From Halovenus rubra (GTDB lineage Archaea > Halobacteriota > Halobacteria > Halobacteriales > Haloarculaceae), in assembly GCF_026586665.1 (NCBI RefSeq), contig NZ_JAODIY010000001.1, forward strand, positions 62,001 to 126,000: a stretch of 64,000 nt of DNA, given 5' to 3'. Below, piece after piece: positions 1-64,000 of the stretch (positions within the stretch are counted from its first letter, which is position 1; each line of letters starts with the position of its first letter). The notes below the pieces were generated by a model. The model had not been told where the DNA came from. It did not search any database and worked only from the letters and a program-made list of their open reading frames with translations. A program made the translations under genes and the position numbers.

Positions 1-494
1 TTGATGAATCGGTCAAAGAGGAATGGGAAGACGCCGCCGAAGGCCCGGAGTATGACAGTCTTAGCCACTTGATACGGCTTTCTGTCCAACGGGAGATAAC
101 AGACACAGGGACGGCCCCACGCACCGCAAAGGCCGACACAGGAACAGTAGAAGATAGTGAGGTACTGGATTCTCTCACTCGACTGGAAAGGACAGTCGAA
201 GACATACAGGACGAAATGAAGGCCGTCAGTCGAGAAAGTCGTTCTGAGGAATTATACAATCTTGAACAGGTACTTCTTGAAGTTCTCCCATCCCACAAAA
301 CTAATCTGGAAGATTTGGAAAATCCGATTGGTTCTGACATTGAAAGTGCTACTCCAGAAGAAATAGCGGCACGAATTGACGCCAATGAACAGGACGTTTC
401 AGATGCGCTCAATCGCCTTTCAGATAACACGGCACAGGTAAAGGAATTAGGCACGGCGTTTGATGACCAAAACAGCTACTATAGGGCAGAATAG
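1..494 (+). CDS. Partial RHH-like/coiled-coil protein upstream of the integrase
   Basis: The reading frame is open from base 3 to the stop at 492-494, so the true start lies left of the window. The first visible residues (DESVKEEWEDAAEG, then SLSHLIRLSVQREI) resemble a ribbon-helix-helix or CopG-like DNA-binding segment as found in small haloarchaeal regulators. A charged, probably coiled-coil stretch follows (LTRLERTVEDIQDEMKAV), and then a short segment resembling a winged-helix turn (TPEEIAARIDANEQDVSDALNRL). Its stop codon overlaps the integrase start by one base (TAGTG), so the two are probably co-translated, and it may act as a recombination accessory factor or repressor. The RHH call rests on pattern only. 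A TTG at base 69 could be mistaken for a start but falls inside the conserved segment. Confidence 0.6.
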   Translation, partial: DESVKEEWEDAAEGPEYDSLSHLIRLSVQREITDTGTAPRTAKADTGTVEDSEVLDSLTRLERTVEDIQDEMKAVSRESRSEELYNLEQVLLEVLPSHKTNLEDLENPIGSDIESATPEEIAARIDANEQDVSDALNRLSDNTAQVKELGTAFDDQNSYYRAE

Positions 495-1507
495 TGGACA
501 GTAAGACAGTAATCACAGAGTTTCATAACCGACAGACAACAAAAAAAGCGGAGGGAACCGCCAACAGGTACACTCAGGACGTAAGAGACTGGACAGAGTG
601 GTTAGAGAATCCCGGAGCTAAAGATTACGACCCTAACAGCCGTGACAGGGACGCTAAGACACTTTGGGACGCTACTACCCACGACGTTAGAACGTACCTC
701 CGACAAATGCTAAACAACGGGGGATATGCTGGCGGAACAGTCTCGATGCGAGAATCTTCTATATCAATGTTCTATCAGGAAGCCTCTCGTATGGCTGAAG
801 ACCCTTCTATGAGTATCCCTGAAACAGAGAACCCCGCAAAGGAGCTTGACCTTTCAGGATGGACGGCACTAAAGAACGGAACTAAGAAAGAACAAAATCT
901 GAAAGAGGGTGTTCAATACCTTGAACCGGACGAAATAGACAGTTTAGCCGAAAACGTACCAAACCCCCGGCTACGTAATGAGCTAATTGTCCGGCTACTC
1001 TACCATACGGGATTACGCCGCACAGAACTAACAGAAACTCGCTTAGAAGACATTGACACAGACGAACGGGCAATCAAAGTCCGGGCAAACAAAACCCACC
1101 AGAACCGTACTGTCTACTACCAGTCCGAACTTGACACTCTCCTGAATCGGTGGCTCAATGTCAACCGTAAATCTCTGGCGACAGCTGGAAGCGATTACCT
1201 CTTTCCGACAACTCATTCAGAACAGATTGACCCTAACCGTATCACCCGACTCGTCAAAGAAGCCGCAGAACAGGCAGGATTACAGTCTACTGTTCACACA
1301 GACGCCGCAGGTAATGTCCGGGGAAAAGTGACGGCACACGTACTAAGGCACAGTTTCGCCGTCCAAAGTATCAAAAATGGAATGGATACCCGCCGATTAC
1401 AGAAACTAATGGGTCACTCGAAGATTGAAACCACAGAACGGTATCTTCAATTCGCCAATAATGACCTTCGGGAAGCCGCCCGGAGATACGGCCCCGGTTC
1501 AGAGTAG
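494..1507 (+). CDS. int: Tyrosine site-specific recombinase (integrase) of an integrative element
   Basis: This is a 337-residue tyrosine recombinase. The N-terminal half (about 1-120) is a SAM-like core-binding domain. The catalytic domain shows the full residue set: Arg175 in HTGLRRTEL, a plausible Lys200 in RANKTH, His282/Arg285 in HVLRHSF, His308 in LMGHS, and nucleophile Tyr317 in TTERYLQF. It would cut and rejoin attachment sites to integrate or excise a provirus or plasmid. The GTG start overlaps the preceding stop. Low-GC, gene-poor DNA and a truncated host gene lie about 1.3 kb downstream, which fits a position near an element end. Codon use is less GC-rich than in the chromosomal genes from 6 kb on. 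The family is certain; whether it is active is not known. Confidence 0.93.
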   Translation: MDSKTVITEFHNRQTTKKAEGTANRYTQDVRDWTEWLENPGAKDYDPNSRDRDAKTLWDATTHDVRTYLRQMLNNGGYAGGTVSMRESSISMFYQEASRMAEDPSMSIPETENPAKELDLSGWTALKNGTKKEQNLKEGVQYLEPDEIDSLAENVPNPRLRNELIVRLLYHTGLRRTELTETRLEDIDTDERAIKVRANKTHQNRTVYYQSELDTLLNRWLNVNRKSLATAGSDYLFPTTHSEQIDPNRITRLVKEAAEQAGLQSTVHTDAAGNVRGKVTAHVLRHSFAVQSIKNGMDTRRLQKLMGHSKIETTERYLQFANNDLREAARRYGPGSE

Positions 1508-1661
1508 TTCCCTTCCCTCACTCCGGGGGTAAACACCACGAGATACCCCTTCCACGTACTTCTTGGGAGAGGCGGCATTACGCACCGCAAGTGCCGCCAA
1601 AGAATTAATGTCGGTACTTTAAGACCTTAGAACTAAGTAGAAGTCCGCTAAATGATTCTCT

Positions 1662-1931
1662 GTGTCTGAAAGCACAATCGGAATCCCCGACACCGTCGCC
1701 ACAGAATCACTCTCCTACGCAGGAACTGATATGACCCTTCGAGAGATAGCCACCGACCTACAGGAAGCGCACAGGGAACTTGACGAATATCATAGCGGTT
1801 CGTTGGTCTTAGCACAGAACCTGAAGGAACTACGGATGAAAGCCGAACGGGACGGAAACCTACAACTCGCTAATACCACCAAAGAATTAGAAGAATCAGC
1901 TATGGCCGTGGTAGAACGTAGCAGAGAATAG
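1662..1931 (+). CDS. Small hypothetical protein of the integrative element
   Basis: An 89-residue acidic protein starting at GTG. I do not recognise a family. After about 25 residues it is predicted largely helical (LREIATDLQEAHRELDEYH, LKELRMKAERDGN), which suggests a small helical bundle or coiled-coil protein. It follows the integrase on the same strand after a 154-base gap, and its composition is haloarchaeal and acidic, so translation is plausible. The gap holds no other gene. It may belong to the element's accessory set. It could also be non-coding, since no ribosome-binding site or TATA box decides the start. Confidence 0.5.
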   Translation: MSESTIGIPDTVATESLSYAGTDMTLREIATDLQEAHRELDEYHSGSLVLAQNLKELRMKAERDGNLQLANTTKELEESAMAVVERSRE

Positions 1932-2213
1932 CAACCGTCTCAGAATTTCCACAGACGCCACTCAGTAGCCCCTCATGACATTCTTTTTCGAGAGGATGGT
2001 TGGGTCATGGAAAGCAAAAGAACCCACACAGCAATACGTGAGTAGCTTACAGTGCCCTTAGAATTGAAAGCAAGGGGAATAGTCTGCGTCTCAACCCATC
2101 GACCGCCTCAACTCCTTGCCCACCATCCTCCACGTTCCGGGACTCTCCGCACCGCCCGTCCGGGCTTTCGCCACCGCCCCGCACCGCAGATGTTTTCCTC
2201 TCCCCCTTCCCTC

Positions 2214-2309
2214 TCCCCTGTAGTCCCCTTTCCTTTCCTCTCGTCTCAAAGACACGCGCTGTCAAACTCTACTCTCCTATCCTATCCCCTGTAGTCCCCT
2301 TTCCTTTCC
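2214..2309 (+). repeat. Pair of 25-base polypyrimidine direct repeats
   Basis: An identical 25-base segment (reading TCCCCTGTAGTCCCCTTTCC then TTTCC) occurs at 2214-2238 and again at 2285-2309, so the copies are offset by 71 bases. Both sit in a strongly strand-asymmetric C/T-rich tract within the gene-poor end of the integrative element. They may be iterons, recombinase-accessory sites or a slippage duplication. Confidence 0.8.
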
Positions 2310-2326
2310 CTCTCTCTTTTCGTGTA

Positions 2327-2364
2327 GTTCTCCCTCCCTCACTACGTTCGGTCGAAAGGAGAAC
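2327..2364 (+). repeat. Hairpin with conserved loop, copy 1
   Basis: A 7-bp perfect stem (GTTCTCC at 2327-2333, GGAGAAC at 2358-2364) encloses a loop containing TCCCTCACTACGTTCGGTC (2335-2353). The same 19-base loop sequence recurs in the next hairpin with a different stem. It lies downstream of the element genes and could be a terminator-like or processing structure. Confidence 0.65.
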
Positions 2365-2384
2365 ACAACATACTAATCTAACTG

Positions 2385-2421
2385 GTTATCGTTCCCTCAC
2401 TACGTTCGGTCACAGGATAAC
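2385..2421 (+). repeat. Hairpin with conserved loop, copy 2
   Basis: A 6-bp stem (GTTATC at 2385-2390, GATAAC at 2416-2421) encloses the same 19-base loop sequence TCCCTCACTACGTTCGGTC (2393-2411) found 58 bases upstream. The stems differ in sequence while both keep pairing, so selection may act on structure. Confidence 0.6.
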
Positions 2422-2848
2422 ACCGAATTAAAACTATGTTCGGGTTCGGCGAGTTTCGGCGCATTGAGTCGGCGGTTGTTTCTGTCTCTCTCCCTCTATG
2501 CGTCTAAACTCTTTAGAGCTATTCTAACCGTTTCTAAGGCAGTTTCCATACTCCCAGTTTCACTATTCCCCAACAGTCTAAAAATCGGCGGCTTAGGCAA
2601 CAATCCCGTTTACTCCCAGAACTCCGTGAGATGGCTTAGAATCGATTTCAGTACCAAGACGATGTTACCCTCTCGGAAAGAAAATAAACGCCACACAGAC
2701 AAATCTGATGGCTCTCCTTACAAACTGTGGGGTAATCTAAGCTATAATCTGAAAATTTCGCGCTTCGACTTACCTAAATGTGCGTATGTAGATGTGTATC
2801 AATGTTCCAACCGGCCCCTATCGCATACCTGTGTTTACGCTGTATATA

Positions 2849-2941
2849 CTCAGCAGATGTGTTCTGACACATTGGGGAGACCATGAGGCGGTTTGGCGCT
2901 GTCATGTCGCATAACGGAAGCTCGGTGAACAGACGACTCAT
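2849..2941 (-). pseudogene. Truncated 5' end of an Old Yellow Enzyme family NADH:flavin oxidoreductase
   Basis: Reading leftward from ATG at 2939-2941, the first about 31 codons give LFTELPLCDMTAPNRLMVSP then MCQ. This matches the hallmark N-terminus of OYE-family FMN oxidoreductases (LFxPLxLxxxTxPNRxVVSPMCQ). After about residue 31 the family pattern is lost, and the frame ends at 2774 after a sequence with no resemblance to it. A full OYE is about 350 residues. The break lies toward the integrase element, so the gene was probably interrupted by integration or lost in a deletion at the element end. The rest of the gene is not in this window. The family match is strong for so short a piece; the cause of the break is inferred. 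Confidence 0.72.
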
Positions 2942-3058
2942 CGTAGACGGAGTATGGTCCCGAACACAAAAGCGGAGTCGAAAGGGGAAATCTATGACCA
3001 CCGTTGTCGGTAAACGAGTGCTGTCTCACAGCACCAAACGACAGCTGTTGATGAGGAG

Positions 3059-5650
3059 TTACCCCAGATAGTTCGAGAACGTCAGGTGCACGACAGTACC
3101 GTCCTCAACGGTGAAATCGACCGACGCATTGGAGTACTCCGCGACTCGGTCAACAATCCACAGACCGACGCCAGTACCGTGTTCGAGAGCTGATTCGCCG
3201 TGTTTTTCGAGAATTTCGATTTCGTTTTCTGGAATTCCCGGTCCGTCGTCGGAAACCTCGACCGTCGGTCCGTGGGCAGTGGTGTAAACGCTGACACTCA
3301 CCGACGAACTGCCGTGTTCAACAGCGTTCCTGACGAGTTGCTCGACGGCGGTGACGATGTTCGGGTGGGCAACAACCGTCGGGTCCGCTTCGAGCTGTAG
3401 CTGTACTGTTGCGTCTGGAAACTCGTCTGTGACTTCTTCGACGGCCCATCTGATAACTCTCTGGAGAGAAATCTGTTCTGTGTTCTCTCTGTCTTTGATG
3501 ACTGTCCGCATCACTTGCGCGTTCGAAGCAGTCTCCGCGAGCTTTTTGCTGCTATGTAAGATACTGTTGATATGTTGCTCGATATCTCCCTGTGGATTGC
3601 GCTGAATCTGCTTGGCGTGCCCTTGGATGACCGTGAGGTCGTTCCGGAGGTTGTGCCGGAGAACGCGAGCCAGTACCTGGTCGAGCAGCCGTAAATCTCG
3701 CCGCCGCTCGGTGAGGCGCGAGGCCGTACGCAGGTTTGTGGTTAACGTCTCGATAATCTGGCGCTCGTTTTCGCTAAAACTCTCTTCTTGGGTTGACCCT
3801 GCTGCAAACAGGCCAAACTCTCCGATGGGGCTGAGTATCTCTGACCCAAGGTTCGTCTCTGAGTTGTACGCCTCGGGGTGGTCCGATACTGACGAAACAA
3901 GCTTCGTCTCGCCTTGCTTGAAACTGTCCCATGCGATACTGTTACCGGGCTTGAACACGGGCATATCGTCGAGAAGCGGGTCAGCATGGCCGGTGCTGGC
4001 GACCGGATGAAGCCGGTTTGTCGCTTTGTTGTACTCCCAGATTGCTGAGAGTGGTAAATCGAGTGCCGCCGGCATCCTGCCGAGGACCGACTCGGCCATT
4101 TCGTCGTGGGTGGTTGCTGTCACTGCATCCCGGGTGATATCCTGTACAGCTTCGAGTCCTTGCTCGCGCTGTGTTCCGTCCAGAGATGTTGCCACCGTGG
4201 TCGAGAGAAGTTGGCCGAAATACTGGTCCCTGTCGTCGAACGCGTTGGGTTCCGCTGCAGACAGTGACAAAATACCGTGGGTGGAAAGCGGAACCAATAA
4301 CATACTTTTGATTGAGACTGTCTCGTCATCAAACGGCTGTGCTATCTCGTCTGTGTCCGACAACACCCGTATTTCACCCTCGTTGTACACCTCCCAGAGC
4401 AGCGACTCCGGCCCTTGATCAAGGGCCTGCTCGCTGTCGAATCGTCTTTCAAACGCCGGTGACGCTGTGATGGGAACAAGAGCCTCTTGCCGACGATTGT
4501 ATAGGTGGATACATGCCTCCGAGATGCCAAGAACGTCTTCGACTGTTTCGATTGCCGCCTCGCAGATACTCTCTCGCTCCCGCTTGTTCAGGACCTCTTC
4601 GGTCTTCATCTGGAACTCTCGGAGTCTCTGTTCGCGCTCTTTGACCTGTGTGATGTCACGAAGTAAGACGACCCAACCGTTATTTTCGTTGGCTGTTTCT
4701 CCGAGTGGAGACACTTTGAGGTCGAAATGTCTCTCTGTCCCGTCTTTGGTGACGCTGACATCTGTTTCTACTGGTGTAGAATCTTCGAACTGAGCAAACT
4801 GCTCGTCGAACGGTGAGAAAAACTCCGCCGTCTGGACGCCTTTCCACCCAGACTCGGCGTCAACCAACTCTCGGGCCGCTGGGTTACTGTCGACAACTTT
4901 TCCCCCAGCATCGATAACGACCATTGGGTCCGGAATATTCCTGACTGCCCGCTTGCGACCATTGGGAACAACAGCGAAGAAGTCGGCTTTGAACAACGCC
5001 CACGCTAAGACGAACACAGAGAGGACGAACCCAAGCGCTGTGAGGTTGTACGGTGTTAATCCGGCCAGCCAGAGAATGTTTACGCCTGCCGGCGGGAAAA
5101 CCCCTGCAAGCAATGCGAGTGTCTGTTTTCGGCGAATGCCGTGGATGTCAAAGGCGTTGACGACACAGATGAGAACCCCGAGACCGAGAAGCAGGTATAC
5201 TAGCACCGTGTGGAACATAAACAGTGGTCCGGCATTCGGTGCAACTCTCGCCGGCAACGAGACCGTCCCAACCGGGTCGTAGAAGGAGGTGTGAATCCCG
5301 TTTGTCCATGCGAGCAACTGCTCACCGAGCAACACCGCTCCTAGCCCGTTTAACCAGCGTAGTGGATGGTTGATGTAGCCTGCATGCTCCGCGGTTGTGA
5401 GAAGCCAGCCGACCGTAACGCTGGCAATAGACAACACGAGTATATTCGAGACTACAAACCAGAGCCACGGTACCGTGGTAAGCGTAATCATAGCGGAAAC
5501 AAACGCATAGAGGCTTACTGAGGGAATGATAACTAAGAGACCGGTCGCACCTGGTTTACTGCGATTCGTCCAGACTAATCTAAACAGTGTCCACGGAAAG
5601 AGACTTGAAAGCACAAATAACGTGGCGACAGCTACGCGAATCTCGTTCAT
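3059..5650 (-). CDS. Sensor histidine kinase: 7TM, PAS, two GAF-like domains, HATPase
   Basis: An 863-residue membrane sensor kinase. Residues 1-225 contain about seven hydrophobic helices of the haloarchaeal 7TM sensor type, followed by a PAS domain (about 234-335, closing with VVLLRDITQVKEREQ). Two GAF-like domains follow (about 355-490 and 500-645), then the phospho-acceptor helix RVLRHNLRNDLTVIQGH with His666. The ATPase domain has an N-box (RNAVEHGSS), G1 (DDGPGIP) and G2 (GTGVGLW). It should phosphorylate itself on histidine and pass phosphate to a response regulator. No regulator is adjacent; the nearest in the window is the HalX protein at 37.6 kb. The ligand is unknown. Confidence 0.93.
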   Translation of the reverse strand: MNEIRVAVATLFVLSSLFPWTLFRLVWTNRSKPGATGLLVIIPSVSLYAFVSAMITLTTVPWLWFVVSNILVLSIASVTVGWLLTTAEHAGYINHPLRWLNGLGAVLLGEQLLAWTNGIHTSFYDPVGTVSLPARVAPNAGPLFMFHTVLVYLLLGLGVLICVVNAFDIHGIRRKQTLALLAGVFPPAGVNILWLAGLTPYNLTALGFVLSVFVLAWALFKADFFAVVPNGRKRAVRNIPDPMVVIDAGGKVVDSNPAARELVDAESGWKGVQTAEFFSPFDEQFAQFEDSTPVETDVSVTKDGTERHFDLKVSPLGETANENNGWVVLLRDITQVKEREQRLREFQMKTEEVLNKRERESICEAAIETVEDVLGISEACIHLYNRRQEALVPITASPAFERRFDSEQALDQGPESLLWEVYNEGEIRVLSDTDEIAQPFDDETVSIKSMLLVPLSTHGILSLSAAEPNAFDDRDQYFGQLLSTTVATSLDGTQREQGLEAVQDITRDAVTATTHDEMAESVLGRMPAALDLPLSAIWEYNKATNRLHPVASTGHADPLLDDMPVFKPGNSIAWDSFKQGETKLVSSVSDHPEAYNSETNLGSEILSPIGEFGLFAAGSTQEESFSENERQIIETLTTNLRTASRLTERRRDLRLLDQVLARVLRHNLRNDLTVIQGHAKQIQRNPQGDIEQHINSILHSSKKLAETASNAQVMRTVIKDRENTEQISLQRVIRWAVEEVTDEFPDATVQLQLEADPTVVAHPNIVTAVEQLVRNAVEHGSSSVSVSVYTTAHGPTVEVSDDGPGIPENEIEILEKHGESALEHGTGVGLWIVDRVAEYSNASVDFTVEDGTVVHLTFSNYLG

Positions 5651-6029
5651 TGGTCCCTGTTTGTTGATTCGCCCTCTCTCATGTCGGTGTCATCTGTGTT
5701 TGTTTTTTTTTCTCACACGTTATAGGGGTCCTCGGACCTCTCTTAGTGTCTCGACACAACGTCTCGCGCTGTGACTGCTCCTGTGCTGGCTCCGTCCGAT
5801 ACGGCGGCGTTCGGGCCGCCGCTGTTGTGTTCCAAGACAAAAGCAGACACGTGCCCCGGAATCGTCCCGCTCTGTCTCCTGATGAGTAGCTCGGTCCGGT
5901 AAGACGTTACCATCCTCTCAACTCTTCGTGTCATCTGTTATTAGAGTTTCGCAGTGATTATTGATCGTTGAAACCGACTCCGGGGAACTGTCGGCCACGT
6001 TTATGTAGACAGCAGTGATAGCCCGCGGT
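5651..6029. other. Intergenic region between a sensor kinase and a thioesterase
   Basis: A 379-base divergent spacer that should carry the promoters of both flanking genes. It contains a run of nine T (5702-5710) near the kinase start and a TTTATG box close to the thioesterase. A 63-codon minus-strand frame inside it is basic and matches no family I know, so I do not call it a gene. Confidence 0.5.
5998..6007 (+). promoter_or_regulatory. TATA-like box for the PaaI-type thioesterase
   Basis: CGTTTATGTA lies 23-32 bases before ATG 6030. This is the distance expected between an archaeal TATA box and a leaderless start, and it supports the ATG over the GTG five codons upstream. Confidence 0.5.
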
Positions 6030-6416
6030 ATGGACGTCGAAGCATTCTTCGAGAACATGCCGTTTGCACAGCTACTGGGCGTCGAAGTTACCGAGGTTGC
6101 TGACGGACACGCTGAGGGGTATCTCGAAATTGATGAGGAACTCTCGTGGAACGATGATACGCTCATGGCCCACGGCGGCGTCACGTTCACACTCGCAGAC
6201 ACCGTTGGAGGTGCGGCTCTTGTCTCGCTTGTCGACCAGCCGGTCCCGACTATCGACATGCGTATCGATTATCTCAGTGCTGCCACCGGTGATATCTACG
6301 CCGAGGCGGATGTTGTTCGCTGTGGTGATGATGTTGGGGCGGTTGATGTCGAGGTATTCTCAGCTGAGGATGAGACGCTGTTGGCCGATGCGCGTGGCGT
6401 CTACAAAACGGGGTAG
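6030..6416 (+). CDS. PaaI-family hotdog thioesterase
   Basis: A 128-residue single hotdog-fold protein from ATG 6030. The family core is clear: LLGVEVTEVADGHAEGYLEI, then the helix segment AHGGVTFTLADTVGGAAL carrying the HGG..TLAD signature of PaaI/4-hydroxybenzoyl-CoA thioesterases, then a closing strand (TIDMRIDYLSAATGD). It is predicted to hydrolyse acyl- or aryl-CoA thioesters, perhaps clearing dead-end CoA esters. An in-frame GTG at 6015 would add five residues, but the TATA-like box and family length favour the ATG. It converges with the membrane-protein pair ending at 6424, with only 7 bases between. The substrate cannot be told. Confidence 0.88.
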   Translation: MDVEAFFENMPFAQLLGVEVTEVADGHAEGYLEIDEELSWNDDTLMAHGGVTFTLADTVGGAALVSLVDQPVPTIDMRIDYLSAATGDIYAEADVVRCGDDVGAVDVEVFSAEDETLLADARGVYKTG

Positions 6417-6423
6417 GTTTTGA

Positions 6424-7089
6424 TCACTCGGCACGCAACTGAGTGAGCCGGTCCCACAGTGCGTCTGAGAGGTCAGTCAGGTGGGCAGTGCCCCAGATGG
6501 CGACGACTACGCCACCGATAGCGTCGAAAACGAGGTCAAGCAGTGTATCGTCTAGTCCGTGTTGCGTAAATCCGGTTGTATTGGAGCCGAGTGCTTGAGC
6601 AACTTCGGCGATACTGAACTCTAGCAGCTCCCAGACGACACCGAAGGCGGTGACGAACACGAGAATGAATACAAACATGAACCGCGCAGGCAGGTCGATA
6701 CCGTCTGCGTGTTCGTCGAAAGCACGAACGGTCGCGTACCCAGCAGCGGCAACGACCGACGCCGAAAGGGCATGTGTCATGTTATCATATATTGGTATCG
6801 AGCCGTACAGTGACTGTCCTGTTCCCGGAATTCCAACGACGCCAATAGTATGCAGGAATGCTGCACCAGTAATCCAGAGCGTGAGTCCGGCATTCATCGG
6901 TATTTCGTGGTCTCGTTCGAGTAGCGCCGGGAGAAAAGTCACGGCGAGACCGACACTGACCGTGACAAGCAAGGCTGCTTCCTGGCGTTCTAGTGCGACA
7001 AAGAGTAATCCAAACAATGTCAGCTGCATCGCGCGACTAAGCTGGCGCTGGTGTTGTTCAGAGAGTGAGAGACGAGTCCGCACGCTCAT
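6424..7089 (-). CDS. YjdF/DUF2238-like integral membrane protein
   Basis: A 221-residue protein with about five to six hydrophobic helices. The segment YDNMTHALSASVVAAAGYA, with FGVVWELLEF and DTLLDLVFDAIGGVV further on, matches the DUF2238/YjdF-like family, where conserved Asp, His and Glu sit at helix ends. The biochemical role of the family is unknown. Its start overlaps the stop of the upstream membrane-protein gene by four bases (ATGA), so the two are translationally coupled and may form a complex. The N-terminus (SVRTRLSLSEQHQRQL) is probably cytoplasmic. Confidence 0.8.
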   Translation of the reverse strand: MSVRTRLSLSEQHQRQLSRAMQLTLFGLLFVALERQEAALLVTVSVGLAVTFLPALLERDHEIPMNAGLTLWITGAAFLHTIGVVGIPGTGQSLYGSIPIYDNMTHALSASVVAAAGYATVRAFDEHADGIDLPARFMFVFILVFVTAFGVVWELLEFSIAEVAQALGSNTTGFTQHGLDDTLLDLVFDAIGGVVVAIWGTAHLTDLSDALWDRLTQLRAE

Positions 7090-7706
7090 GGCTTCCCCAT
7101 ATCGCTATAGAAGCGCTCGTTCAGTGCTGTCCGCCGGAAGTATATCTGGAAGATAACGCCTGCGAATAGGCCTGCAAGCGCTGAATAGAGAAACTCAATC
7201 ATCAACTCGTCGTGGATAGTCTGCTCGCTTACACCCGGCTTGAGTAATGTGGTTGTATCAAAAAGCAGGTCAACCCGCCAACGGATGACAGCCCCAACAC
7301 CGGCAGCAGCCAGTGTAGCGAGAATAACGAAGCCGATAGCGAATCCAATTGTCATCTCTACATCGGTAAACAGTTCTAGTTCGACAGCAACGATGAGTGC
7401 GAGTGCAGCAATCGAGATGTAAACCAGAAACGCACCGGGAATGAGTGACGGTGTGATTGCCTGGCCAAACGTCGGTAGCGCAGCGAGAGCGACGACCTCC
7501 CAGGGAAGCATCGTCTGGCTATCACGGAATGTGACCGTTGGAACGAGACAAAGCGCTATGATACCAACTACAAACAGTGCCCATGGAATATCACCGTCAG
7601 CGACGCTCTCGGCAACAACGATGCCGAGAAAGAGAACAAAGAGCCAGGCAACGAGTGCGTTGCCTCGACGATCAGCCAGGAGGTCTCCCGGCGAGAAATC
7701 TACCAT
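7086..7706 (-). CDS. Haloarchaeal integral membrane protein, unknown function
   Basis: A 206-residue protein starting MVDFSPGDLLADRRGN at ATG 7706; the frame continues upstream, but with no likely start. About six hydrophobic helices cover most of its length, with a soluble loop after helix 4 (DTTTLLKPGVSEQTIHDEL) and a last helix (EFLYSALAGLFAGVIFQIYF). I recognise no enzyme motif. It overlaps the DUF2238-like gene downstream by four bases, so they form an operon and probably act together in the membrane. With this start it clears the neighbouring hydrolase gene (stop at 7765) by 58 bases. Confidence 0.7.
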   Translation of the reverse strand: MVDFSPGDLLADRRGNALVAWLFVLFLGIVVAESVADGDIPWALFVVGIIALCLVPTVTFRDSQTMLPWEVVALAALPTFGQAITPSLIPGAFLVYISIAALALIVAVELELFTDVEMTIGFAIGFVILATLAAAGVGAVIRWRVDLLFDTTTLLKPGVSEQTIHDELMIEFLYSALAGLFAGVIFQIYFRRTALNERFYSDMGKP

Positions 7707-7764
7707 AATGGGAGTAATACCGGGAGGATGAAAACTATTCAGGATTCTGTGTCTCAACTCACAG

Positions 7765-8694
7765 TCAGCCAACGATGAGATAGCCAGCACTGTACGCTAG
7801 CCACGCAATCGTCACAGCTGCCAGCCCAGTTGTGACGAGACTTAGTTTTGACCGCGCTGTATCAAGCTCCGGCGTCGGTAGGTCGACGACGCCTACAAGG
7901 CCAACGGCGAGGACACTGAACACGAAGTGGTACGACACTGAAAGCGTCGGCGGCGGCAGTGCCAGTAGCGTTCCAACATAGCCGGCCCCGAGTACAGCAC
8001 GGCGGTGGATACGCCCCCAAACGCGTTCACCGCGCAGTCCAAGATAGACCGTCATCGCGAGCCAGACTGTTATGAGTTCGAGTCCGAACGTTCCCAACAG
8101 GTGCACTGTCGGATCGGCCGACAGCATGACTCTCTTAGGGAGGAGATGGATATCGAGCGGATATAGCAGGTGCGGTACAGTCCCTGTAAAGATATCACCA
8201 AAGGGGTGACTGAGAATCCCGATGAATGCTGCCCCGGCCGTTTCGCCTGCGTCGAGACCGCCTACCCGTGCGCCGACCACGACAGCTCCGCCTGCGAGTA
8301 CGAACAGACTCACGACTCCTGCCCGCAGTCCGCCAAGGACTCCCAGTGTCACAGCAACGAGACTGGCGAGTCCGAGTACCCCAGCGATGCGTCGGCGGCC
8401 GTGGGACGCAGATAGCCCAAACAGCATTGCCCCAAGGCCGCCGACGAGCAGCGAGTGTGTTATGCCACGGTGAACAGTGTTGCCAGTCTCCCAGAACGCC
8501 TCGGGAAACTGTGTTGGGCCGTCGGCTAAAATCGTTATCAGCCCGACCACCGCGTACCCCATATCGACATCTGGCACGACTGCGAAGGCACCTGCGACGG
8601 CGCCAAACAGCAAAGCACGCTCACGGGGGAGACCGACGGCGGCGGCGACGCCAGCCGCGAGTGCGAACGCCAGCGCCGTATGCCCAACCATCAT
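7765..8694 (-). CDS. Membrane-bound metal-dependent hydrolase (YdjM/DUF457-like)
   Basis: About 309 residues starting at one of two adjacent ATGs (8694 or 8691). The N-terminus MVGHTALAFALAAG, the Asp-rich FAVVPDVDMGY and the His motif VHRGITHSLLVGG are typical of the YdjM/DUF457 membrane hydrolases, where His and Asp residues bind a metal. A later HPFGDIFTG continues the metal-site pattern. About eight hydrophobic helices are present. It is upstream of the membrane-protein pair on the same strand (58-base gap). The natural substrate is unknown. An in-frame non-ATG start further upstream would add residues that do not look like family sequence. Confidence 0.85.
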   Translation of the reverse strand: MMVGHTALAFALAAGVAAAVGLPRERALLFGAVAGAFAVVPDVDMGYAVVGLITILADGPTQFPEAFWETGNTVHRGITHSLLVGGLGAMLFGLSASHGRRRIAGVLGLASLVAVTLGVLGGLRAGVVSLFVLAGGAVVVGARVGGLDAGETAGAAFIGILSHPFGDIFTGTVPHLLYPLDIHLLPKRVMLSADPTVHLLGTFGLELITVWLAMTVYLGLRGERVWGRIHRRAVLGAGYVGTLLALPPPTLSVSYHFVFSVLAVGLVGVVDLPTPELDTARSKLSLVTTGLAAVTIAWLAYSAGYLIVG

Positions 8695-8784
8695 CGTTCT
8701 CTGATGTAGCTGGGCAGTCGGCTTAAGCCGTTCGTGTATCACTCTCACACGGTAGCCCGGTCAGGATGCCTTGATTTGGAGGGC

Positions 8785-9789
8785 TTAGCGTAGTTCGGGT
8801 GCGACCTCCTCGCCGAGTCGATGGATGCAGTCGGTCATCTCTTCGGTCCCAACACCGGGATGATAGGTGCGGAAAATGAAGTGAATGTCGTCGCCCAGGG
8901 CATGCTTGTACGTTTCGAGCTGTTCAGTCACCTGCTCGGGCGTGCCAAAGATAGCCTGCTCTTTGAGTTCTTTCTTGCGCTCGGAATCAAGTTTGGCGAC
9001 AGATTCGCCAGAGAATATCTCTTCGTAGCGGCGCTGGATGTAAAAGTATCCATCTTTCATCGTCTCCCACGCCTCCTCGCGAGAGTCACCGACCCAACCA
9101 TGTTGGATGACGTAGTTCGTAAACTCGCCGTCGATTTCGTCGTTTTCCCGAACCGTCCGGATATCTTCAACGCGCTTTTTGACGCCACCAATCGACAGCG
9201 CTGAGGGAGCACACCATCCCTCTGCTTCCCGCGCGGCCCGACGAACGGCGGGTTTCGCACCGCCACCGAGCATAATGGGGATTTCATCCGCTGGCTTTGG
9301 CGTAATCGACACGTCACTGGGGATATCGTGAAACACCAAGTCATAGTCCAGCTCGCCCTCACTCCAGGCCCCACGGAGGAACGGAACCAACTCACTAAGC
9401 CGCTCAGCCCGCTCATCTCGGGGGACTCCGAACACGTCGAACTCGCGGGGGTTCGAGCCAATAGAGAGGCCAAGCGTAAGTCGGCCGTCAGCAATCAGGT
9501 CGACAGTCGCGGCGTCTTCTGCAAGTCGAATGGGTTCATACAGTGGACCAAGCGCAATACACGACCCGATTTCGATGTTGTCAGTCTCGGCGGCCATCGC
9601 CGACAGCGTTGGCATCGTCGCTGAGAGGTAGCCGTCCTCGGCGAAGTGATGCTCTGACACCCACGCGCTGTCGAGACCGACTGCCTCGATTTCGCGGGTA
9701 AGGGCAAGCACTTCGTCGTAGAGTTCGCTTGCCGAGCGGTCGTCATCCGGTCGCTGCTGGGCAGTAAAGAGACCAGTCCCGAGTTGCAT
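8785..9789 (-). CDS. LLM-class (luciferase-like) flavin or F420-dependent oxidoreductase
   Basis: A 334-residue TIM-barrel protein of the bacterial luciferase-like family, near the usual family length. The N-terminal strand is LGTGLFTAQQ. AWVSEHHFAEDGYLSATMP carries the SEHH signature, and IEIGSCIALGPLYEPIRLAE and DGRLTLGLSIGSNPREFDVF are core family segments. PIMLGGGAKPAVRRAAREAE is the flavin or F420 phosphate-binding region. It probably oxidises or monooxygenates a small organic substrate with FMN or coenzyme F420; F420 is common in haloarchaea, but the sequence does not decide. It stands alone between a thioesterase and the YdjM-like gene, all on the minus strand. Confidence 0.9.
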   Translation of the reverse strand: MQLGTGLFTAQQRPDDDRSASELYDEVLALTREIEAVGLDSAWVSEHHFAEDGYLSATMPTLSAMAAETDNIEIGSCIALGPLYEPIRLAEDAATVDLIADGRLTLGLSIGSNPREFDVFGVPRDERAERLSELVPFLRGAWSEGELDYDLVFHDIPSDVSITPKPADEIPIMLGGGAKPAVRRAAREAEGWCAPSALSIGGVKKRVEDIRTVRENDEIDGEFTNYVIQHGWVGDSREEAWETMKDGYFYIQRRYEEIFSGESVAKLDSERKKELKEQAIFGTPEQVTEQLETYKHALGDDIHFIFRTYHPGVGTEEMTDCIHRLGEEVAPELR

Positions 9790-9855
9790 ACACGTCTATT
9801 GGGTACATGGGGATTAATCGTTGGTGGACTCTGTGACAGGTCTGTGAGCCAACGC

Positions 9856-10356
9856 TTAGCTTTCGGTCGTGGCCGCGACTTCGTTCCGGCGCTCGCGGCG
9901 TTGTGACAGTGCGATATCCCGGAGCTCTTTTTGGGCCTCTGTTGGACACTCCAGTTCCCCAACAGGTGCGGGAGTTTCCTCAGTATCGAGAGCAACGAAG
10001 CTAAAAAATGAGGCCGCAGCGTCTTCTGTCAGACCGTCGCTCGGGCGCTCAACCTGTACGTCGACTTTGATATCCATACTCGTCTCGCCGGTATCGAACA
10101 CGTAGCCGGTAACAGTGACGACATCGCCAAGTTCGATGGACTGGATGAAATCGACGTGGTCCATCGACGCCGTGACAACCTGTCGCTGGCTGAACCGCCG
10201 TGCTGCAATCGCACCACAGATATCCATCCAGTGAAGAACTGACCCACCAAGCGCTCGCCCGAGATTATTTGTATCGTTTGGCATCAGTATCTCACTCATC
10301 TCGGTGTACGACTCCTGCAGTGTCGCCGTCCTGTGAACGGACTGGTGTGCTGTCAT
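9856..10356 (-). CDS. Acyl-CoA thioesterase (cytosolic hotdog type)
   Basis: A 166-residue hotdog protein of the YciA/BACH acyl-CoA hydrolase group. EILMPNDTNNLGRALGGSVL then HWMDICGAIAA is the signature of this family, with Asn and Asp near the active site, followed by VTASMDHVDFIQSIELGDV. It should hydrolyse medium- or long-chain acyl-CoA. I chose ATG 10356 because family members begin close to ESYTEMSEIL and an AT-rich box (AAAATTAAA, near 10390-10400, minus strand) would then give a short leader. An in-frame ATG at 10383 would add nine residues. The tail (RRERRNEVAATTES) is charged and disordered. Confidence 0.88.
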   Translation of the reverse strand: MTAHQSVHRTATLQESYTEMSEILMPNDTNNLGRALGGSVLHWMDICGAIAARRFSQRQVVTASMDHVDFIQSIELGDVVTVTGYVFDTGETSMDIKVDVQVERPSDGLTEDAAASFFSFVALDTEETPAPVGELECPTEAQKELRDIALSQRRERRNEVAATTES

Positions 10357-10455
10357 ATCGCCCGATAACGTGTGACCGCACATAACCCTGTTTAATTTTC
10401 ATTAGTACAAGCTAATTTGCACCGTAGCGACGATGGCGGTATCCACCTGCCGTTG

Positions 10456-12084
10456 TCAGGCTGGGTGACGGTGTTCGTCGGGCACAGTGAAGTGAACAGT
10501 CGTCCCCTCGGTCGTCTCAAACTCGAGGTCACCACCAATTGTCATGACTGCCCATTTGAGTTGCCACAGCCCAAGCCCCGTTCCGTGTTCGAGTGCTGTC
10601 TCCGTCCCAGCATCAAGGGAGGCCAGTTCGCCTGACGGAATACCGGGGCCGTTGTCGGCGATAGTCACTTCGTACTCGTCTCGTTGCTTTGTGACGACGA
10701 CTTCGACGGTGGTATCGGCGTACGTCGCCGCATTATCGAGCGAACTTTCGAGCGCGGCTTTGAGTGCCTCCCGGTTTGTCTCTACGGTGGCCGACTCCGG
10801 AAGGTCGAAAGAGACCGTAAGGTCGGCGCTCTCAGGGTCGACAACAGCCCATGTTGCCTCGACTACCTCTACAAGGTCGACTGCCGTACTGCTCTTCGAG
10901 TGGGAGACGAACTGATCGATGGTGCGGGCTCTGTGTCCAAGCTCTGCAATCGTATCTGCGGTGTCGACGATAGTCGTTGCGTGGCCGTTCTCGTGTTGAG
11001 CGTCGAGGACCTCGGCGTGGCTTTTGACGACCTCGACTTTGTTGCGAAGGTTGTGTCGTAGGACCCGGTTGAGCACGGTAAGGCGTTGCTCGCGGAGTTC
11101 ATGTTCAGTCACGTCGTGGAGGCTGACAAGCGAGCCAAGTCCACGACCGTGCTGGTCGGTCACTGACGATACTTGTGAGTCGTAACGACGTGTTCCGTCA
11201 GGTGTCTCCAGCGTAATTGACTCTGCTTTCCCGAGCGCTTCGAGGCTGTAAGGCAACTGAGTCTGGAGTTGTTCTCCTTGTACTGCGTCTTGGTCGATGT
11301 CGAGTGTTTCAGTTGTGGCTTCGTTGATTTTGATAATGCGCTGTTGGTCGTCAACGACGAACACGAGGTCATCTATCTCCCGTGCAATCTCGCGCTCGCC
11401 GATTGTCCCGACTGCCGGCGTCGCCGTGAAGATGCCGTACTGGAACAGGGCAACAGTGAGCGCAATTGCTGGAATCCCAAACGTCAGCAGATAGGCTTCG
11501 GACAGCGCAAGCGGTGTCGAGAGAGCGTTTGCAGTGTTGAAACCGACCGTCGTCGTTGCAGGTGCAACACTGAGGAGGACGCCTGCTCGTAGCGAGAGAT
11601 GGCTGTACTCTGCGGTCATCAAGAGAATGATACCAATGCCGAGTGCGACCAACCCAAAGATGTAGATAGCAGACAGACCGCCGATGATAAGGCCGAGAAC
11701 GGCGGTTTCGAGCGGAAGTACTATTTGAAATATAATCCCGCTCGCAAACAGGAGGTACGGGAGAAACAGATATCCAAACGTCCGACGAGACAGGCGCGTG
11801 TACCGTCCAGAGTACTGAAGGCTAAACAGTGCCCACGGGAGACACCACAGTCCTAACCCGAGCACTGCTGGTAGCGACCACACAACCTGCTCGCCCCAGC
11901 TGTCGCCGACAATGAAATGGACACTGCCGCTGGCGATTCCGCTTGTGCCAAACAGGAGTGTAAAGATGGCAAACGAGAGAACACCCGGCTCATCCCATTT
12001 GCGGTAGCTGTAGAGACCAAGTATGCAGATACCGAGGCTTACCAGTATCCCGACACCGAACAGTCCCTCGGCAAGTGAAACCAT
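10456..12084 (-). CDS. Sensor histidine kinase: 7TM, PAS, HATPase (tandem copy 1)
   Basis: A 542-residue kinase starting at ATG 12084. The frame continues upstream into the neighbouring gap, but that sequence is basic and not protein-like. Residues 1-225 form a 7TM sensor with the haloarchaeal motif LPWALFSLQYSGRYTRLSRR. A PAS domain follows (about 232-330, ending LVSLHDVTEHELREQRL). His344 lies in RVLRHNLRNKVEVVKSH, and the ATPase domain has DNAATYADT, DNGPGIP and GTGLGLWQL. It is a clear paralogue of the next gene upstream (12191-13833), from which 106 bases separate it, so the pair arose by tandem duplication. No response regulator is adjacent, and the signal is unknown. Confidence 0.93.
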   Translation of the reverse strand: MVSLAEGLFGVGILVSLGICILGLYSYRKWDEPGVLSFAIFTLLFGTSGIASGSVHFIVGDSWGEQVVWSLPAVLGLGLWCLPWALFSLQYSGRYTRLSRRTFGYLFLPYLLFASGIIFQIVLPLETAVLGLIIGGLSAIYIFGLVALGIGIILLMTAEYSHLSLRAGVLLSVAPATTTVGFNTANALSTPLALSEAYLLTFGIPAIALTVALFQYGIFTATPAVGTIGEREIAREIDDLVFVVDDQQRIIKINEATTETLDIDQDAVQGEQLQTQLPYSLEALGKAESITLETPDGTRRYDSQVSSVTDQHGRGLGSLVSLHDVTEHELREQRLTVLNRVLRHNLRNKVEVVKSHAEVLDAQHENGHATTIVDTADTIAELGHRARTIDQFVSHSKSSTAVDLVEVVEATWAVVDPESADLTVSFDLPESATVETNREALKAALESSLDNAATYADTTVEVVVTKQRDEYEVTIADNGPGIPSGELASLDAGTETALEHGTGLGLWQLKWAVMTIGGDLEFETTEGTTVHFTVPDEHRHPA

Positions 12085-12190
12085 TAGTTGCTGTTCAGGC
12101 TGAATAGTCAAAAACCGTATGGACGGCTGGCTATCTGTGACAGGGCGAACAGGTGAACTACCACGGTCTTTCGGCCATGGATACGCGCTC

Positions 12191-13833
12191 TCACTGGCGC
12201 GGAACGGTAATCTCGACTGTCGTCCCGTCGGTTGTTTCGAACGAAAGCGTCCCATCTATGCTTCTGACAGCCCACTTGAGTTGCCACAGGCCGAGTCCGG
12301 TGCCATGCTGGAGCGCTGTTTCAGTCCCACCTTCGATAGCGGCCAGCTCCGAGTCAGGAATTCCGGGTCCATCGTCGGCAACGGTGATGTGATACCGCTG
12401 TGGCTTGTCAGCTACTGTAATCGAGACGCGTGAATCAGCATATGTAAGGGCGTTGTCGAGTGCACTGTCGAGTGCACCGGTGAGTGCTGTCTGATTTGTC
12501 GTTACCGTCGCTGAATCTGGCACGTCAACCGAGACTGCCACGTCGGTATCGTCAGCCCCAACCGACGCTAATGTCGTCCGAACGGCGACCGAGATGTCGA
12601 CGCGTTGCTCGTGTGTCGACTCGGAAACAAATTTGTCGATTGTTCTGGCCTCTTTTCCGAGGCCCGCGATTTCGTCGGCGGTATCGACAATCGTCTCTGT
12701 GTAGCTGTCACCAAAATCACCCCCTATCGCGTCCTCGGCTATCTCGTCACCGAGCACTTCGGCACGACTTTTTATAACCTCGATTTTGTTTCGGAGATTG
12801 TGCCGGAGCACCCGGTTGAGCACGGAAAGACGCTGCTCGCGGAGTTCGCGTTCAGTGACGTCGCGCAAACTCAGTACCATGCCAAGTTCAGTTCCGTGGC
12901 CGTCGGTCACCGTCGATACCTGTGGGTCATACTGTCTGGGTCCATTGATTGTCTCCATCGATACTGTTGTCAGTTGTCTTACCTCACCGGTACTGTAGTC
13001 GAGTGTCGCTGTCAGTGGTTCGCCACGGGCACTCTCACGGGACACGTCGAGCGTCTCGATTGCAGTCTCGTTGAGCGTCACGACGCTGTCACAGTCGTCG
13101 ACGACGAACACCATGTCATCGGTTTCTTGTACAATAGCCTTCTTGCCGATTCTCTCGACTGCGGGGGTCTGCTCGAAGAGGTCTCCGTTCCACACCACGT
13201 AGCCAAAAGACGCTGTGCCAATACCGAGTCCCGACAGATAGATTATTGCACTAGTTGTTTGCGTTGCGGGAACGGCGACGATGTTGATAACGACAAACAC
13301 CACAAGAGGAAATACCGCCAGCAACGACGCATCGCGAACCGGTGTCTGGACATTATTGTAGGTCGCACTCAGTAAAAGTGCTGTCCCGACAAGCGCCAGC
13401 CCCAGACAGTAGAGGAGGATGATGGTCGAAAAGGCCTGTAACACAGCGACCGGTTCGACGCCAACGACACTGAGTCCAAAATTGAGAATAAATATGATAA
13501 ATGGAACGTAGAGAAACCCAACCATTCGTCGGCGTATCCGCGTATATCGACCGGTGTACTGGAGGCTGAACAGAAACCACGGGACTGTCGAGACACCCCA
13601 AAAAAGAGAACAATCCGTGGCAACCACCCGGCTACCGAGGACATCGTCCAGTTGATATATACAACGCTGATACCGCCTGCGAGAGCGCTCCCAAACCCGA
13701 CAATTCCCGCGGACGCGGCAAGCGGTGTAACACCAAGTTGGTCTCGTCGTCGGTAGGTGTAGCCGCCAAGGAGACAGAGGGTGGTCCCAACGAAGAAAAT
13801 AGCAACAAATAATCCATCAATCACAGCTACCAT
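12191..13833 (-). pseudogene. Sensor histidine kinase, tandem copy 2, interrupted by a one-base frameshift
   Basis: Two overlapping minus-strand frames together make one kinase. The first, from ATG 13833, encodes MVAVIDGLFVAIFFVG and on to SSVAGWLPRIVLFF. The second continues from WGVSTVPWFLFSLQYTGRYT through a 7TM sensor, a PAS domain, RVLRHNLRNKIEVIKS (phospho-acceptor His), DDGPGIPDS and GTGLGLWQL to the stop at 12191. They meet at a C4A6 run (13596-13605, read TTTTTTGGGG on the coding strand). One missing base there explains the shift, judged against the intact paralogue downstream. Everything else is intact, so this is a recent mutation, a homopolymer read error, or a slippage site. The sensor role is as for its neighbour. 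Confidence 0.8.
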
Positions 13834-13915
13834 ACTACGTGGTTTCAGGGCGTCTAATAAAAACCTCTCTCACCAAGCGGTGGATCTCTCCACTGGTGTG
13901 ACAGGCCGAAGTAGT

Positions 13916-15190
13916 TTACACGTCGATTTGGGTAATCTCTTCGACAGGCCACTGGCTGAGAATCTCGACACCATTCTCGCGGACAACGACCATCTCTTCG
14001 ACGCGGACACCCTGGCGACCGGCTGGCTCTTGGGTTTCGACGGCCATCGTCATCCCCTCCTCGATTTCGATTGGATGGTCCGGCGAGAGACCGCGCCAGA
14101 TGAGTGGCGTCTCGTAGAGTTGGAGTCCCAGTCCGTGTGCCCAGTGATTGGTCGTCATCTGCCATGGCTCGTCGGCATCGTAATAGTCTGCGTGCTCACC
14201 TTCCATGTCGGGGAAGCCTTTGGCAATTTCGTCGGTCGTTGCGCCGGGCTCAATTCGTTCGAGCACGTCATAGAGGTTATCCCGAGCGATTTCGTAGGCG
14301 TCTTGCTGTTCCTGTGTGGGTTCGCCCATCGAGAAGGTCCGATAGTAACAGGAGCGATAGCCCAGATAACCGATGTTGTAGAAGTCAGCGTAGACGAGGT
14401 CTCCCGGCCGAATCATCCGGTCAGTGGTGTTGGCTTGGTGTTTGGGCCAGGTGTTCGGGCCGCTGGTGAGGTAGCCGCCACCGACGAAGGCACCGTGTCG
14501 CCACAGTTCCTGTGCTGCCTCGCCCCATACTTCGTTTTCTTTCATTCCCGGCTTTGCCGTCTCGGTGATACGCTGGAAGCCAGATTCACAGATAGCCGCG
14601 ACCATCCGTAGACACTCGATTTCGTCTTTTGTCTTGGTTTTCCGGGCGTCGAGCATCACGTCCTGTGCAGTTCCGGTATCCACGTCAACACCAGTATCTT
14701 CGATGGCGGTGACAAGTCCCTGATTCCCGATGTCGAGACCCAGCCGCTCGTTTTTGACACCGTACTCCTCCATCGCTCCGGCGATGAGGTCTGCCATCTT
14801 CGAGAGGAGGAACTGACGAGCCGAATTTCGCCCGGATGCCCGGGGAACATTCCCTAACCCGGGGCAAGCGTACCGAATGTCGTCGAGCCACGGACAATGC
14901 TTGCGCTGGTTGCTTGCGTGGTCAGCGGTATCCCAGTGGACAATGTCGCCGTCTTCTGTGAGTAGAGTGTAGTGGTCCGCTCCACTCCCGCCAGTCATCG
15001 CTAGCCCAGTCACGTAGCGGATGTTCGGGTCCGAGACGAGCAGCAGTGCTCCGAGGTCACTGTCCTGAAGACGGTCGAGTGCGCGTTGTTTGCGCTGTTC
15101 GCGGAGCCGTTGCGTGTCGATACGCTCCTCCCAGTCGACCGCCTGGGTTCCGAGCGTTCCCTCCATGTAGTCGCGTTCGTGGAACGTCAT
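13916..15190 (-). CDS. M24 (creatinase/prolidase-fold) hydrolase with an altered metal site
   Basis: A 424-residue pita-bread enzyme with an N-terminal creatinase-like domain (about 1-180, including NIRYVTGLAMTGG) and a C-terminal M24 catalytic domain. Metal ligands expected in the family are seen at Asp269 (VYADFYNIGY), His352 (HWAHGLGLQLYE), Glu388 (TQEPAG) and Glu398 (VRVEEM). The second Asp of the usual GYxxDxTRT motif is Cys281 (GYRSCYYRTF), and the second substrate His is Tyr359. It may therefore be a metal-poor hydrolase or lyase of the creatinase/DddP/ectoine-hydrolase sort, not a standard Xaa-Pro peptidase. It diverges from the binding-protein gene of the adjacent transporter. ATG 15190 was chosen over GTG 15193. 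Confidence 0.85.
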   Translation of the reverse strand: MTFHERDYMEGTLGTQAVDWEERIDTQRLREQRKQRALDRLQDSDLGALLLVSDPNIRYVTGLAMTGGSGADHYTLLTEDGDIVHWDTADHASNQRKHCPWLDDIRYACPGLGNVPRASGRNSARQFLLSKMADLIAGAMEEYGVKNERLGLDIGNQGLVTAIEDTGVDVDTGTAQDVMLDARKTKTKDEIECLRMVAAICESGFQRITETAKPGMKENEVWGEAAQELWRHGAFVGGGYLTSGPNTWPKHQANTTDRMIRPGDLVYADFYNIGYLGYRSCYYRTFSMGEPTQEQQDAYEIARDNLYDVLERIEPGATTDEIAKGFPDMEGEHADYYDADEPWQMTTNHWAHGLGLQLYETPLIWRGLSPDHPIEIEEGMTMAVETQEPAGRQGVRVEEMVVVRENGVEILSQWPVEEITQIDV

Positions 15191-15376
15191 CACCCATCTT
15201 TCTCAGGGCTGGCACTAAACCGTGCCGCTCTCTTCGATACTGTTCCGGTTCCGCTCGATAACGTGTCTTGTCAGTGATTCGCTGTGATTATTGAGGCCCG
15301 CCGATGGCGGTAGCTACTATCTATGGTACACAGGCAGATTACCGGCAAAAAGCCCGAATTAAGCAGTAATGGGAAC

Positions 15377-15397
15377 AACTATACGGATATATCCCAT
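15377..15397 (+). promoter_or_regulatory. AT-rich promoter region of the binding-protein gene
   Basis: ACTATACGGATATATCCC lies 12-32 bases upstream of ATG 15409. It is the only TATA-like stretch in the 218-base divergent gap between the M24 gene and the substrate-binding protein. GGATATATCC is a perfect 10-base palindrome, so it could also be an operator. Confidence 0.45.
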
Positions 15398-15408
15398 TAA
15401 TCTCTTGC

Positions 15409-17259
15409 ATGTCACCGGACATCGAGCGGCGGCAATTTCTGACCGCGGTTGGAACAGTTGCGACAGCCGCGATGGCTGGCTGTAGTAGTGATGACAACGA
15501 CCCAGTCGAAGACGACAGTTCCACAGGAGAAGACAGCACAGGGAACGACAACAGCGACACCACTGGCGACAGTGATGGGGACGGTGGCTCCGATGGCGGG
15601 CAGGTCAATTTGGTGCAGATACCACAGGAGACGACCGACCCAATCGGCATTGCGGGGCCGGTCAACGCCTGGACAAACTGGCAGGTTCACGAGCAGTTGT
15701 TCACCTACGAAGACGGGACGCCGCCGGTCGTCTCGTCGCTGGCCAAGGAGTACACTGTCTCCGACGACTACCTCACGTACACGTTCGAGTTGAGAGAGGG
15801 CGTCATGTTCCACAACGGAGACGAGTTAACCGCTGAGGATGTTGTCTACTCCTGGCGGCGGCTCGCGGAGTCCGAAAACAACCGTGGTCACGCTGACCGT
15901 ATCGTCAGGGGACCAATGTCAGTCGACCACGATGTCAACGACGATGATGAGACGGTACCGGACTCGCTGGCGCTCGAAGCAGTCGACGACTACACCGTCG
16001 AGATGACACTCGAAACCCCGTTCCACGGGACACTCGGAAACCTTGCCGACCCTCGCCTCTCGGTTATTCCCGAGGGTGTCGTCGGCGATATCGAGGGGTA
16101 TGACGGCGAGTATGAGTACGACGAATGGGTCTCCCAACACCTCCACGGTACTGGCCCGTTCCAGCTCGATAGCTGGAATCGCGGCAGCGAAATTTCGCTG
16201 AGTCGGTACGACGACTATCACGGCTCTGTTGCCAACGTTGAGGGTGTCACCGTCCAGATTCTTGGTGACCCGAACGCGGTGTTTACCAGCGCGGTCAACG
16301 AACAGAACGTGGATATCTTCGAACTGCCACGTTCGCAGTTCAACCCGAACCTGCTCAGCGTCGATGAAGACCTCGGTGGCGACCGTCGTGAAGGGTCTTA
16401 CGGGCCGGTTACGAACGACGAGACACTCAACTATGGTGAGACCAGTCTTCCCCGAACGCAGTACGCGATATTCAACACACAACGTGTCGAGAAACCGGCG
16501 CGGAAGGCAATCGCATACCTCATAAACCAAGAGACGATTACCGAAACGGCTGTCCGCGGTCAGGGAACTCCTGCATACCTGTTGACACCGCCGAGTGGCT
16601 TCCCCGGCGGACCGGAAGCCTACAACGAACTCGCACAAAACGAGTACCCATACGGCTACGCGGAGTCCGACATTGAATCGGCACGCCAGATTATGGAAGA
16701 CGCCGGGTACAGCGAGGACAACATGTACGAGACGACCGTTCAACATCCCTCGGACAGGCAAGCCTCCGAGTGGACCGAAATCGCCAGCCTACTCCAGAGT
16801 CAGGCTGAGGCAGCACACATCGACATCAGCATCGAGGAAGCGCCATCGTCGACGCTGACCAACCGAGCATTTGAGGGCGAAATTACCATCTATCTTGTCT
16901 GGAACGCACTGAACTGGCTAGAAGCAGACGCAATGTTGCGATTTGCGTACCCGAACCAGTACGCCTGGTCACGCTGGGGAGCCGAGGTGGACTTCGAGTA
17001 CGAGGGTCTCTCCGAGGCAGCCAAGCAGGCAACCGACGCCTGGGACCAGTACGAGCAACACCAGACGCCAAGCGAGAGCGACCAGGAGATGCGCAACGAG
17101 TCCTACCTCGACATCGAACGCGCGAACTGGGACGATATGACGATGCTCCCGCTCTGGCATCCAATCGAAGAACTGTACTGGTACGACTGGGTCGAAGGGT
17201 TTGAGATGCACGGACCACAGCGCCGGCCCGCGCTCAACAACGTCTCGTTCAATCGGTAA
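15409..17259 (+). CDS. ABC transporter substrate-binding lipoprotein, peptide/nickel (DppA) type
   Basis: A 616-residue family-5 solute-binding protein. The N-terminus has a twin-arginine signal (RRQFLTAVGTVATAAMAGC) ending in a lipobox, so mature Cys24 would be lipid-anchored after Tat export. An Asp/Ser/Gly-rich tether of about 40 residues follows, usual in haloarchaeal lipoproteins. The binding domain shows family segments such as LAKEYTVSDDYLTYTFELRE, DVVYSWRRL and HLHGTGPFQLDSW. It captures a peptide or peptide-like solute outside the cell and hands it to the DppBC permease encoded at 21.2-23.9 kb on the other strand. It is divergent from the M24 hydrolase gene and convergent with the SAHH-like gene, 17 bases away. 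Confidence 0.92.
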   Translation: MSPDIERRQFLTAVGTVATAAMAGCSSDDNDPVEDDSSTGEDSTGNDNSDTTGDSDGDGGSDGGQVNLVQIPQETTDPIGIAGPVNAWTNWQVHEQLFTYEDGTPPVVSSLAKEYTVSDDYLTYTFELREGVMFHNGDELTAEDVVYSWRRLAESENNRGHADRIVRGPMSVDHDVNDDDETVPDSLALEAVDDYTVEMTLETPFHGTLGNLADPRLSVIPEGVVGDIEGYDGEYEYDEWVSQHLHGTGPFQLDSWNRGSEISLSRYDDYHGSVANVEGVTVQILGDPNAVFTSAVNEQNVDIFELPRSQFNPNLLSVDEDLGGDRREGSYGPVTNDETLNYGETSLPRTQYAIFNTQRVEKPARKAIAYLINQETITETAVRGQGTPAYLLTPPSGFPGGPEAYNELAQNEYPYGYAESDIESARQIMEDAGYSEDNMYETTVQHPSDRQASEWTEIASLLQSQAEAAHIDISIEEAPSSTLTNRAFEGEITIYLVWNALNWLEADAMLRFAYPNQYAWSRWGAEVDFEYEGLSEAAKQATDAWDQYEQHQTPSESDQEMRNESYLDIERANWDDMTMLPLWHPIEELYWYDWVEGFEMHGPQRRPALNNVSFNR

Positions 17260-17276
17260 TCGCCCCACGGAGTCTG

Positions 17277-18521
17277 TTATTCCACGGCGGAACTGTCGTG
17301 GAACGCCCACTCGCTGTGAAACGCACGCTGTTTGTCGGGGATATCGTCGATTTCGACCGCCATCGCAGCTAACTTCTCGTGAGCGACCGCTCTGTCGAGA
17401 TCATCAGGAACCGGATGGAGACCGGGTTCCAGACTGACGCCGTCTGCCAGTGCCACAAGACCTCGTATCATCATTGCGAAAGTTGTGTCCATGACTTCAC
17501 CGGGGTTGCCTGTGCTGTTCGGGGCCGTTAGATTCACCACCTTTCCGTCGGTCAGTAGTGTCACCTCTCGCCCATCAGGGAACCGGTACCGCGTCGTCCC
17601 GGGTCGTGGCTGGTCACTGTCGGTTGCGTGTGATGCGAGCGCCTCTCGGTCGACTTCGACTGCGCTCCCGATAGAGGCAATCACAGTTCCGTCAGCGAGC
17701 GCGTCGACGTGTTCGTCGCGGAGTACCTGATATCGCCCGGTCGCCGTAATCACGAACTCAGCTTCGGTGACCGCCTCTGCCATGGGCCGTACGTCGTGGC
17801 CATCGGCAAGCGCTTCTAGGGCCTTTCGCGGGTCGACTTCGGTGACGACGGTCCGGGCACCCAGTGCCCGGAGCTTTCGTGCGATGCCACGCCCACAGTG
17901 ACCGTAGCCGGCGACGACCGCGACCGAGCCAGCGAGCAGCGTGTCGGTTAACGACGTAATTGCCGACAGCGAACTCTCGGCTGTTCCGTGGACGTTGTCG
18001 AAATGCTGTTTCATCGGTGTGCCGTTGACGTCATAGACCGGACAGGCGAGAACGTCTTGATTGTCCATCGCCTGCAAGCGGGTAATGCCACCGGTCGTCT
18101 GCTCACAGGCCCCGCGAAGACCCTCGGCAACGTCGGGGAACTCGTCATGGACGAGGCTCAAGAGATTCGCACCATCGTCAGCGATGAGGTCTGGCTCTGC
18201 CGCCAGCACCTCCCGCCGAGCATCGCGGCGCTCGTGTCTGCTGTGCTCTGTTGCTGCCAGTGGCGTAATTCGGGGCCGCTCCTGAAGCCACTCGACGACA
18301 GCGGCGTGTGTACTTCCGGCCTCACCGGTTGCCAGCACCTTGGCACCGCCTGTTGCCAGTACGTCGAGAAACAATCCAGTGTGCGGTGTCATCGGTGCTG
18401 AGACCCCAACTGTGAGGTTCTCGAAGGGCGTCGTCTCGCGGTACCGGTCAGCAGCAGCACGGAGTAGCGGTGACTGTTTCCGTACGGCCCCAAGCGGTCC
18501 CCAATCGGTTGCGTTGCTCAT
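17277..18521 (-). CDS. S-adenosylhomocysteinase-like NAD-binding enzyme, active site diverged
   Basis: 414 residues with the SAHH layout. The substrate-domain segments EQTTGGITRL (Glu140) and MKQHFDNVHGTAES (Lys171, Asp175) match the canonical catalytic Glu, Lys and Asp. The NAD domain has VAGYGHCGRGIARKLRALGA. Several ligand residues differ from true SAHH: the usual LHMT His is Pro (SAPMT), the STQDD motif is STHAA, the GHFDxEID His is Ser286 (IGSAVEVD), and the ATGHP His is Asn339 (STGNP). The C-terminal Lys-Tyr tail is absent. It probably does NAD-dependent redox chemistry on another thioether or nucleoside. It lies 51 bases downstream of the transporter ATPase gene, likely in the same operon. 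Confidence 0.85.
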   Translation of the reverse strand: MSNATDWGPLGAVRKQSPLLRAAADRYRETTPFENLTVGVSAPMTPHTGLFLDVLATGGAKVLATGEAGSTHAAVVEWLQERPRITPLAATEHSRHERRDARREVLAAEPDLIADDGANLLSLVHDEFPDVAEGLRGACEQTTGGITRLQAMDNQDVLACPVYDVNGTPMKQHFDNVHGTAESSLSAITSLTDTLLAGSVAVVAGYGHCGRGIARKLRALGARTVVTEVDPRKALEALADGHDVRPMAEAVTEAEFVITATGRYQVLRDEHVDALADGTVIASIGSAVEVDREALASHATDSDQPRPGTTRYRFPDGREVTLLTDGKVVNLTAPNSTGNPGEVMDTTFAMMIRGLVALADGVSLEPGLHPVPDDLDRAVAHEKLAAMAVEIDDIPDKQRAFHSEWAFHDSSAVE

Positions 18522-18572
18522 TGTAGATGACCAGCACGGGTCGGTAAAACGCTTTGTGTCCGTTGCTCGGTC

Positions 18573-19943
18573 TCACTCGGGGAGATACTCGCCGGAGTCA
18601 CTCAGGTACTCTCCGGGCTCTTGATACTCTTGGCTATGGCGGTGACAGCGACTCGATTGCTCATCAGTGACCCCCTGCTGGCACGGAGTATCGTGCTCAC
18701 AGACCGTACTAAACTCCTCATCGAGGAGGTCTCGGGCTTCGGTTACGTTCCCACCCGCCACAAGTTCCGTCGCCCGGTCGAGTGTTTCCTTGATGGCATC
18801 AGGATAGCTCAGCGAGCCAAACAGCTCGTTTGTGACCTCTCGAATCGGCGTGAACCGCGACCCAAGTCCAAGTTGCCCCTTGGCCCGCTGAACTACAGTT
18901 GTACGCGCTTGGTCGCGTTCGCGTATCACGCGACGGAACTCTTCGATACCAGCCCACTGGTCGTCAGTGAGCTGTTCGTGTTCGGGCTGTCGAATCTTGA
19001 ACGGACACCGAGTCGAAAACACACAGCCTGTCGGCGGGTCGCGGGGGTTTGGTGGCGTTCCACGGAGCGTGATGCGGTCCGCGCCGACGCTTGGGTCAGG
19101 TTGGGGAATCGCCGACAGCAGCGAGCGGGTGTAGGGGTTCGACGGTGACTCGAACAGTTGCTCTGTTGGGCCAACCTCCATGAGAGTGCCGAGATACATC
19201 ACGCCAACCCGGTCACAGATGTGCCTGACGACGCTCAGGTCGTGTGCGATGAGCATGTACGTGAGACCGAACTCTTCTTGAAGCTCGGATAAGAGGTTCA
19301 GAATCTTCGCTTGCACGGAGACATCTAGCGCGCTCACAGGCTCATCAAGGACGATAAACTCCGGCTCCAAAGCAAGCGCCCGGGCGATACCAACCCGCTG
19401 GCGTTGCCCACCGCTAAACTGGTGGGGGTAGCGGTGATAGTGTTCCGAGCGCAAGCCAACGCGGTCGAGCAGCTCCCACACTCGGTCGCGGCGCTGAGAT
19501 GCTGTCTTCCAGTTGTGGACTTCTAGGGGTTCGCGGATGATTTCGCCGACGGTCATTCGGTCGTTGATGCTCGATGTGGGGTTCTGGTAGACCATCTGGG
19601 CGTCACGGCGCCATTCTTTGAGTTCACGTCGTCCAAGCGAGGTTACGTCGGTCCCATCGAAGGTAACAGTTCCATCCTCGATATCTTCGAGGCGAAGGAT
19701 GCTCCGGCCGAGCGTTGTCTTCCCACAGCCACTCTCGCCGACGATACCGAACGTCTCACCGCGACCGATTTCGAAGGAGACGCCGTCGACAGCTTTGACG
19801 GGCTTGCCGCCCAACAACTTCTCACTCTCGTAGTACGTCCGTAACTCGTCGACTGTAACGAGTGGGTTCGCATGGCTGGGGGTCGCATTGGCTGTCTCGT
19901 CACCGTCCGCGCCTGTCGTACTGTTGGCTGTGTTCTTGCTCAT
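18573..19943 (-). CDS. Peptide-type ABC transporter ATPase, DppF-like
   Basis: A 456-residue ATPase with Walker A GESGCGKTTLG, Q-loop MVYQNPTSSI, signature FSGGQRQRVGIARALA, Walker B FIVLDEPVSALD and the H-loop AHDLS. The oligopeptide-transporter C-terminal motif is present (TGCVFSTRCPF). About 130 residues extend beyond it, helical and ending in a Cys/His-containing acidic tail (CEHDTPC, SSRCHRH). It powers solute import with the DppD-like partner. Its start overlaps the stop of the DppD gene by four bases. Three Cys and several His in the tail could bind a metal, though haloarchaeal homologues often carry extra tails. Confidence 0.93.
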   Translation of the reverse strand: MSKNTANSTTGADGDETANATPSHANPLVTVDELRTYYESEKLLGGKPVKAVDGVSFEIGRGETFGIVGESGCGKTTLGRSILRLEDIEDGTVTFDGTDVTSLGRRELKEWRRDAQMVYQNPTSSINDRMTVGEIIREPLEVHNWKTASQRRDRVWELLDRVGLRSEHYHRYPHQFSGGQRQRVGIARALALEPEFIVLDEPVSALDVSVQAKILNLLSELQEEFGLTYMLIAHDLSVVRHICDRVGVMYLGTLMEVGPTEQLFESPSNPYTRSLLSAIPQPDPSVGADRITLRGTPPNPRDPPTGCVFSTRCPFKIRQPEHEQLTDDQWAGIEEFRRVIRERDQARTTVVQRAKGQLGLGSRFTPIREVTNELFGSLSYPDAIKETLDRATELVAGGNVTEARDLLDEEFSTVCEHDTPCQQGVTDEQSSRCHRHSQEYQEPGEYLSDSGEYLPE

Positions 19944-21196
19944 TGTCGACTCCCTCTCGTGTTCTCGGTTGTAGTGTCGTCGCTGGCCCGGTGTTGTCGA
20001 AGCCGGTCGCCAAGGTCCGCAGACTCGGGATAAAGGAGACAGGCCGCAGTGTGGTCAACGTCGGGACCGTCTTTGATTCCGTCCTCGACGGGCACATGCT
20101 CGGGATGAATCGAGTCACACTCCTCAAAGGCCTCCGGACATCGCGGTGCATACCGGCAGTATGTCGCCTGTTCGTTTGGTGTCGGGACGCTCCCGTCGAT
20201 TGTGGGCAGCCGGTCGACCTCGCCAGTTAGTCCGGGAATACTCTGGAGTAGTCCCTTGGTGTAGGGATGTTTGGGCTGGTCGAACAGCCGGTCGACTGAG
20301 GCTCGTTCGACGACTTCCCCGGCGTACATCACGGCGACTGAATCGGCAACCTGTGCGATAACTCCCATATCGTGTGTAATAAACACAATAGACAGGCCAC
20401 GCTCGCGCTGGAGACGGTCTAACAATTCGAGAATCTGTGCCTGAATGGTAACATCGAGTGCGGTCGTCGGCTCATCACAGAGCAGTACCGATGGGTCACA
20501 AGCCAGCGCAAGCGCGATAACCGCCCGCTGTTGCATCCCGCCGCTGAACTGGTGGGGGTACTCGTCGAGCCGGCGTTTCGGGTCCGGAATGCCGACGCTT
20601 TCGAGCAGTTCAGTCGCCCGCTCAGTCGCTGTCGCGCCCGTCACTCCTTGGTGGATATCGAGCAGTTCCTTGATTTGGTTACCGACTGTGTACACCGGAT
20701 TGAGACTTCCAAGCGCATCCTGGAACACCATCGCAATCTCGCTGCCACGGACCGACTTAACGACACTGTCGGGTGCTCCAACAAGGTCGACTGACCCTCG
20801 CTCGACAGTCACTGACTTCCCGTCGCCCGACCCAGCGTTGACCGTAACGAAACTGTCAGTGTGCCTTTCGGTCTCCTCGCGGTCAGCCCGCTTGACTCGG
20901 TCAGGATAGGTACGTGCAACCTCCTCGACAAACGCTGGGTCGTGGTACCGGATTTCGCTGTCGGGGTGGACTTCTCCGGGGTCGTCGACGAGGCCAAGAA
21001 TCGACCGGGCGGTGACGCTTTTGCCCGAGCCGCTTTCGCCGACGACGCCAAGCGTCTGCTGGGGCGAGACGCCAAACGAGACGCCGTCAACCGCACGAAT
21101 CGTCTCTTGGTCCGTGGTGAATGTTGTCCGTAGGTTCGTAATAGAAAGCCGTGGCCTATCGATTGTCTCTGTCTCGTTTTGTGACGTATCGCTCAT
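19940..21196 (-). CDS. Peptide-type ABC transporter ATPase, DppD-like
   Basis: A 418-residue ATPase with Walker A GESGSGKSVTARSILGL, signature FSGGMQQRAVIALALA, Walker B VLLCDEPTTALD and H-loop ITHDMGVIAQ. C-terminal TYCRYAPRCPEAFEECD is the Cys motif of oligopeptide-transporter ATPases. About 70 residues are inserted between Walker A and the Q-loop (GSEIAMVFQDAL), rich in charged residues and absent from bacterial DppD. It pairs with DppF as the energy-coupling dimer. ATGA overlaps join it to both the permease gene upstream and the dppF-like gene downstream. Confidence 0.93.
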   Translation of the reverse strand: MSDTSQNETETIDRPRLSITNLRTTFTTDQETIRAVDGVSFGVSPQQTLGVVGESGSGKSVTARSILGLVDDPGEVHPDSEIRYHDPAFVEEVARTYPDRVKRADREETERHTDSFVTVNAGSGDGKSVTVERGSVDLVGAPDSVVKSVRGSEIAMVFQDALGSLNPVYTVGNQIKELLDIHQGVTGATATERATELLESVGIPDPKRRLDEYPHQFSGGMQQRAVIALALACDPSVLLCDEPTTALDVTIQAQILELLDRLQRERGLSIVFITHDMGVIAQVADSVAVMYAGEVVERASVDRLFDQPKHPYTKGLLQSIPGLTGEVDRLPTIDGSVPTPNEQATYCRYAPRCPEAFEECDSIHPEHVPVEDGIKDGPDVDHTAACLLYPESADLGDRLRQHRASDDTTTENTRGSRQ

Positions 21197-22881
21197 ACAC
21201 CACCACCTCGTGACTCCGTCTCACTCGCATCAGCAACCCCGCTGTCACTCTGTGGGTCAACGGCATCTCTGAGTGCATCCCCGACCGCGTTAAAGCCCAT
21301 CACGACGAGCGTGACCATAATACCCGGAATGAGTGAGATGTGCCAAGACTCGGTCGCGACGAATTCCCGGCCGAGGTCGACAGCTCGGCCCCATTCAGGC
21401 GTCGGCGAGGTGATGCCAAGGCCCAGAAAGGAGAGGCCGGCGACCGCGAGGATGACGCCGCCAAGTACCAGCGAGCTGTAGATGAGCAGGTAGCCAAGTA
21501 GGTATGGAAGCATGTGTAACCGCATAATTCCGGTCGCTGACTGACCGTAACTCCGGGCGGCATCAACCCAGTCTTCTTCGGCAATCTGGAGTGTCGGCCC
21601 ACGGAACGCTCGCCAGAGGAACGGCCACCCCGTCGCAGCCAGAATGAGCGCTAACAAGACCCCGCCGTCGTAGAGTCCACCCAGCCACGTATCGGCCATG
21701 AGCACCGTGAGCAAAATCAACAGCAGGAGGCGTGGAACGCCCATGATGGTGTCGCCCGTGACCACGAGCACCAAATCGGCCAGCCCGCGATAGTACGCTG
21801 AGATGAGCGCGAACCCCGTCGCGAGGATAGCACTCACAGCGACGCTCAACAGGCCAATAAGCAGTGATACCCGGGCACCATGAACGAGAAACGTAAAGAG
21901 GTCTTTCCCGTTTGTTAGCGTTCCAAAGGGATGGAATCGGTCGAACCGGTCATAGCTCAGTGGCCCAACGTTCTCGCCGGGGTACCCTTGTGAGCGAGTT
22001 TCGAGGTTTGCATTTCCGACGAGGGTATCAGTGACCTGTCCGAGCCCAGCGTCGTAGTACGTGATGCTGTTCGAAAACGGCGCATACAGGTTTTGCTCGG
22101 CAGTCGTCGTCCCGAGAGAAGGCGCGAAGGCGGCCATCGTCAGAAACAAGACGACGATAACGAGGCCGAACTGGCCCCAGCGGTGGTAGCGGAGTCGCGC
22201 CACCACGTCGTCACGCGGTGTCCAGTCGGCCTGTCGGTAGTAGGTTCGGTATCGCTGGAAGCCCACCCAGAGCCAGCCAAGCCAGGCGGCAACATAGAGA
22301 TGAACAACGAGGACGCGGACGGCCCACGCGACTGCCGACGAGAGGCCGAGAAATGTTCCGTGCCAACTCCCGTCCGGCGTCTGGTACCCCTGGTTCGGAA
22401 TCGTCTCGCGGGCGGTCAGCGTCGGGAGATCTCCGAGTTGGACGAACGCCGACCGCAAAACGTCACCAAAGTTGCTCCCAAGCTCAACTGCGCCAGTCCG
22501 GAGCGCGAGCCAGCCAACCCCGCCAATGGCCAAACCAAACACGAGACCGTCGAGTAAGCGTTGTGGGCCCAACGGAATCCGGTCCGTGACGCGCAAGACA
22601 ACGGTTGCGCGAGTCCACGTCGCCACTGCCAGTCCGACAAGCGCGAGTAGGAGCACAAAGCCGACCCACGACAGCAGCCCTGTGGTTCCACCGGCGGCAA
22701 GTGCATTTGTGAGACCGCCGTATCCTGTTTCGAGTGCTGTAACGGTGGCGTCGCCGGCGCTCACGAGTCCGGCCGTAATACGGCCAAGCTCGACAGCAAG
22801 CAAGAGAGCGACGCCGAGCAACCACACGGCAGCCGGTCGGGGCTGTTCTCGAACACGTTCAGTAAGTGGTTTGTACTCCAT
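21193..22881 (-). CDS. Peptide-type ABC transporter permease, DppC-like with N-terminal extension
   Basis: A 562-residue permease, much longer than the usual 300 residues. The last 330 residues are a standard DppC domain: HPFGTLTNGKDLFTFLVHGA, the EAA loop for ATPase contact (EEDWVDAARSYGQSATGIM), and GLSFLGLGITSPTPEWG. The first 220 residues add about four hydrophobic helices and soluble loops (including QGYQTPDGSWHGTFLG). Such extensions occur in other haloarchaeal Dpp systems, but their role is unknown. It forms the membrane channel with the DppB-like protein. It lies two bases after that gene and overlaps the dppD-like gene by four bases. Confidence 0.92.
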   Translation of the reverse strand: MEYKPLTERVREQPRPAAVWLLGVALLLAVELGRITAGLVSAGDATVTALETGYGGLTNALAAGGTTGLLSWVGFVLLLALVGLAVATWTRATVVLRVTDRIPLGPQRLLDGLVFGLAIGGVGWLALRTGAVELGSNFGDVLRSAFVQLGDLPTLTARETIPNQGYQTPDGSWHGTFLGLSSAVAWAVRVLVVHLYVAAWLGWLWVGFQRYRTYYRQADWTPRDDVVARLRYHRWGQFGLVIVVLFLTMAAFAPSLGTTTAEQNLYAPFSNSITYYDAGLGQVTDTLVGNANLETRSQGYPGENVGPLSYDRFDRFHPFGTLTNGKDLFTFLVHGARVSLLIGLLSVAVSAILATGFALISAYYRGLADLVLVVTGDTIMGVPRLLLLILLTVLMADTWLGGLYDGGVLLALILAATGWPFLWRAFRGPTLQIAEEDWVDAARSYGQSATGIMRLHMLPYLLGYLLIYSSLVLGGVILAVAGLSFLGLGITSPTPEWGRAVDLGREFVATESWHISLIPGIMVTLVVMGFNAVGDALRDAVDPQSDSGVADASETESRGGGV

Positions 22882-22883
22882 AG

Positions 22884-23903
22884 TTATCGTCCCTCATAGC
22901 CAACACGCGGGTCAATCAGCAGGTACAGCAGGTCCTGAATAATGTTCATGACGACGACGACAACGATAAACACGAACACTAGGGCGGTAACCAGCGGGAG
23001 GTCGCCGTTAGTCGAGGCCTGGAAGAACAGCCAGCCGATGCCCTGGATACCAAAGACAACTTCGACGATAACTGAACCGCCGATGAGGAGGAACGCCTCG
23101 TTGGTAATCGTCGGTACCAGCGGAATAAACGCGTTCCGGAGGATGTGTTTCCAGACGAGCGAGCGCCGTGAGACGCCGTTTGCTTTGGCGGTCTCGACGT
23201 AGTTCGCGTTGATTGTTTCGAGGATAGCAGTCCGGGCGATTCGCAACTCGCTTCCCATCGACGCTGATCCAAGAACGATTGCTGCCGGGAGGACCTGTTT
23301 GGTCGCAGCGGTAAACCCAGTGGGTGACGTCAGATTCGAGAGGTCCGGTGTTCCAGTGACTGACGTTTCGACGAGGAAGCTGTTCCAGTCGAAGCCGAAC
23401 AACAAATCCGGCTGCGAGAGGACAGCGAGCATGATAATTGCCAGCCAGAAGTTCGGCATCGCTCGCCAGATGATACCGAACATCGATATCAGATAATCAG
23501 TAATCGTATTTGCGTGGAGGCCGGCGTAGACGCCAATCGGAATCCCGATGAATATCGGAATTAGGACGGCCCACAAGGCAATCCACATTGTTCGCGGTCC
23601 GTAAATAACCAGCAAGTCGGTGACATCAGTTCCCTGTGCCAGTACCCATGACTGGCCGAGGTCGAACGTAAAGAAATCGAGCATGTACTGCTGATAATGG
23701 TCAACCAGTGGCTGGTCGAGACCGAGTTGTGCACGTACCCGGAGATACTCAGCCTGCGAGGCTTCTGTCGCCGTCTCGCCGACGATAGCCGCCGCGGGAT
23801 CGATGGGTCCGAATCGGAAAATGATAAACGTTAGTGTCGCGCCGAAATAGAGGACTGGAATCGATAGCGCCAGCCGACGCAGAAAGTAGCGTAGCCGACT
23901 CAT
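22884..23903 (-). CDS. Peptide-type ABC transporter permease, DppB-like
   Basis: A 339-residue permease of ordinary family length with six hydrophobic helices. It starts MSRLRYFLRRLALSIPVLYF, typical of DppB/OppB. Family motifs include DLGQSWV near helix 1, the EAA loop with NANYVETAKANGVSRRSLVW, and the closing FVFIVVVVVMNIIQDLLYLL followed by DPRVGYEGR. It is the first gene of a minus-strand operon: permease, permease, two ATPases, then the SAHH-like enzyme. The 231 bases upstream of it hold no other gene and should contain the operon promoter. Confidence 0.93.
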   Translation of the reverse strand: MSRLRYFLRRLALSIPVLYFGATLTFIIFRFGPIDPAAAIVGETATEASQAEYLRVRAQLGLDQPLVDHYQQYMLDFFTFDLGQSWVLAQGTDVTDLLVIYGPRTMWIALWAVLIPIFIGIPIGVYAGLHANTITDYLISMFGIIWRAMPNFWLAIIMLAVLSQPDLLFGFDWNSFLVETSVTGTPDLSNLTSPTGFTAATKQVLPAAIVLGSASMGSELRIARTAILETINANYVETAKANGVSRRSLVWKHILRNAFIPLVPTITNEAFLLIGGSVIVEVVFGIQGIGWLFFQASTNGDLPLVTALVFVFIVVVVVMNIIQDLLYLLIDPRVGYEGR

Positions 23904-24134
23904 TTCGACAAATGCCCCTTATTTTCTTGCCAGCGATGCCGAGTAGTTGTATCCGCGTGCACCGTCGTATATCCATGTGGTCTGCGTCTGAACACTTATT
24001 GGCTTCGAACTGCGAAGTTTCTCAACGTTGTATAGTCAGCATGCGTACCCTCGTGTGTTCACAGAACTGTCTGGGTAATGCGTCGAGCCGCGACCGCCAC
24101 ACAGGTCTGACGAAACCGGGAGTAGTCGTTCGTC

Positions 24135-24602
24135 TCAGTTTTCAGGAAAAAACGGGTCGATCTCGTCGTGCTCGAAAGAACCCAGATGGGTGCCGTTGAT
24201 TTTGCAGACATGTGAGTACATCTTGTCAGTCTCCGTTGCTGCCTGTCGGCACGCCGCCAGCGAGTTACTGTCAAGCACGCCTGCCAGCAGTATCGCCGTC
24301 TCGCTTTCGGGGTCAAGAAAGACTGTCAACAAAAACAGGTGGCTCGGTGTCGTCGCCCGGTAGACCTCTGTCTCCGAGAATCCGTCCGGTTTGAACAACT
24401 CCTCGAACCTGTCGGCGTCGTCACTCGGGACGACGTAGGCATACCCGTGGCGGTCAGTTTGGCCCTCCTCTGCTTCCACTGCGGCGGCGTCACCGGCCGG
24501 CATCGACAGTGTTTCCCAGCCCTCGGCTGCCAGCTCGGCGGCCATTGTATCCATCTCGTCGAGGAGTTGTTCCCACCCCTCGTTTGTCGCATCGTCTGTC
24601 AT
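24135..24602 (-). CDS. Conserved haloarchaeal cytosolic protein, unknown function
   Basis: A 155-residue acidic protein from ATG 24602 (MTDDATNEGWEQLLDEM). I know similar proteins as uncharacterised in haloarchaea. The N-terminal helix region (LDEMDTMAAELAAEGWETLS) is followed by an alpha/beta part (YAYVVPSDDADRFEELF, VYRATTPSHLFLLTVFLD) and a segment with Cys and His (AACRQAATETDKMYSHVCK). No catalytic motif is evident. An earlier in-frame start would add MAHDWLA, which does not look conserved. It is monocistronic, with 110 bases to the PRC-barrel-like gene upstream. Confidence 0.72.
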   Translation of the reverse strand: MTDDATNEGWEQLLDEMDTMAAELAAEGWETLSMPAGDAAAVEAEEGQTDRHGYAYVVPSDDADRFEELFKPDGFSETEVYRATTPSHLFLLTVFLDPESETAILLAGVLDSNSLAACRQAATETDKMYSHVCKINGTHLGSFEHDEIDPFFPEN

Positions 24603-24712
24603 AGCAAGCCAGTCGTGAGCCACGGTAAAAAGCGATGCGTTGCACGAATGGCTGGTCTGTGGGAAACAACGACACCACGGTGTCTCCGGCAGTCAACTAA
24701 CCCGGAAACGGC

Positions 24713-24958
24713 TTACAGGTCAGTTTCGACGCGAAGCTCCGTATCAGTCACTGTTGCAATCGTGTCTGACGGTACCTCGATATCATCCTCATCGGCGTCG
24801 CCATAACCCAATCCCTGTATAACTGCCTCGCTGAGGCTTGGGTCGGGCTCGACGTATGCTAACTGCTCGTCGGTGTCGACGTGAGTAACAACACCGATTT
24901 CTTCGCCCTCGATATCCATCAGCACTTTTCCTTCGTCTGCTGTTGAAAGAACTGTCAT
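24713..24958 (-). CDS. Small PRC-barrel-like protein
   Basis: 81 residues from ATG 24958. MTVLSTADEGKVLMDIEGEE then IGVVTHVDTDEQLAYVEPDP is the beta-barrel pattern of the short haloarchaeal PRC-barrel-like proteins, in which a residue pair (G-K) and an E-IG-V strand recur. The C-terminal part carries an acidic loop (DADEDDIEVPSD). PRC-barrel proteins often mediate protein contacts, for example in RNA processing, but the role here is unknown. The frame extends upstream without a likely start. It is divergent from the NUDIX gene. Confidence 0.75.
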   Translation of the reverse strand: MTVLSTADEGKVLMDIEGEEIGVVTHVDTDEQLAYVEPDPSLSEAVIQGLGYGDADEDDIEVPSDTIATVTDTELRVETDL

Positions 24959-25236
24959 CACTCTGTGAGTTATCGTCCGAAATACAATACTGGCCGGACC
25001 CGTTTCAGGCTCAGAACACTGGCTGTTACTTTTATATACGCCTGCATGGCACAGGCTGTGTTGAAAAGATCGAGACAACAAACCAATCTGACAGTCAGAG
25101 TGTCTACACCGAGTAAGTTAGGTGGCCGTTGTGAATGGACAAAAGCACCGCGAACGCTCCCGAGACGAGTTAAGACAGCATCGGTCCCGTTGCCAACTGG
25201 TGGTTTTTGGACTGGAACAGTTCGCCGAACCGACCC

Positions 25237-25247
25237 ACTTTTTATCT
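25237..25247 (+). promoter_or_regulatory. TATA-like box for the NUDIX gene
   Basis: CTTTTTATCTA sits about 22-32 bases before ATG 25268, the spacing expected for a leaderless archaeal transcript. The same CTTTTTATCT sequence precedes the MBL-hydrolase gene at 32063 at almost the same distance. Confidence 0.6.
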
Positions 25248-25267
25248 ACGTCTCTGACCCAACTCAC

Positions 25268-25702
25268 ATGAAAGAGTCTGCCTACATCGTAAACGTCGAC
25301 GGTGCAGTCGTTCGGGACGGAGAGTACCTGTTCATCGAGCGCGGGGAAAAAGAAGACCACGCCGCCGGCATTCTTAGCTTCCCAGGTGGCAAGATTGAGG
25401 CAACTGACGGCGGCGACGCGATACGCGCGGCGGCCCGACGCGAAATTGCCGAGGAAGTTGGCGTCGAAGTCGGGACAGTCGAGTACGTCACGAGTTCGAT
25501 GTTCGAAGACGACACCGGAACTCCCTGTCTCAACGTTGTCACGCTGTGTGAGTACGTCGATGGTGAGGCCCACGCAAAGGCGACCGACGAGGTGGCCACA
25601 ATCCACTGGCTGTCACCTACAGAGGCTCGTGACCACGACGATGTGCCGCGGTTTGTCGCGGAGTACGTCGATACCGTTGAGGCGGTCCGAGCCGACGAGT
25701 AA
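25268..25702 (+). CDS. NUDIX hydrolase
   Basis: A 144-residue NUDIX-fold protein. The NUDIX box begins GGKIEATDGGDAI and ends RREIAEEVGVEVG, supplying the REUXEEXGU catalytic metal site; compared with the consensus it has a two- to three-residue insertion in the first loop. It should hydrolyse a nucleoside diphosphate linked to another group, such as oxidised dNTPs, ADP-ribose or NADH; the substrate cannot be told. The leaderless start at ATG 25268 follows a clear TATA-like box. The 309 bases upstream separate it from the divergent PRC-barrel-like gene and hold a second AT-rich box (CTTTTATATAC near 25030), with no gene seen. Confidence 0.92.
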   Translation: MKESAYIVNVDGAVVRDGEYLFIERGEKEDHAAGILSFPGGKIEATDGGDAIRAAARREIAEEVGVEVGTVEYVTSSMFEDDTGTPCLNVVTLCEYVDGEAHAKATDEVATIHWLSPTEARDHDDVPRFVAEYVDTVEAVRADE

Positions 25703-25806
25703 CTCCTCTGTCTCCCAAAGCAACCGTGCTCACCTACGGAGATCGAACAGTCCGGCGTCTCGATGCAGTCTTCGTGGCCTTATTTTTGCTGTGAACTCCG
25801 GTGGCG

Positions 25807-27339
25807 CTACGTCGACTCGTCATCGGCCGACTGGTGTCGCCACAAGAGATATCCGACACTGACGACAGACCCAACCCCCGAAACGACGCCAAAGCCTGAC
25901 CCCAACCCGTCCGAACCGACGCCGACGGCCGTCGCGTTGTTTGGGGTCGGAGTCGAACTTTCCTCTAGCTCATTTGCCGGATTGCCAGTACTACCGCCAC
26001 CGGCACCGCCGCCACCACCACCGCCACCACCACCGGCAACGCCACCTGTTCGGTTGCTCGGTGTTCCTCGCTGGCTGTCGTCGGATTGGTCTGAGGACTC
26101 GGCATTCGCCTCGGTTTCGACCGGCGTCTCGGTGTTCTCGGGTATCTCCTCAGGTGGCCACGTGTGGTGATGGCCAAGCGTCCCGAGTGCGACACGTGAC
26201 CCGTCGCTCTTACCGTTTTCGGGGTCAGTCACAACCGTTGGCGAGGAGCGAACCGAACTCGTCGGGCCGTCGAACGTCCATACTTGCTCACCCGTTTTTT
26301 TGTCGACTGCATACAGCGTTTCGTCACCCGACCCGACGTAGACGACACCATTGGCCACCGTCGGTGACGACTGGACAGAGCCTGATGGTTGGGTAAACGC
26401 CCACTCCTGTCTCCCCGTCTTCGTGCTGACGGCGTACAGCGTTCCGTCGTCGGACCCGACATACAGCGTTTTTCCGACGACGGTGGGTGAAGACCGGAGT
26501 GTCTCTGTTGGCTCGATAAAGCGCCACTTTTCGTTCCCAGTGGCTGTGTCGACGGCATACAGCGTGGAATCGTTGGCTCCGACGTAGACAGTTCCGCCAG
26601 CTACTGTCGGTGAGGAACGCACAGCACTCCGTGGAGTGGCAAACTTCCATTCTTGTGCTCCTGTTTCCGCGTTGATGGCGTACAGCGCTCGGTCAATACT
26701 TCCCACGTAGACGGTCCCATCCTTGACTGTCGGCGAGGCTGATACTCCGTCTGCTGGGCCCGAAAACGTCCATATATGCTCACCAGTTCCCGTGTCGACG
26801 GCGTACAGGTGACCGTCCATACCGCCGATGTAGGCGGTGCCGTCGGCTACCGCCGGCGAGGAGGCCCATATTTGACCCGATGGCTCGCTCACGGCCCACA
26901 ACCATTCACCGGTTGCTGCGTCGACTGCATACAGGTGGCCGTCCATGCTGCCGACGTAAACGGTCCCGTCGAGCACTGTCGGTGAGGATTCGACCCCGTT
27001 TTCCGGGGCCGCGAACGCCCATATCCGGTCGCCAGTCACTGCATCGACGGCGTACAGTTTCCCGTCCATTGTTCCGACGTAGACAGTTCCGTCGACAACC
27101 GTTGGTGAGGACTGTACCGCGGCTGTCGGCTCGGTAAATTCCCACACCTGTTCACCGGTTTCAGCATCGACCGCGTACAAACTACTGTCGAATGACCCGA
27201 CGTAGACGGTTGGGCTGTCGGCGACAGCGCTTGCTGTTGTTGGCTGTCCCGTGGCGCTCAACAAGAGCGCTCCTGTGGCCGTTCGGAGGAACGCTCGCCG
27301 CGAATGTTGCCCCCCAGACCGGCCGTCCTCACCGCTCAT
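25807..27339 (-). CDS. Surface-anchored eight-bladed PQQ-type beta-propeller protein
   Basis: A 510-residue secreted protein. The N-terminus has a Tat signal (RRAFLRTATGALLLSATG). Eight tandem repeats of about 41 residues follow, each like VYVGSMDGHLYAVDAATGE then W and SSPTV, the PQQ/BamB-like blade pattern; the count predicts a closed eight-bladed propeller. After it come an acidic linker, an uninterrupted run of ten glycines within a longer Gly-rich stretch, and one C-terminal hydrophobic helix (VVSGVGSVVSVGYLLW). The protein is thus displayed outside the cell on a membrane anchor. No catalytic residues of quinoprotein dehydrogenases are evident, so a binding or scaffolding role is more likely. 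Confidence 0.88.
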   Translation of the reverse strand: MSGEDGRSGGQHSRRAFLRTATGALLLSATGQPTTASAVADSPTVYVGSFDSSLYAVDAETGEQVWEFTEPTAAVQSSPTVVDGTVYVGTMDGKLYAVDAVTGDRIWAFAAPENGVESSPTVLDGTVYVGSMDGHLYAVDAATGEWLWAVSEPSGQIWASSPAVADGTAYIGGMDGHLYAVDTGTGEHIWTFSGPADGVSASPTVKDGTVYVGSIDRALYAINAETGAQEWKFATPRSAVRSSPTVAGGTVYVGANDSTLYAVDTATGNEKWRFIEPTETLRSSPTVVGKTLYVGSDDGTLYAVSTKTGRQEWAFTQPSGSVQSSPTVANGVVYVGSGDETLYAVDKKTGEQVWTFDGPTSSVRSSPTVVTDPENGKSDGSRVALGTLGHHHTWPPEEIPENTETPVETEANAESSDQSDDSQRGTPSNRTGGVAGGGGGGGGGGAGGGSTGNPANELEESSTPTPNNATAVGVGSDGLGSGFGVVSGVGSVVSVGYLLWRHQSADDEST

Positions 27340-27441
27340 GTCTCACTGTTTGCTACCGCGAGTAAAAACGCACTGGTGGTTTTAGATGGGCCAGGCGGCA
27401 CTGACGACGACAGCCTGTCGCTCCGTGCCAAGTCCGAGAGG

Positions 27442-27448
27442 TATAAAA
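27442..27448 (+). promoter_or_regulatory. TATA box for the methyltransferase gene
   Basis: TATAAAA lies 17-23 bases before ATG 27465 and 23-29 before ATG 27471. The spacing fits a leaderless mRNA that begins at the second ATG two codons downstream. Confidence 0.6.
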
Positions 27449-27464
27449 CTTTCACTGACAGAGC

Positions 27465-28085
27465 ATGTGTATGGATCCCGACGACGTGCGTCAGGACTGG
27501 GCTGACCGCTCTGGCCGATTCTCGCCGGAATACTACGCCCATATTGGCCCAAACGAGGTGAGTGAGACCATTGCCGACGCGCTTACCCACTATGCAACCG
27601 AATCTGCGGCAATTCTTGAGGTAGGCTGTGGCTCTGGCCGCCACCTGAATCTCCTCCGTGAGCACGGGTACGGAAACCTCACCGGTATCGATATCAACGA
27701 AGAGTCGTTTGGGGTGATGGCCGAACACTTCCCACACCTCCACGACACCGGGACGTTCCACAGCGGTGCCGTCGAGGATATTCTGCCGGAGTTCGACGAC
27801 GGCCAGTTCGATGCGGTCTACTCCGTCGAAACGCTCCAGCATATCCACCCCGACGACGAGTGGGTGTTTGAGGAACTGGTTCGCATCACTGACGACCTGC
27901 TTGTGACTGCCGAAAACGAAGGCAACAGCCCGGAACGTGGAAAAAGTCACAACGTCAGTTACGTTGACGACGAGTTTCCACTGTACCACCGCAACTGGAA
28001 AGAAATTTTCACCGATTTGGGACTCGCCCAACTGCTCCGTGAACCTACCTCTCGGGACACGATTCGCGTCTTCCGCGCCCTCTAA
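27465..28085 (+). CDS. Class I SAM-dependent methyltransferase
   Basis: 206 residues. Motif I is ILEVGCGSGRHLNLLREHGY and the acidic strand-2 end is LTGIDINEESFGVM. Motif IV lies in FDAVYSVETLQHIHPDDEW, and these together define a Rossmann-fold SAM methyltransferase. The beginning (RFSPEYYAHIGPNEVSETIA) is probably the substrate cap. The end HRNWKEIFTDLGLAQLLREP is compatible with small-molecule or methyltransferase-11-like enzymes. The target cannot be read from the sequence. The start may be ATG 27471 if the transcript is leaderless. It is divergent from the propeller gene and convergent with the kinase-like gene. Confidence 0.88.
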   Translation: MCMDPDDVRQDWADRSGRFSPEYYAHIGPNEVSETIADALTHYATESAAILEVGCGSGRHLNLLREHGYGNLTGIDINEESFGVMAEHFPHLHDTGTFHSGAVEDILPEFDDGQFDAVYSVETLQHIHPDDEWVFEELVRITDDLLVTAENEGNSPERGKSHNVSYVDDEFPLYHRNWKEIFTDLGLAQLLREPTSRDTIRVFRAL

Positions 28086-28180
28086 TTGCACTCTCTCTGG
28101 AAATAAGACAACACAGTCTAGAACAGCACTAGCCTTTAGCCCAACCGACACTGAATTGTCACAGTACTGTGAGAGAGCGG

Positions 28181-29566
28181 TCAGAGGACACGAAGCAGGT
28201 CTTTCGAGAATAGTTCTGTGGAGTCATACCGATCACTCGGGTCCGTCGCGAGAGCGTCGTTGATGATAGGCACGACGTCACTAGGGACATCAGTGACCGG
28301 ACGTGGTGAGGGGATGTCACCGCGCGTGATTGCCCCCGCAATGTTGTGGTCTGCAGTTATTGGTAGCGACTCACACAACAGCCAGTATGCGACCGCGCCG
28401 ACCTGATAGACACCAGTTGTTGACGTGAGCTGGCCGCTAATCTGTTCTGGGGCAGTAAATGGTGTCGGCTGGTGGGTGCCGGTGGCACGCTGTACTTCCC
28501 ATTCGATGCCGAGTTGTGAAACTGTCACTCGCTCGTCCCTGCCGCTGTTGTGCAGATATAGCCGGGCAGGGTGGATGCCACACACCGGCGCGGCAATGTC
28601 CTCCGAAACCGTCTTGACAACTGACCCTAACTGACTGAGAACAGAAAGTCGCCGTGTGATTGGCAGGTCGGTGCCGACTGATTCGAGTGTCTGGTCGCTT
28701 GTCTGGTATGCAACCCAGGGGACCGGTTCTGTTCCCGTCTCATAAATTGTCGCAACGGTCGGCTGGCTGTTGACGGTGCGCCACCGGGAAAGCCACAGCT
28801 CGAATGCGTCGCGGACTGAGTCGTCGTCGGCGTACTTGCGGGAGACAGTCAGAATCTCAGCGGTTGTCCCATCGCCCCACGGCGTTTTGTACCGGTGGAG
28901 ACAGCCGTCCGTGTCGATGAACTGGACCTTGGTCACATCGGGAATCGACGCCCCGAGCTGGCCGGGGCTGGCCGGCGTAACGTAGTTGTCGTCACTCGCC
29001 TGCTCGTCATCGTGTTCGTCGTCCTCGTCGACGGACATGGCCTGTTCGTTGAGCTTCGAGGGGTCGAACCGGACCCCGGACGCGGTAATATCGTGACGAA
29101 GGAACCGGTGGTCTCGCTCCTCGAAGTCATGGCTCGTCGCCTCACAGACGCGCAGGTGTTTGAAATCGTAGGCGCGCTGGACTCTTTTTGCTTTGTCACA
29201 AATGGCCTGCTTACTGCCTTCGATACACATCGCAGACGTTCCCTGTTCGGGAACGGCCGTCCAGGCGTCGAGCAATTCGTCGTACTGGACTACAAGCCGC
29301 TCGAACAGCGGGTTCCAGTAGAGGTTGCTGACGCTGTTTGCTGTTTCCCAGCGGAGAGTACACGGATGGGTCCCGGCCTCCATTTTGGACTTTGCCGCTC
29401 TGACGGCATCTATCTGGGTGTCGTGTGTGGAGAATACCCGACCGTCTCCGTCTCCACGGCGGTAGGTCTCGACTACCCACACCCCTCCCTGCTTGACAAT
29501 CTGGAGTGGCGGTTGCTGTGGGACGTCTGGTGTTGTGGGCGATTGTGTGGGCGTTGGTCTTTCCAT
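28181..29566 (-). CDS. Protein-kinase-fold protein lacking the catalytic Asp (pseudokinase)
   Basis: A 461-residue protein from ATG 29566. The first 200 residues form an alpha/beta region (WVVETYRRGDGDGRVFSTHD) and a charged DEDDEHDDEQASDD linker. The C-terminal 250 residues look like a kinase fold. PFTAPEQISG is the APE-type motif, GVYQVGAVAYWLLCESLPIT is the helix-F region with its usual DVYxLG here TGVYQVG, and DALATDPSDRY closes the C-lobe. The catalytic loop is GIHPARLYLHNS, where HRDxKPxN would be expected, and no DFG is seen. It is likely a regulatory or binding module, and is flanked by unrelated genes. Confidence 0.72.
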   Translation of the reverse strand: MERPTPTQSPTTPDVPQQPPLQIVKQGGVWVVETYRRGDGDGRVFSTHDTQIDAVRAAKSKMEAGTHPCTLRWETANSVSNLYWNPLFERLVVQYDELLDAWTAVPEQGTSAMCIEGSKQAICDKAKRVQRAYDFKHLRVCEATSHDFEERDHRFLRHDITASGVRFDPSKLNEQAMSVDEDDEHDDEQASDDNYVTPASPGQLGASIPDVTKVQFIDTDGCLHRYKTPWGDGTTAEILTVSRKYADDDSVRDAFELWLSRWRTVNSQPTVATIYETGTEPVPWVAYQTSDQTLESVGTDLPITRRLSVLSQLGSVVKTVSEDIAAPVCGIHPARLYLHNSGRDERVTVSQLGIEWEVQRATGTHQPTPFTAPEQISGQLTSTTGVYQVGAVAYWLLCESLPITADHNIAGAITRGDIPSPRPVTDVPSDVVPIINDALATDPSDRYDSTELFSKDLLRVL

Positions 29567-29710
29567 CCCTTTTGGAAACGTGGCCCCTCGGTGTGGGACT
29601 GTTTGTCTTAATTGTACGAGACAACACATCAATTAGCTTTCGCCTGTCCAACCCTAGATTCGCCTGTCTAGCCGCCCAAGTCACAACAGAATCCGGCTAC
29701 CGACCCCTGA

Positions 29711-29720
29711 TAATTTATAC
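29711..29720 (+). promoter_or_regulatory. TATA-like box for the membrane wHTH gene
   Basis: TAATTTATAC ends 25 bases before ATG 29746, the distance expected for a leaderless transcript. Confidence 0.55.
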
Positions 29721-29745
29721 TCTTGTATTCACAATACGAACACAG

Positions 29746-30435
29746 ATGCCCTCCGAATTCGTGACCTCCGTTAGACACCGGATTTCTGTCAGAGGCATAC
29801 TCGTCTGGGCAGTCACGCTTGCTGTGGTTGTCGCTGTCACCGACGACCCCGTGCTTATCCTCGGAATTGCGGCTGGGGCTGTCGCCGGTGAGATACTCGA
29901 CATTTTTGGTGACATCCCCGGAGTCGACGAGAGATGGGGGAAGGCAGCAGTCGGGCTTTTTGTGATGCTTGTAAGTGCTGTCTGGTTGTTGACGACACTC
30001 TCCCGTCCTCTGACCGTTGATAGCGCCCTGCCGATATTTGCTATCGCTGTGGGCGGCTGGCTCCTGCTCGACGCCCGGGCTGATTTCGTTCAGGGCCGGC
30101 GTGTCACCGGGCCTGAAGGCGTCGAGGAGATGGACGGCGGCGAAGCAATGCTTGCCATGCAACATATGCGACTCATCGCGCTAGAACTCAAGGCAGGACC
30201 GAAGACAGTTCCAGAGCTGGCAGCTGCCTGTGACCTCACCGAATCACGGGTCATCGATGCAATCGACCTTGCCAGCGAGGACGGTACGATATACCAATTC
30301 GATACTGACTGCGACGAGACACGGTACGCAGTTGACGAACAAAAGCTCGGACTCACTGGGGTCAGACAGATGGTCAGTGGCGGGGTTGGGTCATTCGTGA
30401 GCCGTCTTTTCCGCCCGTTTTTCGAACAGCTCTGA
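29746..30435 (+). CDS. Membrane protein with C-terminal winged-helix domain
   Basis: 229 residues from ATG 29746. Three or four hydrophobic helices come first (ILVWAVTLAVVVAVTDD, VGLFVMLVSAVWLLTTL, LPIFAIAVGGWLLL). A soluble C-terminal part resembles a winged helix-turn-helix (PKTVPELAAACDLTESRVID, then DLASEDGTIYQFDTD and ETRYAVDE). It may be a membrane-bound transcription regulator or sensor, but I do not recognise a named family. Starts further upstream would add a basic, hydrophobic stretch overlapping the divergent gene and are unlikely. Confidence 0.75.
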   Translation: MPSEFVTSVRHRISVRGILVWAVTLAVVVAVTDDPVLILGIAAGAVAGEILDIFGDIPGVDERWGKAAVGLFVMLVSAVWLLTTLSRPLTVDSALPIFAIAVGGWLLLDARADFVQGRRVTGPEGVEEMDGGEAMLAMQHMRLIALELKAGPKTVPELAAACDLTESRVIDAIDLASEDGTIYQFDTDCDETRYAVDEQKLGLTGVRQMVSGGVGSFVSRLFRPFFEQL

Positions 30436-30477
30436 GCGGAAGACTTCTGTCTGTTCGGACTCTGTGGGCTATTGCAC

Positions 30478-31956
30478 TCACTCTATCTCTGTCTGGAGCA
30501 ACTGATTTACGTCGCCCGGGTCGGCACTGCCACCGGTTTTCTGCATGACCTGTCCGACGAGGAAATTGATAGCGCCACCCTCGCCGTTGTGATAGTCCTC
30601 GACTGCATCCGGGTTCTCGTCGATTGCTTCCTTGACGGCCTGCTGGACCTCGTCACCGCTGGTCTTGCCAAGTTCCTCGGCCTCAACAACGGAATCCGGA
30701 GTAGCGCCCTCGTCGAGCATTGTCCGGAGAACTGTTTCACGAGCGTTTTTGGTGGTAATCTCGTCGGTCGCGACGAGTTCGATGAGGCGACTCACTTCGT
30801 CGAACCGCTCTTCGATTTCGGTTACGTCCATGTCGCGGTAGTTCAACTCGCCAAGCAACTCGTCGGCAACCCACGTCGCCGCGAGGTCAGGGTCGAACTG
30901 CTCTGTAACCTCCTCGTAGAAATCAGCAACCTGTTTCGTGCTGGTGAGTTTGTCGGCGGCCTCCTCGTTCAGGCCGTACTCCGACTGGAATCGCTCGCGG
31001 CGGGCGTCGGGTAGCTCCGGAATCTCGATTTCCTCTTTCCAGTGAGAGACACGCAGGGGGGGAAGGTCAGCTTCCCCGAAGTAGCGGTAATCTTTCTCTT
31101 CTTCTTTCGAGCGCATCGAGACTGTGATGCCCCGGGACTCATCCCAGTGACGCGTCTCCTGCTCGACGGCACGACCGCGCCGGATAGCGTTTTTCTGTCG
31201 GGTCGCCTCGTAGGCAAGCGCTTTCTCAGCGCCCTTGTGACTGGAGATGTTCTTGACTTCCGTACGGTTTGCATTCTCGCGTGCAGCCTCGTCAAGCGTG
31301 CCATCCTCGTCGATTGCGTCGGCATCGACAACCGAGAGGTTAGCGTCGATACGAAGACTGCCGTCTCGGGAAGCATTGAAGACACCGAGATATTCGAGTA
31401 CCTCTTCGAGCTTGGCGAGGAAAGCACGGACCTCTTCTGCCCCGCGGAAGTCCGGCCTCGTGACGATTTCGAGCAGTGGGACGCCGGCGCGGTTGTAGTC
31501 GACAAGTGTGTAGTCGGCGGCATCGATAGAGCCACCCTGGTGTTTGAGGCTGCCGGGGTCTTCTTCGAGGTGAGCACGTCGAATGCCGACCGTCCGGCGG
31601 GTTCCTTCGACAGAACATTCGAGCTCGCCGTCCTGACAGATTGGGTCGTCGTACTGCGTAATCTGGAAGTTCTTTGGAAGGTCAGGGTAGTAGTAGTTTT
31701 TCCGGTGGAATCGCGTTTCCTCGGGAATTGATGCGTCCAGCGCTTTGCCGACTTTGACGGCGGATTCGACTGCCGCCTCGTTGAGCACCGGAAGCGCGCC
31801 GGGGAGGCCGAGACAGACCGGACACGTTCGCGTGTTTGGCTCATCGCTTGGCTCGGTTGAACACCCACAGAAAATTTTGGTGTCCGTTTCGAGCTGGATA
31901 TGTACTTCCAGCCCGATAACCACCGCGAGGTCGCCCTGTTCCTGTGCTTGTGCCAT
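30478..31956 (-). CDS. gatB: Aspartyl/glutamyl-tRNA amidotransferase subunit B
   Basis: A 492-residue protein of normal GatB length. It begins AVVIGLEVHIQLETDTKIFC, with the zinc-type Cys cluster CGC and TCPVCLGLPG, then KNYYYPDLPKNFQITQYDDP, HLEEDPGSL and DYNRAGVPLLEIVTRPD, all GatB signatures. The C-terminal YqeY-like tail ends GQVMQKTGGSADPGDVNQLL. With GatA and GatC it turns Glu-tRNA(Gln), or Asp-tRNA(Asn), into the amide form. gatA and gatC are not in the window. On the minus strand GGGCTTTAGCCCC, 22-34 bases upstream of the start, is a probable TATA-like element. The gene converges with the winged-helix membrane protein. Confidence 0.96.
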   Translation of the reverse strand: MAQAQEQGDLAVVIGLEVHIQLETDTKIFCGCSTEPSDEPNTRTCPVCLGLPGALPVLNEAAVESAVKVGKALDASIPEETRFHRKNYYYPDLPKNFQITQYDDPICQDGELECSVEGTRRTVGIRRAHLEEDPGSLKHQGGSIDAADYTLVDYNRAGVPLLEIVTRPDFRGAEEVRAFLAKLEEVLEYLGVFNASRDGSLRIDANLSVVDADAIDEDGTLDEAARENANRTEVKNISSHKGAEKALAYEATRQKNAIRRGRAVEQETRHWDESRGITVSMRSKEEEKDYRYFGEADLPPLRVSHWKEEIEIPELPDARRERFQSEYGLNEEAADKLTSTKQVADFYEEVTEQFDPDLAATWVADELLGELNYRDMDVTEIEERFDEVSRLIELVATDEITTKNARETVLRTMLDEGATPDSVVEAEELGKTSGDEVQQAVKEAIDENPDAVEDYHNGEGGAINFLVGQVMQKTGGSADPGDVNQLLQTEIE

Positions 31957-32030
31957 TACCCGCGATTCGACGTGCTGGGGCTAAAGCCTGACGACAGCGT
32001 GTCAAAGCAGGCGGCCCGCCCAATCACACG

Positions 32031-32040
32031 CCTTTTTATC
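32031..32040 (+). promoter_or_regulatory. TATA-like box for the MBL-fold gene
   Basis: CCTTTTTATC sits 23-32 bases before ATG 32063, giving a leaderless start. It nearly repeats the box in front of the NUDIX gene. Confidence 0.6.
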
Positions 32041-32062
32041 TGACACCTCTACGTACAAACTG

Positions 32063-32947
32063 ATGCAGGTCACCCTGCTTGGAACCGGCGACACAACCGG
32101 GACACCAACCGTCGGTTGCGACTGCGATACTTGCCAGACAGCACGTGAGCCGCCCACGGAGCTACGCGAGCGACTTCGTGACCAGGGCGCGACCATCACG
32201 GCCGCTGGCGGCGTCGAGCGGACGCGCTTTTCGGTTCATCTCCGCAACGAGCGCACTAGCGAATCGTTGCTTGTGGATTTCAGCCCGGATTTTCGCCAGC
32301 AGTTTCTTCGCGAGGAGGTGTCGCTTCCTGACGCGGCGATTGTCACGCACATCCACTTCGATCATCTCGACGGCCTCGGCAACTGCTATCGACTGGTCGA
32401 CGATATTACGGTGTTTGCCGCCGACGAAACAGACCCCCAGACCGGTAAGAGCGTCGCCGAAACCGTCACCAGCGACTACGACTACCTCGACCAGATTTCT
32501 GTCAAGGCCCGGGCTCCTCTCGAACCGTTCTCCGTCTGTGGGTTCGAGGTCACGCTCCTCCCAGTTGTTCACCCGCCGCTGGTCTGTTATGGGCTGAGCG
32601 TCGAGGACCCGGTGACAGGCGCGCAATTCGCAATGACCGGTGACACTTGCTACGATATCCCCGCGGAAACAAGAGCCGAACTCGCCGACGCTGATCTTCT
32701 GCTCGTGGAGGCCCTCGTCCCGGCGGACCTCTGTGAGTATCACCCCCTCGGTGGCAACCACCACGACAGTGACGGTGTCCCACGAACGTTCGGGACGAAA
32801 CATATGACTCGTGAGGGGGCGCTCGCGCTTGCCGACGAACTTGACGCTGAACGGACTCGCCTCGTCCATGCCGCCCATTTCTACCCAGCCAAGGAGGCGT
32901 TTGCCGAGCAGATAGCAGTCGACGGCGAACAGTACGACCTCTCCTGA
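32063..32947 (+). CDS. MBL-fold metallo-hydrolase, PhnP/PqqB-like
   Basis: A 294-residue metallo-beta-lactamase-fold protein. The N-terminus LLGTGDTTGTPTVGCDCDTC has the Gly-rich strand and Cys cluster of PhnP/PqqB-like phosphodiesterases; the Cys may bind a structural zinc. The metal motif is THIHFDHLDG, with later ligands at VVHPPLVCYGL, FAMTGDTCYD and probably VHAAHFYP. It probably hydrolyses a cyclic phosphodiester or similar ester. It is divergent from gatB with 106 bases between and convergent with an SDR gene. The exact substrate is open. Confidence 0.87.
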   Translation: MQVTLLGTGDTTGTPTVGCDCDTCQTAREPPTELRERLRDQGATITAAGGVERTRFSVHLRNERTSESLLVDFSPDFRQQFLREEVSLPDAAIVTHIHFDHLDGLGNCYRLVDDITVFAADETDPQTGKSVAETVTSDYDYLDQISVKARAPLEPFSVCGFEVTLLPVVHPPLVCYGLSVEDPVTGAQFAMTGDTCYDIPAETRAELADADLLLVEALVPADLCEYHPLGGNHHDSDGVPRTFGTKHMTREGALALADELDAERTRLVHAAHFYPAKEAFAEQIAVDGEQYDLS

Positions 32948-33010
32948 CTCTGGCGTCATATCATCGACAGTCCTGTTCCAGTCGAAAACTAACACCTACC
33001 CTGTCCCCGT

Positions 33011-33949
33011 TCAGTTAGCAAGCCCGAAGCTTACATCGGTCGCTTCTGTAGATTCCTCCCAGAGCCGCGCTGCTAACTCCTCGTCGGTCGACAGCTCACT
33101 TGACGCCTGTTTAGCGGGTGGCCCGCGCATATCCATCAGGCCGCCGGGACCGATGTACTCTCCCCCAGCAATATCCGAAGCTGTTGCCGCATACAGCATC
33201 GGAAGCGCGCCCTGTTGGGCCGACTGTGCAACGAGTTTGTTTGCGACCTGTACAAGAAACAATCGGAGACGGGACCCCATCATCTCCGGGCCACGACGCT
33301 GGAGGTCAGTGTCGGCGTATCCCGGGTGACAGCCCACGCTTGTAACGTCTGCGCCTGCATCGTCAAGCCGACGGTCAAGTTCATACGCAAACAGGAGGTT
33401 CGCAAGCTTGCTTTGCCCGTATGCGTCCCACTTGTCGTACTCCCGTTTGCCATGGAGGTCATCGAAATCCATCGCACCGTTCTCGTGGAGACCACTGCTC
33501 TGTGTGACAACCCGCGTCTCCCCGGAACTCTCTCGGAGACGGTCGAGTAAGAGACCAGTCAGTGCAAAATGGCCGAGGTGGTTGACGCCAAATTGCATCT
33601 CGAAGCCATCGACGGTTTCCTGTCGAGGAATCGCCATTAGCCCTGCGTTGTTACACAGGATATGAAGCTCGTCGTGATTCTCTTTGAACGTCTCAACAAA
33701 CGAGCGGACCGACGACAGGTCGGCGAGGTCGAGTTCGATAACTGATAGCGACGGCTTGTTGACAACCGCTCTAATGTCATTGCGGGCTGTTTGTGCACGC
33801 TCTCGGTTGCGACATGCCATGACAACGTCGGCACCGTTCCGTGCAAACAGTTTGGTTGCCTCGAACCCCAGGCCGCTGTTTGCACCAGTGACGACGACTG
33901 TTCGCCCCGACTGGTCGGGCATTTCGTCTACACCCCAAGCAGTACTCAT
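33011..33949 (-). CDS. Short-chain dehydrogenase/reductase (retinol-dehydrogenase-like SDR)
   Basis: 312 residues from ATG 33949. The cofactor motif TVVVTGANSGLGFEATKLF is TGxxxGxG, followed by ADVVMACRNRERA (an Arg that suggests NADPH), the NNAGLMA structural motif, and the active-site Tyr-Lys in YGQSKLANLLFAYELDRR. The TQSSGLHE segment holds the catalytic Ser. It belongs to the RDH/light-independent protochlorophyllide-reductase-like SDR group and probably reduces a ketone, aldehyde or quinone. The tail is longer than in classical SDRs. ATG 33949 was chosen because the upstream TTG start is unlikely. Confidence 0.92.
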   Translation of the reverse strand: MSTAWGVDEMPDQSGRTVVVTGANSGLGFEATKLFARNGADVVMACRNRERAQTARNDIRAVVNKPSLSVIELDLADLSSVRSFVETFKENHDELHILCNNAGLMAIPRQETVDGFEMQFGVNHLGHFALTGLLLDRLRESSGETRVVTQSSGLHENGAMDFDDLHGKREYDKWDAYGQSKLANLLFAYELDRRLDDAGADVTSVGCHPGYADTDLQRRGPEMMGSRLRLFLVQVANKLVAQSAQQGALPMLYAATASDIAGGEYIGPGGLMDMRGPPAKQASSELSTDEELAARLWEESTEATDVSFGLAN

Positions 33950-34030
33950 GCACGGATACAAGCGTGGAACTCAATTAAGTTCGAGGGTCAAAAAAGAGGC
34001 AGTGTCTCAGGTCTGGCAGGGCGGTTTGGT

Positions 34031-34918
34031 TTACTCGGCGTCGCCGGTCTCGATTGGTGCGCGGATAGTGTTCCCCCACTCTGTCCACGACCCATCGTAG
34101 TTCTCTACGTCGTCGAAGCCAAGCAGTTCGTGGAGTACGTACCACTCGATAGAGGAGCGTTCGCCGACACGGCAGTAGGTGATGACGGACTGGTCTTCGG
34201 TGATGCCAACATCCTCGTATAACTCACGCAGCTCTTCTGGCTGTTTGAACGTGCCATCATCGCGCAGAACAGACGTAGTTGGAACGCTCTTCGCACCGGG
34301 GATGTGGCCGCCGCGCTGGGCCGTCTCTTGGAGACCTTCTGGCGCGATGACTTCGCCGGTAAACTCCTCGGGCGAGCGCACGTCGACGAGCGGGACGCCG
34401 CCTTCGATTGCCTGCTCTACGTCGCTCTTGTAGGCCCGAATCGCCTCGTAGGGGCCAGCCGCGGTGTACTCCTGTGTCGAAAACGCCGGCTCCTCGGTCG
34501 TATGCGGGTACTCGTTTTCGACCCAGTGGCCCTTTCCGCCGTCGATGACGCGCACGTCTTCGTGGCCGAAGTATTTGTACTCCCAGTAAGCAAAGAGTGC
34601 AAACCAGTTGGGAACGCGCCCGCCACCGTAGATAACGACCGTCGAGTCGGTGGTGATGCCAGCCTCGCTGTTCAGCTCCTCGAAGGCCTCCTTGTTGAGT
34701 ATGTCCCGCTGTGTCGCGTCGCTGAGGTCTTCGTCCCAGTCAAAAAACGTCGCACCCGGAATATGTCCCTCTTCGTAGGGCGTGTACTCCGACTCCGCGG
34801 TGACTGTCGGATTGTTTACTTCGAGCAGTCGATACGCCGGGTCGTCAGACTGGAAGTGGTCGAGGTGTTCCTCAACCCAGTCTGGTGTAACGAGTACGTC
34901 GCTGTTGTGCTCTGTCAT
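34031..34918 (-). CDS. Thiosulfate sulfurtransferase (two-domain rhodanese)
   Basis: A 295-residue tandem rhodanese. The N-terminal inactive domain includes HIPGATFFDWDEDLSD and VVIYGGGRVPNWFALFAYW, where Gly replaces the active Cys. The C-terminal domain has LVDVRSPEEFTGE, GHIPGAKSVPT and the active loop TYCRVGERSSIEW with Cys249. The loop CRVGERS resembles the thiosulfate-type (TssA) enzymes. It would move sulfane sulfur from thiosulfate to cyanide or thiols in sulfur handling. It is transcribed from an AT-rich 290-base region upstream. Confidence 0.95.
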   Translation of the reverse strand: MTEHNSDVLVTPDWVEEHLDHFQSDDPAYRLLEVNNPTVTAESEYTPYEEGHIPGATFFDWDEDLSDATQRDILNKEAFEELNSEAGITTDSTVVIYGGGRVPNWFALFAYWEYKYFGHEDVRVIDGGKGHWVENEYPHTTEEPAFSTQEYTAAGPYEAIRAYKSDVEQAIEGGVPLVDVRSPEEFTGEVIAPEGLQETAQRGGHIPGAKSVPTTSVLRDDGTFKQPEELRELYEDVGITEDQSVITYCRVGERSSIEWYVLHELLGFDDVENYDGSWTEWGNTIRAPIETGDAE

Positions 34919-35208
34919 TACAAATCGCTATTGTGGTGCCAGACATATAACACCTCACCGTAACGTGGATGTTGTCGTTACTCTATGACACCACGTAATC
35001 GACTATACTCTTGTTTATTGACGTATGTGGTCTTCTATGTCGGGTATAGTGGATGTGTGTTTGTCATAGAATCCAGCAAGAATTGATATTATATAGTTCA
35101 CATATCATATATAGTAGTATATACTCGTAACTATCAGAGAATGGATATTATCACTGTGTCGGCGACGACCAGCGTGCCGACAGCGCCTCGCAGTGAGCGT
35201 GTCTCAGC
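34919..35208. promoter_or_regulatory. AT-rich spacer upstream of the rhodanese gene with a TATATA palindrome
   Basis: 290 bases with no gene seen, markedly AT-richer than the surroundings. Bases 35108-35123 form TATATA-GTAG-TATATA, a perfect 6-bp inverted repeat with a four-base loop. Other AT boxes lie at 35083-35096 and near 35139. The region lies between msrA (ends 35209) and the rhodanese gene (starts 34918), both on the minus strand, so it should hold the rhodanese promoter. Confidence 0.5.
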
Positions 35209-35736
35209 TCACGTCTGGTGGAGTTTGTTCTGGAACTTCTCACGCACCTTTTCGACTTTAGGGCTCGCGTGCATCTGACAGTAGGCGTCGTTCGGGTTCT
35301 TTTCGAAGTAATCGTGGTGGTATTCCTCGGCCTCGTAGAAGGTTTCGAGGGGTTCGAGTTCGGTTACTACCTCGTCCTCGTACTCTTCGTTGAGCGTCTG
35401 AATATAGGCTTGTGCTTTCTCTGCCTGGTCCTCATCGTGTGAGAGAACAATAGACCGGTACTGCGTGCCGACATCCGGACCCTGCTGATTCAACTGTGTC
35501 GGGTCGTGAACGGTAAAAAAGACTTCTAAGATGTCGGCGTAGCTGAGCGTGTCGGGGTCGTACTCCAGTTGGACGACCTCGGCGTGGCCGGTTTCCTCCC
35601 GACAAACTGCTTCGTACGTCGGGTTTTCGGCGTGTCCACCGGCATATCCCGGAGCTACTGACTCGACGCCGTCAAGTTCCTTGAACGCCGCCTCGGTACA
35701 CCAGAAACAGCCGCCACCGACGGTTGCTTTTGCCAT
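35209..35736 (-). CDS. msrA: Peptide-methionine (S)-S-oxide reductase
   Basis: A 175-residue MsrA of typical length starting MAKATVGGGCFWCTEAAFKE. The GCFWC loop carries catalytic Cys10. Family motifs PGYAGGHAENPTYEAVCREE, GHAEVVQLEYDPD and HDPTQLNQQGPDVGTQYRS follow. The C-terminal part (EEYHHDYFEKNPNDAYCQMH) includes a Cys that may resolve the disulfide. It repairs methionine sulfoxide in proteins or free Met. An upstream in-frame extension rich in Arg was rejected. Confidence 0.96.
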   Translation of the reverse strand: MAKATVGGGCFWCTEAAFKELDGVESVAPGYAGGHAENPTYEAVCREETGHAEVVQLEYDPDTLSYADILEVFFTVHDPTQLNQQGPDVGTQYRSIVLSHDEDQAEKAQAYIQTLNEEYEDEVVTELEPLETFYEAEEYHHDYFEKNPNDAYCQMHASPKVEKVREKFQNKLHQT

Positions 35737-35812
35737 ACGCTTTGGTAGGGGCGCGACTCGTATGTATCTGACTGCTGGGGCCAGTGTTGGCCCGATTGAA
35801 GACGTATGGCGG

Positions 35813-36433
35813 TCAGTCGCTTGCACCGCGGCCCGAGCGCGACGGCGGCGGAATTTCGTTCTCGGTACAGTGGGGCTCTGGCAGGACACACCGCTCGGGC
35901 TCTTCATTGACATGAGCGTACTGGCCCGGCGCGTTCGCCAGCGGATGAGCAGGGTTGTGGCCGCTGGCGATGCGGCCAGCGCGGATTCCTTCGAAGTCCC
36001 GGAGTCGGTTCCGAATCCCCCGCCAGTGAAGCCCAGTCAGTTGCGGGACCGAGATTGAGTGTGGTGTTTCGAGCCGAGCGTTCCGCCGCTCTAGCACGGC
36101 GACGTTGAGATTCGCCGCGAGGTCGTCGTGGTCGACTAATACGCCGACGCGGGCGTCTGCCGGCGAACGCGCGGCGAGGACATCAAGCCCCAGATGGAGC
36201 GCACGGTACTCCGCAACGTTGTTGTTCGGGCAGTTATTGGGCAGCGCGAGGCGTGCTACCCGTTCCCCGTCGCGTGTCTCGATAACCGCGCCGAGACCGC
36301 CACCGGACTCTCTGAACGAACCATCTGTTGCAAGATAGAAATCCCGGTGATGGGTCTCTGGTGGATGCGCGATATGGGGTGTCGGTGCTTCGTCGAACAG
36401 GTCTCGAAGTGACGGCCGGCCATATGCGGCCAT
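35813..36433 (-). CDS. RNase H-like protein (archaeal RNase HI type)
   Basis: 206 residues. Residues 30-180 show an RNase H fold: first strand FYLATDGSFRESGGGLGAV with Asp37, then the helix NVAEYRALHLGLDVLAA with the catalytic Glu, then VLVDHDDLAANL with an Asp, and ASGHNPAHPLANA near the fourth-ligand position. It probably cleaves RNA in RNA-DNA hybrids. The N-terminus (30 residues) and a C-terminal tail rich in Pro, Ser, Arg and Asp (EIPPPSRSGRGASD) lie outside the fold. It is separated by 76 bases from the msrA start. A non-catalytic nucleic-acid role is possible. Confidence 0.85.
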   Translation of the reverse strand: MAAYGRPSLRDLFDEAPTPHIAHPPETHHRDFYLATDGSFRESGGGLGAVIETRDGERVARLALPNNCPNNNVAEYRALHLGLDVLAARSPADARVGVLVDHDDLAANLNVAVLERRNARLETPHSISVPQLTGLHWRGIRNRLRDFEGIRAGRIASGHNPAHPLANAPGQYAHVNEEPERCVLPEPHCTENEIPPPSRSGRGASD

Positions 36434-36500
36434 ACCCCAAGTAGCACGTCTATTAATAAATAGTTACCGTCGAATCCGGGCACAGCACCAGGACTCTGGC

Positions 36501-36737
36501 TCAATTACCGGGCTGGCCGACGTAGACGGCGACGGCGTTAACGATGAGGAGGGCGAAAAACGCAAACACTGTCGACTGGGATTCGAGGCCGGAAATGAGC
36601 AACGAGAGGTGCAAAAACGGAAGCACAATTGCGGTCCAAAACGCGAGTCGTTTGATTGGCCGAAACAGCAACTGGGTGGCGTTCAGGGAGCCATCACCCA
36701 GCACCGCGTCGGTGTCTGTCAGTGCAGAGATTGACAT
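36501..36737 (-). CDS. Small membrane protein, unknown function
   Basis: 78 residues from ATG 36737 (MSISALTDTDAVLGD). A polar N-terminal third is followed by two hydrophobic helices (FWTAIVLPFLHLSLLISGL and VFAFFALLIVNAVAVYVG). It resembles other small haloarchaeal two-helix membrane proteins, with no known function. A start four codons earlier is possible. It lies on the same strand as the RNase H-like gene, 67 bases upstream of its start. Confidence 0.65.
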   Translation of the reverse strand: MSISALTDTDAVLGDGSLNATQLLFRPIKRLAFWTAIVLPFLHLSLLISGLESQSTVFAFFALLIVNAVAVYVGQPGN

Positions 36738-36884
36738 TACGAGGGTCACCTGTCTCTTTCTATTACAGGCACCATCATATAACCGGACGAGCGTTCAGTC
36801 TGTTTTGGCTTGTTTAATCCAGAAGCCACATACTTCGACCAACACACTGACTCTTTAGAACCGATGGAAAAACGTTTAGATGTT

Positions 36885-37367
36885 TTATCCGTCGCTCTTC
36901 TCTTGTTTCGGCGCACTCTCTTCGGGAAGGTCACCAAGCGTTGTAATCTCGACATCGTGAGGGCCGACTGGTGTCTGGATTGTCGTCCGTGTACTAATCT
37001 CATCGGCGACAGCCTCACGCCAGTCCGCAACCGCAGCAAGATGGTACTCGTGGTGGCGCTCGACGGTGTACGTCTTGGTCGAGTCGGCCCGCAACCTCTC
37101 TTCAGTGTCGGCTGCGGTGGGATAGGTCGGTTCGCACGCGAGAAACGCCGTCGGCTTGATTCGGAGCGTTCTGTTCCCGTTGGTGGGTGTTTCGTCTTCT
37201 GGAGTACCGTCGACGTGAAGACGAGCACGCATCCGCCCGCTGAATGGTGGTGTCACCCGCAGTACCGCTTGCTTTGCAGTCGTCTGGTTCAGTTCGAGCG
37301 CTGAGACCACATCCTCAACGGTGACGGCAAGCGATCGTATCGACGTGGGAGCCCCATCCCTAGCCAT
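36885..37367 (-). CDS. Conserved haloarchaeal protein, unknown function
   Basis: 160 residues from ATG 37367 (MARDGAPTSIRSLAVTVEDV). I recall related sequences in haloarchaea, described only as uncharacterised. The core VVSALELNQTTAKQAVLRVT then PPFSGRMRARLHV precedes an acidic linker (DGTPEDETPTNGN) and a second half (RIKPTAFLACEPTYPT, VERHHEYHLAAVADWREAV). No catalytic motif is obvious. An earlier start at 37394 adds MFLHTLNRD and is less likely. The 147-base gap downstream, before the small membrane gene, shows nothing. Confidence 0.72.
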   Translation of the reverse strand: MARDGAPTSIRSLAVTVEDVVSALELNQTTAKQAVLRVTPPFSGRMRARLHVDGTPEDETPTNGNRTLRIKPTAFLACEPTYPTAADTEERLRADSTKTYTVERHHEYHLAAVADWREAVADEISTRTTIQTPVGPHDVEITTLGDLPEESAPKQEKSDG

Positions 37368-37576
37368 GTCTCTGTTCAGGGTATGGAGAAACAAGTACGT
37401 GCCGCCAACGGCCCGATAAACGACTCACATATCCTATATGAAGCCGATACTATTTTAATTCCACTCCGATTAGGAATGACTGTGCATCGCATGGGTTGGT
37501 GGCCGGTTATTCCGACGCTAGCTGTCGTCTTCACAGACAGGACACACGACAGCGGTTGTATGAGGTAACACGAGCA

Positions 37577-38143
37577 ATGACAGATGAACTTACTATTCTG
37601 GTCGTTGATGACGAGGAAGATATCGCAGATTTGTATACGACGTGGCTCCAGATGGACCACGAGGTACGGACTGCCTACGGAGGAGAAAAAGCCCTCGAAA
37701 AGGCCGACGAGGACGTTGATGTCGTCTTCCTCGACCGTCAGATGCCTGACTACGCCGGTGACGAAGTCCTCGAACGCCTCCGAGACAGGGGACTCGACTG
37801 CCGGGTTGTCATGGTAACTGCAGTTGATCCGGACTTCGATATCCTCTCGATGGAGTTTGACGACTATCTCACGAAACCTGTCATGCGTGACGACTTGGCC
37901 GACGCTGTGGGGACCATGCGCAAGCGCGATGAGTACGATGAAACGCTTCAGGAGTACTACGCGCTTGCAGAAAAGAAAGCCACACTCGAAGCCGAAAAGA
38001 CACCATCAGAGCTCCAAAACAGCGAAGAGTATCAGGAGATGACCGAACGTATCGAAGTCCTCGAAGAGGAGGCCGACCCAACTAATGCCGGCTTTGACGA
38101 CGACTACGAATCGATGTTTCGGGACCTTCCCGGAGGCGAATGA
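37577..38143 (+). CDS. HalX-domain response regulator
   Basis: A 188-residue two-domain regulator. The receiver domain (LTILVVDDEEDIADLYTTWL) has acidic-pocket Asp residues, phospho-acceptor Asp in VVFLDRQMPDYAGDE, the Thr of VMVTAV, and Lys in DDYLTKPVM. The C-terminal region is the helical HalX domain (KATLEAEKTPSELQNSEEYQ) common to haloarchaeal regulators, probably for dimerisation. It should accept phosphate from a histidine kinase and alter transcription or interact with a partner. No kinase gene is adjacent; three unpartnered kinases lie at 3-14 kb. ATG 37577 starts just before the receiver. Confidence 0.93.
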   Translation: MTDELTILVVDDEEDIADLYTTWLQMDHEVRTAYGGEKALEKADEDVDVVFLDRQMPDYAGDEVLERLRDRGLDCRVVMVTAVDPDFDILSMEFDDYLTKPVMRDDLADAVGTMRKRDEYDETLQEYYALAEKKATLEAEKTPSELQNSEEYQEMTERIEVLEEEADPTNAGFDDDYESMFRDLPGGE

Positions 38144-38240
38144 GGTATACGCGTCCGGGTTACAGACAGCCGCTTTGATCTGCACGCGGTTCGGTCGACA
38201 AGAGCGTACTCCGATACCCTGACGCCCAGAAAGAATTTCC

Positions 38241-38751
38241 TCTGAACGAGTAAATATCGGTCCGATATCCTCCAGACGTACGTACCTCAGGACCCTTGCA
38301 GCCGCTGGTTTCGCTGGCTGTCTTAGTGACTCCTCCGACTCAACAACCGACTCCCCGACTGATACGGCTACGACGACGCCAAACACAGCCCCACATCCTG
38401 CAGTCACCGTCTCGACACCGAGAAGGCGACGCAATCGCCGCCTGCGTGGGAGTGGGCTGCCAGTGCTCCCGAGACTGTCGCACCCGAGATTGACATCACA
38501 GTCTCCGCTGAGAACGTCGGCGATGGCCTCGGAACGCGTGGTGCGGTGAACTTCTCGTATCCTCTGTATGCGCCAAAGAGGTTCGATATTGAACTCGATA
38601 CTGGAGAGGCCGACGAGGATACGATGCCGGCGAGTACCGAAAACGCCGAGCCAGGAACAGAACTGAGCTACGGCATCCGGACACCGGCAGAGCAGTCAAC
38701 GGTAGCCGTCACCGTCGAGGATAAGTGGACTTCGACCGAGCGCACAACGTG
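38241..38751 (+). pseudogene. Decayed Tat-lipoprotein gene with lost start and frameshift
   Basis: Frame 1 (from about 38241) reads SSRRTYLRTLAAAGFAGCLS then DSSDSTTDSPTDTATTTP. This is a clear Tat lipobox plus Ser/Thr tether, but no ATG or GTG start lies between the in-frame stop at 38220 and the twin-Arg motif. The frame loses sense near 38420. A different frame then gives SPPAWEWAASAPETVAPEID and on to ELSYGIRTPAEQSTVAVTVE and a stop at 38749-38751, which reads as an ordinary beta-rich secreted domain. One indel near 38420 would join them. The parts are typical of an extracellular lipoprotein, now broken. The family is unknown. Confidence 0.65.
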
Positions 38752-38846
38752 ACACCGTGTTCGTGGCGGGTGTCGGTGATGGAAACGACTTTGATTATAC
38801 CCCGTCGAGAGAGAGACATGCAATCTAGAACTTGTAGGGTGAGCCG

Positions 38847-39686
38847 ATGAGCGACGACCGCGTTGCTGGTGCCGAGAATATTGAAGAGATAGCCACGACG
38901 TGTGACTTGCTTAGTGCAACCGTCGGCGACCATGTTGAAGGCGTCACGACGGTAACGCTGAACCGACCCGATGCTCGGAACGCACTAAACGGCCAACTCC
39001 GCAGTGAACTCAAAGAACTGCTGGCTGCTGTCGATGATAGTGACGTTCGGGTTGTCGTGTTGACCGGGGCAGACGAGGCCAAAGCATTCGTCGCTGGAGC
39101 CGATGTCGAGGAGTTGCGTGAACGAAGCGCAATCGAACAGCGAGAGGCCTCCAAGCGCCCGCGCGTATACGAGACAGTAGATGACCTTCGCCAGCCTGTC
39201 ATCGCTCGAATTAACGGCCACGCCCTGGGCGGTGGTTCCGAACTTGCACTGGCCTGTGATGTTCGTATTGCACACGAACGGGCCAAAATCGGGCAACCCG
39301 AAATCAATCTTGGTATTATTCCCGGCGGCGGTGGGACCCAGCGCCTACCACGCCTCGTCGGCGAAGGTCAGGCGATGCGGCTGATTCTCTCCGGTGAGCT
39401 TATCGAGGCTGCGGAGGCACGCGATATTGGCCTCGTCGATATCGTCTGTGACGACGAGGAAGAACTTGACGATGAAGTATACGGACTTGCCGAATCGATG
39501 GCTGCAAAGAGCCCAATCGCGCTTGAAATTGCCAAGGAGGCGGTCAAAGGCGGGTCGCGAATGGACCTCGAAGCAGGTATCGAGTACGAGGCAGAACTGT
39601 TTGCAACGTTGTTTTCGACCGAAGACAAAGACGAAGGCATCGATGCGTTCTTCGAGGACCGTGACCCCAACTGGCAGGGGGAGTAG
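38847..39686 (+). CDS. Enoyl-CoA hydratase/isomerase family protein
   Basis: A 279-residue crotonase-fold protein. [20 protein letters not shown] is the family start, followed by [13 protein letters not shown], which forms the oxyanion hole. The paired catalytic Glu residues are in [15 protein letters not shown] and [20 protein letters not shown], both present, so hydration of enoyl-CoA is plausible. A 20-residue N-terminal extension ([20 protein letters not shown]) precedes the domain. It probably serves fatty-acid or amino-acid degradation. It lies upstream of the coxB gene, which starts 106 bases later, but probably has no role in the oxidase. Confidence 0.93.
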
Positions 39687-39792
39687 CCGAAACCGGCGGT
39701 TGCCGTTGCCTCTTTGGCCTTCTTCAAATGTGTCCCCTGATATCGCGGGGTACCGTAATGCCTAAGACTCGGTGGTCGTAATCCCGAGTCAA

Positions 39793-40611
39793 ATGGTGGG
39801 TTCCGGAGCCATACTGACATCGTTGCCGGGGGTAGAGGCAGTTGCTACCCTCTCACGGACCCAGGTAGATATCTTCAGTCGACTCTTCCTGGCGTTCGTC
39901 GTCCTCGGGACGACTGTCGGTGTTGTTGTCATCAGCTACTTGATGTATAATGCGTACAAATATCGGACAGATGCCCCCGATGCCGACGGAAAGTACGACG
40001 TCGAAGAAGAGACTGACGACGACGTTGTCCGGCCACAGCTCGGTGAGATTCCAACGAGTGCAAAAGGCGGAAAGAAACTTTTCCTCTCGTTTGGCCTCAG
40101 TGCCGTGCTCGTCCTCGGCCTGATTATCTACTCCTACTCGCTGTTGCTCTACGTCGAGGACACAGGTGACGTTGAGCCTGACATGGAAGTTAACGTTGAA
40201 GGGTTCCAGTTCGCCTGGGCATACGAGTACGATAACGGCTTCGAGACGACTGGTGAACTCGTTGTCCCGAATGAGGAGGTGGTCGGACTCGAGGTGTCCT
40301 CGCGGGACGTGATGCATAACTTCGGGATACGCGGCCTCCGGGCGAAGACTGACGCGATGCCCGGACAGACCACCGAAACGTGGTTCCAAGCCGACGAATC
40401 TGGCGAGTATCAAGCTATCTGCTTCGAACTCTGTGGCAGCGGCCACTCCAACATGCGTGAAGAGGTTCTCGTTGTCCCAACGAGTGTCTGGGAACAGGGA
40501 CAAGAGAACTACAACTTCGATAACCCTGACGAGTTCGAGCAGTGGTACGACCAGACCATTGACGCTTGGAAAAACGGCGAATTTGACGACCAACTTGAGG
40601 TGACTAACTAA
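39793..40611 (+). CDS. coxB: Cytochrome c oxidase subunit II
   Basis: A 272-residue subunit II from ATG 39793; the in-frame GTG at 39772 is less likely. Two N-terminal membrane helices (FSRLFLAFVVLGTTVGVVVI and SFGLSAVLVLGLIIYSYSLL) precede the periplasmic-side CuA domain. The CuA ligands are all present: His in SSRDVMHNFGI and the Cys-Glu-Cys-His-Met cluster CFELCGSGHSNM. It takes electrons from a soluble donor, probably a halocyanin-like copper protein, and passes them to subunit I. It overlaps the subunit I gene by one base (TAATG), so they are translated together. Confidence 0.95.
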   Translation: MVGSGAILTSLPGVEAVATLSRTQVDIFSRLFLAFVVLGTTVGVVVISYLMYNAYKYRTDAPDADGKYDVEEETDDDVVRPQLGEIPTSAKGGKKLFLSFGLSAVLVLGLIIYSYSLLLYVEDTGDVEPDMEVNVEGFQFAWAYEYDNGFETTGELVVPNEEVVGLEVSSRDVMHNFGIRGLRAKTDAMPGQTTETWFQADESGEYQAICFELCGSGHSNMREEVLVVPTSVWEQGQENYNFDNPDEFEQWYDQTIDAWKNGEFDDQLEVTN

Positions 40612-43325
40612 TGAGTGACCTACCACCGCGATCAAGCGTGAAACGCTGGCTCGTTACGACCAATCACAAAGACGTCGGTATTCTGTATCTGTTAACGTCG
40701 GTGTTTTTCCTCGTTGCGGCAGGCGTCCTTGCCCTGCTTATCCGTATCCAGTTGCTCCAGTCCGGCGGGACGATTCTTAGCGGCGTGGGATACAACCAAG
40801 TTGTCACGGCCCACGGCTTTATCATGATTTTCTGGTTCCTCTCGCCGTTTGCATTCGGCTTTGCAAACTACTTTGTGCCACTCCAGATTGGAGCTGACGA
40901 CCTCGCGTTCCCGCGACTCAACGCGATGAGTTACTGGCTGTACCTGTTCTCGGGCGTTCTGGTCTTGGGGTCGTTCTTCCAGGGCGCAACGTTCATGGGC
41001 GGTTGGACTGCCTATGCGCCCCTGAACGTGCCTGCGTACATTCCTGAATTCGGTGAGGTCGGTTCTTTCGCGACGATTGTTGCCCTCATCGCATTCGTCG
41101 GGTCAGTCACCATCGGTTCAGTGAACTTCCTGACGACGATTTACCGGATGCGCGCGAAAGGATTGCGGATGCGTGATATCCCACTGTTCAGTATCTCGAT
41201 TCTTGTGACTGTCTGGATGATGTTGTTCGCGTTTGCGGCTTACCTCGCTGCGCTGATTATTCTCAGCTCTGACCATCTGCTGCACACGTCATTTTTCGCT
41301 CTCGAAACCGGAAGCGGTCCCGAAGCAACCGATAGCGGCTCACTCCTCTGGACACATCTGTTCTGGTTCTTCGGACACCCCGAAGTCTACATCGTCTTCT
41401 TCCCAGCACTCGGTGCGCTTGCTGAGATGGTCCAGACCTTCGCTGGTCGCCGCCTTGTCGGGCGCAAGTGGTTCATTATCTCGATGGCGCTGGTCGGTAT
41501 CCAGAGTTTCATCGTCTGGATGCACCACATGTTCCTGACCAGCATCAACCTTGAAATTAAGACTGTGATAATGGTGACAACAGTCGCGATATCCTTACCC
41601 TTCGACCTGATGGTCTTCTCGCTTATTTATACGATGATAAAAGGGAAGATCCGCTGGAAGACGCCGTTCCTGTTCTCAATCGGCTCGCTAGTTATCTTTA
41701 TCATCGGCGGGATTACTGGTGTCTTCCTTGGCGCTATCGTGCTGGACTACTCGTTCCGTGGCACCTACTGGGTGGTTGCTCACTTCCACTACGTGATGGC
41801 GTCGAGTGCGGTGATACTCATTGGGGCCGTCTACTACTGGTACCCCAAGATGACAGGCAAGATGTACAACGAGTTCTTGGGGAAGGCGCACTTCGTGACG
41901 TCCTTTATTGGATTCAACATGCTGTATTTCCCGATGTTCATTGTTTGGGAGACGCCACGGCGTGTGTTCCACTACGACAGCGGCTTCACACCGTTCCACC
42001 TGCTGGCAACGGCTGGCGCATTCATCTTTGCCGGTTCGTTCCTGATTATGTTCTACAACCTCTTTGCCAGCCTCTACAGTGACCGTCACGTCGACGAATC
42101 ACCGTGGGCGTATGCGTCCTCACCCGAGTGGGCAGTTTCGTCGCCACCGCCACTCGACAACTTCCCCGGTAAACCGAGCTTTGCAAGCGGCAAGCTAAAC
42201 TTCCTTGACAGGGCCGGAACCGACGGCGGAGCTAAGAGCGAGACGGCAACCGATGGTGGCGTTGCCACCGGAGACGAGACGCTTGCCCCGCCCGAAGAAC
42301 ACGCAGACCACGCGAGCTGGTGGCCGATTATGGTCAGCTCCAGCGTGCTGTTCGCCGGACTTGGTATCTCGGGGCTCAGTGTCTCGTATGCAGTGTGGCC
42401 GTTCGCGCTGGCCATTCCGGCCTTTATTGGCTTCCTCGGTGTTGAGGGTGCGCGTCAGGATGGCTTTGCGCTGATTCACGGCATTTATGTGATGGTCGCA
42501 TTCCCCCTGACGGTGGCACTTCTCATCCTGTTCCATCTGGGAATTGGCATCTTTGAGGCGGTTGGAAACGCAAGTCCGTACTTCTGGGTTGGACTCATTG
42601 GTTCGGTTTGGGGGTCGTATACCCTGGCTGGATTTGGCTACGAATCCTTCGAGGTGCCCGAACCCAAAATGGCCGAGCAGTGGCCGTTTGAATCTGTCGA
42701 GAACACGAAGCTCGGGATGTGGGCGTTCATCGCTTCAGACATCATTGTCTTTGGTGCCTTCGTTGGCGCGTACATCTTCACACGCTTCGAGTACGGCTGG
42801 GAAGCTTGGTGGCACATCGCTGAGGACCCAAGCGCCCACACAATGGCTGGGCAGGCACTAGAGCACCACCCAGTTCTGCCTGGACTAATCAACACCTATC
42901 TACTGCTTGCGAGTAGTTTCACTGTCGTACTCGCGCTGACGGCTGCCAGACACAAAGGTAACTACTCGCTTGGCCCGCTCACCATTTCGAGTCGCCAGGC
43001 GACGCTTGGATTCCTCGGCATGACGTTCATGGGAGCGGCTGGCTTCCTCGTCAACAAGGGAATTGAGTGGGTCGACCTCTACCTGCATCAGGGGTGGACG
43101 TTCGGTGTCGACGTGATGTCATCGACGTTCTATCTGACGACAGGAATGCACGGGCTGCACGTCATCATCGGCATGCTCGTTCTCCTGTTCCTCATCGCAC
43201 GGACCTACACCGGTGCGTACGTCGGTGAGAACGAAGACGCTGGGACTCTCGAATACTTCGGGCTGTACTGGCACTTCGTCGATATCGTGTGGTTGTTCCT
43301 GTTCCCGCTGTTTTACATCCTCTAA
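40611..43325 (+). CDS. Cytochrome c oxidase fused subunits I and III
   Basis: A 904-residue fusion. Residues 1-490 are subunit I with the heme-binding His in TAHGFIMIFW, the CuB motif HPEVYIVFFPALG (His256 and cross-linked Tyr260), HHMF, and VVAHFHYVMA with the heme a3/a ligands. A hydrophilic Gly/Glu linker (about 530-565) leads to further helices and then subunit III, recognised by FYLTTGMHGLHVIIG and YWHFVDIVWLFLFPLFYI. It reduces O2 to water and pumps protons. A fused coxA/coxC is seen in other haloarchaea and some bacteria. Its stop is 14 bases before the cox4 start. Confidence 0.95.
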   Translation: MSDLPPRSSVKRWLVTTNHKDVGILYLLTSVFFLVAAGVLALLIRIQLLQSGGTILSGVGYNQVVTAHGFIMIFWFLSPFAFGFANYFVPLQIGADDLAFPRLNAMSYWLYLFSGVLVLGSFFQGATFMGGWTAYAPLNVPAYIPEFGEVGSFATIVALIAFVGSVTIGSVNFLTTIYRMRAKGLRMRDIPLFSISILVTVWMMLFAFAAYLAALIILSSDHLLHTSFFALETGSGPEATDSGSLLWTHLFWFFGHPEVYIVFFPALGALAEMVQTFAGRRLVGRKWFIISMALVGIQSFIVWMHHMFLTSINLEIKTVIMVTTVAISLPFDLMVFSLIYTMIKGKIRWKTPFLFSIGSLVIFIIGGITGVFLGAIVLDYSFRGTYWVVAHFHYVMASSAVILIGAVYYWYPKMTGKMYNEFLGKAHFVTSFIGFNMLYFPMFIVWETPRRVFHYDSGFTPFHLLATAGAFIFAGSFLIMFYNLFASLYSDRHVDESPWAYASSPEWAVSSPPPLDNFPGKPSFASGKLNFLDRAGTDGGAKSETATDGGVATGDETLAPPEEHADHASWWPIMVSSSVLFAGLGISGLSVSYAVWPFALAIPAFIGFLGVEGARQDGFALIHGIYVMVAFPLTVALLILFHLGIGIFEAVGNASPYFWVGLIGSVWGSYTLAGFGYESFEVPEPKMAEQWPFESVENTKLGMWAFIASDIIVFGAFVGAYIFTRFEYGWEAWWHIAEDPSAHTMAGQALEHHPVLPGLINTYLLLASSFTVVLALTAARHKGNYSLGPLTISSRQATLGFLGMTFMGAAGFLVNKGIEWVDLYLHQGWTFGVDVMSSTFYLTTGMHGLHVIIGMLVLLFLIARTYTGAYVGENEDAGTLEYFGLYWHFVDIVWLFLFPLFYIL

Positions 43326-43330
43326 GGAGG
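43324..43330 (+). promoter_or_regulatory. Strong Shine-Dalgarno before the subunit IV gene
   Basis: AAGGAGG begins within the last codons of the fused subunit gene and ends nine bases before ATG 43340. It is unusually strong for a haloarchaeal gene and fixes that start. Confidence 0.7.
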
Positions 43331-43339
43331 TTCCAAATT

Positions 43340-43609
43340 ATGGCATCAACAAAAACGTATACGGCAATCTTCGTGGCACTGATGGCGCTCTCGACCACCC
43401 AGGCCGCTGTTGAGTGGCTTGGCTTGCTTGAAGAGAACTACTGGCCGATTCTCGGTGTAATCCTCGTGCTATCGAGCCTGAAGGCGATGGCTGTCGCTGG
43501 TTGGTTCATGCATCTGCGGGAAGAACCGCGGTCGGTCACGTACGTGGCCCTGACTGGTCTTGTTGGCGTGCTCGCACTGACTGCTGGTGCGAGTTACTCG
43601 ATTATCTAA
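43340..43609 (+). CDS. Cytochrome c oxidase subunit IV
   Basis: An 89-residue protein with three hydrophobic helices, starting MASTKTYTAIFVALMALSTT at the ATG fixed by the AAGGAGG site. The GVILVLSSLKAMAVAGWFMH segment followed by LREEPR matches the prokaryotic subunit IV/COX4 family. It assists assembly of the CuB centre or proton channel. It is the third gene of the oxidase operon (coxB, coxAC fusion, cox4) and converges with hemD with 18 bases between. Confidence 0.9.
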   Translation: MASTKTYTAIFVALMALSTTQAAVEWLGLLEENYWPILGVILVLSSLKAMAVAGWFMHLREEPRSVTYVALTGLVGVLALTAGASYSII

Positions 43610-43627
43610 GCGACCTTCTTTTCGCGC

Positions 43628-44356
43628 TCAAAGCCGTTCGACGACAGCTCGTGCGAGTGATTCGAACCCGACGGTATCGGGTACAACATCGACGGAGATA
43701 CCTAGTTCTTCAGCAGTCTCCCGTGTCGGTTCTCCGATAACGCCGACGACGGCTGTTTCGAGTCCGGACCGAGCCTCGGCTTCGATGCCGAGTTCTCGCG
43801 CTGCCCCAAGAAAGTGTTCAACAGTAAGTGAGGAGGTAAACAGTGCAGCGTCGAGCGTTCCGTCGGCCGCACGTTCAGCCGAGCAGCCGGCTCCGTCTGG
43901 GCGGACGAGACGGTACAGTACTGTCTCGTGAACGTACGCGCCGGCGTCTTCAAGACCCTCAAGCAAGACGGGCGAGCCGTGGTCGCTACGGGCCACCTCG
44001 ACCCGCGCGCCAGCCACAGCAGTATCGAGTGAGTCGACCAGTCCTGTTGATGTGTACTCTGTAGGGATGACATCGACATCGTACCCCACTGCTTCGAGTG
44101 CGTCGGCGGTCGTCTCGCCGATAGCACAGAGGGTTCCACTCGGCTCCCAGTCCGAATCAGCCAGAAGGTCCGCTGCTGTCTTGCTTGTCAGGATTGTATA
44201 CTCACTGTCTTCGCGTGGCTGCTCGTTTGTCGAGTCGACCATCAGCATCGGGTCCGAAATCGGGTCAACGCCAAGAGAATCTAGCAGGTCAGTCGCCGCT
44301 TCGATGCGTTCGTCGTCAGGGCGGAACACGGCAACAGAGGTGGCGTTGTCACTCAT
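43628..44356 (-). CDS. hemD: Uroporphyrinogen-III synthase
   Basis: A 242-residue bilobed HemD-type protein. The family is poorly conserved but recognisable: AVFRPDDERIEAATDLLDSL at the start, ILTSKTAADLLADSDWEP, IGETTADALEAVGYDVDVIP then TEYTSTGLVD, and LFTSSLTVEHFLGAARE, VVGVIGEPTRETAEELGI. It closes hydroxymethylbilane with D-ring inversion to uroporphyrinogen III. The start lies three bases after the hemC stop, giving the expected haem-pathway operon. Haem is needed by the adjacent terminal oxidase. Confidence 0.9.
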   Translation of the reverse strand: MSDNATSVAVFRPDDERIEAATDLLDSLGVDPISDPMLMVDSTNEQPREDSEYTILTSKTAADLLADSDWEPSGTLCAIGETTADALEAVGYDVDVIPTEYTSTGLVDSLDTAVAGARVEVARSDHGSPVLLEGLEDAGAYVHETVLYRLVRPDGAGCSAERAADGTLDAALFTSSLTVEHFLGAARELGIEAEARSGLETAVVGVIGEPTRETAEELGISVDVVPDTVGFESLARAVVERL

Positions 44357-44359
44357 TAG

Positions 44360-45460
44360 TTACCCCTCTCGCTTTGGCTCGTCGGGCTCGTCACGCCGGG
44401 CCTGTTCGATGAGGTCAGCCGCTCCTCTGTCAGCAAGGTCGGCTGCGAAGTTGGCGGCGGCGTCGGCGTGGCGCTCGACGGGAATCTCCGCTGTATCGGC
44501 AACTTCTTCGGTCCCGTCCTGCGCGAGGACGCGTACCGTCGTTGCAACCACGTCACCCTGTAGCCGGGCGAAGATGCCAACCGGGGCTACACAGCCACCA
44601 CCCAACTCCGACAGAATCGTGCGTTCAACGGTCGTCTCGACGCGGGTCGGCGGGTGGTCGAGTGTTTCGTGGACATGATTGGCGATTTCGTCGTCGAGTG
44701 CTGTCACCGCAACCGTCCCCTGTGCGGGGGCCGGGACAAACTCTATTGGGTTAAGACGCTGGTAGTCGAGTGCAGCAAGCAGGTTGCTCCGTGCGAGTCC
44801 GGCCTCTGCGAGGCAGATGGCGTCGTATTCGATATCGAAACTCCGGTCGAGGGCCGCCTGTTCGAGCGCCGTCTGACTCTCGACCCACTCATCTGGCGAC
44901 ATATCGAATTTCTCGTTGGTGTACTCATCGTTGCGCCACGCATCTAGACGGCGCTGGTGTTCACTCTGGAGTGTCGGAGCGAGGAGTTTCTCGACGCGCG
45001 TGTCGACATTCCCTCGGAGTCCCTCGATGGTGAGGTCGGGACGGTATTCGAGCAACTGTGCTCGCCGACGAAGACTTGATGTCCCGATGGTTGCGCCCTT
45101 GGGAAGGTCATCTAAGCTTGTCCCGTCAGGAGTCACCAGTACGTCCCCGACAGGCCCACGTTCTGGGACGCCGGCTACGACGAGGTCGTCTGGCTGCTCG
45201 GTCGGCATATCTTTCATCGAGTGGACTGCTGCGTCGAGTTCCCCAGAGAGGACTTTCTTATCGAGGCTCCGGACGAACGCACCGGTGGTTCCAAGACGGT
45301 GAATAAGCTCGTCACGAACCTGGTCACCCTCCGTTTCGACTGTAACAAGCTCAACTGGTTGCCGCCGACTCGCTAGCTGGTCTTTGACGTACTCTGCCTG
45401 CCAGCGCGCGAGCTCTGACCCGCGGGTTGCCAGCCGCAGTGTATCCCCGTTTGCATTCAT
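44360..45460 (-). CDS. hemC: Porphobilinogen deaminase (hydroxymethylbilane synthase)
   Basis: 366 residues from ATG 45460. LRLATRGSELARWQAEYVKD starts the family. DAAVHSMKDMP has the catalytic Asp of the VHSxKDxP motif, and ATIGTSSLRRRAQLL and IEGLRGNVDTR are the porphyrin-acid binding segments. Cys in LGGGCVAPVGIFA binds the dipyrromethane cofactor. It joins four porphobilinogen molecules. About 50 residues are inserted near 155-205 (LLAPTLQSEHQRRLDAWRND), often seen in haloarchaeal HemC. It is directly upstream of hemD. Confidence 0.96.
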   Translation of the reverse strand: MNANGDTLRLATRGSELARWQAEYVKDQLASRRQPVELVTVETEGDQVRDELIHRLGTTGAFVRSLDKKVLSGELDAAVHSMKDMPTEQPDDLVVAGVPERGPVGDVLVTPDGTSLDDLPKGATIGTSSLRRRAQLLEYRPDLTIEGLRGNVDTRVEKLLAPTLQSEHQRRLDAWRNDEYTNEKFDMSPDEWVESQTALEQAALDRSFDIEYDAICLAEAGLARSNLLAALDYQRLNPIEFVPAPAQGTVAVTALDDEIANHVHETLDHPPTRVETTVERTILSELGGGCVAPVGIFARLQGDVVATTVRVLAQDGTEEVADTAEIPVERHADAAANFAADLADRGAADLIEQARRDEPDEPKREG

Positions 45461-45635
45461 TGTGTGTGGTTCGGTGAGCCTTCGTGAAAAGGGTCGCCGT
45501 TTGGGTCGCACTGGTCGCGCCAGCGACGACTCAGCGATTAGTGGCCTGCAATGGCACGCGCTGCCGGCACCCATATTCACGCATGTATGGTGTTGTCTGG
45601 CACACATTTTAGTGCGAACGCGTCGATACTACGGT

Positions 45636-46166
45636 ATGGACAGTTGTCCAGAGTGTGGGCAGACACTCGACGACGAAACAGTCTGTCAAGCGTGTGGAAC
45701 GGAACTTGCTGGTGATACTGAGAGGACGGTCAAGTCAGGCGTAAATCGGCGTGACTTTCTTGCATACAGTGGCGGCTCCGCACTGGCGACGGGTGCGGGA
45801 ATTAGCGCTGGCTGGTATGCCTTTGTCTACAAAGAGAGGGGACCCGAGGAAGAGGTTGTGCGGGAGTACGTCGATGCACTGGACCGGTCACATTTCTACA
45901 CTGCCGGAACGCTTTTTCATGAGGACGCGCCGGGAGAGCCGTGGGGAGCCAACGAGATTCCCGGCATCAACCGTGTGACACTTTCTGTTGAGAAAACAAA
46001 GGTTACTGACCGTGAGACCGAGCCCGAGGTAGCGAGTGTCACGGAGTTTGCGCTTGTCCGCGCCAAGATTCGCATGGACGATGGCGTCGAGTCGAAGCTG
46101 TTGGATGTGGGTATTGTCGTCGCACAGAACAATGACGGCGAGTGGAAAATCTGGCGGGACCGGTGA
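45636..46166 (+). CDS. Zinc-ribbon plus membrane-anchor protein with NTF2-like domain
   Basis: A 176-residue protein. The N-terminus MDSCPECGQTLDDETVCQAC is a two-CxxC zinc ribbon. It is followed by VNRRDFLAYSGGSALATGAG and a hydrophobic helix (ISAGWYAFVY), resembling a twin-Arg signal or anchor placed after a cytosolic zinc ribbon. The rest (EEEVVREYVDALDRSHFYTA, then NDGEWKIWRD) looks like an NTF2/SnoaL-type fold. The predicted product is membrane-anchored with a zinc ribbon on one side and a globular domain on the other. Function unknown. TTTTAG about 26 bases upstream of ATG 45636 may be a TATA box. Confidence 0.75.
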   Translation: MDSCPECGQTLDDETVCQACGTELAGDTERTVKSGVNRRDFLAYSGGSALATGAGISAGWYAFVYKERGPEEEVVREYVDALDRSHFYTAGTLFHEDAPGEPWGANEIPGINRVTLSVEKTKVTDRETEPEVASVTEFALVRAKIRMDDGVESKLLDVGIVVAQNNDGEWKIWRDR

Positions 46167-46274
46167 CGTTCTCCGTCCAAGTACCTAACACAAAGCGCCC
46201 CTGTGCTCTCACTTGGCTAGTGTGGTGTCTCCAATAGCGAGTGACAGCGTTGGAGCCCAGTCAGTAAACAGTTG

Positions 46275-47261
46275 TTACGAACGTCGGACAAGTGGGTCGT
46301 ACCAGTCTTGATTCTCGCGGTACCATGCGATAAACTCTTGAACTCCTTTACGGATATCGAATGTTGGTTCGTAGTCGAGTAACTTTGTTGCCTTTGACAC
46401 ATCTGCGTGCGTGTGTTCGGCGTCACCTTCACGTGGGTCGTCGTAGACGATATCAAGATCCGGGGCGATTTCGTCACGCACTACCTCAGCAAGCGTTTGG
46501 ATATCGATATTGTCCGTTGAGCCAATGTTCACAATCTCTCCGTCAGCACTGTCGTCTGTAAGCAACTGCTCGTTGACCCGACGCACGTCTTCGACATAAG
46601 TGAAATCGCGTGTCTGCTCACCAGTGCCATAGATAACTGGCGACTTGCCGTGGAGACACCGAGAGACGAAGTTTGTCATCGCCATGTTCGGGCGCATTCG
46701 CGGGCCGTAGACGGTGAAATACCGAAGTGAAACAGTTGGCAGGCCATAGATTTCGCTATAGACGCGGGCGTACTGCTCAGTTGCAAGCTTGGAGACGCCA
46801 TAGGGCGAAACCGGCGTTGTCGGGTGGTCTTCGTCGTACGGAAGATATTCGGGTTTGCCGTAGACTGATGATGAAGAGGCAACGACCACGCGGTCGATAT
46901 CGTGCTTCCGGGCGGCGTTGAGTACGTTGACTGTCCCATCGACGTTGTAGCTGTTGACTTTCTTGGGTTCTTCGACGCTTTTGCGAACACCGGCTTGGGC
47001 GGCTTGGTGGTAGACAACATCGCTACTGGCGACTAGGTCGTTGACTATGTTCTCGTCGGTAATAGACTCCTGGACAAGTTGGTACTCTCCTCCTGTGGCG
47101 GCTGTGGCCTCGCGTGCTGCCTCGACGTTGTGTTCCTTGATGCCAAGGTCATAATATGGTTCGAAGTTGTCGAGAACTGTTACGTCGTGGCCGCTGCCTG
47201 CGAGCTGTTCGCTGATGTGGCCACCGATAAAGCCTGCGCCTCCTGTTACGAGGACGTTCAT
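46275..47261 (-). CDS. NAD-dependent sugar epimerase/dehydratase
   Basis: A 328-residue extended SDR of the UDP-sugar epimerase group. The Rossmann motif is VLVTGGAGFIGGHISEQLAG. The catalytic Ser-Tyr-Lys set lies in VVVASSSSVYGKPEYLPYDE and SPYGVSKLATEQYARVY, and LRYFTVYGPRMRPNMAM is typical of UDP-glucose/UDP-glucuronate/GlcNAc epimerases. It interconverts or dehydrates a nucleotide-sugar. It begins the polysaccharide-related region that continues to the right edge, though it faces away from it. The exact substrate is not readable. Confidence 0.92.
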   Translation of the reverse strand: MNVLVTGGAGFIGGHISEQLAGSGHDVTVLDNFEPYYDLGIKEHNVEAAREATAATGGEYQLVQESITDENIVNDLVASSDVVYHQAAQAGVRKSVEEPKKVNSYNVDGTVNVLNAARKHDIDRVVVASSSSVYGKPEYLPYDEDHPTTPVSPYGVSKLATEQYARVYSEIYGLPTVSLRYFTVYGPRMRPNMAMTNFVSRCLHGKSPVIYGTGEQTRDFTYVEDVRRVNEQLLTDDSADGEIVNIGSTDNIDIQTLAEVVRDEIAPDLDIVYDDPREGDAEHTHADVSKATKLLDYEPTFDIRKGVQEFIAWYRENQDWYDPLVRRS

Positions 47262-47319
47262 TGTCAGGTTGTCGTCCGCGGTGGCACAAAAAGAGATGTG
47301 ATTCGCGCTCTATTAGAGA

Positions 47320-48150
47320 CTATTGGTGGTCCGCATCCGAACCTGTCTCAGTCTCGGACAGCCTATCCGTTGCCTGTAATGGCGGGCTATCGGTTTCGTT
47401 TTGTTGAGTCGCTTGAGTGTCACTTTCTTGTGATTCGGACGGCTCCGGCGGATCGAAGATTTTAGCGAGTCGCCGATAGCCTCGAGTTTCTTGTACCTCG
47501 TGCCACGACATGGTGATTCGACTGCCAATCGCAGCAAGGAATGCGAATCCAAGCGCACTGAAAACTAGTGCTACAGATAGACTGGTCCCTGTTGTCGCAG
47601 TAGCCAGCAGGCCGATGGCACCGAACGCAAAAAACAGGCTTACTATCTGAACCGGACGAACGACCAGTTGCCTGTAGAGTCGCTGGCTGGTCCGTACAAG
47701 CGTTGACGAGACCGCGGCGGGAAGGACCCAATTGAGTGTGCGCGCGATAACCCGGAGCCACGGGCCGACGGTCAACGTCTGTCTCAAGTCGATAACGACG
47801 AGGTCTGGGTCCGGATCAGTTACTAGCCAGCGGTACGACCACGATGACGTGACAACATGTTGTGCGTTTGTCGCCACACCGGCAACTTGTGAGGCTCGTG
47901 TCGCCTCGACACTACCAGTGACAACTCTCTGGGCGACAGTACGGAGCCATGAGCGCTTAATAGCCGACTGCTGCCTGTCCATCGTTGTTCTGTCTGCCGA
48001 CGTTCGACTCTCCCAACGCTGGCCGACAGTCGTTACCAGTGGTCCGATTAGACGTGATTGCTTGCATGCAGAGATGACGCGATTTCGAAGGCTGACGAGA
48101 CCGGTGACGACGGTTGAATTCTGTGTGACTGAATGACTACGGAGGGTCAT
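47320..48150 (-). CDS. Membrane protein linked to a DUF4330 gene, unknown function
   Basis: 276 residues. The N-terminal 120 residues are soluble and charged (SRLIGPLVTTVGQRWESR), with a PWLRVIARTLNWVLPAAVSS segment. Two hydrophobic helices follow (VQIVSLFFAFGAIGLLATAT and LSVALVFSALGFAFLAAIGS), then an acidic, Glu/Asp/Thr-rich cytoplasmic-like tail (PPEPSESQESDTQATQQNE). I do not recognise a family. It overlaps the stop of the DUF4330 gene by four bases (48147-48150) on the same strand, so the two are one transcription unit. Confidence 0.68.
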   Translation of the reverse strand: MTLRSHSVTQNSTVVTGLVSLRNRVISACKQSRLIGPLVTTVGQRWESRTSADRTTMDRQQSAIKRSWLRTVAQRVVTGSVEATRASQVAGVATNAQHVVTSSWSYRWLVTDPDPDLVVIDLRQTLTVGPWLRVIARTLNWVLPAAVSSTLVRTSQRLYRQLVVRPVQIVSLFFAFGAIGLLATATTGTSLSVALVFSALGFAFLAAIGSRITMSWHEVQETRGYRRLAKIFDPPEPSESQESDTQATQQNETDSPPLQATDRLSETETGSDADHQ

Positions 48151-49598
48151 TCTTCGAATCCAATCACCTTACTGTTGATTGTAAGTGGTCCGAGTTCAAG
48201 TGAAAGTGCCTGCCCCACGCGGAGTGTCTCTCCACGGAAGCGAACTGTTCCATCTTCGAGTTCGCGGACTGAGAGGTCAACAGTCAACTCGACATCTTTG
48301 TTCTGAGGGTGTTCACGGAGGAATATTTCTCCACTTTCGCTTTCGAGGATGACCTCGGCTGGTTGTGTCGTCACGTTTTGTACCTCTGCGGTCGTTCTAT
48401 CACGACTTTCCTCGGTCATCCCTGCGGTGAGCGAGTTGGCTCGTTCTGGAGGGATGTTTTTGAGTTGGACTGTAACTGCCTGTGTCGTCGGAGATCCGGG
48501 CTCATCTGAACTTCCTCGTCGAATAATCTCAGTCTGGATGTTGTAATTGTCAGTCTGAATCGGAAGCTGTGAACCAACGCGAAGTTGCCGGTCACCGAAT
48601 AGAATCTCTTCTCCTGTTGTTCGTACCTTCGCAGACACACCCAGAACGACCCGCCGGGTGTCCGGGCTTGCCGTCGGATACACTGTGACCGAACTGACAG
48701 TGACGACTGGGTTGCTGTTTACATTGAATTGGTCGCCGACAGCAATATCGTTAGCAACAGTCGTGGGGACCTCTTTCTGGACGACCAGCTGGCGGGACTC
48801 CGTCGTAAGATTGCTTGTTCCGTGTTCGATAATCTCAGCGCCGAAACTGTACCCGTTGCCACCGAAGGTGAGCGACTGGCCAACAGCAACACGAGTGTCG
48901 CCAAGATGTTGTGCGCCATCGCGCTCGATAGTTCTTGCCGTCACACCGACGAGTGCATACTGCGCGTTGCTCCCCTCTGTCTCAGGAAACAGTTCAAGAC
49001 TTCTCACTTGAGCAAATGTTGTCCCGCCTGCTGTGAACTGGTCACCAACGTCGATCTCACTCGCTGTTGCAGATGTGAGGTTGGTTTCGAGAACAATCTC
49101 ACTGTTGGTTACTGAGAGCGTTTCGCCGTCAGTCTCAACGCGTGTTACGGCACCCTCGACCTCGTACTCTGATGTAACAATATTGAACGTCTGGCCGGTT
49201 CGAAGCGGATTGCCACGGAACTCGAAGATAGGCTCTTCGGCCGGACCCTCTGGCTCGACCTGTGTTCCGTTGACTGCTGCACGTGCAAGAACGTTCGTCC
49301 CGGTACCATTGTTTACCCGATACACGTCAGTAATCGTCACTGAATCGCTTGTACGGTCTGGTGTCCATTCGTCGCCGGGACTAATCGCTTCAGCCAGGTA
49401 GTTGGGCTGGTCACCGAGATCGAGCGTGACGTATCGTGTGTCTGTTTTACCACTACCGGAGGGAAATAACAGTACCACACCTGCTACTACGACTGCGAGG
49501 ACCAACAGCACGACCAGAACATCGACGATGTTGACGAGGCCAAACAGCCGTCCGTCCTCGTCAAGAAGTCTGGGGGAATCCTCTTCGGAGTCTGTCAT
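48147..49598 (-). CDS. DUF4330-family membrane-anchored protein
   Basis: 483 residues. The N-terminus DEDGRLFGLVNIVDVLVVLL then VLAVVVAGVVLLFP is the DUF4330 hallmark, one anchor helix after a short cytosolic part. About 430 residues outside the membrane follow, containing repeated strand patterns (VAVGQSLTFGGNGYSF, VGSQLPIQTDNYNIQ, LRVGQALSLELGPLTI). At least three similar modules with GxxxxxG turns suggest tandem beta domains. The role is unknown, perhaps surface scaffolding. ATGA overlap with the next gene shows coupling. A divergent spacer of 222 bases leads to the OB-fold-like gene, with no gene seen in it. Confidence 0.82.
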   Translation of the reverse strand: MTDSEEDSPRLLDEDGRLFGLVNIVDVLVVLLVLAVVVAGVVLLFPSGSGKTDTRYVTLDLGDQPNYLAEAISPGDEWTPDRTSDSVTITDVYRVNNGTGTNVLARAAVNGTQVEPEGPAEEPIFEFRGNPLRTGQTFNIVTSEYEVEGAVTRVETDGETLSVTNSEIVLETNLTSATASEIDVGDQFTAGGTTFAQVRSLELFPETEGSNAQYALVGVTARTIERDGAQHLGDTRVAVGQSLTFGGNGYSFGAEIIEHGTSNLTTESRQLVVQKEVPTTVANDIAVGDQFNVNSNPVVTVSSVTVYPTASPDTRRVVLGVSAKVRTTGEEILFGDRQLRVGSQLPIQTDNYNIQTEIIRRGSSDEPGSPTTQAVTVQLKNIPPERANSLTAGMTEESRDRTTAEVQNVTTQPAEVILESESGEIFLREHPQNKDVELTVDLSVRELEDGTVRFRGETLRVGQALSLELGPLTINSKVIGFEE

Positions 49599-49820
49599 TG
49601 ACCGTACGCTTCACAAGAAGCGAGTAAAAGCTCTGCTATCCGGACATCTTCGTTTCGAGGGTACTTCTCGTTCGGTTCGAGGTTTCGAACCCAGCTACGC
49701 ATGGGATGTAGTCAACTGTTGTGTTCACTCAGCTTGACAGAATCTTCTGTTCTGTATCTCACGCAACTGGACTGAACTAACCGAAATATTCATCGGTTCT
49801 CCCGAGGAGTCAATGGATAG

Positions 49821-50321
49821 ATGCAACGCCGCAACCGACTGCTTTTTATCGTCGTTTTCCTTGCTGGAGTCGCGGTGTTGTGTGTTCATTATGGGGGCGT
49901 ATACGACCGAAACTGGCCACATCCGTCGGGTGCACAACTCGCCGACGAGCCGGGTGGGTGGGATGGTGAGCAAGTTCTCTTGTTCGGGACTGTCACTGAA
50001 ACGACAGAAGAAGGGTTTGTCATGGCGGTCAAGACTGCTAGCGGAGACACTGCTCGGATACTAACTGTTTACAAGGACCAGACTGAGGCCAAGTCTGGTG
50101 GTCTTGTTCAGGTGTATGGAGAGCTTTCGAACCGCGGGACAATTCAGCATGCTGAATCTGTGGTCGTTGTCAACGAGGGTCCGGATGACTCGCAGTACAA
50201 ACTTAGCGTATCTGCTGTGGGTATCCTTGTTGCTGCCGGCGCATTTTTGCGGTATTGGGGTATCGACTGGCATCGGTTGCAGTTCTATACCCGGGCTCAG
50301 AGTGGTGATGATGATGGCTGA
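49821..50321 (+). CDS. Membrane-anchored OB-fold-like protein
   Basis: 166 residues. An N-terminal helix (RRNRLLFIVVFLAGVAVLCV) is followed by a beta-rich part with VLLFGTVTETTEEGFVMAVK, VQVYGELSNRGTIQHAESVV and a second hydrophobic helix (YKLSVSAVGILVAAGAFLRYW), close to the OB-fold of haloarchaeal membrane-anchored proteins. It may bind a nucleic acid, lipid or glycan, but no key residue shows this. A GAGGAG site 11 bases before ATG 49821 supports the start. It overlaps the following DUF457-like gene. Confidence 0.72.
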   Translation: MQRRNRLLFIVVFLAGVAVLCVHYGGVYDRNWPHPSGAQLADEPGGWDGEQVLLFGTVTETTEEGFVMAVKTASGDTARILTVYKDQTEAKSGGLVQVYGELSNRGTIQHAESVVVVNEGPDDSQYKLSVSAVGILVAAGAFLRYWGIDWHRLQFYTRAQSGDDDG

Positions 50322-50802
50322 CCTTCTCTCACACGTCTTGCTTGCATTCGCCGCGTTCACCGCAGTGGGATGGGTCATTTCGTGGCTTGACCGACGGTGG
50401 GTCACTGTCGGTATGGTCGGGTCCGTTGTGCCGGATTTAAACCGAATTGACCTGTTAGCTGATGACTACTTTATTGAGCAATTTCTTGGTGTCTCCTTTG
50501 ATTGGGGTGCAATTCATACCCTCGGTGGCGTCATCGTGGTCTCGGCAGCTGGTGCTGTTTTGTTTTCAACACGAAGACAACAGGTCCGTGTGTTTTGTCT
50601 GCTTGTCGCCGGTGGGTGTTCCCATCTCTTCGTTGATGGCCTCAAAGCGTGGGCTGACGGTTCGAACGGCGCGTACCTCTATCCATTCTCGTGGTGGCGT
50701 AACCCAACTCCTGGTTGGTACGTCTCCGCTGACAAATGGGTACTTATACTCTCGCTCGTCCTGGCTAGTGGAATCCTGTTGGTCGACAAGCTTGCAACAT
50801 AA
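50308..50802 (+). CDS. Membrane-bound metal-dependent hydrolase-like protein
   Basis: About 164 residues; three adjacent ATGs at 50308, 50311 and 50314 lie inside the 3' end of the upstream gene. Five hydrophobic helices carry a DUF457/YdjM-like set of polar residues: LLSHVLLAFAAFTAVGW, GSVVPDLNRIDLL with Pro-Asp, DWGAIHTLGGVIVV with His, and GGCSHLFVDGLKAW with His and Asp. A metal site in the membrane is plausible, matching the larger YdjM-like gene at 7.8 kb. The substrate is unknown. Confidence 0.78.
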   Translation: MMMADLLSHVLLAFAAFTAVGWVISWLDRRWVTVGMVGSVVPDLNRIDLLADDYFIEQFLGVSFDWGAIHTLGGVIVVSAAGAVLFSTRRQQVRVFCLLVAGGCSHLFVDGLKAWADGSNGAYLYPFSWWRNPTPGWYVSADKWVLILSLVLASGILLVDKLAT

Positions 50803-50877
50803 TCTCCCAAAGCCGCTGTCATCTACAAATTAGTGAGTTTCACAGGCTTTATACTCATTTTCGAAGTAATTGGGACA

Positions 50878-52437
50878 ATGGATGACAGCTGGCGGTATCG
50901 ACTCTCCAGTTTCTTTGGGACGGCCCTGGTGACGGTCGCAGCTGTTGTGGTGACGAATCTTCGTGTCGTCCACGAGGCGTTCGGTCGCGTGCCGTTCTTT
51001 GGGAACCCTGCGCCTGAGGTGTTACCAGCCAGCGAAGTACAGTTCGCAATTATGACAACACTTTTTGTCATTCTTTTCACGATGTGGCCACTGTTCAAGC
51101 CACAGCCCCGACGGATTTTGGATACCATCTTGTTGGCTCAAAAGCGGATATTCCTCGCAATGGTCGGGCTGGCAGCAATTGGATACTTCAAGTACTCCTA
51201 CCGGTTGCCCCGGACGACACTCATGTTGACGACCATCGCGCTGGCTATCGCGTTGCCACCGTTCATGATTGCTATACGTCGCCGCCCCCGCTCAAGCTCT
51301 CGGGCAGTTATCATCGGAGACGACCCACAGGCGATGGAGTCATTGCTCACAGCGACTGATTTACCGGTGCTTGGATATGTCTCGCCGCCGTCAGTGTATG
51401 CTCCAGATGGAATCGAATCCCGTACAATAGAACTTCCGGATGGGGAAAACGTTGAAGACGATCTGGATATGTTACCGTGTCTTGGCGGCATTGCTCGACT
51501 GGAAGATGTTTTCGTCGAAAATGATGTCGATACGGCACTGCTAGCTTTTGCGGCGACCGACCGTGAGGAGTTTTTCGGGACGCTTGAGGCCTGCTACGAT
51601 AATGGCGTGAACGCACTGGTGCATCGAGACCACGCTGACCACGTGTTGACCGACGACTTCTCTGGTGAACGTTTACTCGACGTAGACTTGGAGCCGTGGG
51701 ACTGGCAGGATTATATCGTAAAACGCCTCTTTGATGTCGTATTTGTTGGAACTGCATTTGTCGTCCTCTCGCCTGTTATCGCACTGATTGGGGTGGCAAT
51801 CAAACTCGATGACGGTGGGCCACTGCTGTACCGCCAAGAGCGAACTGCCGTGTTTGGTCGAACGTTCACTGTGCGAAAGTTTCGATCAATGGTCTCTGCT
51901 ACCGAAGATACGTTGCCCGACTCCGAGGAAAAACAGCGTATCACTCGCGTCGGAAGCGTGCTCCGCAAGACACACTTAGACGAGATTCCGCAGCTGTGGG
52001 CGATTCTTGCTGGAGACATGAGCGTTGTTGGCCCACGAGCTGTGTGGACTGACGAGGAAGTCCACCTCGAAAATAAAACCACTGCGTGGCGCAAACGGTG
52101 GTTTATCAAGCCTGGTTTGACTGGGCTGGCACAAATAAACAACGCGACAAGCGCTGAAGCCGAGGATAAACTTAGATATGACCTGCAGTACATTCGCCAG
52201 CAGTCGTTCTGGTTTGATATAAAAATTGTTGTGCGACAGCTGTGGCAGGTAGGTGGCGAAATGTTTGACTTCGCATCCTCTCAACAGAAATCTAACAGCA
52301 CTGAACCGTCCCAACAGACAACCAACGAATCAACACAAGCTTCGAGCAACGAAACTGACCAGTACGCAGATTCACCAACTGAGAGCTCTCAAAAACACGG
52401 AGAAGACGCAGAGACGGTTACCGGCGAGCAACCGTAA
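50878..52437 (+). CDS. Polyprenyl-phosphate sugar-1-phosphate transferase (WbaP-type)
   Basis: A 519-residue protein starting MDDSWRYRLSSFFG at ATG 50878, preferred to GTG 50833. Four N-terminal helices and a CoA-binding-like cytosolic part (RRPRSSSRAVIIGDDPQAME) precede the conserved bacterial sugar transferase domain: KRLFDVVFVGTAFVVLSPV, PLLYRQERTAVFGRTFTVRK then FRSM, RVGSVLRKTHLDEIPQLWAI, and PGLTGLAQIN. It moves a sugar phosphate from a nucleotide onto a lipid carrier, the first step of a surface polysaccharide. A Gln/Ser/Thr-rich acidic tail of about 60 residues follows. Confidence 0.94.
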   Translation: MDDSWRYRLSSFFGTALVTVAAVVVTNLRVVHEAFGRVPFFGNPAPEVLPASEVQFAIMTTLFVILFTMWPLFKPQPRRILDTILLAQKRIFLAMVGLAAIGYFKYSYRLPRTTLMLTTIALAIALPPFMIAIRRRPRSSSRAVIIGDDPQAMESLLTATDLPVLGYVSPPSVYAPDGIESRTIELPDGENVEDDLDMLPCLGGIARLEDVFVENDVDTALLAFAATDREEFFGTLEACYDNGVNALVHRDHADHVLTDDFSGERLLDVDLEPWDWQDYIVKRLFDVVFVGTAFVVLSPVIALIGVAIKLDDGGPLLYRQERTAVFGRTFTVRKFRSMVSATEDTLPDSEEKQRITRVGSVLRKTHLDEIPQLWAILAGDMSVVGPRAVWTDEEVHLENKTTAWRKRWFIKPGLTGLAQINNATSAEAEDKLRYDLQYIRQQSFWFDIKIVVRQLWQVGGEMFDFASSQQKSNSTEPSQQTTNESTQASSNETDQYADSPTESSQKHGEDAETVTGEQP

Positions 52438-52557
52438 TCCGCTATGACCTCCGATATAATAACAGGCGGATCGTTTCGGTGATAAACAAAACTATAACTA
52501 TCGGACACTAGAACTCCCTATCGAGAACAAGCAATACGTATTTTGGGACTATTCAAA

Positions 52558-53328
52558 ATGAGTATAAGTATTGTAATTGTAACGCAAGATGACCCATTCT
52601 ACATGCCGTCCTTTTTTCAGGAATTTTTCGACCGGATTGAAAATAGCGTGTCGATTCAGATGGTAAGTATTCTTGATGTGCTTGACGATGACTTCGTTTC
52701 GTTTGTACGCCGGATGTATCGACTTTATGGGCCGGTTAATTTCTGTCGCCGCGGACTGCATTACTGTTATCGCACGGTAATAGATAGTGTTGGATACAAG
52801 AACTACTCGGTCGGCTCAGTCGCAGGCCAATATAATATACCGGTCGAATCAAGAGACAATGTGAACACGACTGAGTACGTCGACACTATCGCAGCTAACG
52901 ATGTCGATGTCATCCTCTCGGTCTCAGCACCACAGATATTCAACGAAGAACTCCTTGATGCGCCAAACTGGGGCTGTATCAATGTCCACACAGCTGACCT
53001 TCCAAAATATCGCGGTATGCTTCCTACTTTTTGGGCACTGTACCACGGCGACGATAAGATTGGGAGTACCGTTCATACAATGGAAGCCGAGGTAGACAGA
53101 GGGCAAATTGTCAGGAAATCCTATTTCCCAGTGGACGAGTCGACAACTCTTGATGAGGCTATCGTGCGTGGCAAAAAAGAGGGTGGACGGACAGCAGCCG
53201 AGGCGGTTAACGCTATTAGCTCTGGCGACGTTTCTCTCCGTGAAATGAATGGAGAGGAGTCGTACTTTTCATTCCCATCTATTGAGCAACGGCGCGAATT
53301 CCAACGACGAGGTAACAATCTCTTATGA
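52558..53328 (+). CDS. Formyltransferase-family protein of a surface-glycan locus
   Basis: A 256-residue formyltransferase-fold protein from ATG 52558. The central motif INVHTADLPKYRGMLPTFWA and DDKIGSTVHTMEAEVDRGQI contain the catalytic Asn, His and Asp of the methionyl-tRNA formyltransferase/PurN-like superfamily. Folate (10-formyl-THF) is the usual donor. In glycan loci such enzymes N-formylate amino-sugars on nucleotide carriers. It overlaps the deacetylase gene by four bases, which ties it to sugar modification and not to initiator tRNA. The target amino-sugar enzyme is not in the window. Confidence 0.85.
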   Translation: MSISIVIVTQDDPFYMPSFFQEFFDRIENSVSIQMVSILDVLDDDFVSFVRRMYRLYGPVNFCRRGLHYCYRTVIDSVGYKNYSVGSVAGQYNIPVESRDNVNTTEYVDTIAANDVDVILSVSAPQIFNEELLDAPNWGCINVHTADLPKYRGMLPTFWALYHGDDKIGSTVHTMEAEVDRGQIVRKSYFPVDESTTLDEAIVRGKKEGGRTAAEAVNAISSGDVSLREMNGEESYFSFPSIEQRREFQRRGNNLL

Positions 53329-54137
53329 ACAATCTGATGCTATCGTTCGACGTGGAAGATTGGTTTCATTCCCACAATCTCCGCAACGGACTACAACGAG
53401 ACAGTTGGGACGAGTACGAGCTCCGGGTCGAAGACTCTACGAGACGAATCCTCGACCTTCTGGATAAATACGATACAACGGCCACATTTTTTGTTCTTGG
53501 GTATGTTGCCGAGCGAACTCCAGAACTGGTCGCGGAAATCGAAAACCGGGGACATGAACTAGCAAGCCACGGGTACAATCACGAACTGTTGTACGAACAG
53601 GAACCAGACGCAGTTCATTCAGATATTTCCCGCTCACTAGAGTTGCTTGAATCCATCGTTGATTGTCCAATCCGCGGCTATCGAGCACCAAGCTTTACAA
53701 TTACGGACTGGGCAATTGAGATTCTTGACGACTTGGGACTTGAGTACGACTCAAGTCACTTTCCCGCTCCGGTACACGATAGATACGGGGATATTGCCAT
53801 CGATACCTCCGAAACTATTGTCCCGATTAATCAAAACCTTACTGAAGTCCAACTGCCGCTACTCGACATGAAAGTTACACAGATACCATGGGCAGGTGGT
53901 GGCTATTTTAGATTTCTCCCGTACTACATATATCGACGTGGAATTCAACGGATTCGACAGCACCGAGATATCGTATTTTATCTACACCCGTGGGAACTTG
54001 ACCCGGACCAACCGAGAGTTCATGATGTGAAACGTCAGTACCAAATCCGGCATTATACCAATCTTGACCGCACCGAAAAGAAACTTGAACGGTTACTATC
54101 AGATTTTAACTGGGAACCGATTGGTGACTCCGTATGA
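53325..54137 (+). CDS. Polysaccharide deacetylase (NodB-type)
   Basis: 270 residues. MLSFDVEDWFHSHNLRNGLQ has the catalytic Asp-Glu-Asp motif of the PuuE/DUF3473-type enzymes. ATFFVLGYVAERTPELVAEI precedes the metal-binding HELASHGYNHELLYEQEP, and IRGYRAPSFTITDWAIEILD follows. YLHPWELDPDQPR supplies a late His. It removes acetyl from N-acetyl sugars in a polymer or lipid-linked precursor, leaving an amine that the overlapping formyltransferase product, or another enzyme, could modify. It has no signal peptide, so it acts inside the cell. Confidence 0.93.
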   Translation: MNNLMLSFDVEDWFHSHNLRNGLQRDSWDEYELRVEDSTRRILDLLDKYDTTATFFVLGYVAERTPELVAEIENRGHELASHGYNHELLYEQEPDAVHSDISRSLELLESIVDCPIRGYRAPSFTITDWAIEILDDLGLEYDSSHFPAPVHDRYGDIAIDTSETIVPINQNLTEVQLPLLDMKVTQIPWAGGGYFRFLPYYIYRRGIQRIRQHRDIVFYLHPWELDPDQPRVHDVKRQYQIRHYTNLDRTEKKLERLLSDFNWEPIGDSV

Positions 54138-54182
54138 GTAGACTGATATTCTTTCCTCTAGCTAATCAGGAGTGAACTACTG

Positions 54183-55298
54183 ATGCGTATCTTACGAGTC
54201 AGTCACTGGTTGTATCCAGACGAAATTGGCGGTGGTGAGTATCATGTCCATGCGATGAGCCGGGATCAGGCTGCAATGGGCCATGATGTGACTCTTCTCA
54301 AGGTCACATCTAACGTTACACAAATTCAACGAGAGGAGCGACACGGTTACGAAGTCATCTACTGTCCGGCAACAATTAATATCCTGAAAAATGAAATTTC
54401 AATCACAGCTGCTCGGCAGTTATTCGGGGCTGACAGCTTCGATATCGTTCATGCACACTCCCATTTCTATTTCTCGACCAACCTAGCCGCACTGAAGCGC
54501 CGATTTGGTGACACTCCGCTCGCAATCACGAACCATTCTCTGTACTCTCAGTCCGCACCTGAACGGCTGTTTTCCTACTATCTCAAGACAGTTGGACGCT
54601 GGACACTCAACAGTGCAGACCTTATCTTCTGTTACACGGAAGAAGAGCGACAGAAGACACAAGAGCTGGGCGTAACCGCTGACACAGCCGTTATTGCTAA
54701 CGGTATCGACGAACAACAGTTTTGTCCGGAAGGGCCTGAGAGTGAGCATCTTCACTCGGACACTCCAAGTGTCCTCTTTGTTGGTCGCCTCGTCGAAGGA
54801 AAGAATCCACACGATGCTATCAAAACAATCGCTGCAGTTCGAGAAGAACATCCGAATGCAACCTTGTATATCGTTGGGAATGGTCCCCTGTTGACCGACT
54901 TGGAGGAAACAGTACGAAAACACAATCTCGAAACTGCGGTTGAATTCCTCGGACAGATACCGTACGACGATATGCCGCCACTATTTCGAGCAGCGGACGT
55001 GTTGCTGTTGCCAAGCCGTGCAGAAGGGTTTCCCCGAGTTGTGATGGAGGCAATGGCTTCGGAGACACCGGTTGTCTGCAGTGCATTAGACCAAGTTACA
55101 GATGCAGTAGATGGGGCCGGGTATACCGTTCCAATTGGTGACGTTACTCAGATGTCAAAGAAAACAACACAGCTCCTCGCTGACCAGGAGCTTCAAAACG
55201 AGTACGGCACAGAGGGAAGAACGACCGTGGAGACTGAATTTTCGTGGTCTGATACAGTGTCTCGGACAACCGAGTTGCTGTCCGAACTCTCAAAGTAA
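54183..55298 (+). CDS. Glycosyltransferase, GT4 family
   Basis: A 371-residue GT-B glycosyltransferase. RVSHWLYPDEIGGGEYHVHA carries the Gly-rich N-terminal loop, and DIVHAHSHFYFSTNLAALKR is the family helix. The C-terminal donor domain has VLFVGRLVEGKNPHDAIKTI, VGNGPLLTDLEETVRKHNLE, and the catalytic EGFPRVVMEAMASETPVVCS with the E-x7-E pair. It adds one sugar to the lipid-linked glycan. It starts 45 bases after the deacetylase stop and converges with the sulfatase-like gene. Confidence 0.95.
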   Translation: MRILRVSHWLYPDEIGGGEYHVHAMSRDQAAMGHDVTLLKVTSNVTQIQREERHGYEVIYCPATINILKNEISITAARQLFGADSFDIVHAHSHFYFSTNLAALKRRFGDTPLAITNHSLYSQSAPERLFSYYLKTVGRWTLNSADLIFCYTEEERQKTQELGVTADTAVIANGIDEQQFCPEGPESEHLHSDTPSVLFVGRLVEGKNPHDAIKTIAAVREEHPNATLYIVGNGPLLTDLEETVRKHNLETAVEFLGQIPYDDMPPLFRAADVLLLPSRAEGFPRVVMEAMASETPVVCSALDQVTDAVDGAGYTVPIGDVTQMSKKTTQLLADQELQNEYGTEGRTTVETEFSWSDTVSRTTELLSELSK

Positions 55299-55326
55299 GC
55301 GATAGATGTCGGTCAGTGCAAGCCGT

Positions 55327-56799
55327 TTACTGTAGATAGCCAAGGTCTTCGAGCTGTTCTTTCGTGCCTTCTTGCATCTCCACAGTCCCAGAATAGTTTG
55401 CTTGCTCAAACGAATCAAGCCACCCGTCTAGCTCGCCGTTTAACTCTTCTCGCAGCTCGTCTTCGGTTCTCGCGATATTGCTCGTCTCGTCGGGGTCGTT
55501 CTTGAGATCGAAAAGCTTCATAGAGTCGTCCGAGCCACGTATGAGCTTCCAGCGATCTGACCGGAGTGCGCGAAGCGATCTGTTGTAGTCATACACCGTG
55601 TCTGGCAGGTCGCCTACACGTTTTTCCAACGCCTCCATCGACGGCTGAGGTGCCATGTATTCGGCGACAACGAAATCCCTTGGCTCAGTTTCGGACTGTG
55701 GATGGAATGACTTCGCTAACATCTGTTTCCGGAACTGGGGTGCATCTATGTCGGCTGCATCAAGAAGTGTGGGAGCAAGGTCAGGTAACTGGACGAGCTC
55801 GTCAATTGTCGTTCCACCAGCGAACCCGCCACCGTTGATGATGAGTGGTATATGAAGGAGCGTATCGTAGAGACCGTACTGGTGGTCCATTAGTCCGTGA
55901 TCGCCGATGTTTTCGCCGTGGTCTCCTGTAACGACGAATATCGTCTCTTCCCACTCATCCTCGTTTTTAAGATATTCTTGCAGTTCACCGATTTGCTGGT
56001 CCAAATAAGAGATTTCGGCTCGGTACAGCGCCTCAAGGATCTCAAAGTCGGCTTCGTCCATCTCGACCTGTTGTGCGATATAGCGCCAGGCATCCTGATT
56101 GACCTCCATCGCCTCCTCGTATGAGACTTGCTCAGGCAGTAACGGCTCGACGTATTCACGTGGTGGCCGGTATTCGAGATGCGGTTCAAGATAGTTTACA
56201 AACAAAAAGAACGGGAGTTCGGTATCTCTTTGAGCCAACCAGTCACGTATCCAGTCGTTTGTAGATTGTGCCCCGTCATCCTTTGCCTGCTTTCGCACGA
56301 GTTGTCCATATACAGCGTTCGCAACGTTCACTACGGGATTCCCATCCAATATTTTATATGCGACCCCACGAAGCTTATCAACCCCTTCTCGTGCGCGAGC
56401 AACTTTTCCCAAGTCAACATCTGACTGAATGTACTGCCAGTTTTTCCGAAATACGTCGAAGCCGCGAGCGAACCCAAACTCTTCACTAATCCATGTATTA
56501 TTCGAAATCCCTACTGTTCGATATCCGGCCTCACTGAGAACCTCCGGTAACAGCCGCTGTTCGTTTTCAAGTTGCTTGTGCCCTGCATGTGCGCCGTGTT
56601 TTGAGGGGGTTGTTCCGGTAAATAGAGACGCGTGTGAGGGTAGGGTCCACGGGCTAACACTGAATGCACGCGAGTACGAGATGCCGTCTGCTGCAATCGC
56701 ATCAATATTGGGAGTGAGGTCTGTTTCTCTCTGTAAAAAAGCATCTGCACGGGCAGTATCCATGACAATGAATACGATGTTTGGCTTCTCCTCGTTCAT
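55327..56799 (-). CDS. Sulfatase/AlkP-superfamily protein with Thr in the nucleophile position
   Basis: 490 residues. NIVFIVMDTARADAFLQ starts the metal site. SVSPWTLPSHASLFTG stands where sulfatases have C/S-x-P-S-R; here Thr-x-Pro-Ser-His replaces it. Later ligands are VVTGDHGENIGDHG, with other motifs VVAEYMAPQ and RSDRWKLIRGSDD. With Thr as nucleophile it should act as a phospho-transferase or hydrolase, not as a formylglycine sulfatase. No signal peptide is evident. The C-terminus is LEDLGYLQ. It overlaps the start of the next AlkP-fold gene's stop region by four bases, so they are an operon. Confidence 0.88.
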   Translation of the reverse strand: MNEEKPNIVFIVMDTARADAFLQRETDLTPNIDAIAADGISYSRAFSVSPWTLPSHASLFTGTTPSKHGAHAGHKQLENEQRLLPEVLSEAGYRTVGISNNTWISEEFGFARGFDVFRKNWQYIQSDVDLGKVARAREGVDKLRGVAYKILDGNPVVNVANAVYGQLVRKQAKDDGAQSTNDWIRDWLAQRDTELPFFLFVNYLEPHLEYRPPREYVEPLLPEQVSYEEAMEVNQDAWRYIAQQVEMDEADFEILEALYRAEISYLDQQIGELQEYLKNEDEWEETIFVVTGDHGENIGDHGLMDHQYGLYDTLLHIPLIINGGGFAGGTTIDELVQLPDLAPTLLDAADIDAPQFRKQMLAKSFHPQSETEPRDFVVAEYMAPQPSMEALEKRVGDLPDTVYDYNRSLRALRSDRWKLIRGSDDSMKLFDLKNDPDETSNIARTEDELREELNGELDGWLDSFEQANYSGTVEMQEGTKEQLEDLGYLQ

Positions 56800-58400
56800 A
56801 TATATCCGAGATCTTCCAGACGTTCTTGGACTGCATCGTCATCCTCCCGGGATGTTTTTTCTCCGGAAGCAGTCAGAGTTTCAATCGAAGCGGTTTCTGT
56901 GTTGTCGCTGTCTCGTCTCTCAGAGGTAAACTCAGACACAACCTCCCCATCAACTTCGGTCGGAACCGGAAGATCATGAAGAGACAACAGGGTCGGCGCT
57001 ATATCGTAGATACTCGCGTTGAGACCCGTTCCAGTGTCGACGGGCGGTCCTGACGCGATAACGATTCCATCACGGTTGTGGCCACCATTTCGAGCTTTTG
57101 ATGGGGGACCTGTCGAGAATATCTCACTTTCTGTACTAGGACGTGGGTCGACAGCACACTTGAAATCGTCTATTTCAACCATCAAATCCGGCGCAAGGTC
57201 CGTATTTTTACCGTGATACATCTCATCAGATTCATGAACCGTAACGGATTCGGGGCCATCTGCTCGTTCTGTGAGTGAGCGTAATTGGTTGACTACCTCA
57301 TGTTTGTCTTCTTTCTCATCCGTAAGCAAATAAATCATACCGGCGGTAAGGTTTTGCCGCGGAGCAAAGGCGGTGCTCCGCTCGAAATCAATTCCCTCAC
57401 CAGGTGTCTTGCGAATCGACTCGCCAACGGACTTTGCAAAGTCGTTCAGTTGCGGGACAACACTAACGACTGATTCACCGACCCGCCGCAGGTATGGAAA
57501 GTACTTGGTTCGGGCTTGGTCTATTACCGATTGTTTCTCGTATTTGAGATACCCCTCCTGTTCAAGCCATTCGTTTGAATGAAATGTTTTGTTGACCGGG
57601 CCAAATCCATGATCTGAGACCAACAACAGGGTAGCATTCTCCTCGCGAGCAAGGTCTGCTACAGTTCCGACCGCTTTGTCCACGCGCTTCCAAATCCGTG
57701 TGAGCACGTCGTCGTAATCTGTATCTGGATCATACTGTGGGTGGTCTTCGTCGACGTAGCGCCAGAAGTAATGCTGTGCCCAGTCAGTTGCGCTGATAAT
57801 TCCGAAAAAGTGGTCGGGGTCTTTTTCAGTGAGCAGATACTCAATCGCTGTTTCACGCTTTTCTATTATGTCCAACAGATCTGACTTGAGCTCACCAGGG
57901 CGGCCTTGATATTTTGGGTCCGCGTACGGCACTTTGACCTGATATTCACCGGTCACATTATCAAGTTCTCCAGCGAGTGACTTGGGATAGGTAATCGCGT
58001 CACCTGTCTCTGAACCAAGGCCGCTAACCATGAATCCATCAATCTCGTAGGGCGGATAAAGCATCGGATAATTGAAAATCCCTACTGAACTGTCGTGCGC
58101 TGAGAGAACGTCCCAGAAGCTCTGTCCGCGAAACTTCTCCGAACTCAGCGTCTCAAAATCAAATGAATCACTGCTTTTTCTATTCAGAAAGTAAAAGACA
58201 CCCGTCTTTCCGGGGTTTTGACCCGTTGCCATTGAGAGCCAGGCTGGAGCGGTAATTGGCGGAAACGTACTTTCCAGTGTGCCAGTGTGACCTGTTGAAC
58301 ACACCTGTTCTATATGCGGAAGGTCGCCACTCTCGATAAGGGGACGAATAATATCCCAAGTAGCCCCATCGAGACCCAAGACGATTGTCTCAGTCATCAT
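56796..58400 (-). CDS. Alkaline-phosphatase-superfamily phosphodiesterase/phosphotransferase
   Basis: A 534-residue protein of the type I phosphodiesterase/nucleotide pyrophosphatase group. TIVLGLDGATWDIIRPLIES binds metal. TFPPITAPAWLSMATGQNPG has the Thr nucleophile, and ISATDWAQHYFWRYVDEDHP and LLLVSDHGFGPVNKTFH supply Asp and His ligands. GGHNRDGIVIASGPP closes the site. It ends QERLEDLGYI. The substrate may be a glycan-linked phosphodiester or nucleotide. Start 58400 or 58397 are both ATG; the gene upstream ends at the same base. Confidence 0.88.
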   Translation of the reverse strand: MMTETIVLGLDGATWDIIRPLIESGDLPHIEQVCSTGHTGTLESTFPPITAPAWLSMATGQNPGKTGVFYFLNRKSSDSFDFETLSSEKFRGQSFWDVLSAHDSSVGIFNYPMLYPPYEIDGFMVSGLGSETGDAITYPKSLAGELDNVTGEYQVKVPYADPKYQGRPGELKSDLLDIIEKRETAIEYLLTEKDPDHFFGIISATDWAQHYFWRYVDEDHPQYDPDTDYDDVLTRIWKRVDKAVGTVADLAREENATLLLVSDHGFGPVNKTFHSNEWLEQEGYLKYEKQSVIDQARTKYFPYLRRVGESVVSVVPQLNDFAKSVGESIRKTPGEGIDFERSTAFAPRQNLTAGMIYLLTDEKEDKHEVVNQLRSLTERADGPESVTVHESDEMYHGKNTDLAPDLMVEIDDFKCAVDPRPSTESEIFSTGPPSKARNGGHNRDGIVIASGPPVDTGTGLNASIYDIAPTLLSLHDLPVPTEVDGEVVSEFTSERRDSDNTETASIETLTASGEKTSREDDDAVQERLEDLGYI

Positions 58401-59497
58401 CAGGACCTTTCAGCCATCATCTCATAAAGGTTCAGATACTCCTGAGCAGTATACCCCAACGAAAACTTCTCCCGCGCACGCTCTCTTGTTTCGTTTCCGC
58501 TTTGCTCACACTTGTCTGGGTTTTCGAGCAATTCGACAACCGCGTTTGTGAACGTATCTGGGACATTCGGGTCTGCAAAGATACCAGGATCACCGACCAC
58601 TTCACGGAGAACGTGAATATCACTGACGACGACAGGTAGGCCCGCGGCCATTGCTTCGACTGCTGCGACACAGAACCCCTCGTACCAAGAGGGGAATACA
58701 GCAATTTGTGCTTCTTTATACACCCCATATACATCTTCACGGCGGGGGAGATAGCCGGTGAATATAACGCTTTCTTCGATACCCAAGTCGGCTGCCAGCG
58801 TTTCAAGCTCGTCAGACAGCGGACCATCTCCGACGATAACTAAGGTTGCTTCCGGCACCTGATTGACAACCTTGCTAAAGGCCCTGAGTAACGTCGAATA
58901 ATTCTTTTGCTCAACTAACCGACCCGCTGTCACAACCAGTGGGTCTGTTGGTAGATCTATCACCGAGTCTTCTGTCTCATCTATTCGGCTCGTATCGATG
59001 CCGTTGTATACGACTTCGTGCCGAGTCTCGCCAAGAAGTAGCTTCTCATACCATTCGAGAGAGGTTTTGGTGTTTTTGGAGTTCGACACCATCGTATCGG
59101 TAAGCGGGTAGGTAACAGCGTTTACTGACTTCTGAAGATGCGAAAAATACTGATGGTCATTGTGTTCTGTATTGATTATCTGGGTGTCCGTTCCGACGAC
59201 GGCAAGCCGACTGATTGACCCTGTCGAGTTATGATGAGTATGCAAAATATCGACATTTTGCTCGACACAGATGCGACGCAGTCGGCGGTACGCCGCAAGG
59301 TCTATGCGGGAACTTGCATTAAGTTTGAACATTGGTATGTCGAGTGCCTCGACATCCGGGTCGATAGAGTCTTCTGGACCGTCGTAGTAAGAGACTAGCG
59401 TAATCTCAACACCGCTCTGTGAGTGTGTTTTGGCCGCAATTTCAACTGGAATAGACGTCGATGTAAACTCATTCACAAATACGAGAACGCGGACCAT
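58400..59497 (-). CDS. Glycosyltransferase, GT4 family
   Basis: A 365-residue GT-B enzyme. VLVFVNEFTSTSIPVEIAAK starts the N-terminal domain, and VDILHTHHNSTGSISRLAVV is its interior helix. The donor domain shows VTAGRLVEQKNYSTLLRAFS, VIVGDGPLSDELETLAADL and the E-x7-E motif EGFCVAAVEAMAAGLPVVVS. It lies upstream of the two AlkP-fold genes on the same strand, forming a three-gene operon. A TATA-like box GTATTATAAG (minus strand, 59521-59530) sits 24-33 bases before its ATG, giving a leaderless start. Confidence 0.95.
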   Translation of the reverse strand: MVRVLVFVNEFTSTSIPVEIAAKTHSQSGVEITLVSYYDGPEDSIDPDVEALDIPMFKLNASSRIDLAAYRRLRRICVEQNVDILHTHHNSTGSISRLAVVGTDTQIINTEHNDHQYFSHLQKSVNAVTYPLTDTMVSNSKNTKTSLEWYEKLLLGETRHEVVYNGIDTSRIDETEDSVIDLPTDPLVVTAGRLVEQKNYSTLLRAFSKVVNQVPEATLVIVGDGPLSDELETLAADLGIEESVIFTGYLPRREDVYGVYKEAQIAVFPSWYEGFCVAAVEAMAAGLPVVVSDIHVLREVVGDPGIFADPNVPDTFTNAVVELLENPDKCEQSGNETRERAREKFSLGYTAQEYLNLYEMMAERS

Positions 59498-59520
59498 GGA
59501 GCTAATTGGGAGCCAGAATC

Positions 59521-59530
59521 CTTATAATAC
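59521..59530. promoter_or_regulatory. Palindrome-like TATA box shared by divergent glycan genes
   Basis: CTTATAATAC (plus strand) reads GTATTATAAG on the minus strand. It lies 24-33 bases before the GT4 start at 59497, and 30-39 before the membrane polymerase start at 59560. It could serve both directions. Confidence 0.5.
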
Positions 59531-59559
59531 TTCGGAGTTCAATCAGGAGTACTATATTT

Positions 59560-60825
59560 GTGACCCAAAGTATCGACCAAGAAAAAACACATTCCCTCCA
59601 TATCTCCTCTCCGAGGAGCGCTTTCAGAGTCAGCTCGGTTACCATTTTGTTTGTTTTGATGTCGTTCATGGTCCGCATTCCTGGCCCAGTGGAACCGCTG
59701 CCTGATATCCGTCTCGGGGGGACCGTTATTGGCATCTCAAACATCTACGTTTTTGTTCTTACTGGCTTTGTAGGGCTATATGTCGTACTGACCGCTGTTG
59801 CTAATGACCGCAGTTCTGTACTGGTCCCTCGGTCAACAAAATACGTCTCTTTAGTCTGTTTCGCAATCGTTGTCTCAGCAGTCGCCAATGCAACGATTAG
59901 CGTCACAATCTTCACCGAGATATTTCAGTGGATTGGGCTTGCGTTGATAGCTGGACTTGTGGCTAACGTTCTCCGGAGTGAAACGGAGATCCGGATGCTG
60001 TTGTGGAGCATTATCCTGGTTGCCACAGCGAAGGCATTAATGGTAGCTCTCAGTCTGCTCGTGTTTGGTATTCCTATCTCGAGTTACGGAATGATTGTTA
60101 TGGGTGTCGGATTTATCATACTCACTTCCGTCACACTGGACACTGGTGTGACGAAATGGCGAGCATTAGCTGCTCTATTGATGACTTTTCCAATTATCGT
60201 CTCAAAAGACCGCAAGGGAATCGCCGCGTTCCTGTTTGCTTTTATAGCGCTGTTGATGTGGCGTTACTTTGGAACCAAAGACAGGCAAATGACTACTGCA
60301 GTTTGGCCGGCACTGGCCCTCACAGTAGCTAATGGTATTCTGCTACTGACATTTATCCCCTCACTCCGAATTACCGTGTTTCAGGCTTTGGAGACGATTT
60401 TACTCCCGCTATCGGAACCTCGATATCATCTCTATCAAACTGGAGTCAATATGTTTGCGGAGAACCCACTGTTCGGTGTCGGGCCGGACAACTGGCATGC
60501 TGCCAAGCCAGCGTATGCAACTACCGGACTCGAAGCTCTCGAAGGTGCCAAAGATTGGGGGACCCACAGCTACTATCTAAAAATCCTGTCTGAAATCGGT
60601 ATGGTCGGCTTTGTCCCGTTTATGTTCCTCGTAATGTTGCCATTTAAACAAGTCAGTCACTTTGTCACCAAGTCACAATCCCATCATGACCTGTGGGGAA
60701 TTGTGTTCGCGCTTGCTGTCTATTTTTCGACAATCGCAGCGTTCAGCGCAATATCGAAACCAACACAAACTGGCTGGTTCGTCACGCTCGGGCTGGCAAC
60801 TGTTTTGTCAAAACTATCGGAATAA
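59560..60825 (+). CDS. O-antigen ligase/polymerase-like membrane protein
   Basis: A 421-residue protein from GTG 59560, chosen because AGGAG lies nine bases before it and the resulting start MTQSIDQEKTH is polar. A TTG at 59506 would add a basic segment. About eleven hydrophobic helices are present, with a soluble loop carrying NPLFGVGPDNWHAAKPAYAT then DWGTHSYYLKILSEIGMVGF. This NPLxGxG...H...L pattern is the Wzy/WaaL O-antigen ligase signature. It would polymerise or ligate lipid-linked glycan at the outside of the membrane. It is divergent from the GT4 operon. Confidence 0.87.
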   Translation: MTQSIDQEKTHSLHISSPRSAFRVSSVTILFVLMSFMVRIPGPVEPLPDIRLGGTVIGISNIYVFVLTGFVGLYVVLTAVANDRSSVLVPRSTKYVSLVCFAIVVSAVANATISVTIFTEIFQWIGLALIAGLVANVLRSETEIRMLLWSIILVATAKALMVALSLLVFGIPISSYGMIVMGVGFIILTSVTLDTGVTKWRALAALLMTFPIIVSKDRKGIAAFLFAFIALLMWRYFGTKDRQMTTAVWPALALTVANGILLLTFIPSLRITVFQALETILLPLSEPRYHLYQTGVNMFAENPLFGVGPDNWHAAKPAYATTGLEALEGAKDWGTHSYYLKILSEIGMVGFVPFMFLVMLPFKQVSHFVTKSQSHHDLWGIVFALAVYFSTIAAFSAISKPTQTGWFVTLGLATVLSKLSE

Positions 60826-60929
60826 CATACCGGTGTGATAGGAATATTACCAAGACGAGAGAGAATCGGCTGACAACAAATGGAGCACAAGGACCAATTA
60901 TCCTAAGGAACGATACTTTGTCCTGTTGT

Positions 60930-61907
60930 TTACTGTTTATATCCAAGATCTTTGAGCCGGTCGGCAACGACCGACGATGTTGCCGACTCGCTTCTCTCAT
61001 CGGTAGAATCTTTATAAGTAGTACGACGCTCCCCGTTCGTGTGTTCTAACCACGGCACCTGGGTGAGTGGCTCATCGTAGAGTCCACGAGGATGACCGTA
61101 TTCACGAACAGGAACCGGAAATGCCCGTTCGCCGACATAGTTGCCATGGTCAGACGTGAGTACATTCTTCCCTGGCAGACTCGTCCATAATCGTTCTACA
61201 TGCTCAAGAACGTATTCAAGATTTGCAGTGTAAAGACTCCATAATTTCTCCCGAGAGATATCAATTTCCCCGGCGAATTTCATGTTCCATACGTTTTCTC
61301 CAGCAGCGCCATCCTTATCGCTCTCAATTGAGTCCAAGTGAGTTTTATCAACAGCCGTATCAGCAGGAACAAATGGATAATGCGGTTGCATGTAGTGAAC
61401 GACGAGGCGCTTGTTCGGGAATTGCTCATGTGCGTCGATTGCAGCGTCGGTCATCGTTTCAGCGAGTACGGTCCCTGTCTGTTCGTCCCACCCTGAATCC
61501 AACCAGACGTTGGCGACGTGGTGAAACTTCACCTTCCAGTCGTCGCGGTGGCGTTCCAGTTGTGGATTTGCAGTCACGTATACTGTGTCGCGAAGGTCAC
61601 GTCCATCAACGTTTGCGCCAAGCCACTCTGTTGTTGCTGAGCCTTTCGACGGCTTTGCTGAGAGTGACCCTTCAAGAGAATTGTTCTTTTCGAACATATC
61701 ATACCGGCAGGCGTCAAGCACGATGAGTGTATCCCAGTCTTCCTCAAAGACATCGATACCGCCTGGATTCTGAACTCGCAACCCGGCACGTCGGTGGAAC
61801 AGACGATTCATATCTCGAGCAAAAAGACGAGGCGTACGAACTGCCTGCATAAATCGCTGTAACAAACCCCTATCAACGGTAGACTGTTCTATCTGATAGT
61901 CTCTCAT
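60930..61907 (-). CDS. Sulfatase-like AlkP-superfamily protein, short form
   Basis: A 325-residue protein. WDTLIVLDACRYDMFEKNN is the metal-binding start and SKGSATTEWLGANVDGRDLR the nucleophile region, where Thr-Thr replaces the Cys/Ser motif. VVHYMQPHYPFVPADTAVD and VLTSDHGNYVGERAFPVPVR give His/Asp ligands. The C-terminus is DRLKDLGYKQ. About 50 basic N-terminal residues (TPRLFARDMNRLFHRRAGLR) may lie on the membrane. It resembles the haloarchaeal sulfatase-like proteins placed in glycan loci and probably handles a phosphoester. It converges with the O-antigen-like gene and diverges from the capsule-like gene. Confidence 0.85.
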   Translation of the reverse strand: MRDYQIEQSTVDRGLLQRFMQAVRTPRLFARDMNRLFHRRAGLRVQNPGGIDVFEEDWDTLIVLDACRYDMFEKNNSLEGSLSAKPSKGSATTEWLGANVDGRDLRDTVYVTANPQLERHRDDWKVKFHHVANVWLDSGWDEQTGTVLAETMTDAAIDAHEQFPNKRLVVHYMQPHYPFVPADTAVDKTHLDSIESDKDGAAGENVWNMKFAGEIDISREKLWSLYTANLEYVLEHVERLWTSLPGKNVLTSDHGNYVGERAFPVPVREYGHPRGLYDEPLTQVPWLEHTNGERRTTYKDSTDERSESATSSVVADRLKDLGYKQ

Positions 61908-61987
61908 ATTTGAGTATTTCTTTTATACTGTCTTTCGATATAATCCAATCAAAACGTATATCATCAATTACCGCTCGACTATATCAC

Positions 61988-63394
61988 ATGGCCTCTCTTC
62001 CGTCACATCGGTTTATTATTCCTCTCAACTCACACTCTGATGTCCCGTTTTTAGACGCTGTTGGAGAGAAACTTCAGAAACGTGGTATTACACCCACTTA
62101 TATTCCTCAAAACCGACATATCGCGAAAACGGCGAATGGTGTTATCTCATCGGAACAACATCGAACAGAATATCTGCGTCATGAACCCGTTTCCGAGTTT
62201 GAGTCTCTCTGTAATAAGTATAATATTGATAGTCCCAAATCCTTGGTTTTCCCACAGATGGTGTACGACCGGAGTTACGACTCTCCGGCGTCTCGAGGGT
62301 ACTGGCTGTCCGGTACAGAGTCGATGGACTATGAATCATATCTCACACTTCTACATCGGACACTCGATTACTTGGACACCTTGTTCGAGAATGATAAAGG
62401 TGGAATACCTCTCCAATATCAAGGTGCAGAAGTCATTCGCCGTACGCTCCAGCGAGTGGCAGATTACCACGGCTATCCTTCCGTCCGGACCTCGTTTTCG
62501 CCGCTGCCAGACCATGTTTTCTTCCGTTCGACCGAGGAAATGCAACTCCCTGCAATCGAAAGAGCGAGCTACGAAGAGCTAACTCCCGAGGAACGTGACG
62601 ATGCCCGAGAGCTTCGGCAAAGAGAGATTGGGGACCAGAGCAAAGTGGTCGGTAATTCCGGAAAGACGGACTCACTTCTGGACAATGTTCGTCGAAAAAT
62701 ACAACGCATTCGCGAATACAAACACAGACTTGGCCCCGTTGTATCAAACTGGCTCCGTCGCCGTCTTGCAAAGCCTGTTGTCAGCGCTCTTAGCAAACAA
62801 TTGTATCTGGATACACAACGGTCTCGTAACGTTATCGACTCAACTAACTACATCTTTTATCCACTCCAGTATTTCATGGAATCACGGGTGACTATGCGAG
62901 CGCCAGCGTTCTATAACCAACTTTGGCTGATTGAGTTCCTTTCACGGTCACTTCCCCCTGGCTATGAACTCGTTGTCAAAGATCATCCACAACAACTCGG
63001 TGCACTCCCATTGAGCCATACACGAGCAATAAGCCGGTACGCAAACGCTATCGACCCAACTATTCCTGCCCGTGAGGTAATCGTACAGGCGGATGCTGTT
63101 GTCACACTGAATAATACAGTCGGCTATGAAGCGATACTGTATGGCAAGCCAGTTGTCTCACTGGGGGATGCATTCTACAGCCACGCGGGATATACGCAGG
63201 ATGTGACAAACATACAGACACTCCAAAGCGAATTGAACCGTGCTGTCCAATCAACTGGATTGACCGACGAAGATGTCCTATCGTTCGCTCATGGTGTCCT
63301 TGACTCGAGCTATCGAGGCTCTTGGGGAAATACTTGTTCGGAAAATGTGGAACTGTTTGTAGAGTCGGTAGAATCATATCTAGAGACACAGTAG
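61988..63394 (+). CDS. Capsular-polysaccharide-biosynthesis-like protein
   Basis: 468 residues from ATG 61988 (MASLPSHRFIIPLNSHSDVP). The first domain holds QMVYDRSYDSPASRGYWLSG and the second holds FLSRSLPPGYELVVKDHPQQ, a KDHP motif shared with capsule synthesis/KpsS-like and CDP-glycerol-transferase-like GT-B proteins, and AVVTLNNTVGYEAILYGKPV then VSLGDAFYSHAG. It is probably a transferase acting on a lipid-linked glycan or its end. A charged middle (ERDDARELRQREIGDQ) separates the halves. Two bases after its stop the flippase gene starts. An in-frame start at 61910 seems unlikely. Confidence 0.85.
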   Translation: MASLPSHRFIIPLNSHSDVPFLDAVGEKLQKRGITPTYIPQNRHIAKTANGVISSEQHRTEYLRHEPVSEFESLCNKYNIDSPKSLVFPQMVYDRSYDSPASRGYWLSGTESMDYESYLTLLHRTLDYLDTLFENDKGGIPLQYQGAEVIRRTLQRVADYHGYPSVRTSFSPLPDHVFFRSTEEMQLPAIERASYEELTPEERDDARELRQREIGDQSKVVGNSGKTDSLLDNVRRKIQRIREYKHRLGPVVSNWLRRRLAKPVVSALSKQLYLDTQRSRNVIDSTNYIFYPLQYFMESRVTMRAPAFYNQLWLIEFLSRSLPPGYELVVKDHPQQLGALPLSHTRAISRYANAIDPTIPAREVIVQADAVVTLNNTVGYEAILYGKPVVSLGDAFYSHAGYTQDVTNIQTLQSELNRAVQSTGLTDEDVLSFAHGVLDSSYRGSWGNTCSENVELFVESVESYLETQ

Positions 63395-63395
63395 A

Positions 63396-64000
63396 ATGGC
63401 GGAGAGCAGAACAAAATTTATTCTGGATTTTCTTGTCTCTACCCTGCCAAAACTGATAAACAAACTCAGGGGAATCATTCTCATTCCAATTGTCACGAAG
63501 ATTCTCGGTCAGAGTGCTTACGGATTATGGACAAACTTTGCAATCGGTCTGACATTACTTTCTGGTATCGCGAGTCTGAGCCTTGGTGCAGCGACAAACA
63601 AACTACTGGTAGAGGCCTCAGACAAACAACTTCGTGAGGAGTTTTGGGCGATTATAACTGTAACAACTGTTTCGGCCAGCTTCCTCGGCGGTATTCTGGT
63701 CGTCTTTCAGAACCAGTTTGCGGCTATCGTATTCGGCGGCACCGATCAGTCTGATCTCGTCGTTATCCTTGCTGCTGTACTCGTTCTTTCCTTACTCACG
63801 AGACAGTCTACCCAGTTCTATCGCTCACAGCGACGAATGGGTATCTTTGCTGGCGTCAAATCTGTCCGTTCTATCGTTGAGCTACTAGTAATCACGGTTG
63901 CTGCAATCCGATTCGAGTCGATTCTCGAAATCTTCATCTCGTATTTGGCGTTTCATGTTGTATTATCTGCGTGCTTTATGGGGTATGTTGTTCTTGATTT
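63396..64000 (+). CDS. Polysaccharide flippase (Wzx-type), cut by the window end
   Basis: An open frame of at least 201 codons starting MAESRTKFILDFLVSTLPKL at ATG 63396, one base after the previous stop, with no stop before base 64000. Residues KLINKLRGIILIPIVTKILG and QSAYGLWTNFAIGLTLLSGI are typical of the first helices of MATE/MVF-like polysaccharide exporters (Wzx). Further hydrophobic helices continue (ITVTTVSASFLGGILVVFQN, IVEQ-free AAVLVLSLLTRQSTQFYRSQ). It flips lipid-linked oligosaccharide across the membrane. It is translated together with the capsule-like protein and completes the export part of the locus. Confidence 0.88.
   Translation, partial: MAESRTKFILDFLVSTLPKLINKLRGIILIPIVTKILGQSAYGLWTNFAIGLTLLSGIASLSLGAATNKLLVEASDKQLREEFWAIITVTTVSASFLGGILVVFQNQFAAIVFGGTDQSDLVVILAAVLVLSLLTRQSTQFYRSQRRMGIFAGVKSVRSIVELLVITVAAIRFESILEIFISYLAFHVVLSACFMGYVVLD

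Follow-up and report, generated by a model that had tools for sequence, protein, structure and literature searches.

An LGY tail on AlkP-superfamily enzymes of a haloarchaeal glycan locus: a candidate helical docking element

The EptA/MCR phosphoethanolamine transferases are membrane-anchored, and enzymes of the EptA/MCR/LtaS type are defined by an N-terminal membrane domain joined to a catalytic domain. Formylglycine sulfatases are recognized by a Cys, or a Ser for FGly, in the motif C-x-P-S-R. An assimilatory-sulfate cluster with the gene order copG-Sat-DHH pApase-AlkP-CysC has been described in Pyrococcus yayanosii (PYCH_17520-17560; PMC8268124). As far as that description of the cluster goes, its CopG-like member is a putative transcription factor and it has been speculated that its AlkP removes pyrophosphate. 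No copG-Sat-DHH-AlkP-CysC cluster is found among the annotated genes of the window considered here, a 64,000-nucleotide stretch of DNA from Halovenus rubra.

The window contains a glycan locus, with a sugar transferase, two GT4 glycosyltransferases, a polysaccharide deacetylase, an O-antigen ligase family protein and capsule-synthesis proteins, and in these surroundings lie three minus-strand ORFs, P1, P2 and P3 (Table 1). A sequence-only reading of this DNA had noted that they share a tail, LEDLGYLQ, LEDLGYI and LKDLGYKQ, respectively; when the ORF ends were checked, the tail was present exactly as noted, with the P1 translation terminating in ...KEQLEDLGYLQ. All three proteins end in L..LGY followed by 0-5 residues, and the sharing of this tail is far beyond chance.

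The same reading had called the enzymes very different. All three, however, belong to one superfamily. P1 matches the Pfam Sulfatase family PF00884 (E 8e-40), P2 matches Phosphodiest PF01663 (E 6e-40), and P3 has a weak match to PF00884 (E 2e-05), slightly below the cut-off. In homologue alignments, the metal-ligand residues D65, D253-H254-G255 and H272 of P3 are invariant, as are D11 and S262-D263-H264-G265 of P2. Judged by these conserved metal-ligand Asp/His motifs and by the profile matches, of which that of P3 is borderline, P1, P2 and P3 are all assigned to the AlkP superfamily. P1 has Thr in PWTLPSHASLFTG in place of the residue that defines formylglycine sulfatases; the assignment of all three to Thr/Ser-type AlkP domains is based on an aligned nucleophile for the P1 family only. 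The best solved folds for P3 are the catalytic domains of EptA/MCR (E 4.5e-07), but P3 lacks a hydrophobic segment and the fold TM-scores are low (~0.45); the likeness is one of fold alone.

Table 1. Positions in the window of the three tailed proteins, their C-terminal elements and neighbouring glycan-locus genes
Feature	Position	Strand	Basis
P1, sulfatase-family AlkP with Thr nucleophile (SPWTLPSHASLFTG), 490 aa, no hydrophobic segment	55327..56799	-	ORF, Pfam PF00884, nucleophile alignment
P1 tail TKEQLEDLGYLQ, residues 479-490	55330..55365	-	ORF and DNA tail scan
P2, type I phosphodiesterase/nucleotide pyrophosphatase-family AlkP, 534 aa; 4 bp overlap with P1 start	56796..58400	-	ORF, Pfam
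P2 linker, residues 497-517, low-confidence, precedes tail	56850..56912	-	AF2 pLDDT <50 in 497-520; low conservation
P2 tail helix, residues 518-534, end QERLEDLGYI; L528, G532, Y533 invariant in 15 homologues	56799..56849	-	alignment, AF2
P3, compact AlkP, 325 aa; nearest solved folds are EptA/MCR catalytic domains	60930..61907	-	ORF, Pfam, AF2, fold comparison
P3 variable linker, residues 296-310	60978..61022	-	homologue alignment; AF2 pLDDT ~60 in 301-310
P3 tail, residues 311-325, end ADRLKDLGYKQ; L318, L321, G322, Y323 invariant in 28 homologues	60933..60977	-	alignment, AF2
GT4 glycosyltransferase, glycan-locus context, same strand as P1/P2; 1 bp overlap with P2	58400..59497	-	gene annotation
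Sugar transferase (PF02397), glycan-locus context	50833..52437	+	gene annotation
O-antigen ligase family protein (Wzy_C), glycan-locus context	59506..60825	+	gene annotation

A motif search on haloarchaeal AlkPs, as proposed in the sequence-only reading, bore out the association. Among 1425 non-redundant ORFs, called mechanically in sampled haloarchaeal loci, the tail is found on 112 of 136 AlkP-fold ORFs and on five of 1289 others (Fisher p ~5e-135); the queries that retrieved the P2 and P3 loci were full-length, tail included, a bias of which the PF00884-profile sample is free. Relatives of P3 occur in 222 of the 242 Halobacteria genomes sampled and, among the matches listed, most extend to the final residues of the query. 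The consensus is V..RL..LGY plus one or two residues, the latter trailing LGY in 150 of 159 tails; the corresponding tail peptide is EEEKVKERLRALGYLD. A literature search for 'LGY motif' found no paper, and the tail is apparently both ancient and hitherto undescribed. When the organism's own genome was scanned at the DNA level for L..LGYx(0-3)stop and the matches were read in frame, ten plausible tailed genes emerged, eight AlkP-fold, one CysD-like and one small RHH-like. A second cluster, at C1:312-318 kb (L043), contains two tailed AlkPs ending LKQLGYLN and LKNLGYV.

The PF00884 sulfatase profile is blind to the tail, allowing nucleophile types to be compared without tail bias. In the sample drawn with it, all 35 Thr/Ser-nucleophile proteins are tailed, whereas none of the 15 Cys-type, true sulfatases is (p 4e-13). 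In genomes outside the Halobacteria, the motif was found on 12 Thr-type proteins and on none of nine Cys-type proteins. Thus, the tail appears to mark AlkPs other than classical formylglycine sulfatases. There is an exception in the organism's own genome, where one of four PF00884 proteins, a Ser-type sulfatase-family AlkP (C48:131115-132119; L047:9104-10381), ends ..SPTTRIAR and alone lacks the tail. The motif sets phospho-type AlkPs apart from true sulfatases, both of which are often annotated 'sulfatase'.

The tail does not prove to be specific to glycan loci. A glycosyltransferase lies nearby far more often for tailed AlkPs (45/76) than for true sulfatases (0/12). Nevertheless, non-Cys AlkPs are commonly tailed with or without such a neighbour: the tail is present on 45 of 48 with a glycosyltransferase detected within 6 kb and on 31 of 38 without, in a sample partly chosen for the tail and with incomplete glycosyltransferase detection. 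An exclusive glycan-locus tag was rejected on these counts, and this part of the sequence-only reading falls by the refuting condition which that reading had itself set.

In the P3 family (28 aligned homologues), the Leu, Gly and Tyr residues of the tail are as invariant as the catalytic residues, while the linker ahead cannot be aligned. The P2 family (15 homologues) likewise combines a conserved tail with a variable preceding linker. The AlphaFold model of P3 has a mean pLDDT of 85.8. For both P2 and P3 a helix follows the low-confidence linker, that of P3 with moderate confidence (~78), and the last residues, including LGY, have pLDDT ~62-63. In these models, which were computed for monomers only and from shallow alignments (28 and 15 rows), the helix forms and no confident docking in cis is seen. 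A tethered helix with its docking site elsewhere would be consistent with this, although such models carry limited weight.

We judge the chances to be about even that the LGY tail serves Ser/Thr-nucleophile AlkP-superfamily enzymes as a helical docking element, ancient and conserved. The tail would form an amphipathic helix, tethered and closed by a Gly cap, and would dock by its Leu/Leu/Tyr face into a protein groove; in this way the soluble AlkPs would be gathered into complexes with their paralogues and with partners in the pathway. The tail probably allows docking among these enzymes or onto a common partner.

Proteins without an AlkP domain also carry the tail. A DNA tail scan of nine genomes, for which most in-frame matches were fetched, recovered AlkPs, a CysD-like protein, an APS kinase and small CopG-like proteins; the motif is strictly conserved and near-exclusive to Ser/Thr-type AlkPs and these three kinds of partner, and a variable linker precedes it where it is terminal. 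In the APS kinases, the tail sits at the end of a stretch that extends past the kinase profile, and their neighbours are ATP sulfurylase and sulfotransferases. The CopG-like tailed proteins of haloarchaea are located in glycan loci; the CopG-like mini-protein matches RHH_1 (PF01402) weakly, at 13.4 bits against a cut-off of 20.5, and matched nothing in a solved-structure search. The CysD-like protein, of the PAPS-reductase family, ends ...QDKEDLMERLRDLGYM in genomes where its ORF was recovered. The tail connects poorly understood AlkPs of archaeal glycan loci with enzymes of sulfate activation, and the motif offers a direct way to test which proteins form assemblies.

Individual loci add detail. 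The organism's own genome has a cassette of sulfotransferase, ATP sulfurylase and APS kinase (L309 = C34:250000-265000, 6044-8809); its APS kinase, at C34:258 kb, is extended at the C-terminus by a tailed segment that ends VTDRLKSLGYLED. A CysD-like protein ending ..GRAQDKEDLMERLRDLGYM is found in L301-L305, L308 and L081:7443-8414, and in L081 it adjoins a tail-less AlkP. At L171:12793-13656 a sulfotransferase-like protein ending LTELGYVQDSSW, possibly a longer-ended version of the tail, lies beside genes for a tailed AlkP and an APS kinase. The PF13469 sulfotransferase occurs in only two of 39 genomes and is uninformative as to association with the tail.

Outside the haloarchaea the tail and the AlkP are often split. 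A collection search with the mini-protein gave matches in Archaeoglobi, Thermococci, Thermoplasmatota, Thermoproteota, DPANN, an Asgard archaeon, Aminicenantes and one haloarchaeon. It is commonly encoded upstream of Sat, DHH, AlkP and CysC, and the AlkP of these clusters lacks the tail. In Archaeoglobi, Thermococci, Thermoplasmatota, Aminicenantes and an Asgard archaeon, the neighbour of a tail-less AlkP is a mini-protein with VKERLRALGYLD, and Sat, DHH and CysC are often present too; at the Asgard locus, the tailed mini-protein comes immediately after a tail-less Thr-type AlkP. Many of these loci match the gene set and order of the P. yayanosii cluster, whose CopG-like member corresponds to the tailed mini-protein; the published description of that cluster (PMC8268124) does not mention the tail, which in the window is fused to glycan-locus AlkPs instead. 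Some operons with a tailed mini-protein lack a clustered AlkP, and nine of ten such genomes have a PF01663 protein elsewhere, which counts for little in so common a family. The tail-less operon AlkPs form one subfamily, and for this reason the split pattern may reflect a single ancestral event.

In Archaeoglobi-type genomes, P2-like and P3-like AlkPs have another, basic tail, ending LK..GKI or similar, which was found on 12 of 24 AlkP ORFs and one of 314 others with a search pattern written after examples had been seen. Such AlkPs are encoded at L228:7441-9021 and L228:14045-14977, and also in L218, L220, L223-L225, L227, L231, L233 and L235. A lineage-specific tail common to both kinds of AlkP is what would be expected if tail and receptor co-evolve.

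In Aminicenantes, Thr-type sulfatase-family proteins carry L..LGY just past the AlkP domain and ahead of TPR repeats, and in two cases at the terminus. The internal form, with a C-terminal extension, is found in L409-L412, L416, L419, L420, L426, L430 and L432, and Pfam confirmed the repeats in the seven such proteins scanned. A free C-terminus is therefore not essential. A tblastn search of plasmids with P2 gave essentially haloarchaea only, and the few bacterial plasmid matches fetched all lack the tail.

It is possible, if unlikely, that the helix instead belongs to the structure of the Thr/Ser-type AlkP domain as its C-terminal element, packed in cis as a stability cap or active-site lid and inherited from an ancestor common with the bacterial AlkP-TPR proteins. 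The position of the helix directly after the AlkP domain in Aminicenantes, inheritance of the tail along with the nucleophile type and the moderate AF2 confidence of the P3 helix would all suit such an element. However, it would be at odds with the freely variable stretch ahead of the tail, the low pLDDT of the LGY block and the same tail on APS kinase extensions, CysD-like and CopG-like proteins. Solved-structure matches of P1 and of one bacterial AlkP-TPR protein gave no best matched stretch that reaches LGY from the AlkP side.

The tail might alternatively bind a dedicated common scaffold, such as a TPR protein in trans, which gathers enzymes of glycan synthesis or sulfate activation. The TPR arrays that follow the motif in Aminicenantes and the occurrence of the tail on four protein families of linked pathways point this way, as does the exclusion of ATP sulfurylase, which was rejected as a general receptor because it is encoded in only four of 116 haloarchaeal genomes while tailed AlkPs are widespread. 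Nevertheless, no candidate scaffold emerged from the loci examined, and we regard this alternative as doubtful.

The sequence-only reading had proposed a docking, sorting or membrane-association signal. The docking part is favoured, since the tail is strictly conserved although the linker before it varies, and since it recurs on the three kinds of partner, which belong to linked pathways. A signal that brings soluble enzymes to the membrane where lipid-linked glycans are made would suit the glycan-locus context and the Archaeoglobi-type tail, a basic amphipathic helix, but it is very unlikely because no enzyme has a detectable membrane segment: none of the AlkP ORFs examined contains a hydrophobic stretch. 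Moreover, in haloarchaea the helix is short and has acidic flanks; the tail is also carried by sulfate-activation enzymes and CopG-like proteins, and it is internal in Aminicenantes. Finally, a C-terminal degradation signal setting enzyme lifetime, for which the extreme terminal position with its one or two trailing residues might argue, is hardly credible for a motif that is confined to a small number of families linked in function, that lies inside the protein in Aminicenantes and that occurs in lineages as far apart as these and the Asgard archaea.

If the tail is a docking element, the leading, though speculative, candidate for its receptor is the AlkP catalytic domain, either the enzyme's own (in cis) or that of a neighbour. 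This domain is a possible receptor because the tail alternates between being fused to the AlkP and being carried on a neighbouring protein, and it would explain why a separate tail-bearing protein is encoded beside the tail-less sulfate-operon AlkPs. The hypothesis is weakened, however, by the membership of all these tail-less AlkPs in one subfamily, and the finding that the widespread CysD-like protein adjoins an AlkP in some genomes only also counts against it, as do the operons in which a tailed mini-protein has no clustered AlkP. In a broader proposal, to which we attach a rather low likelihood, the LGY helix would serve Ser/Thr-type AlkP domains as a portable recognition element. It could be provided in cis, in front of TPR repeats, or come in trans from a CopG-like protein, an APS kinase or a CysD-like enzyme, and it would thereby couple AlkPs to nucleotide-activating enzymes throughout Archaea and in some Bacteria. 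If so, the CopG-like protein of the archaeal sulfate operon, the putative 'transcription factor', would be an adaptor for enzyme assembly and not a regulator.

Among known systems, the bacterial sulfatase-TPR proteins of Aminicenantes resemble the haloarchaeal AlkPs in that a Thr-type PF00884 domain is followed directly by the L..LGY helix, although in the former a TPR array comes after it and the latter end there. C-terminal docking motifs such as PDZ ligands are, like the LGY tail, short, usually terminal, tethered by a linker and common to unrelated partners. Unlike these, the LGY tail is predicted to be helical and is internal in some bacteria, and it is as a candidate docking motif that it may be set beside them.
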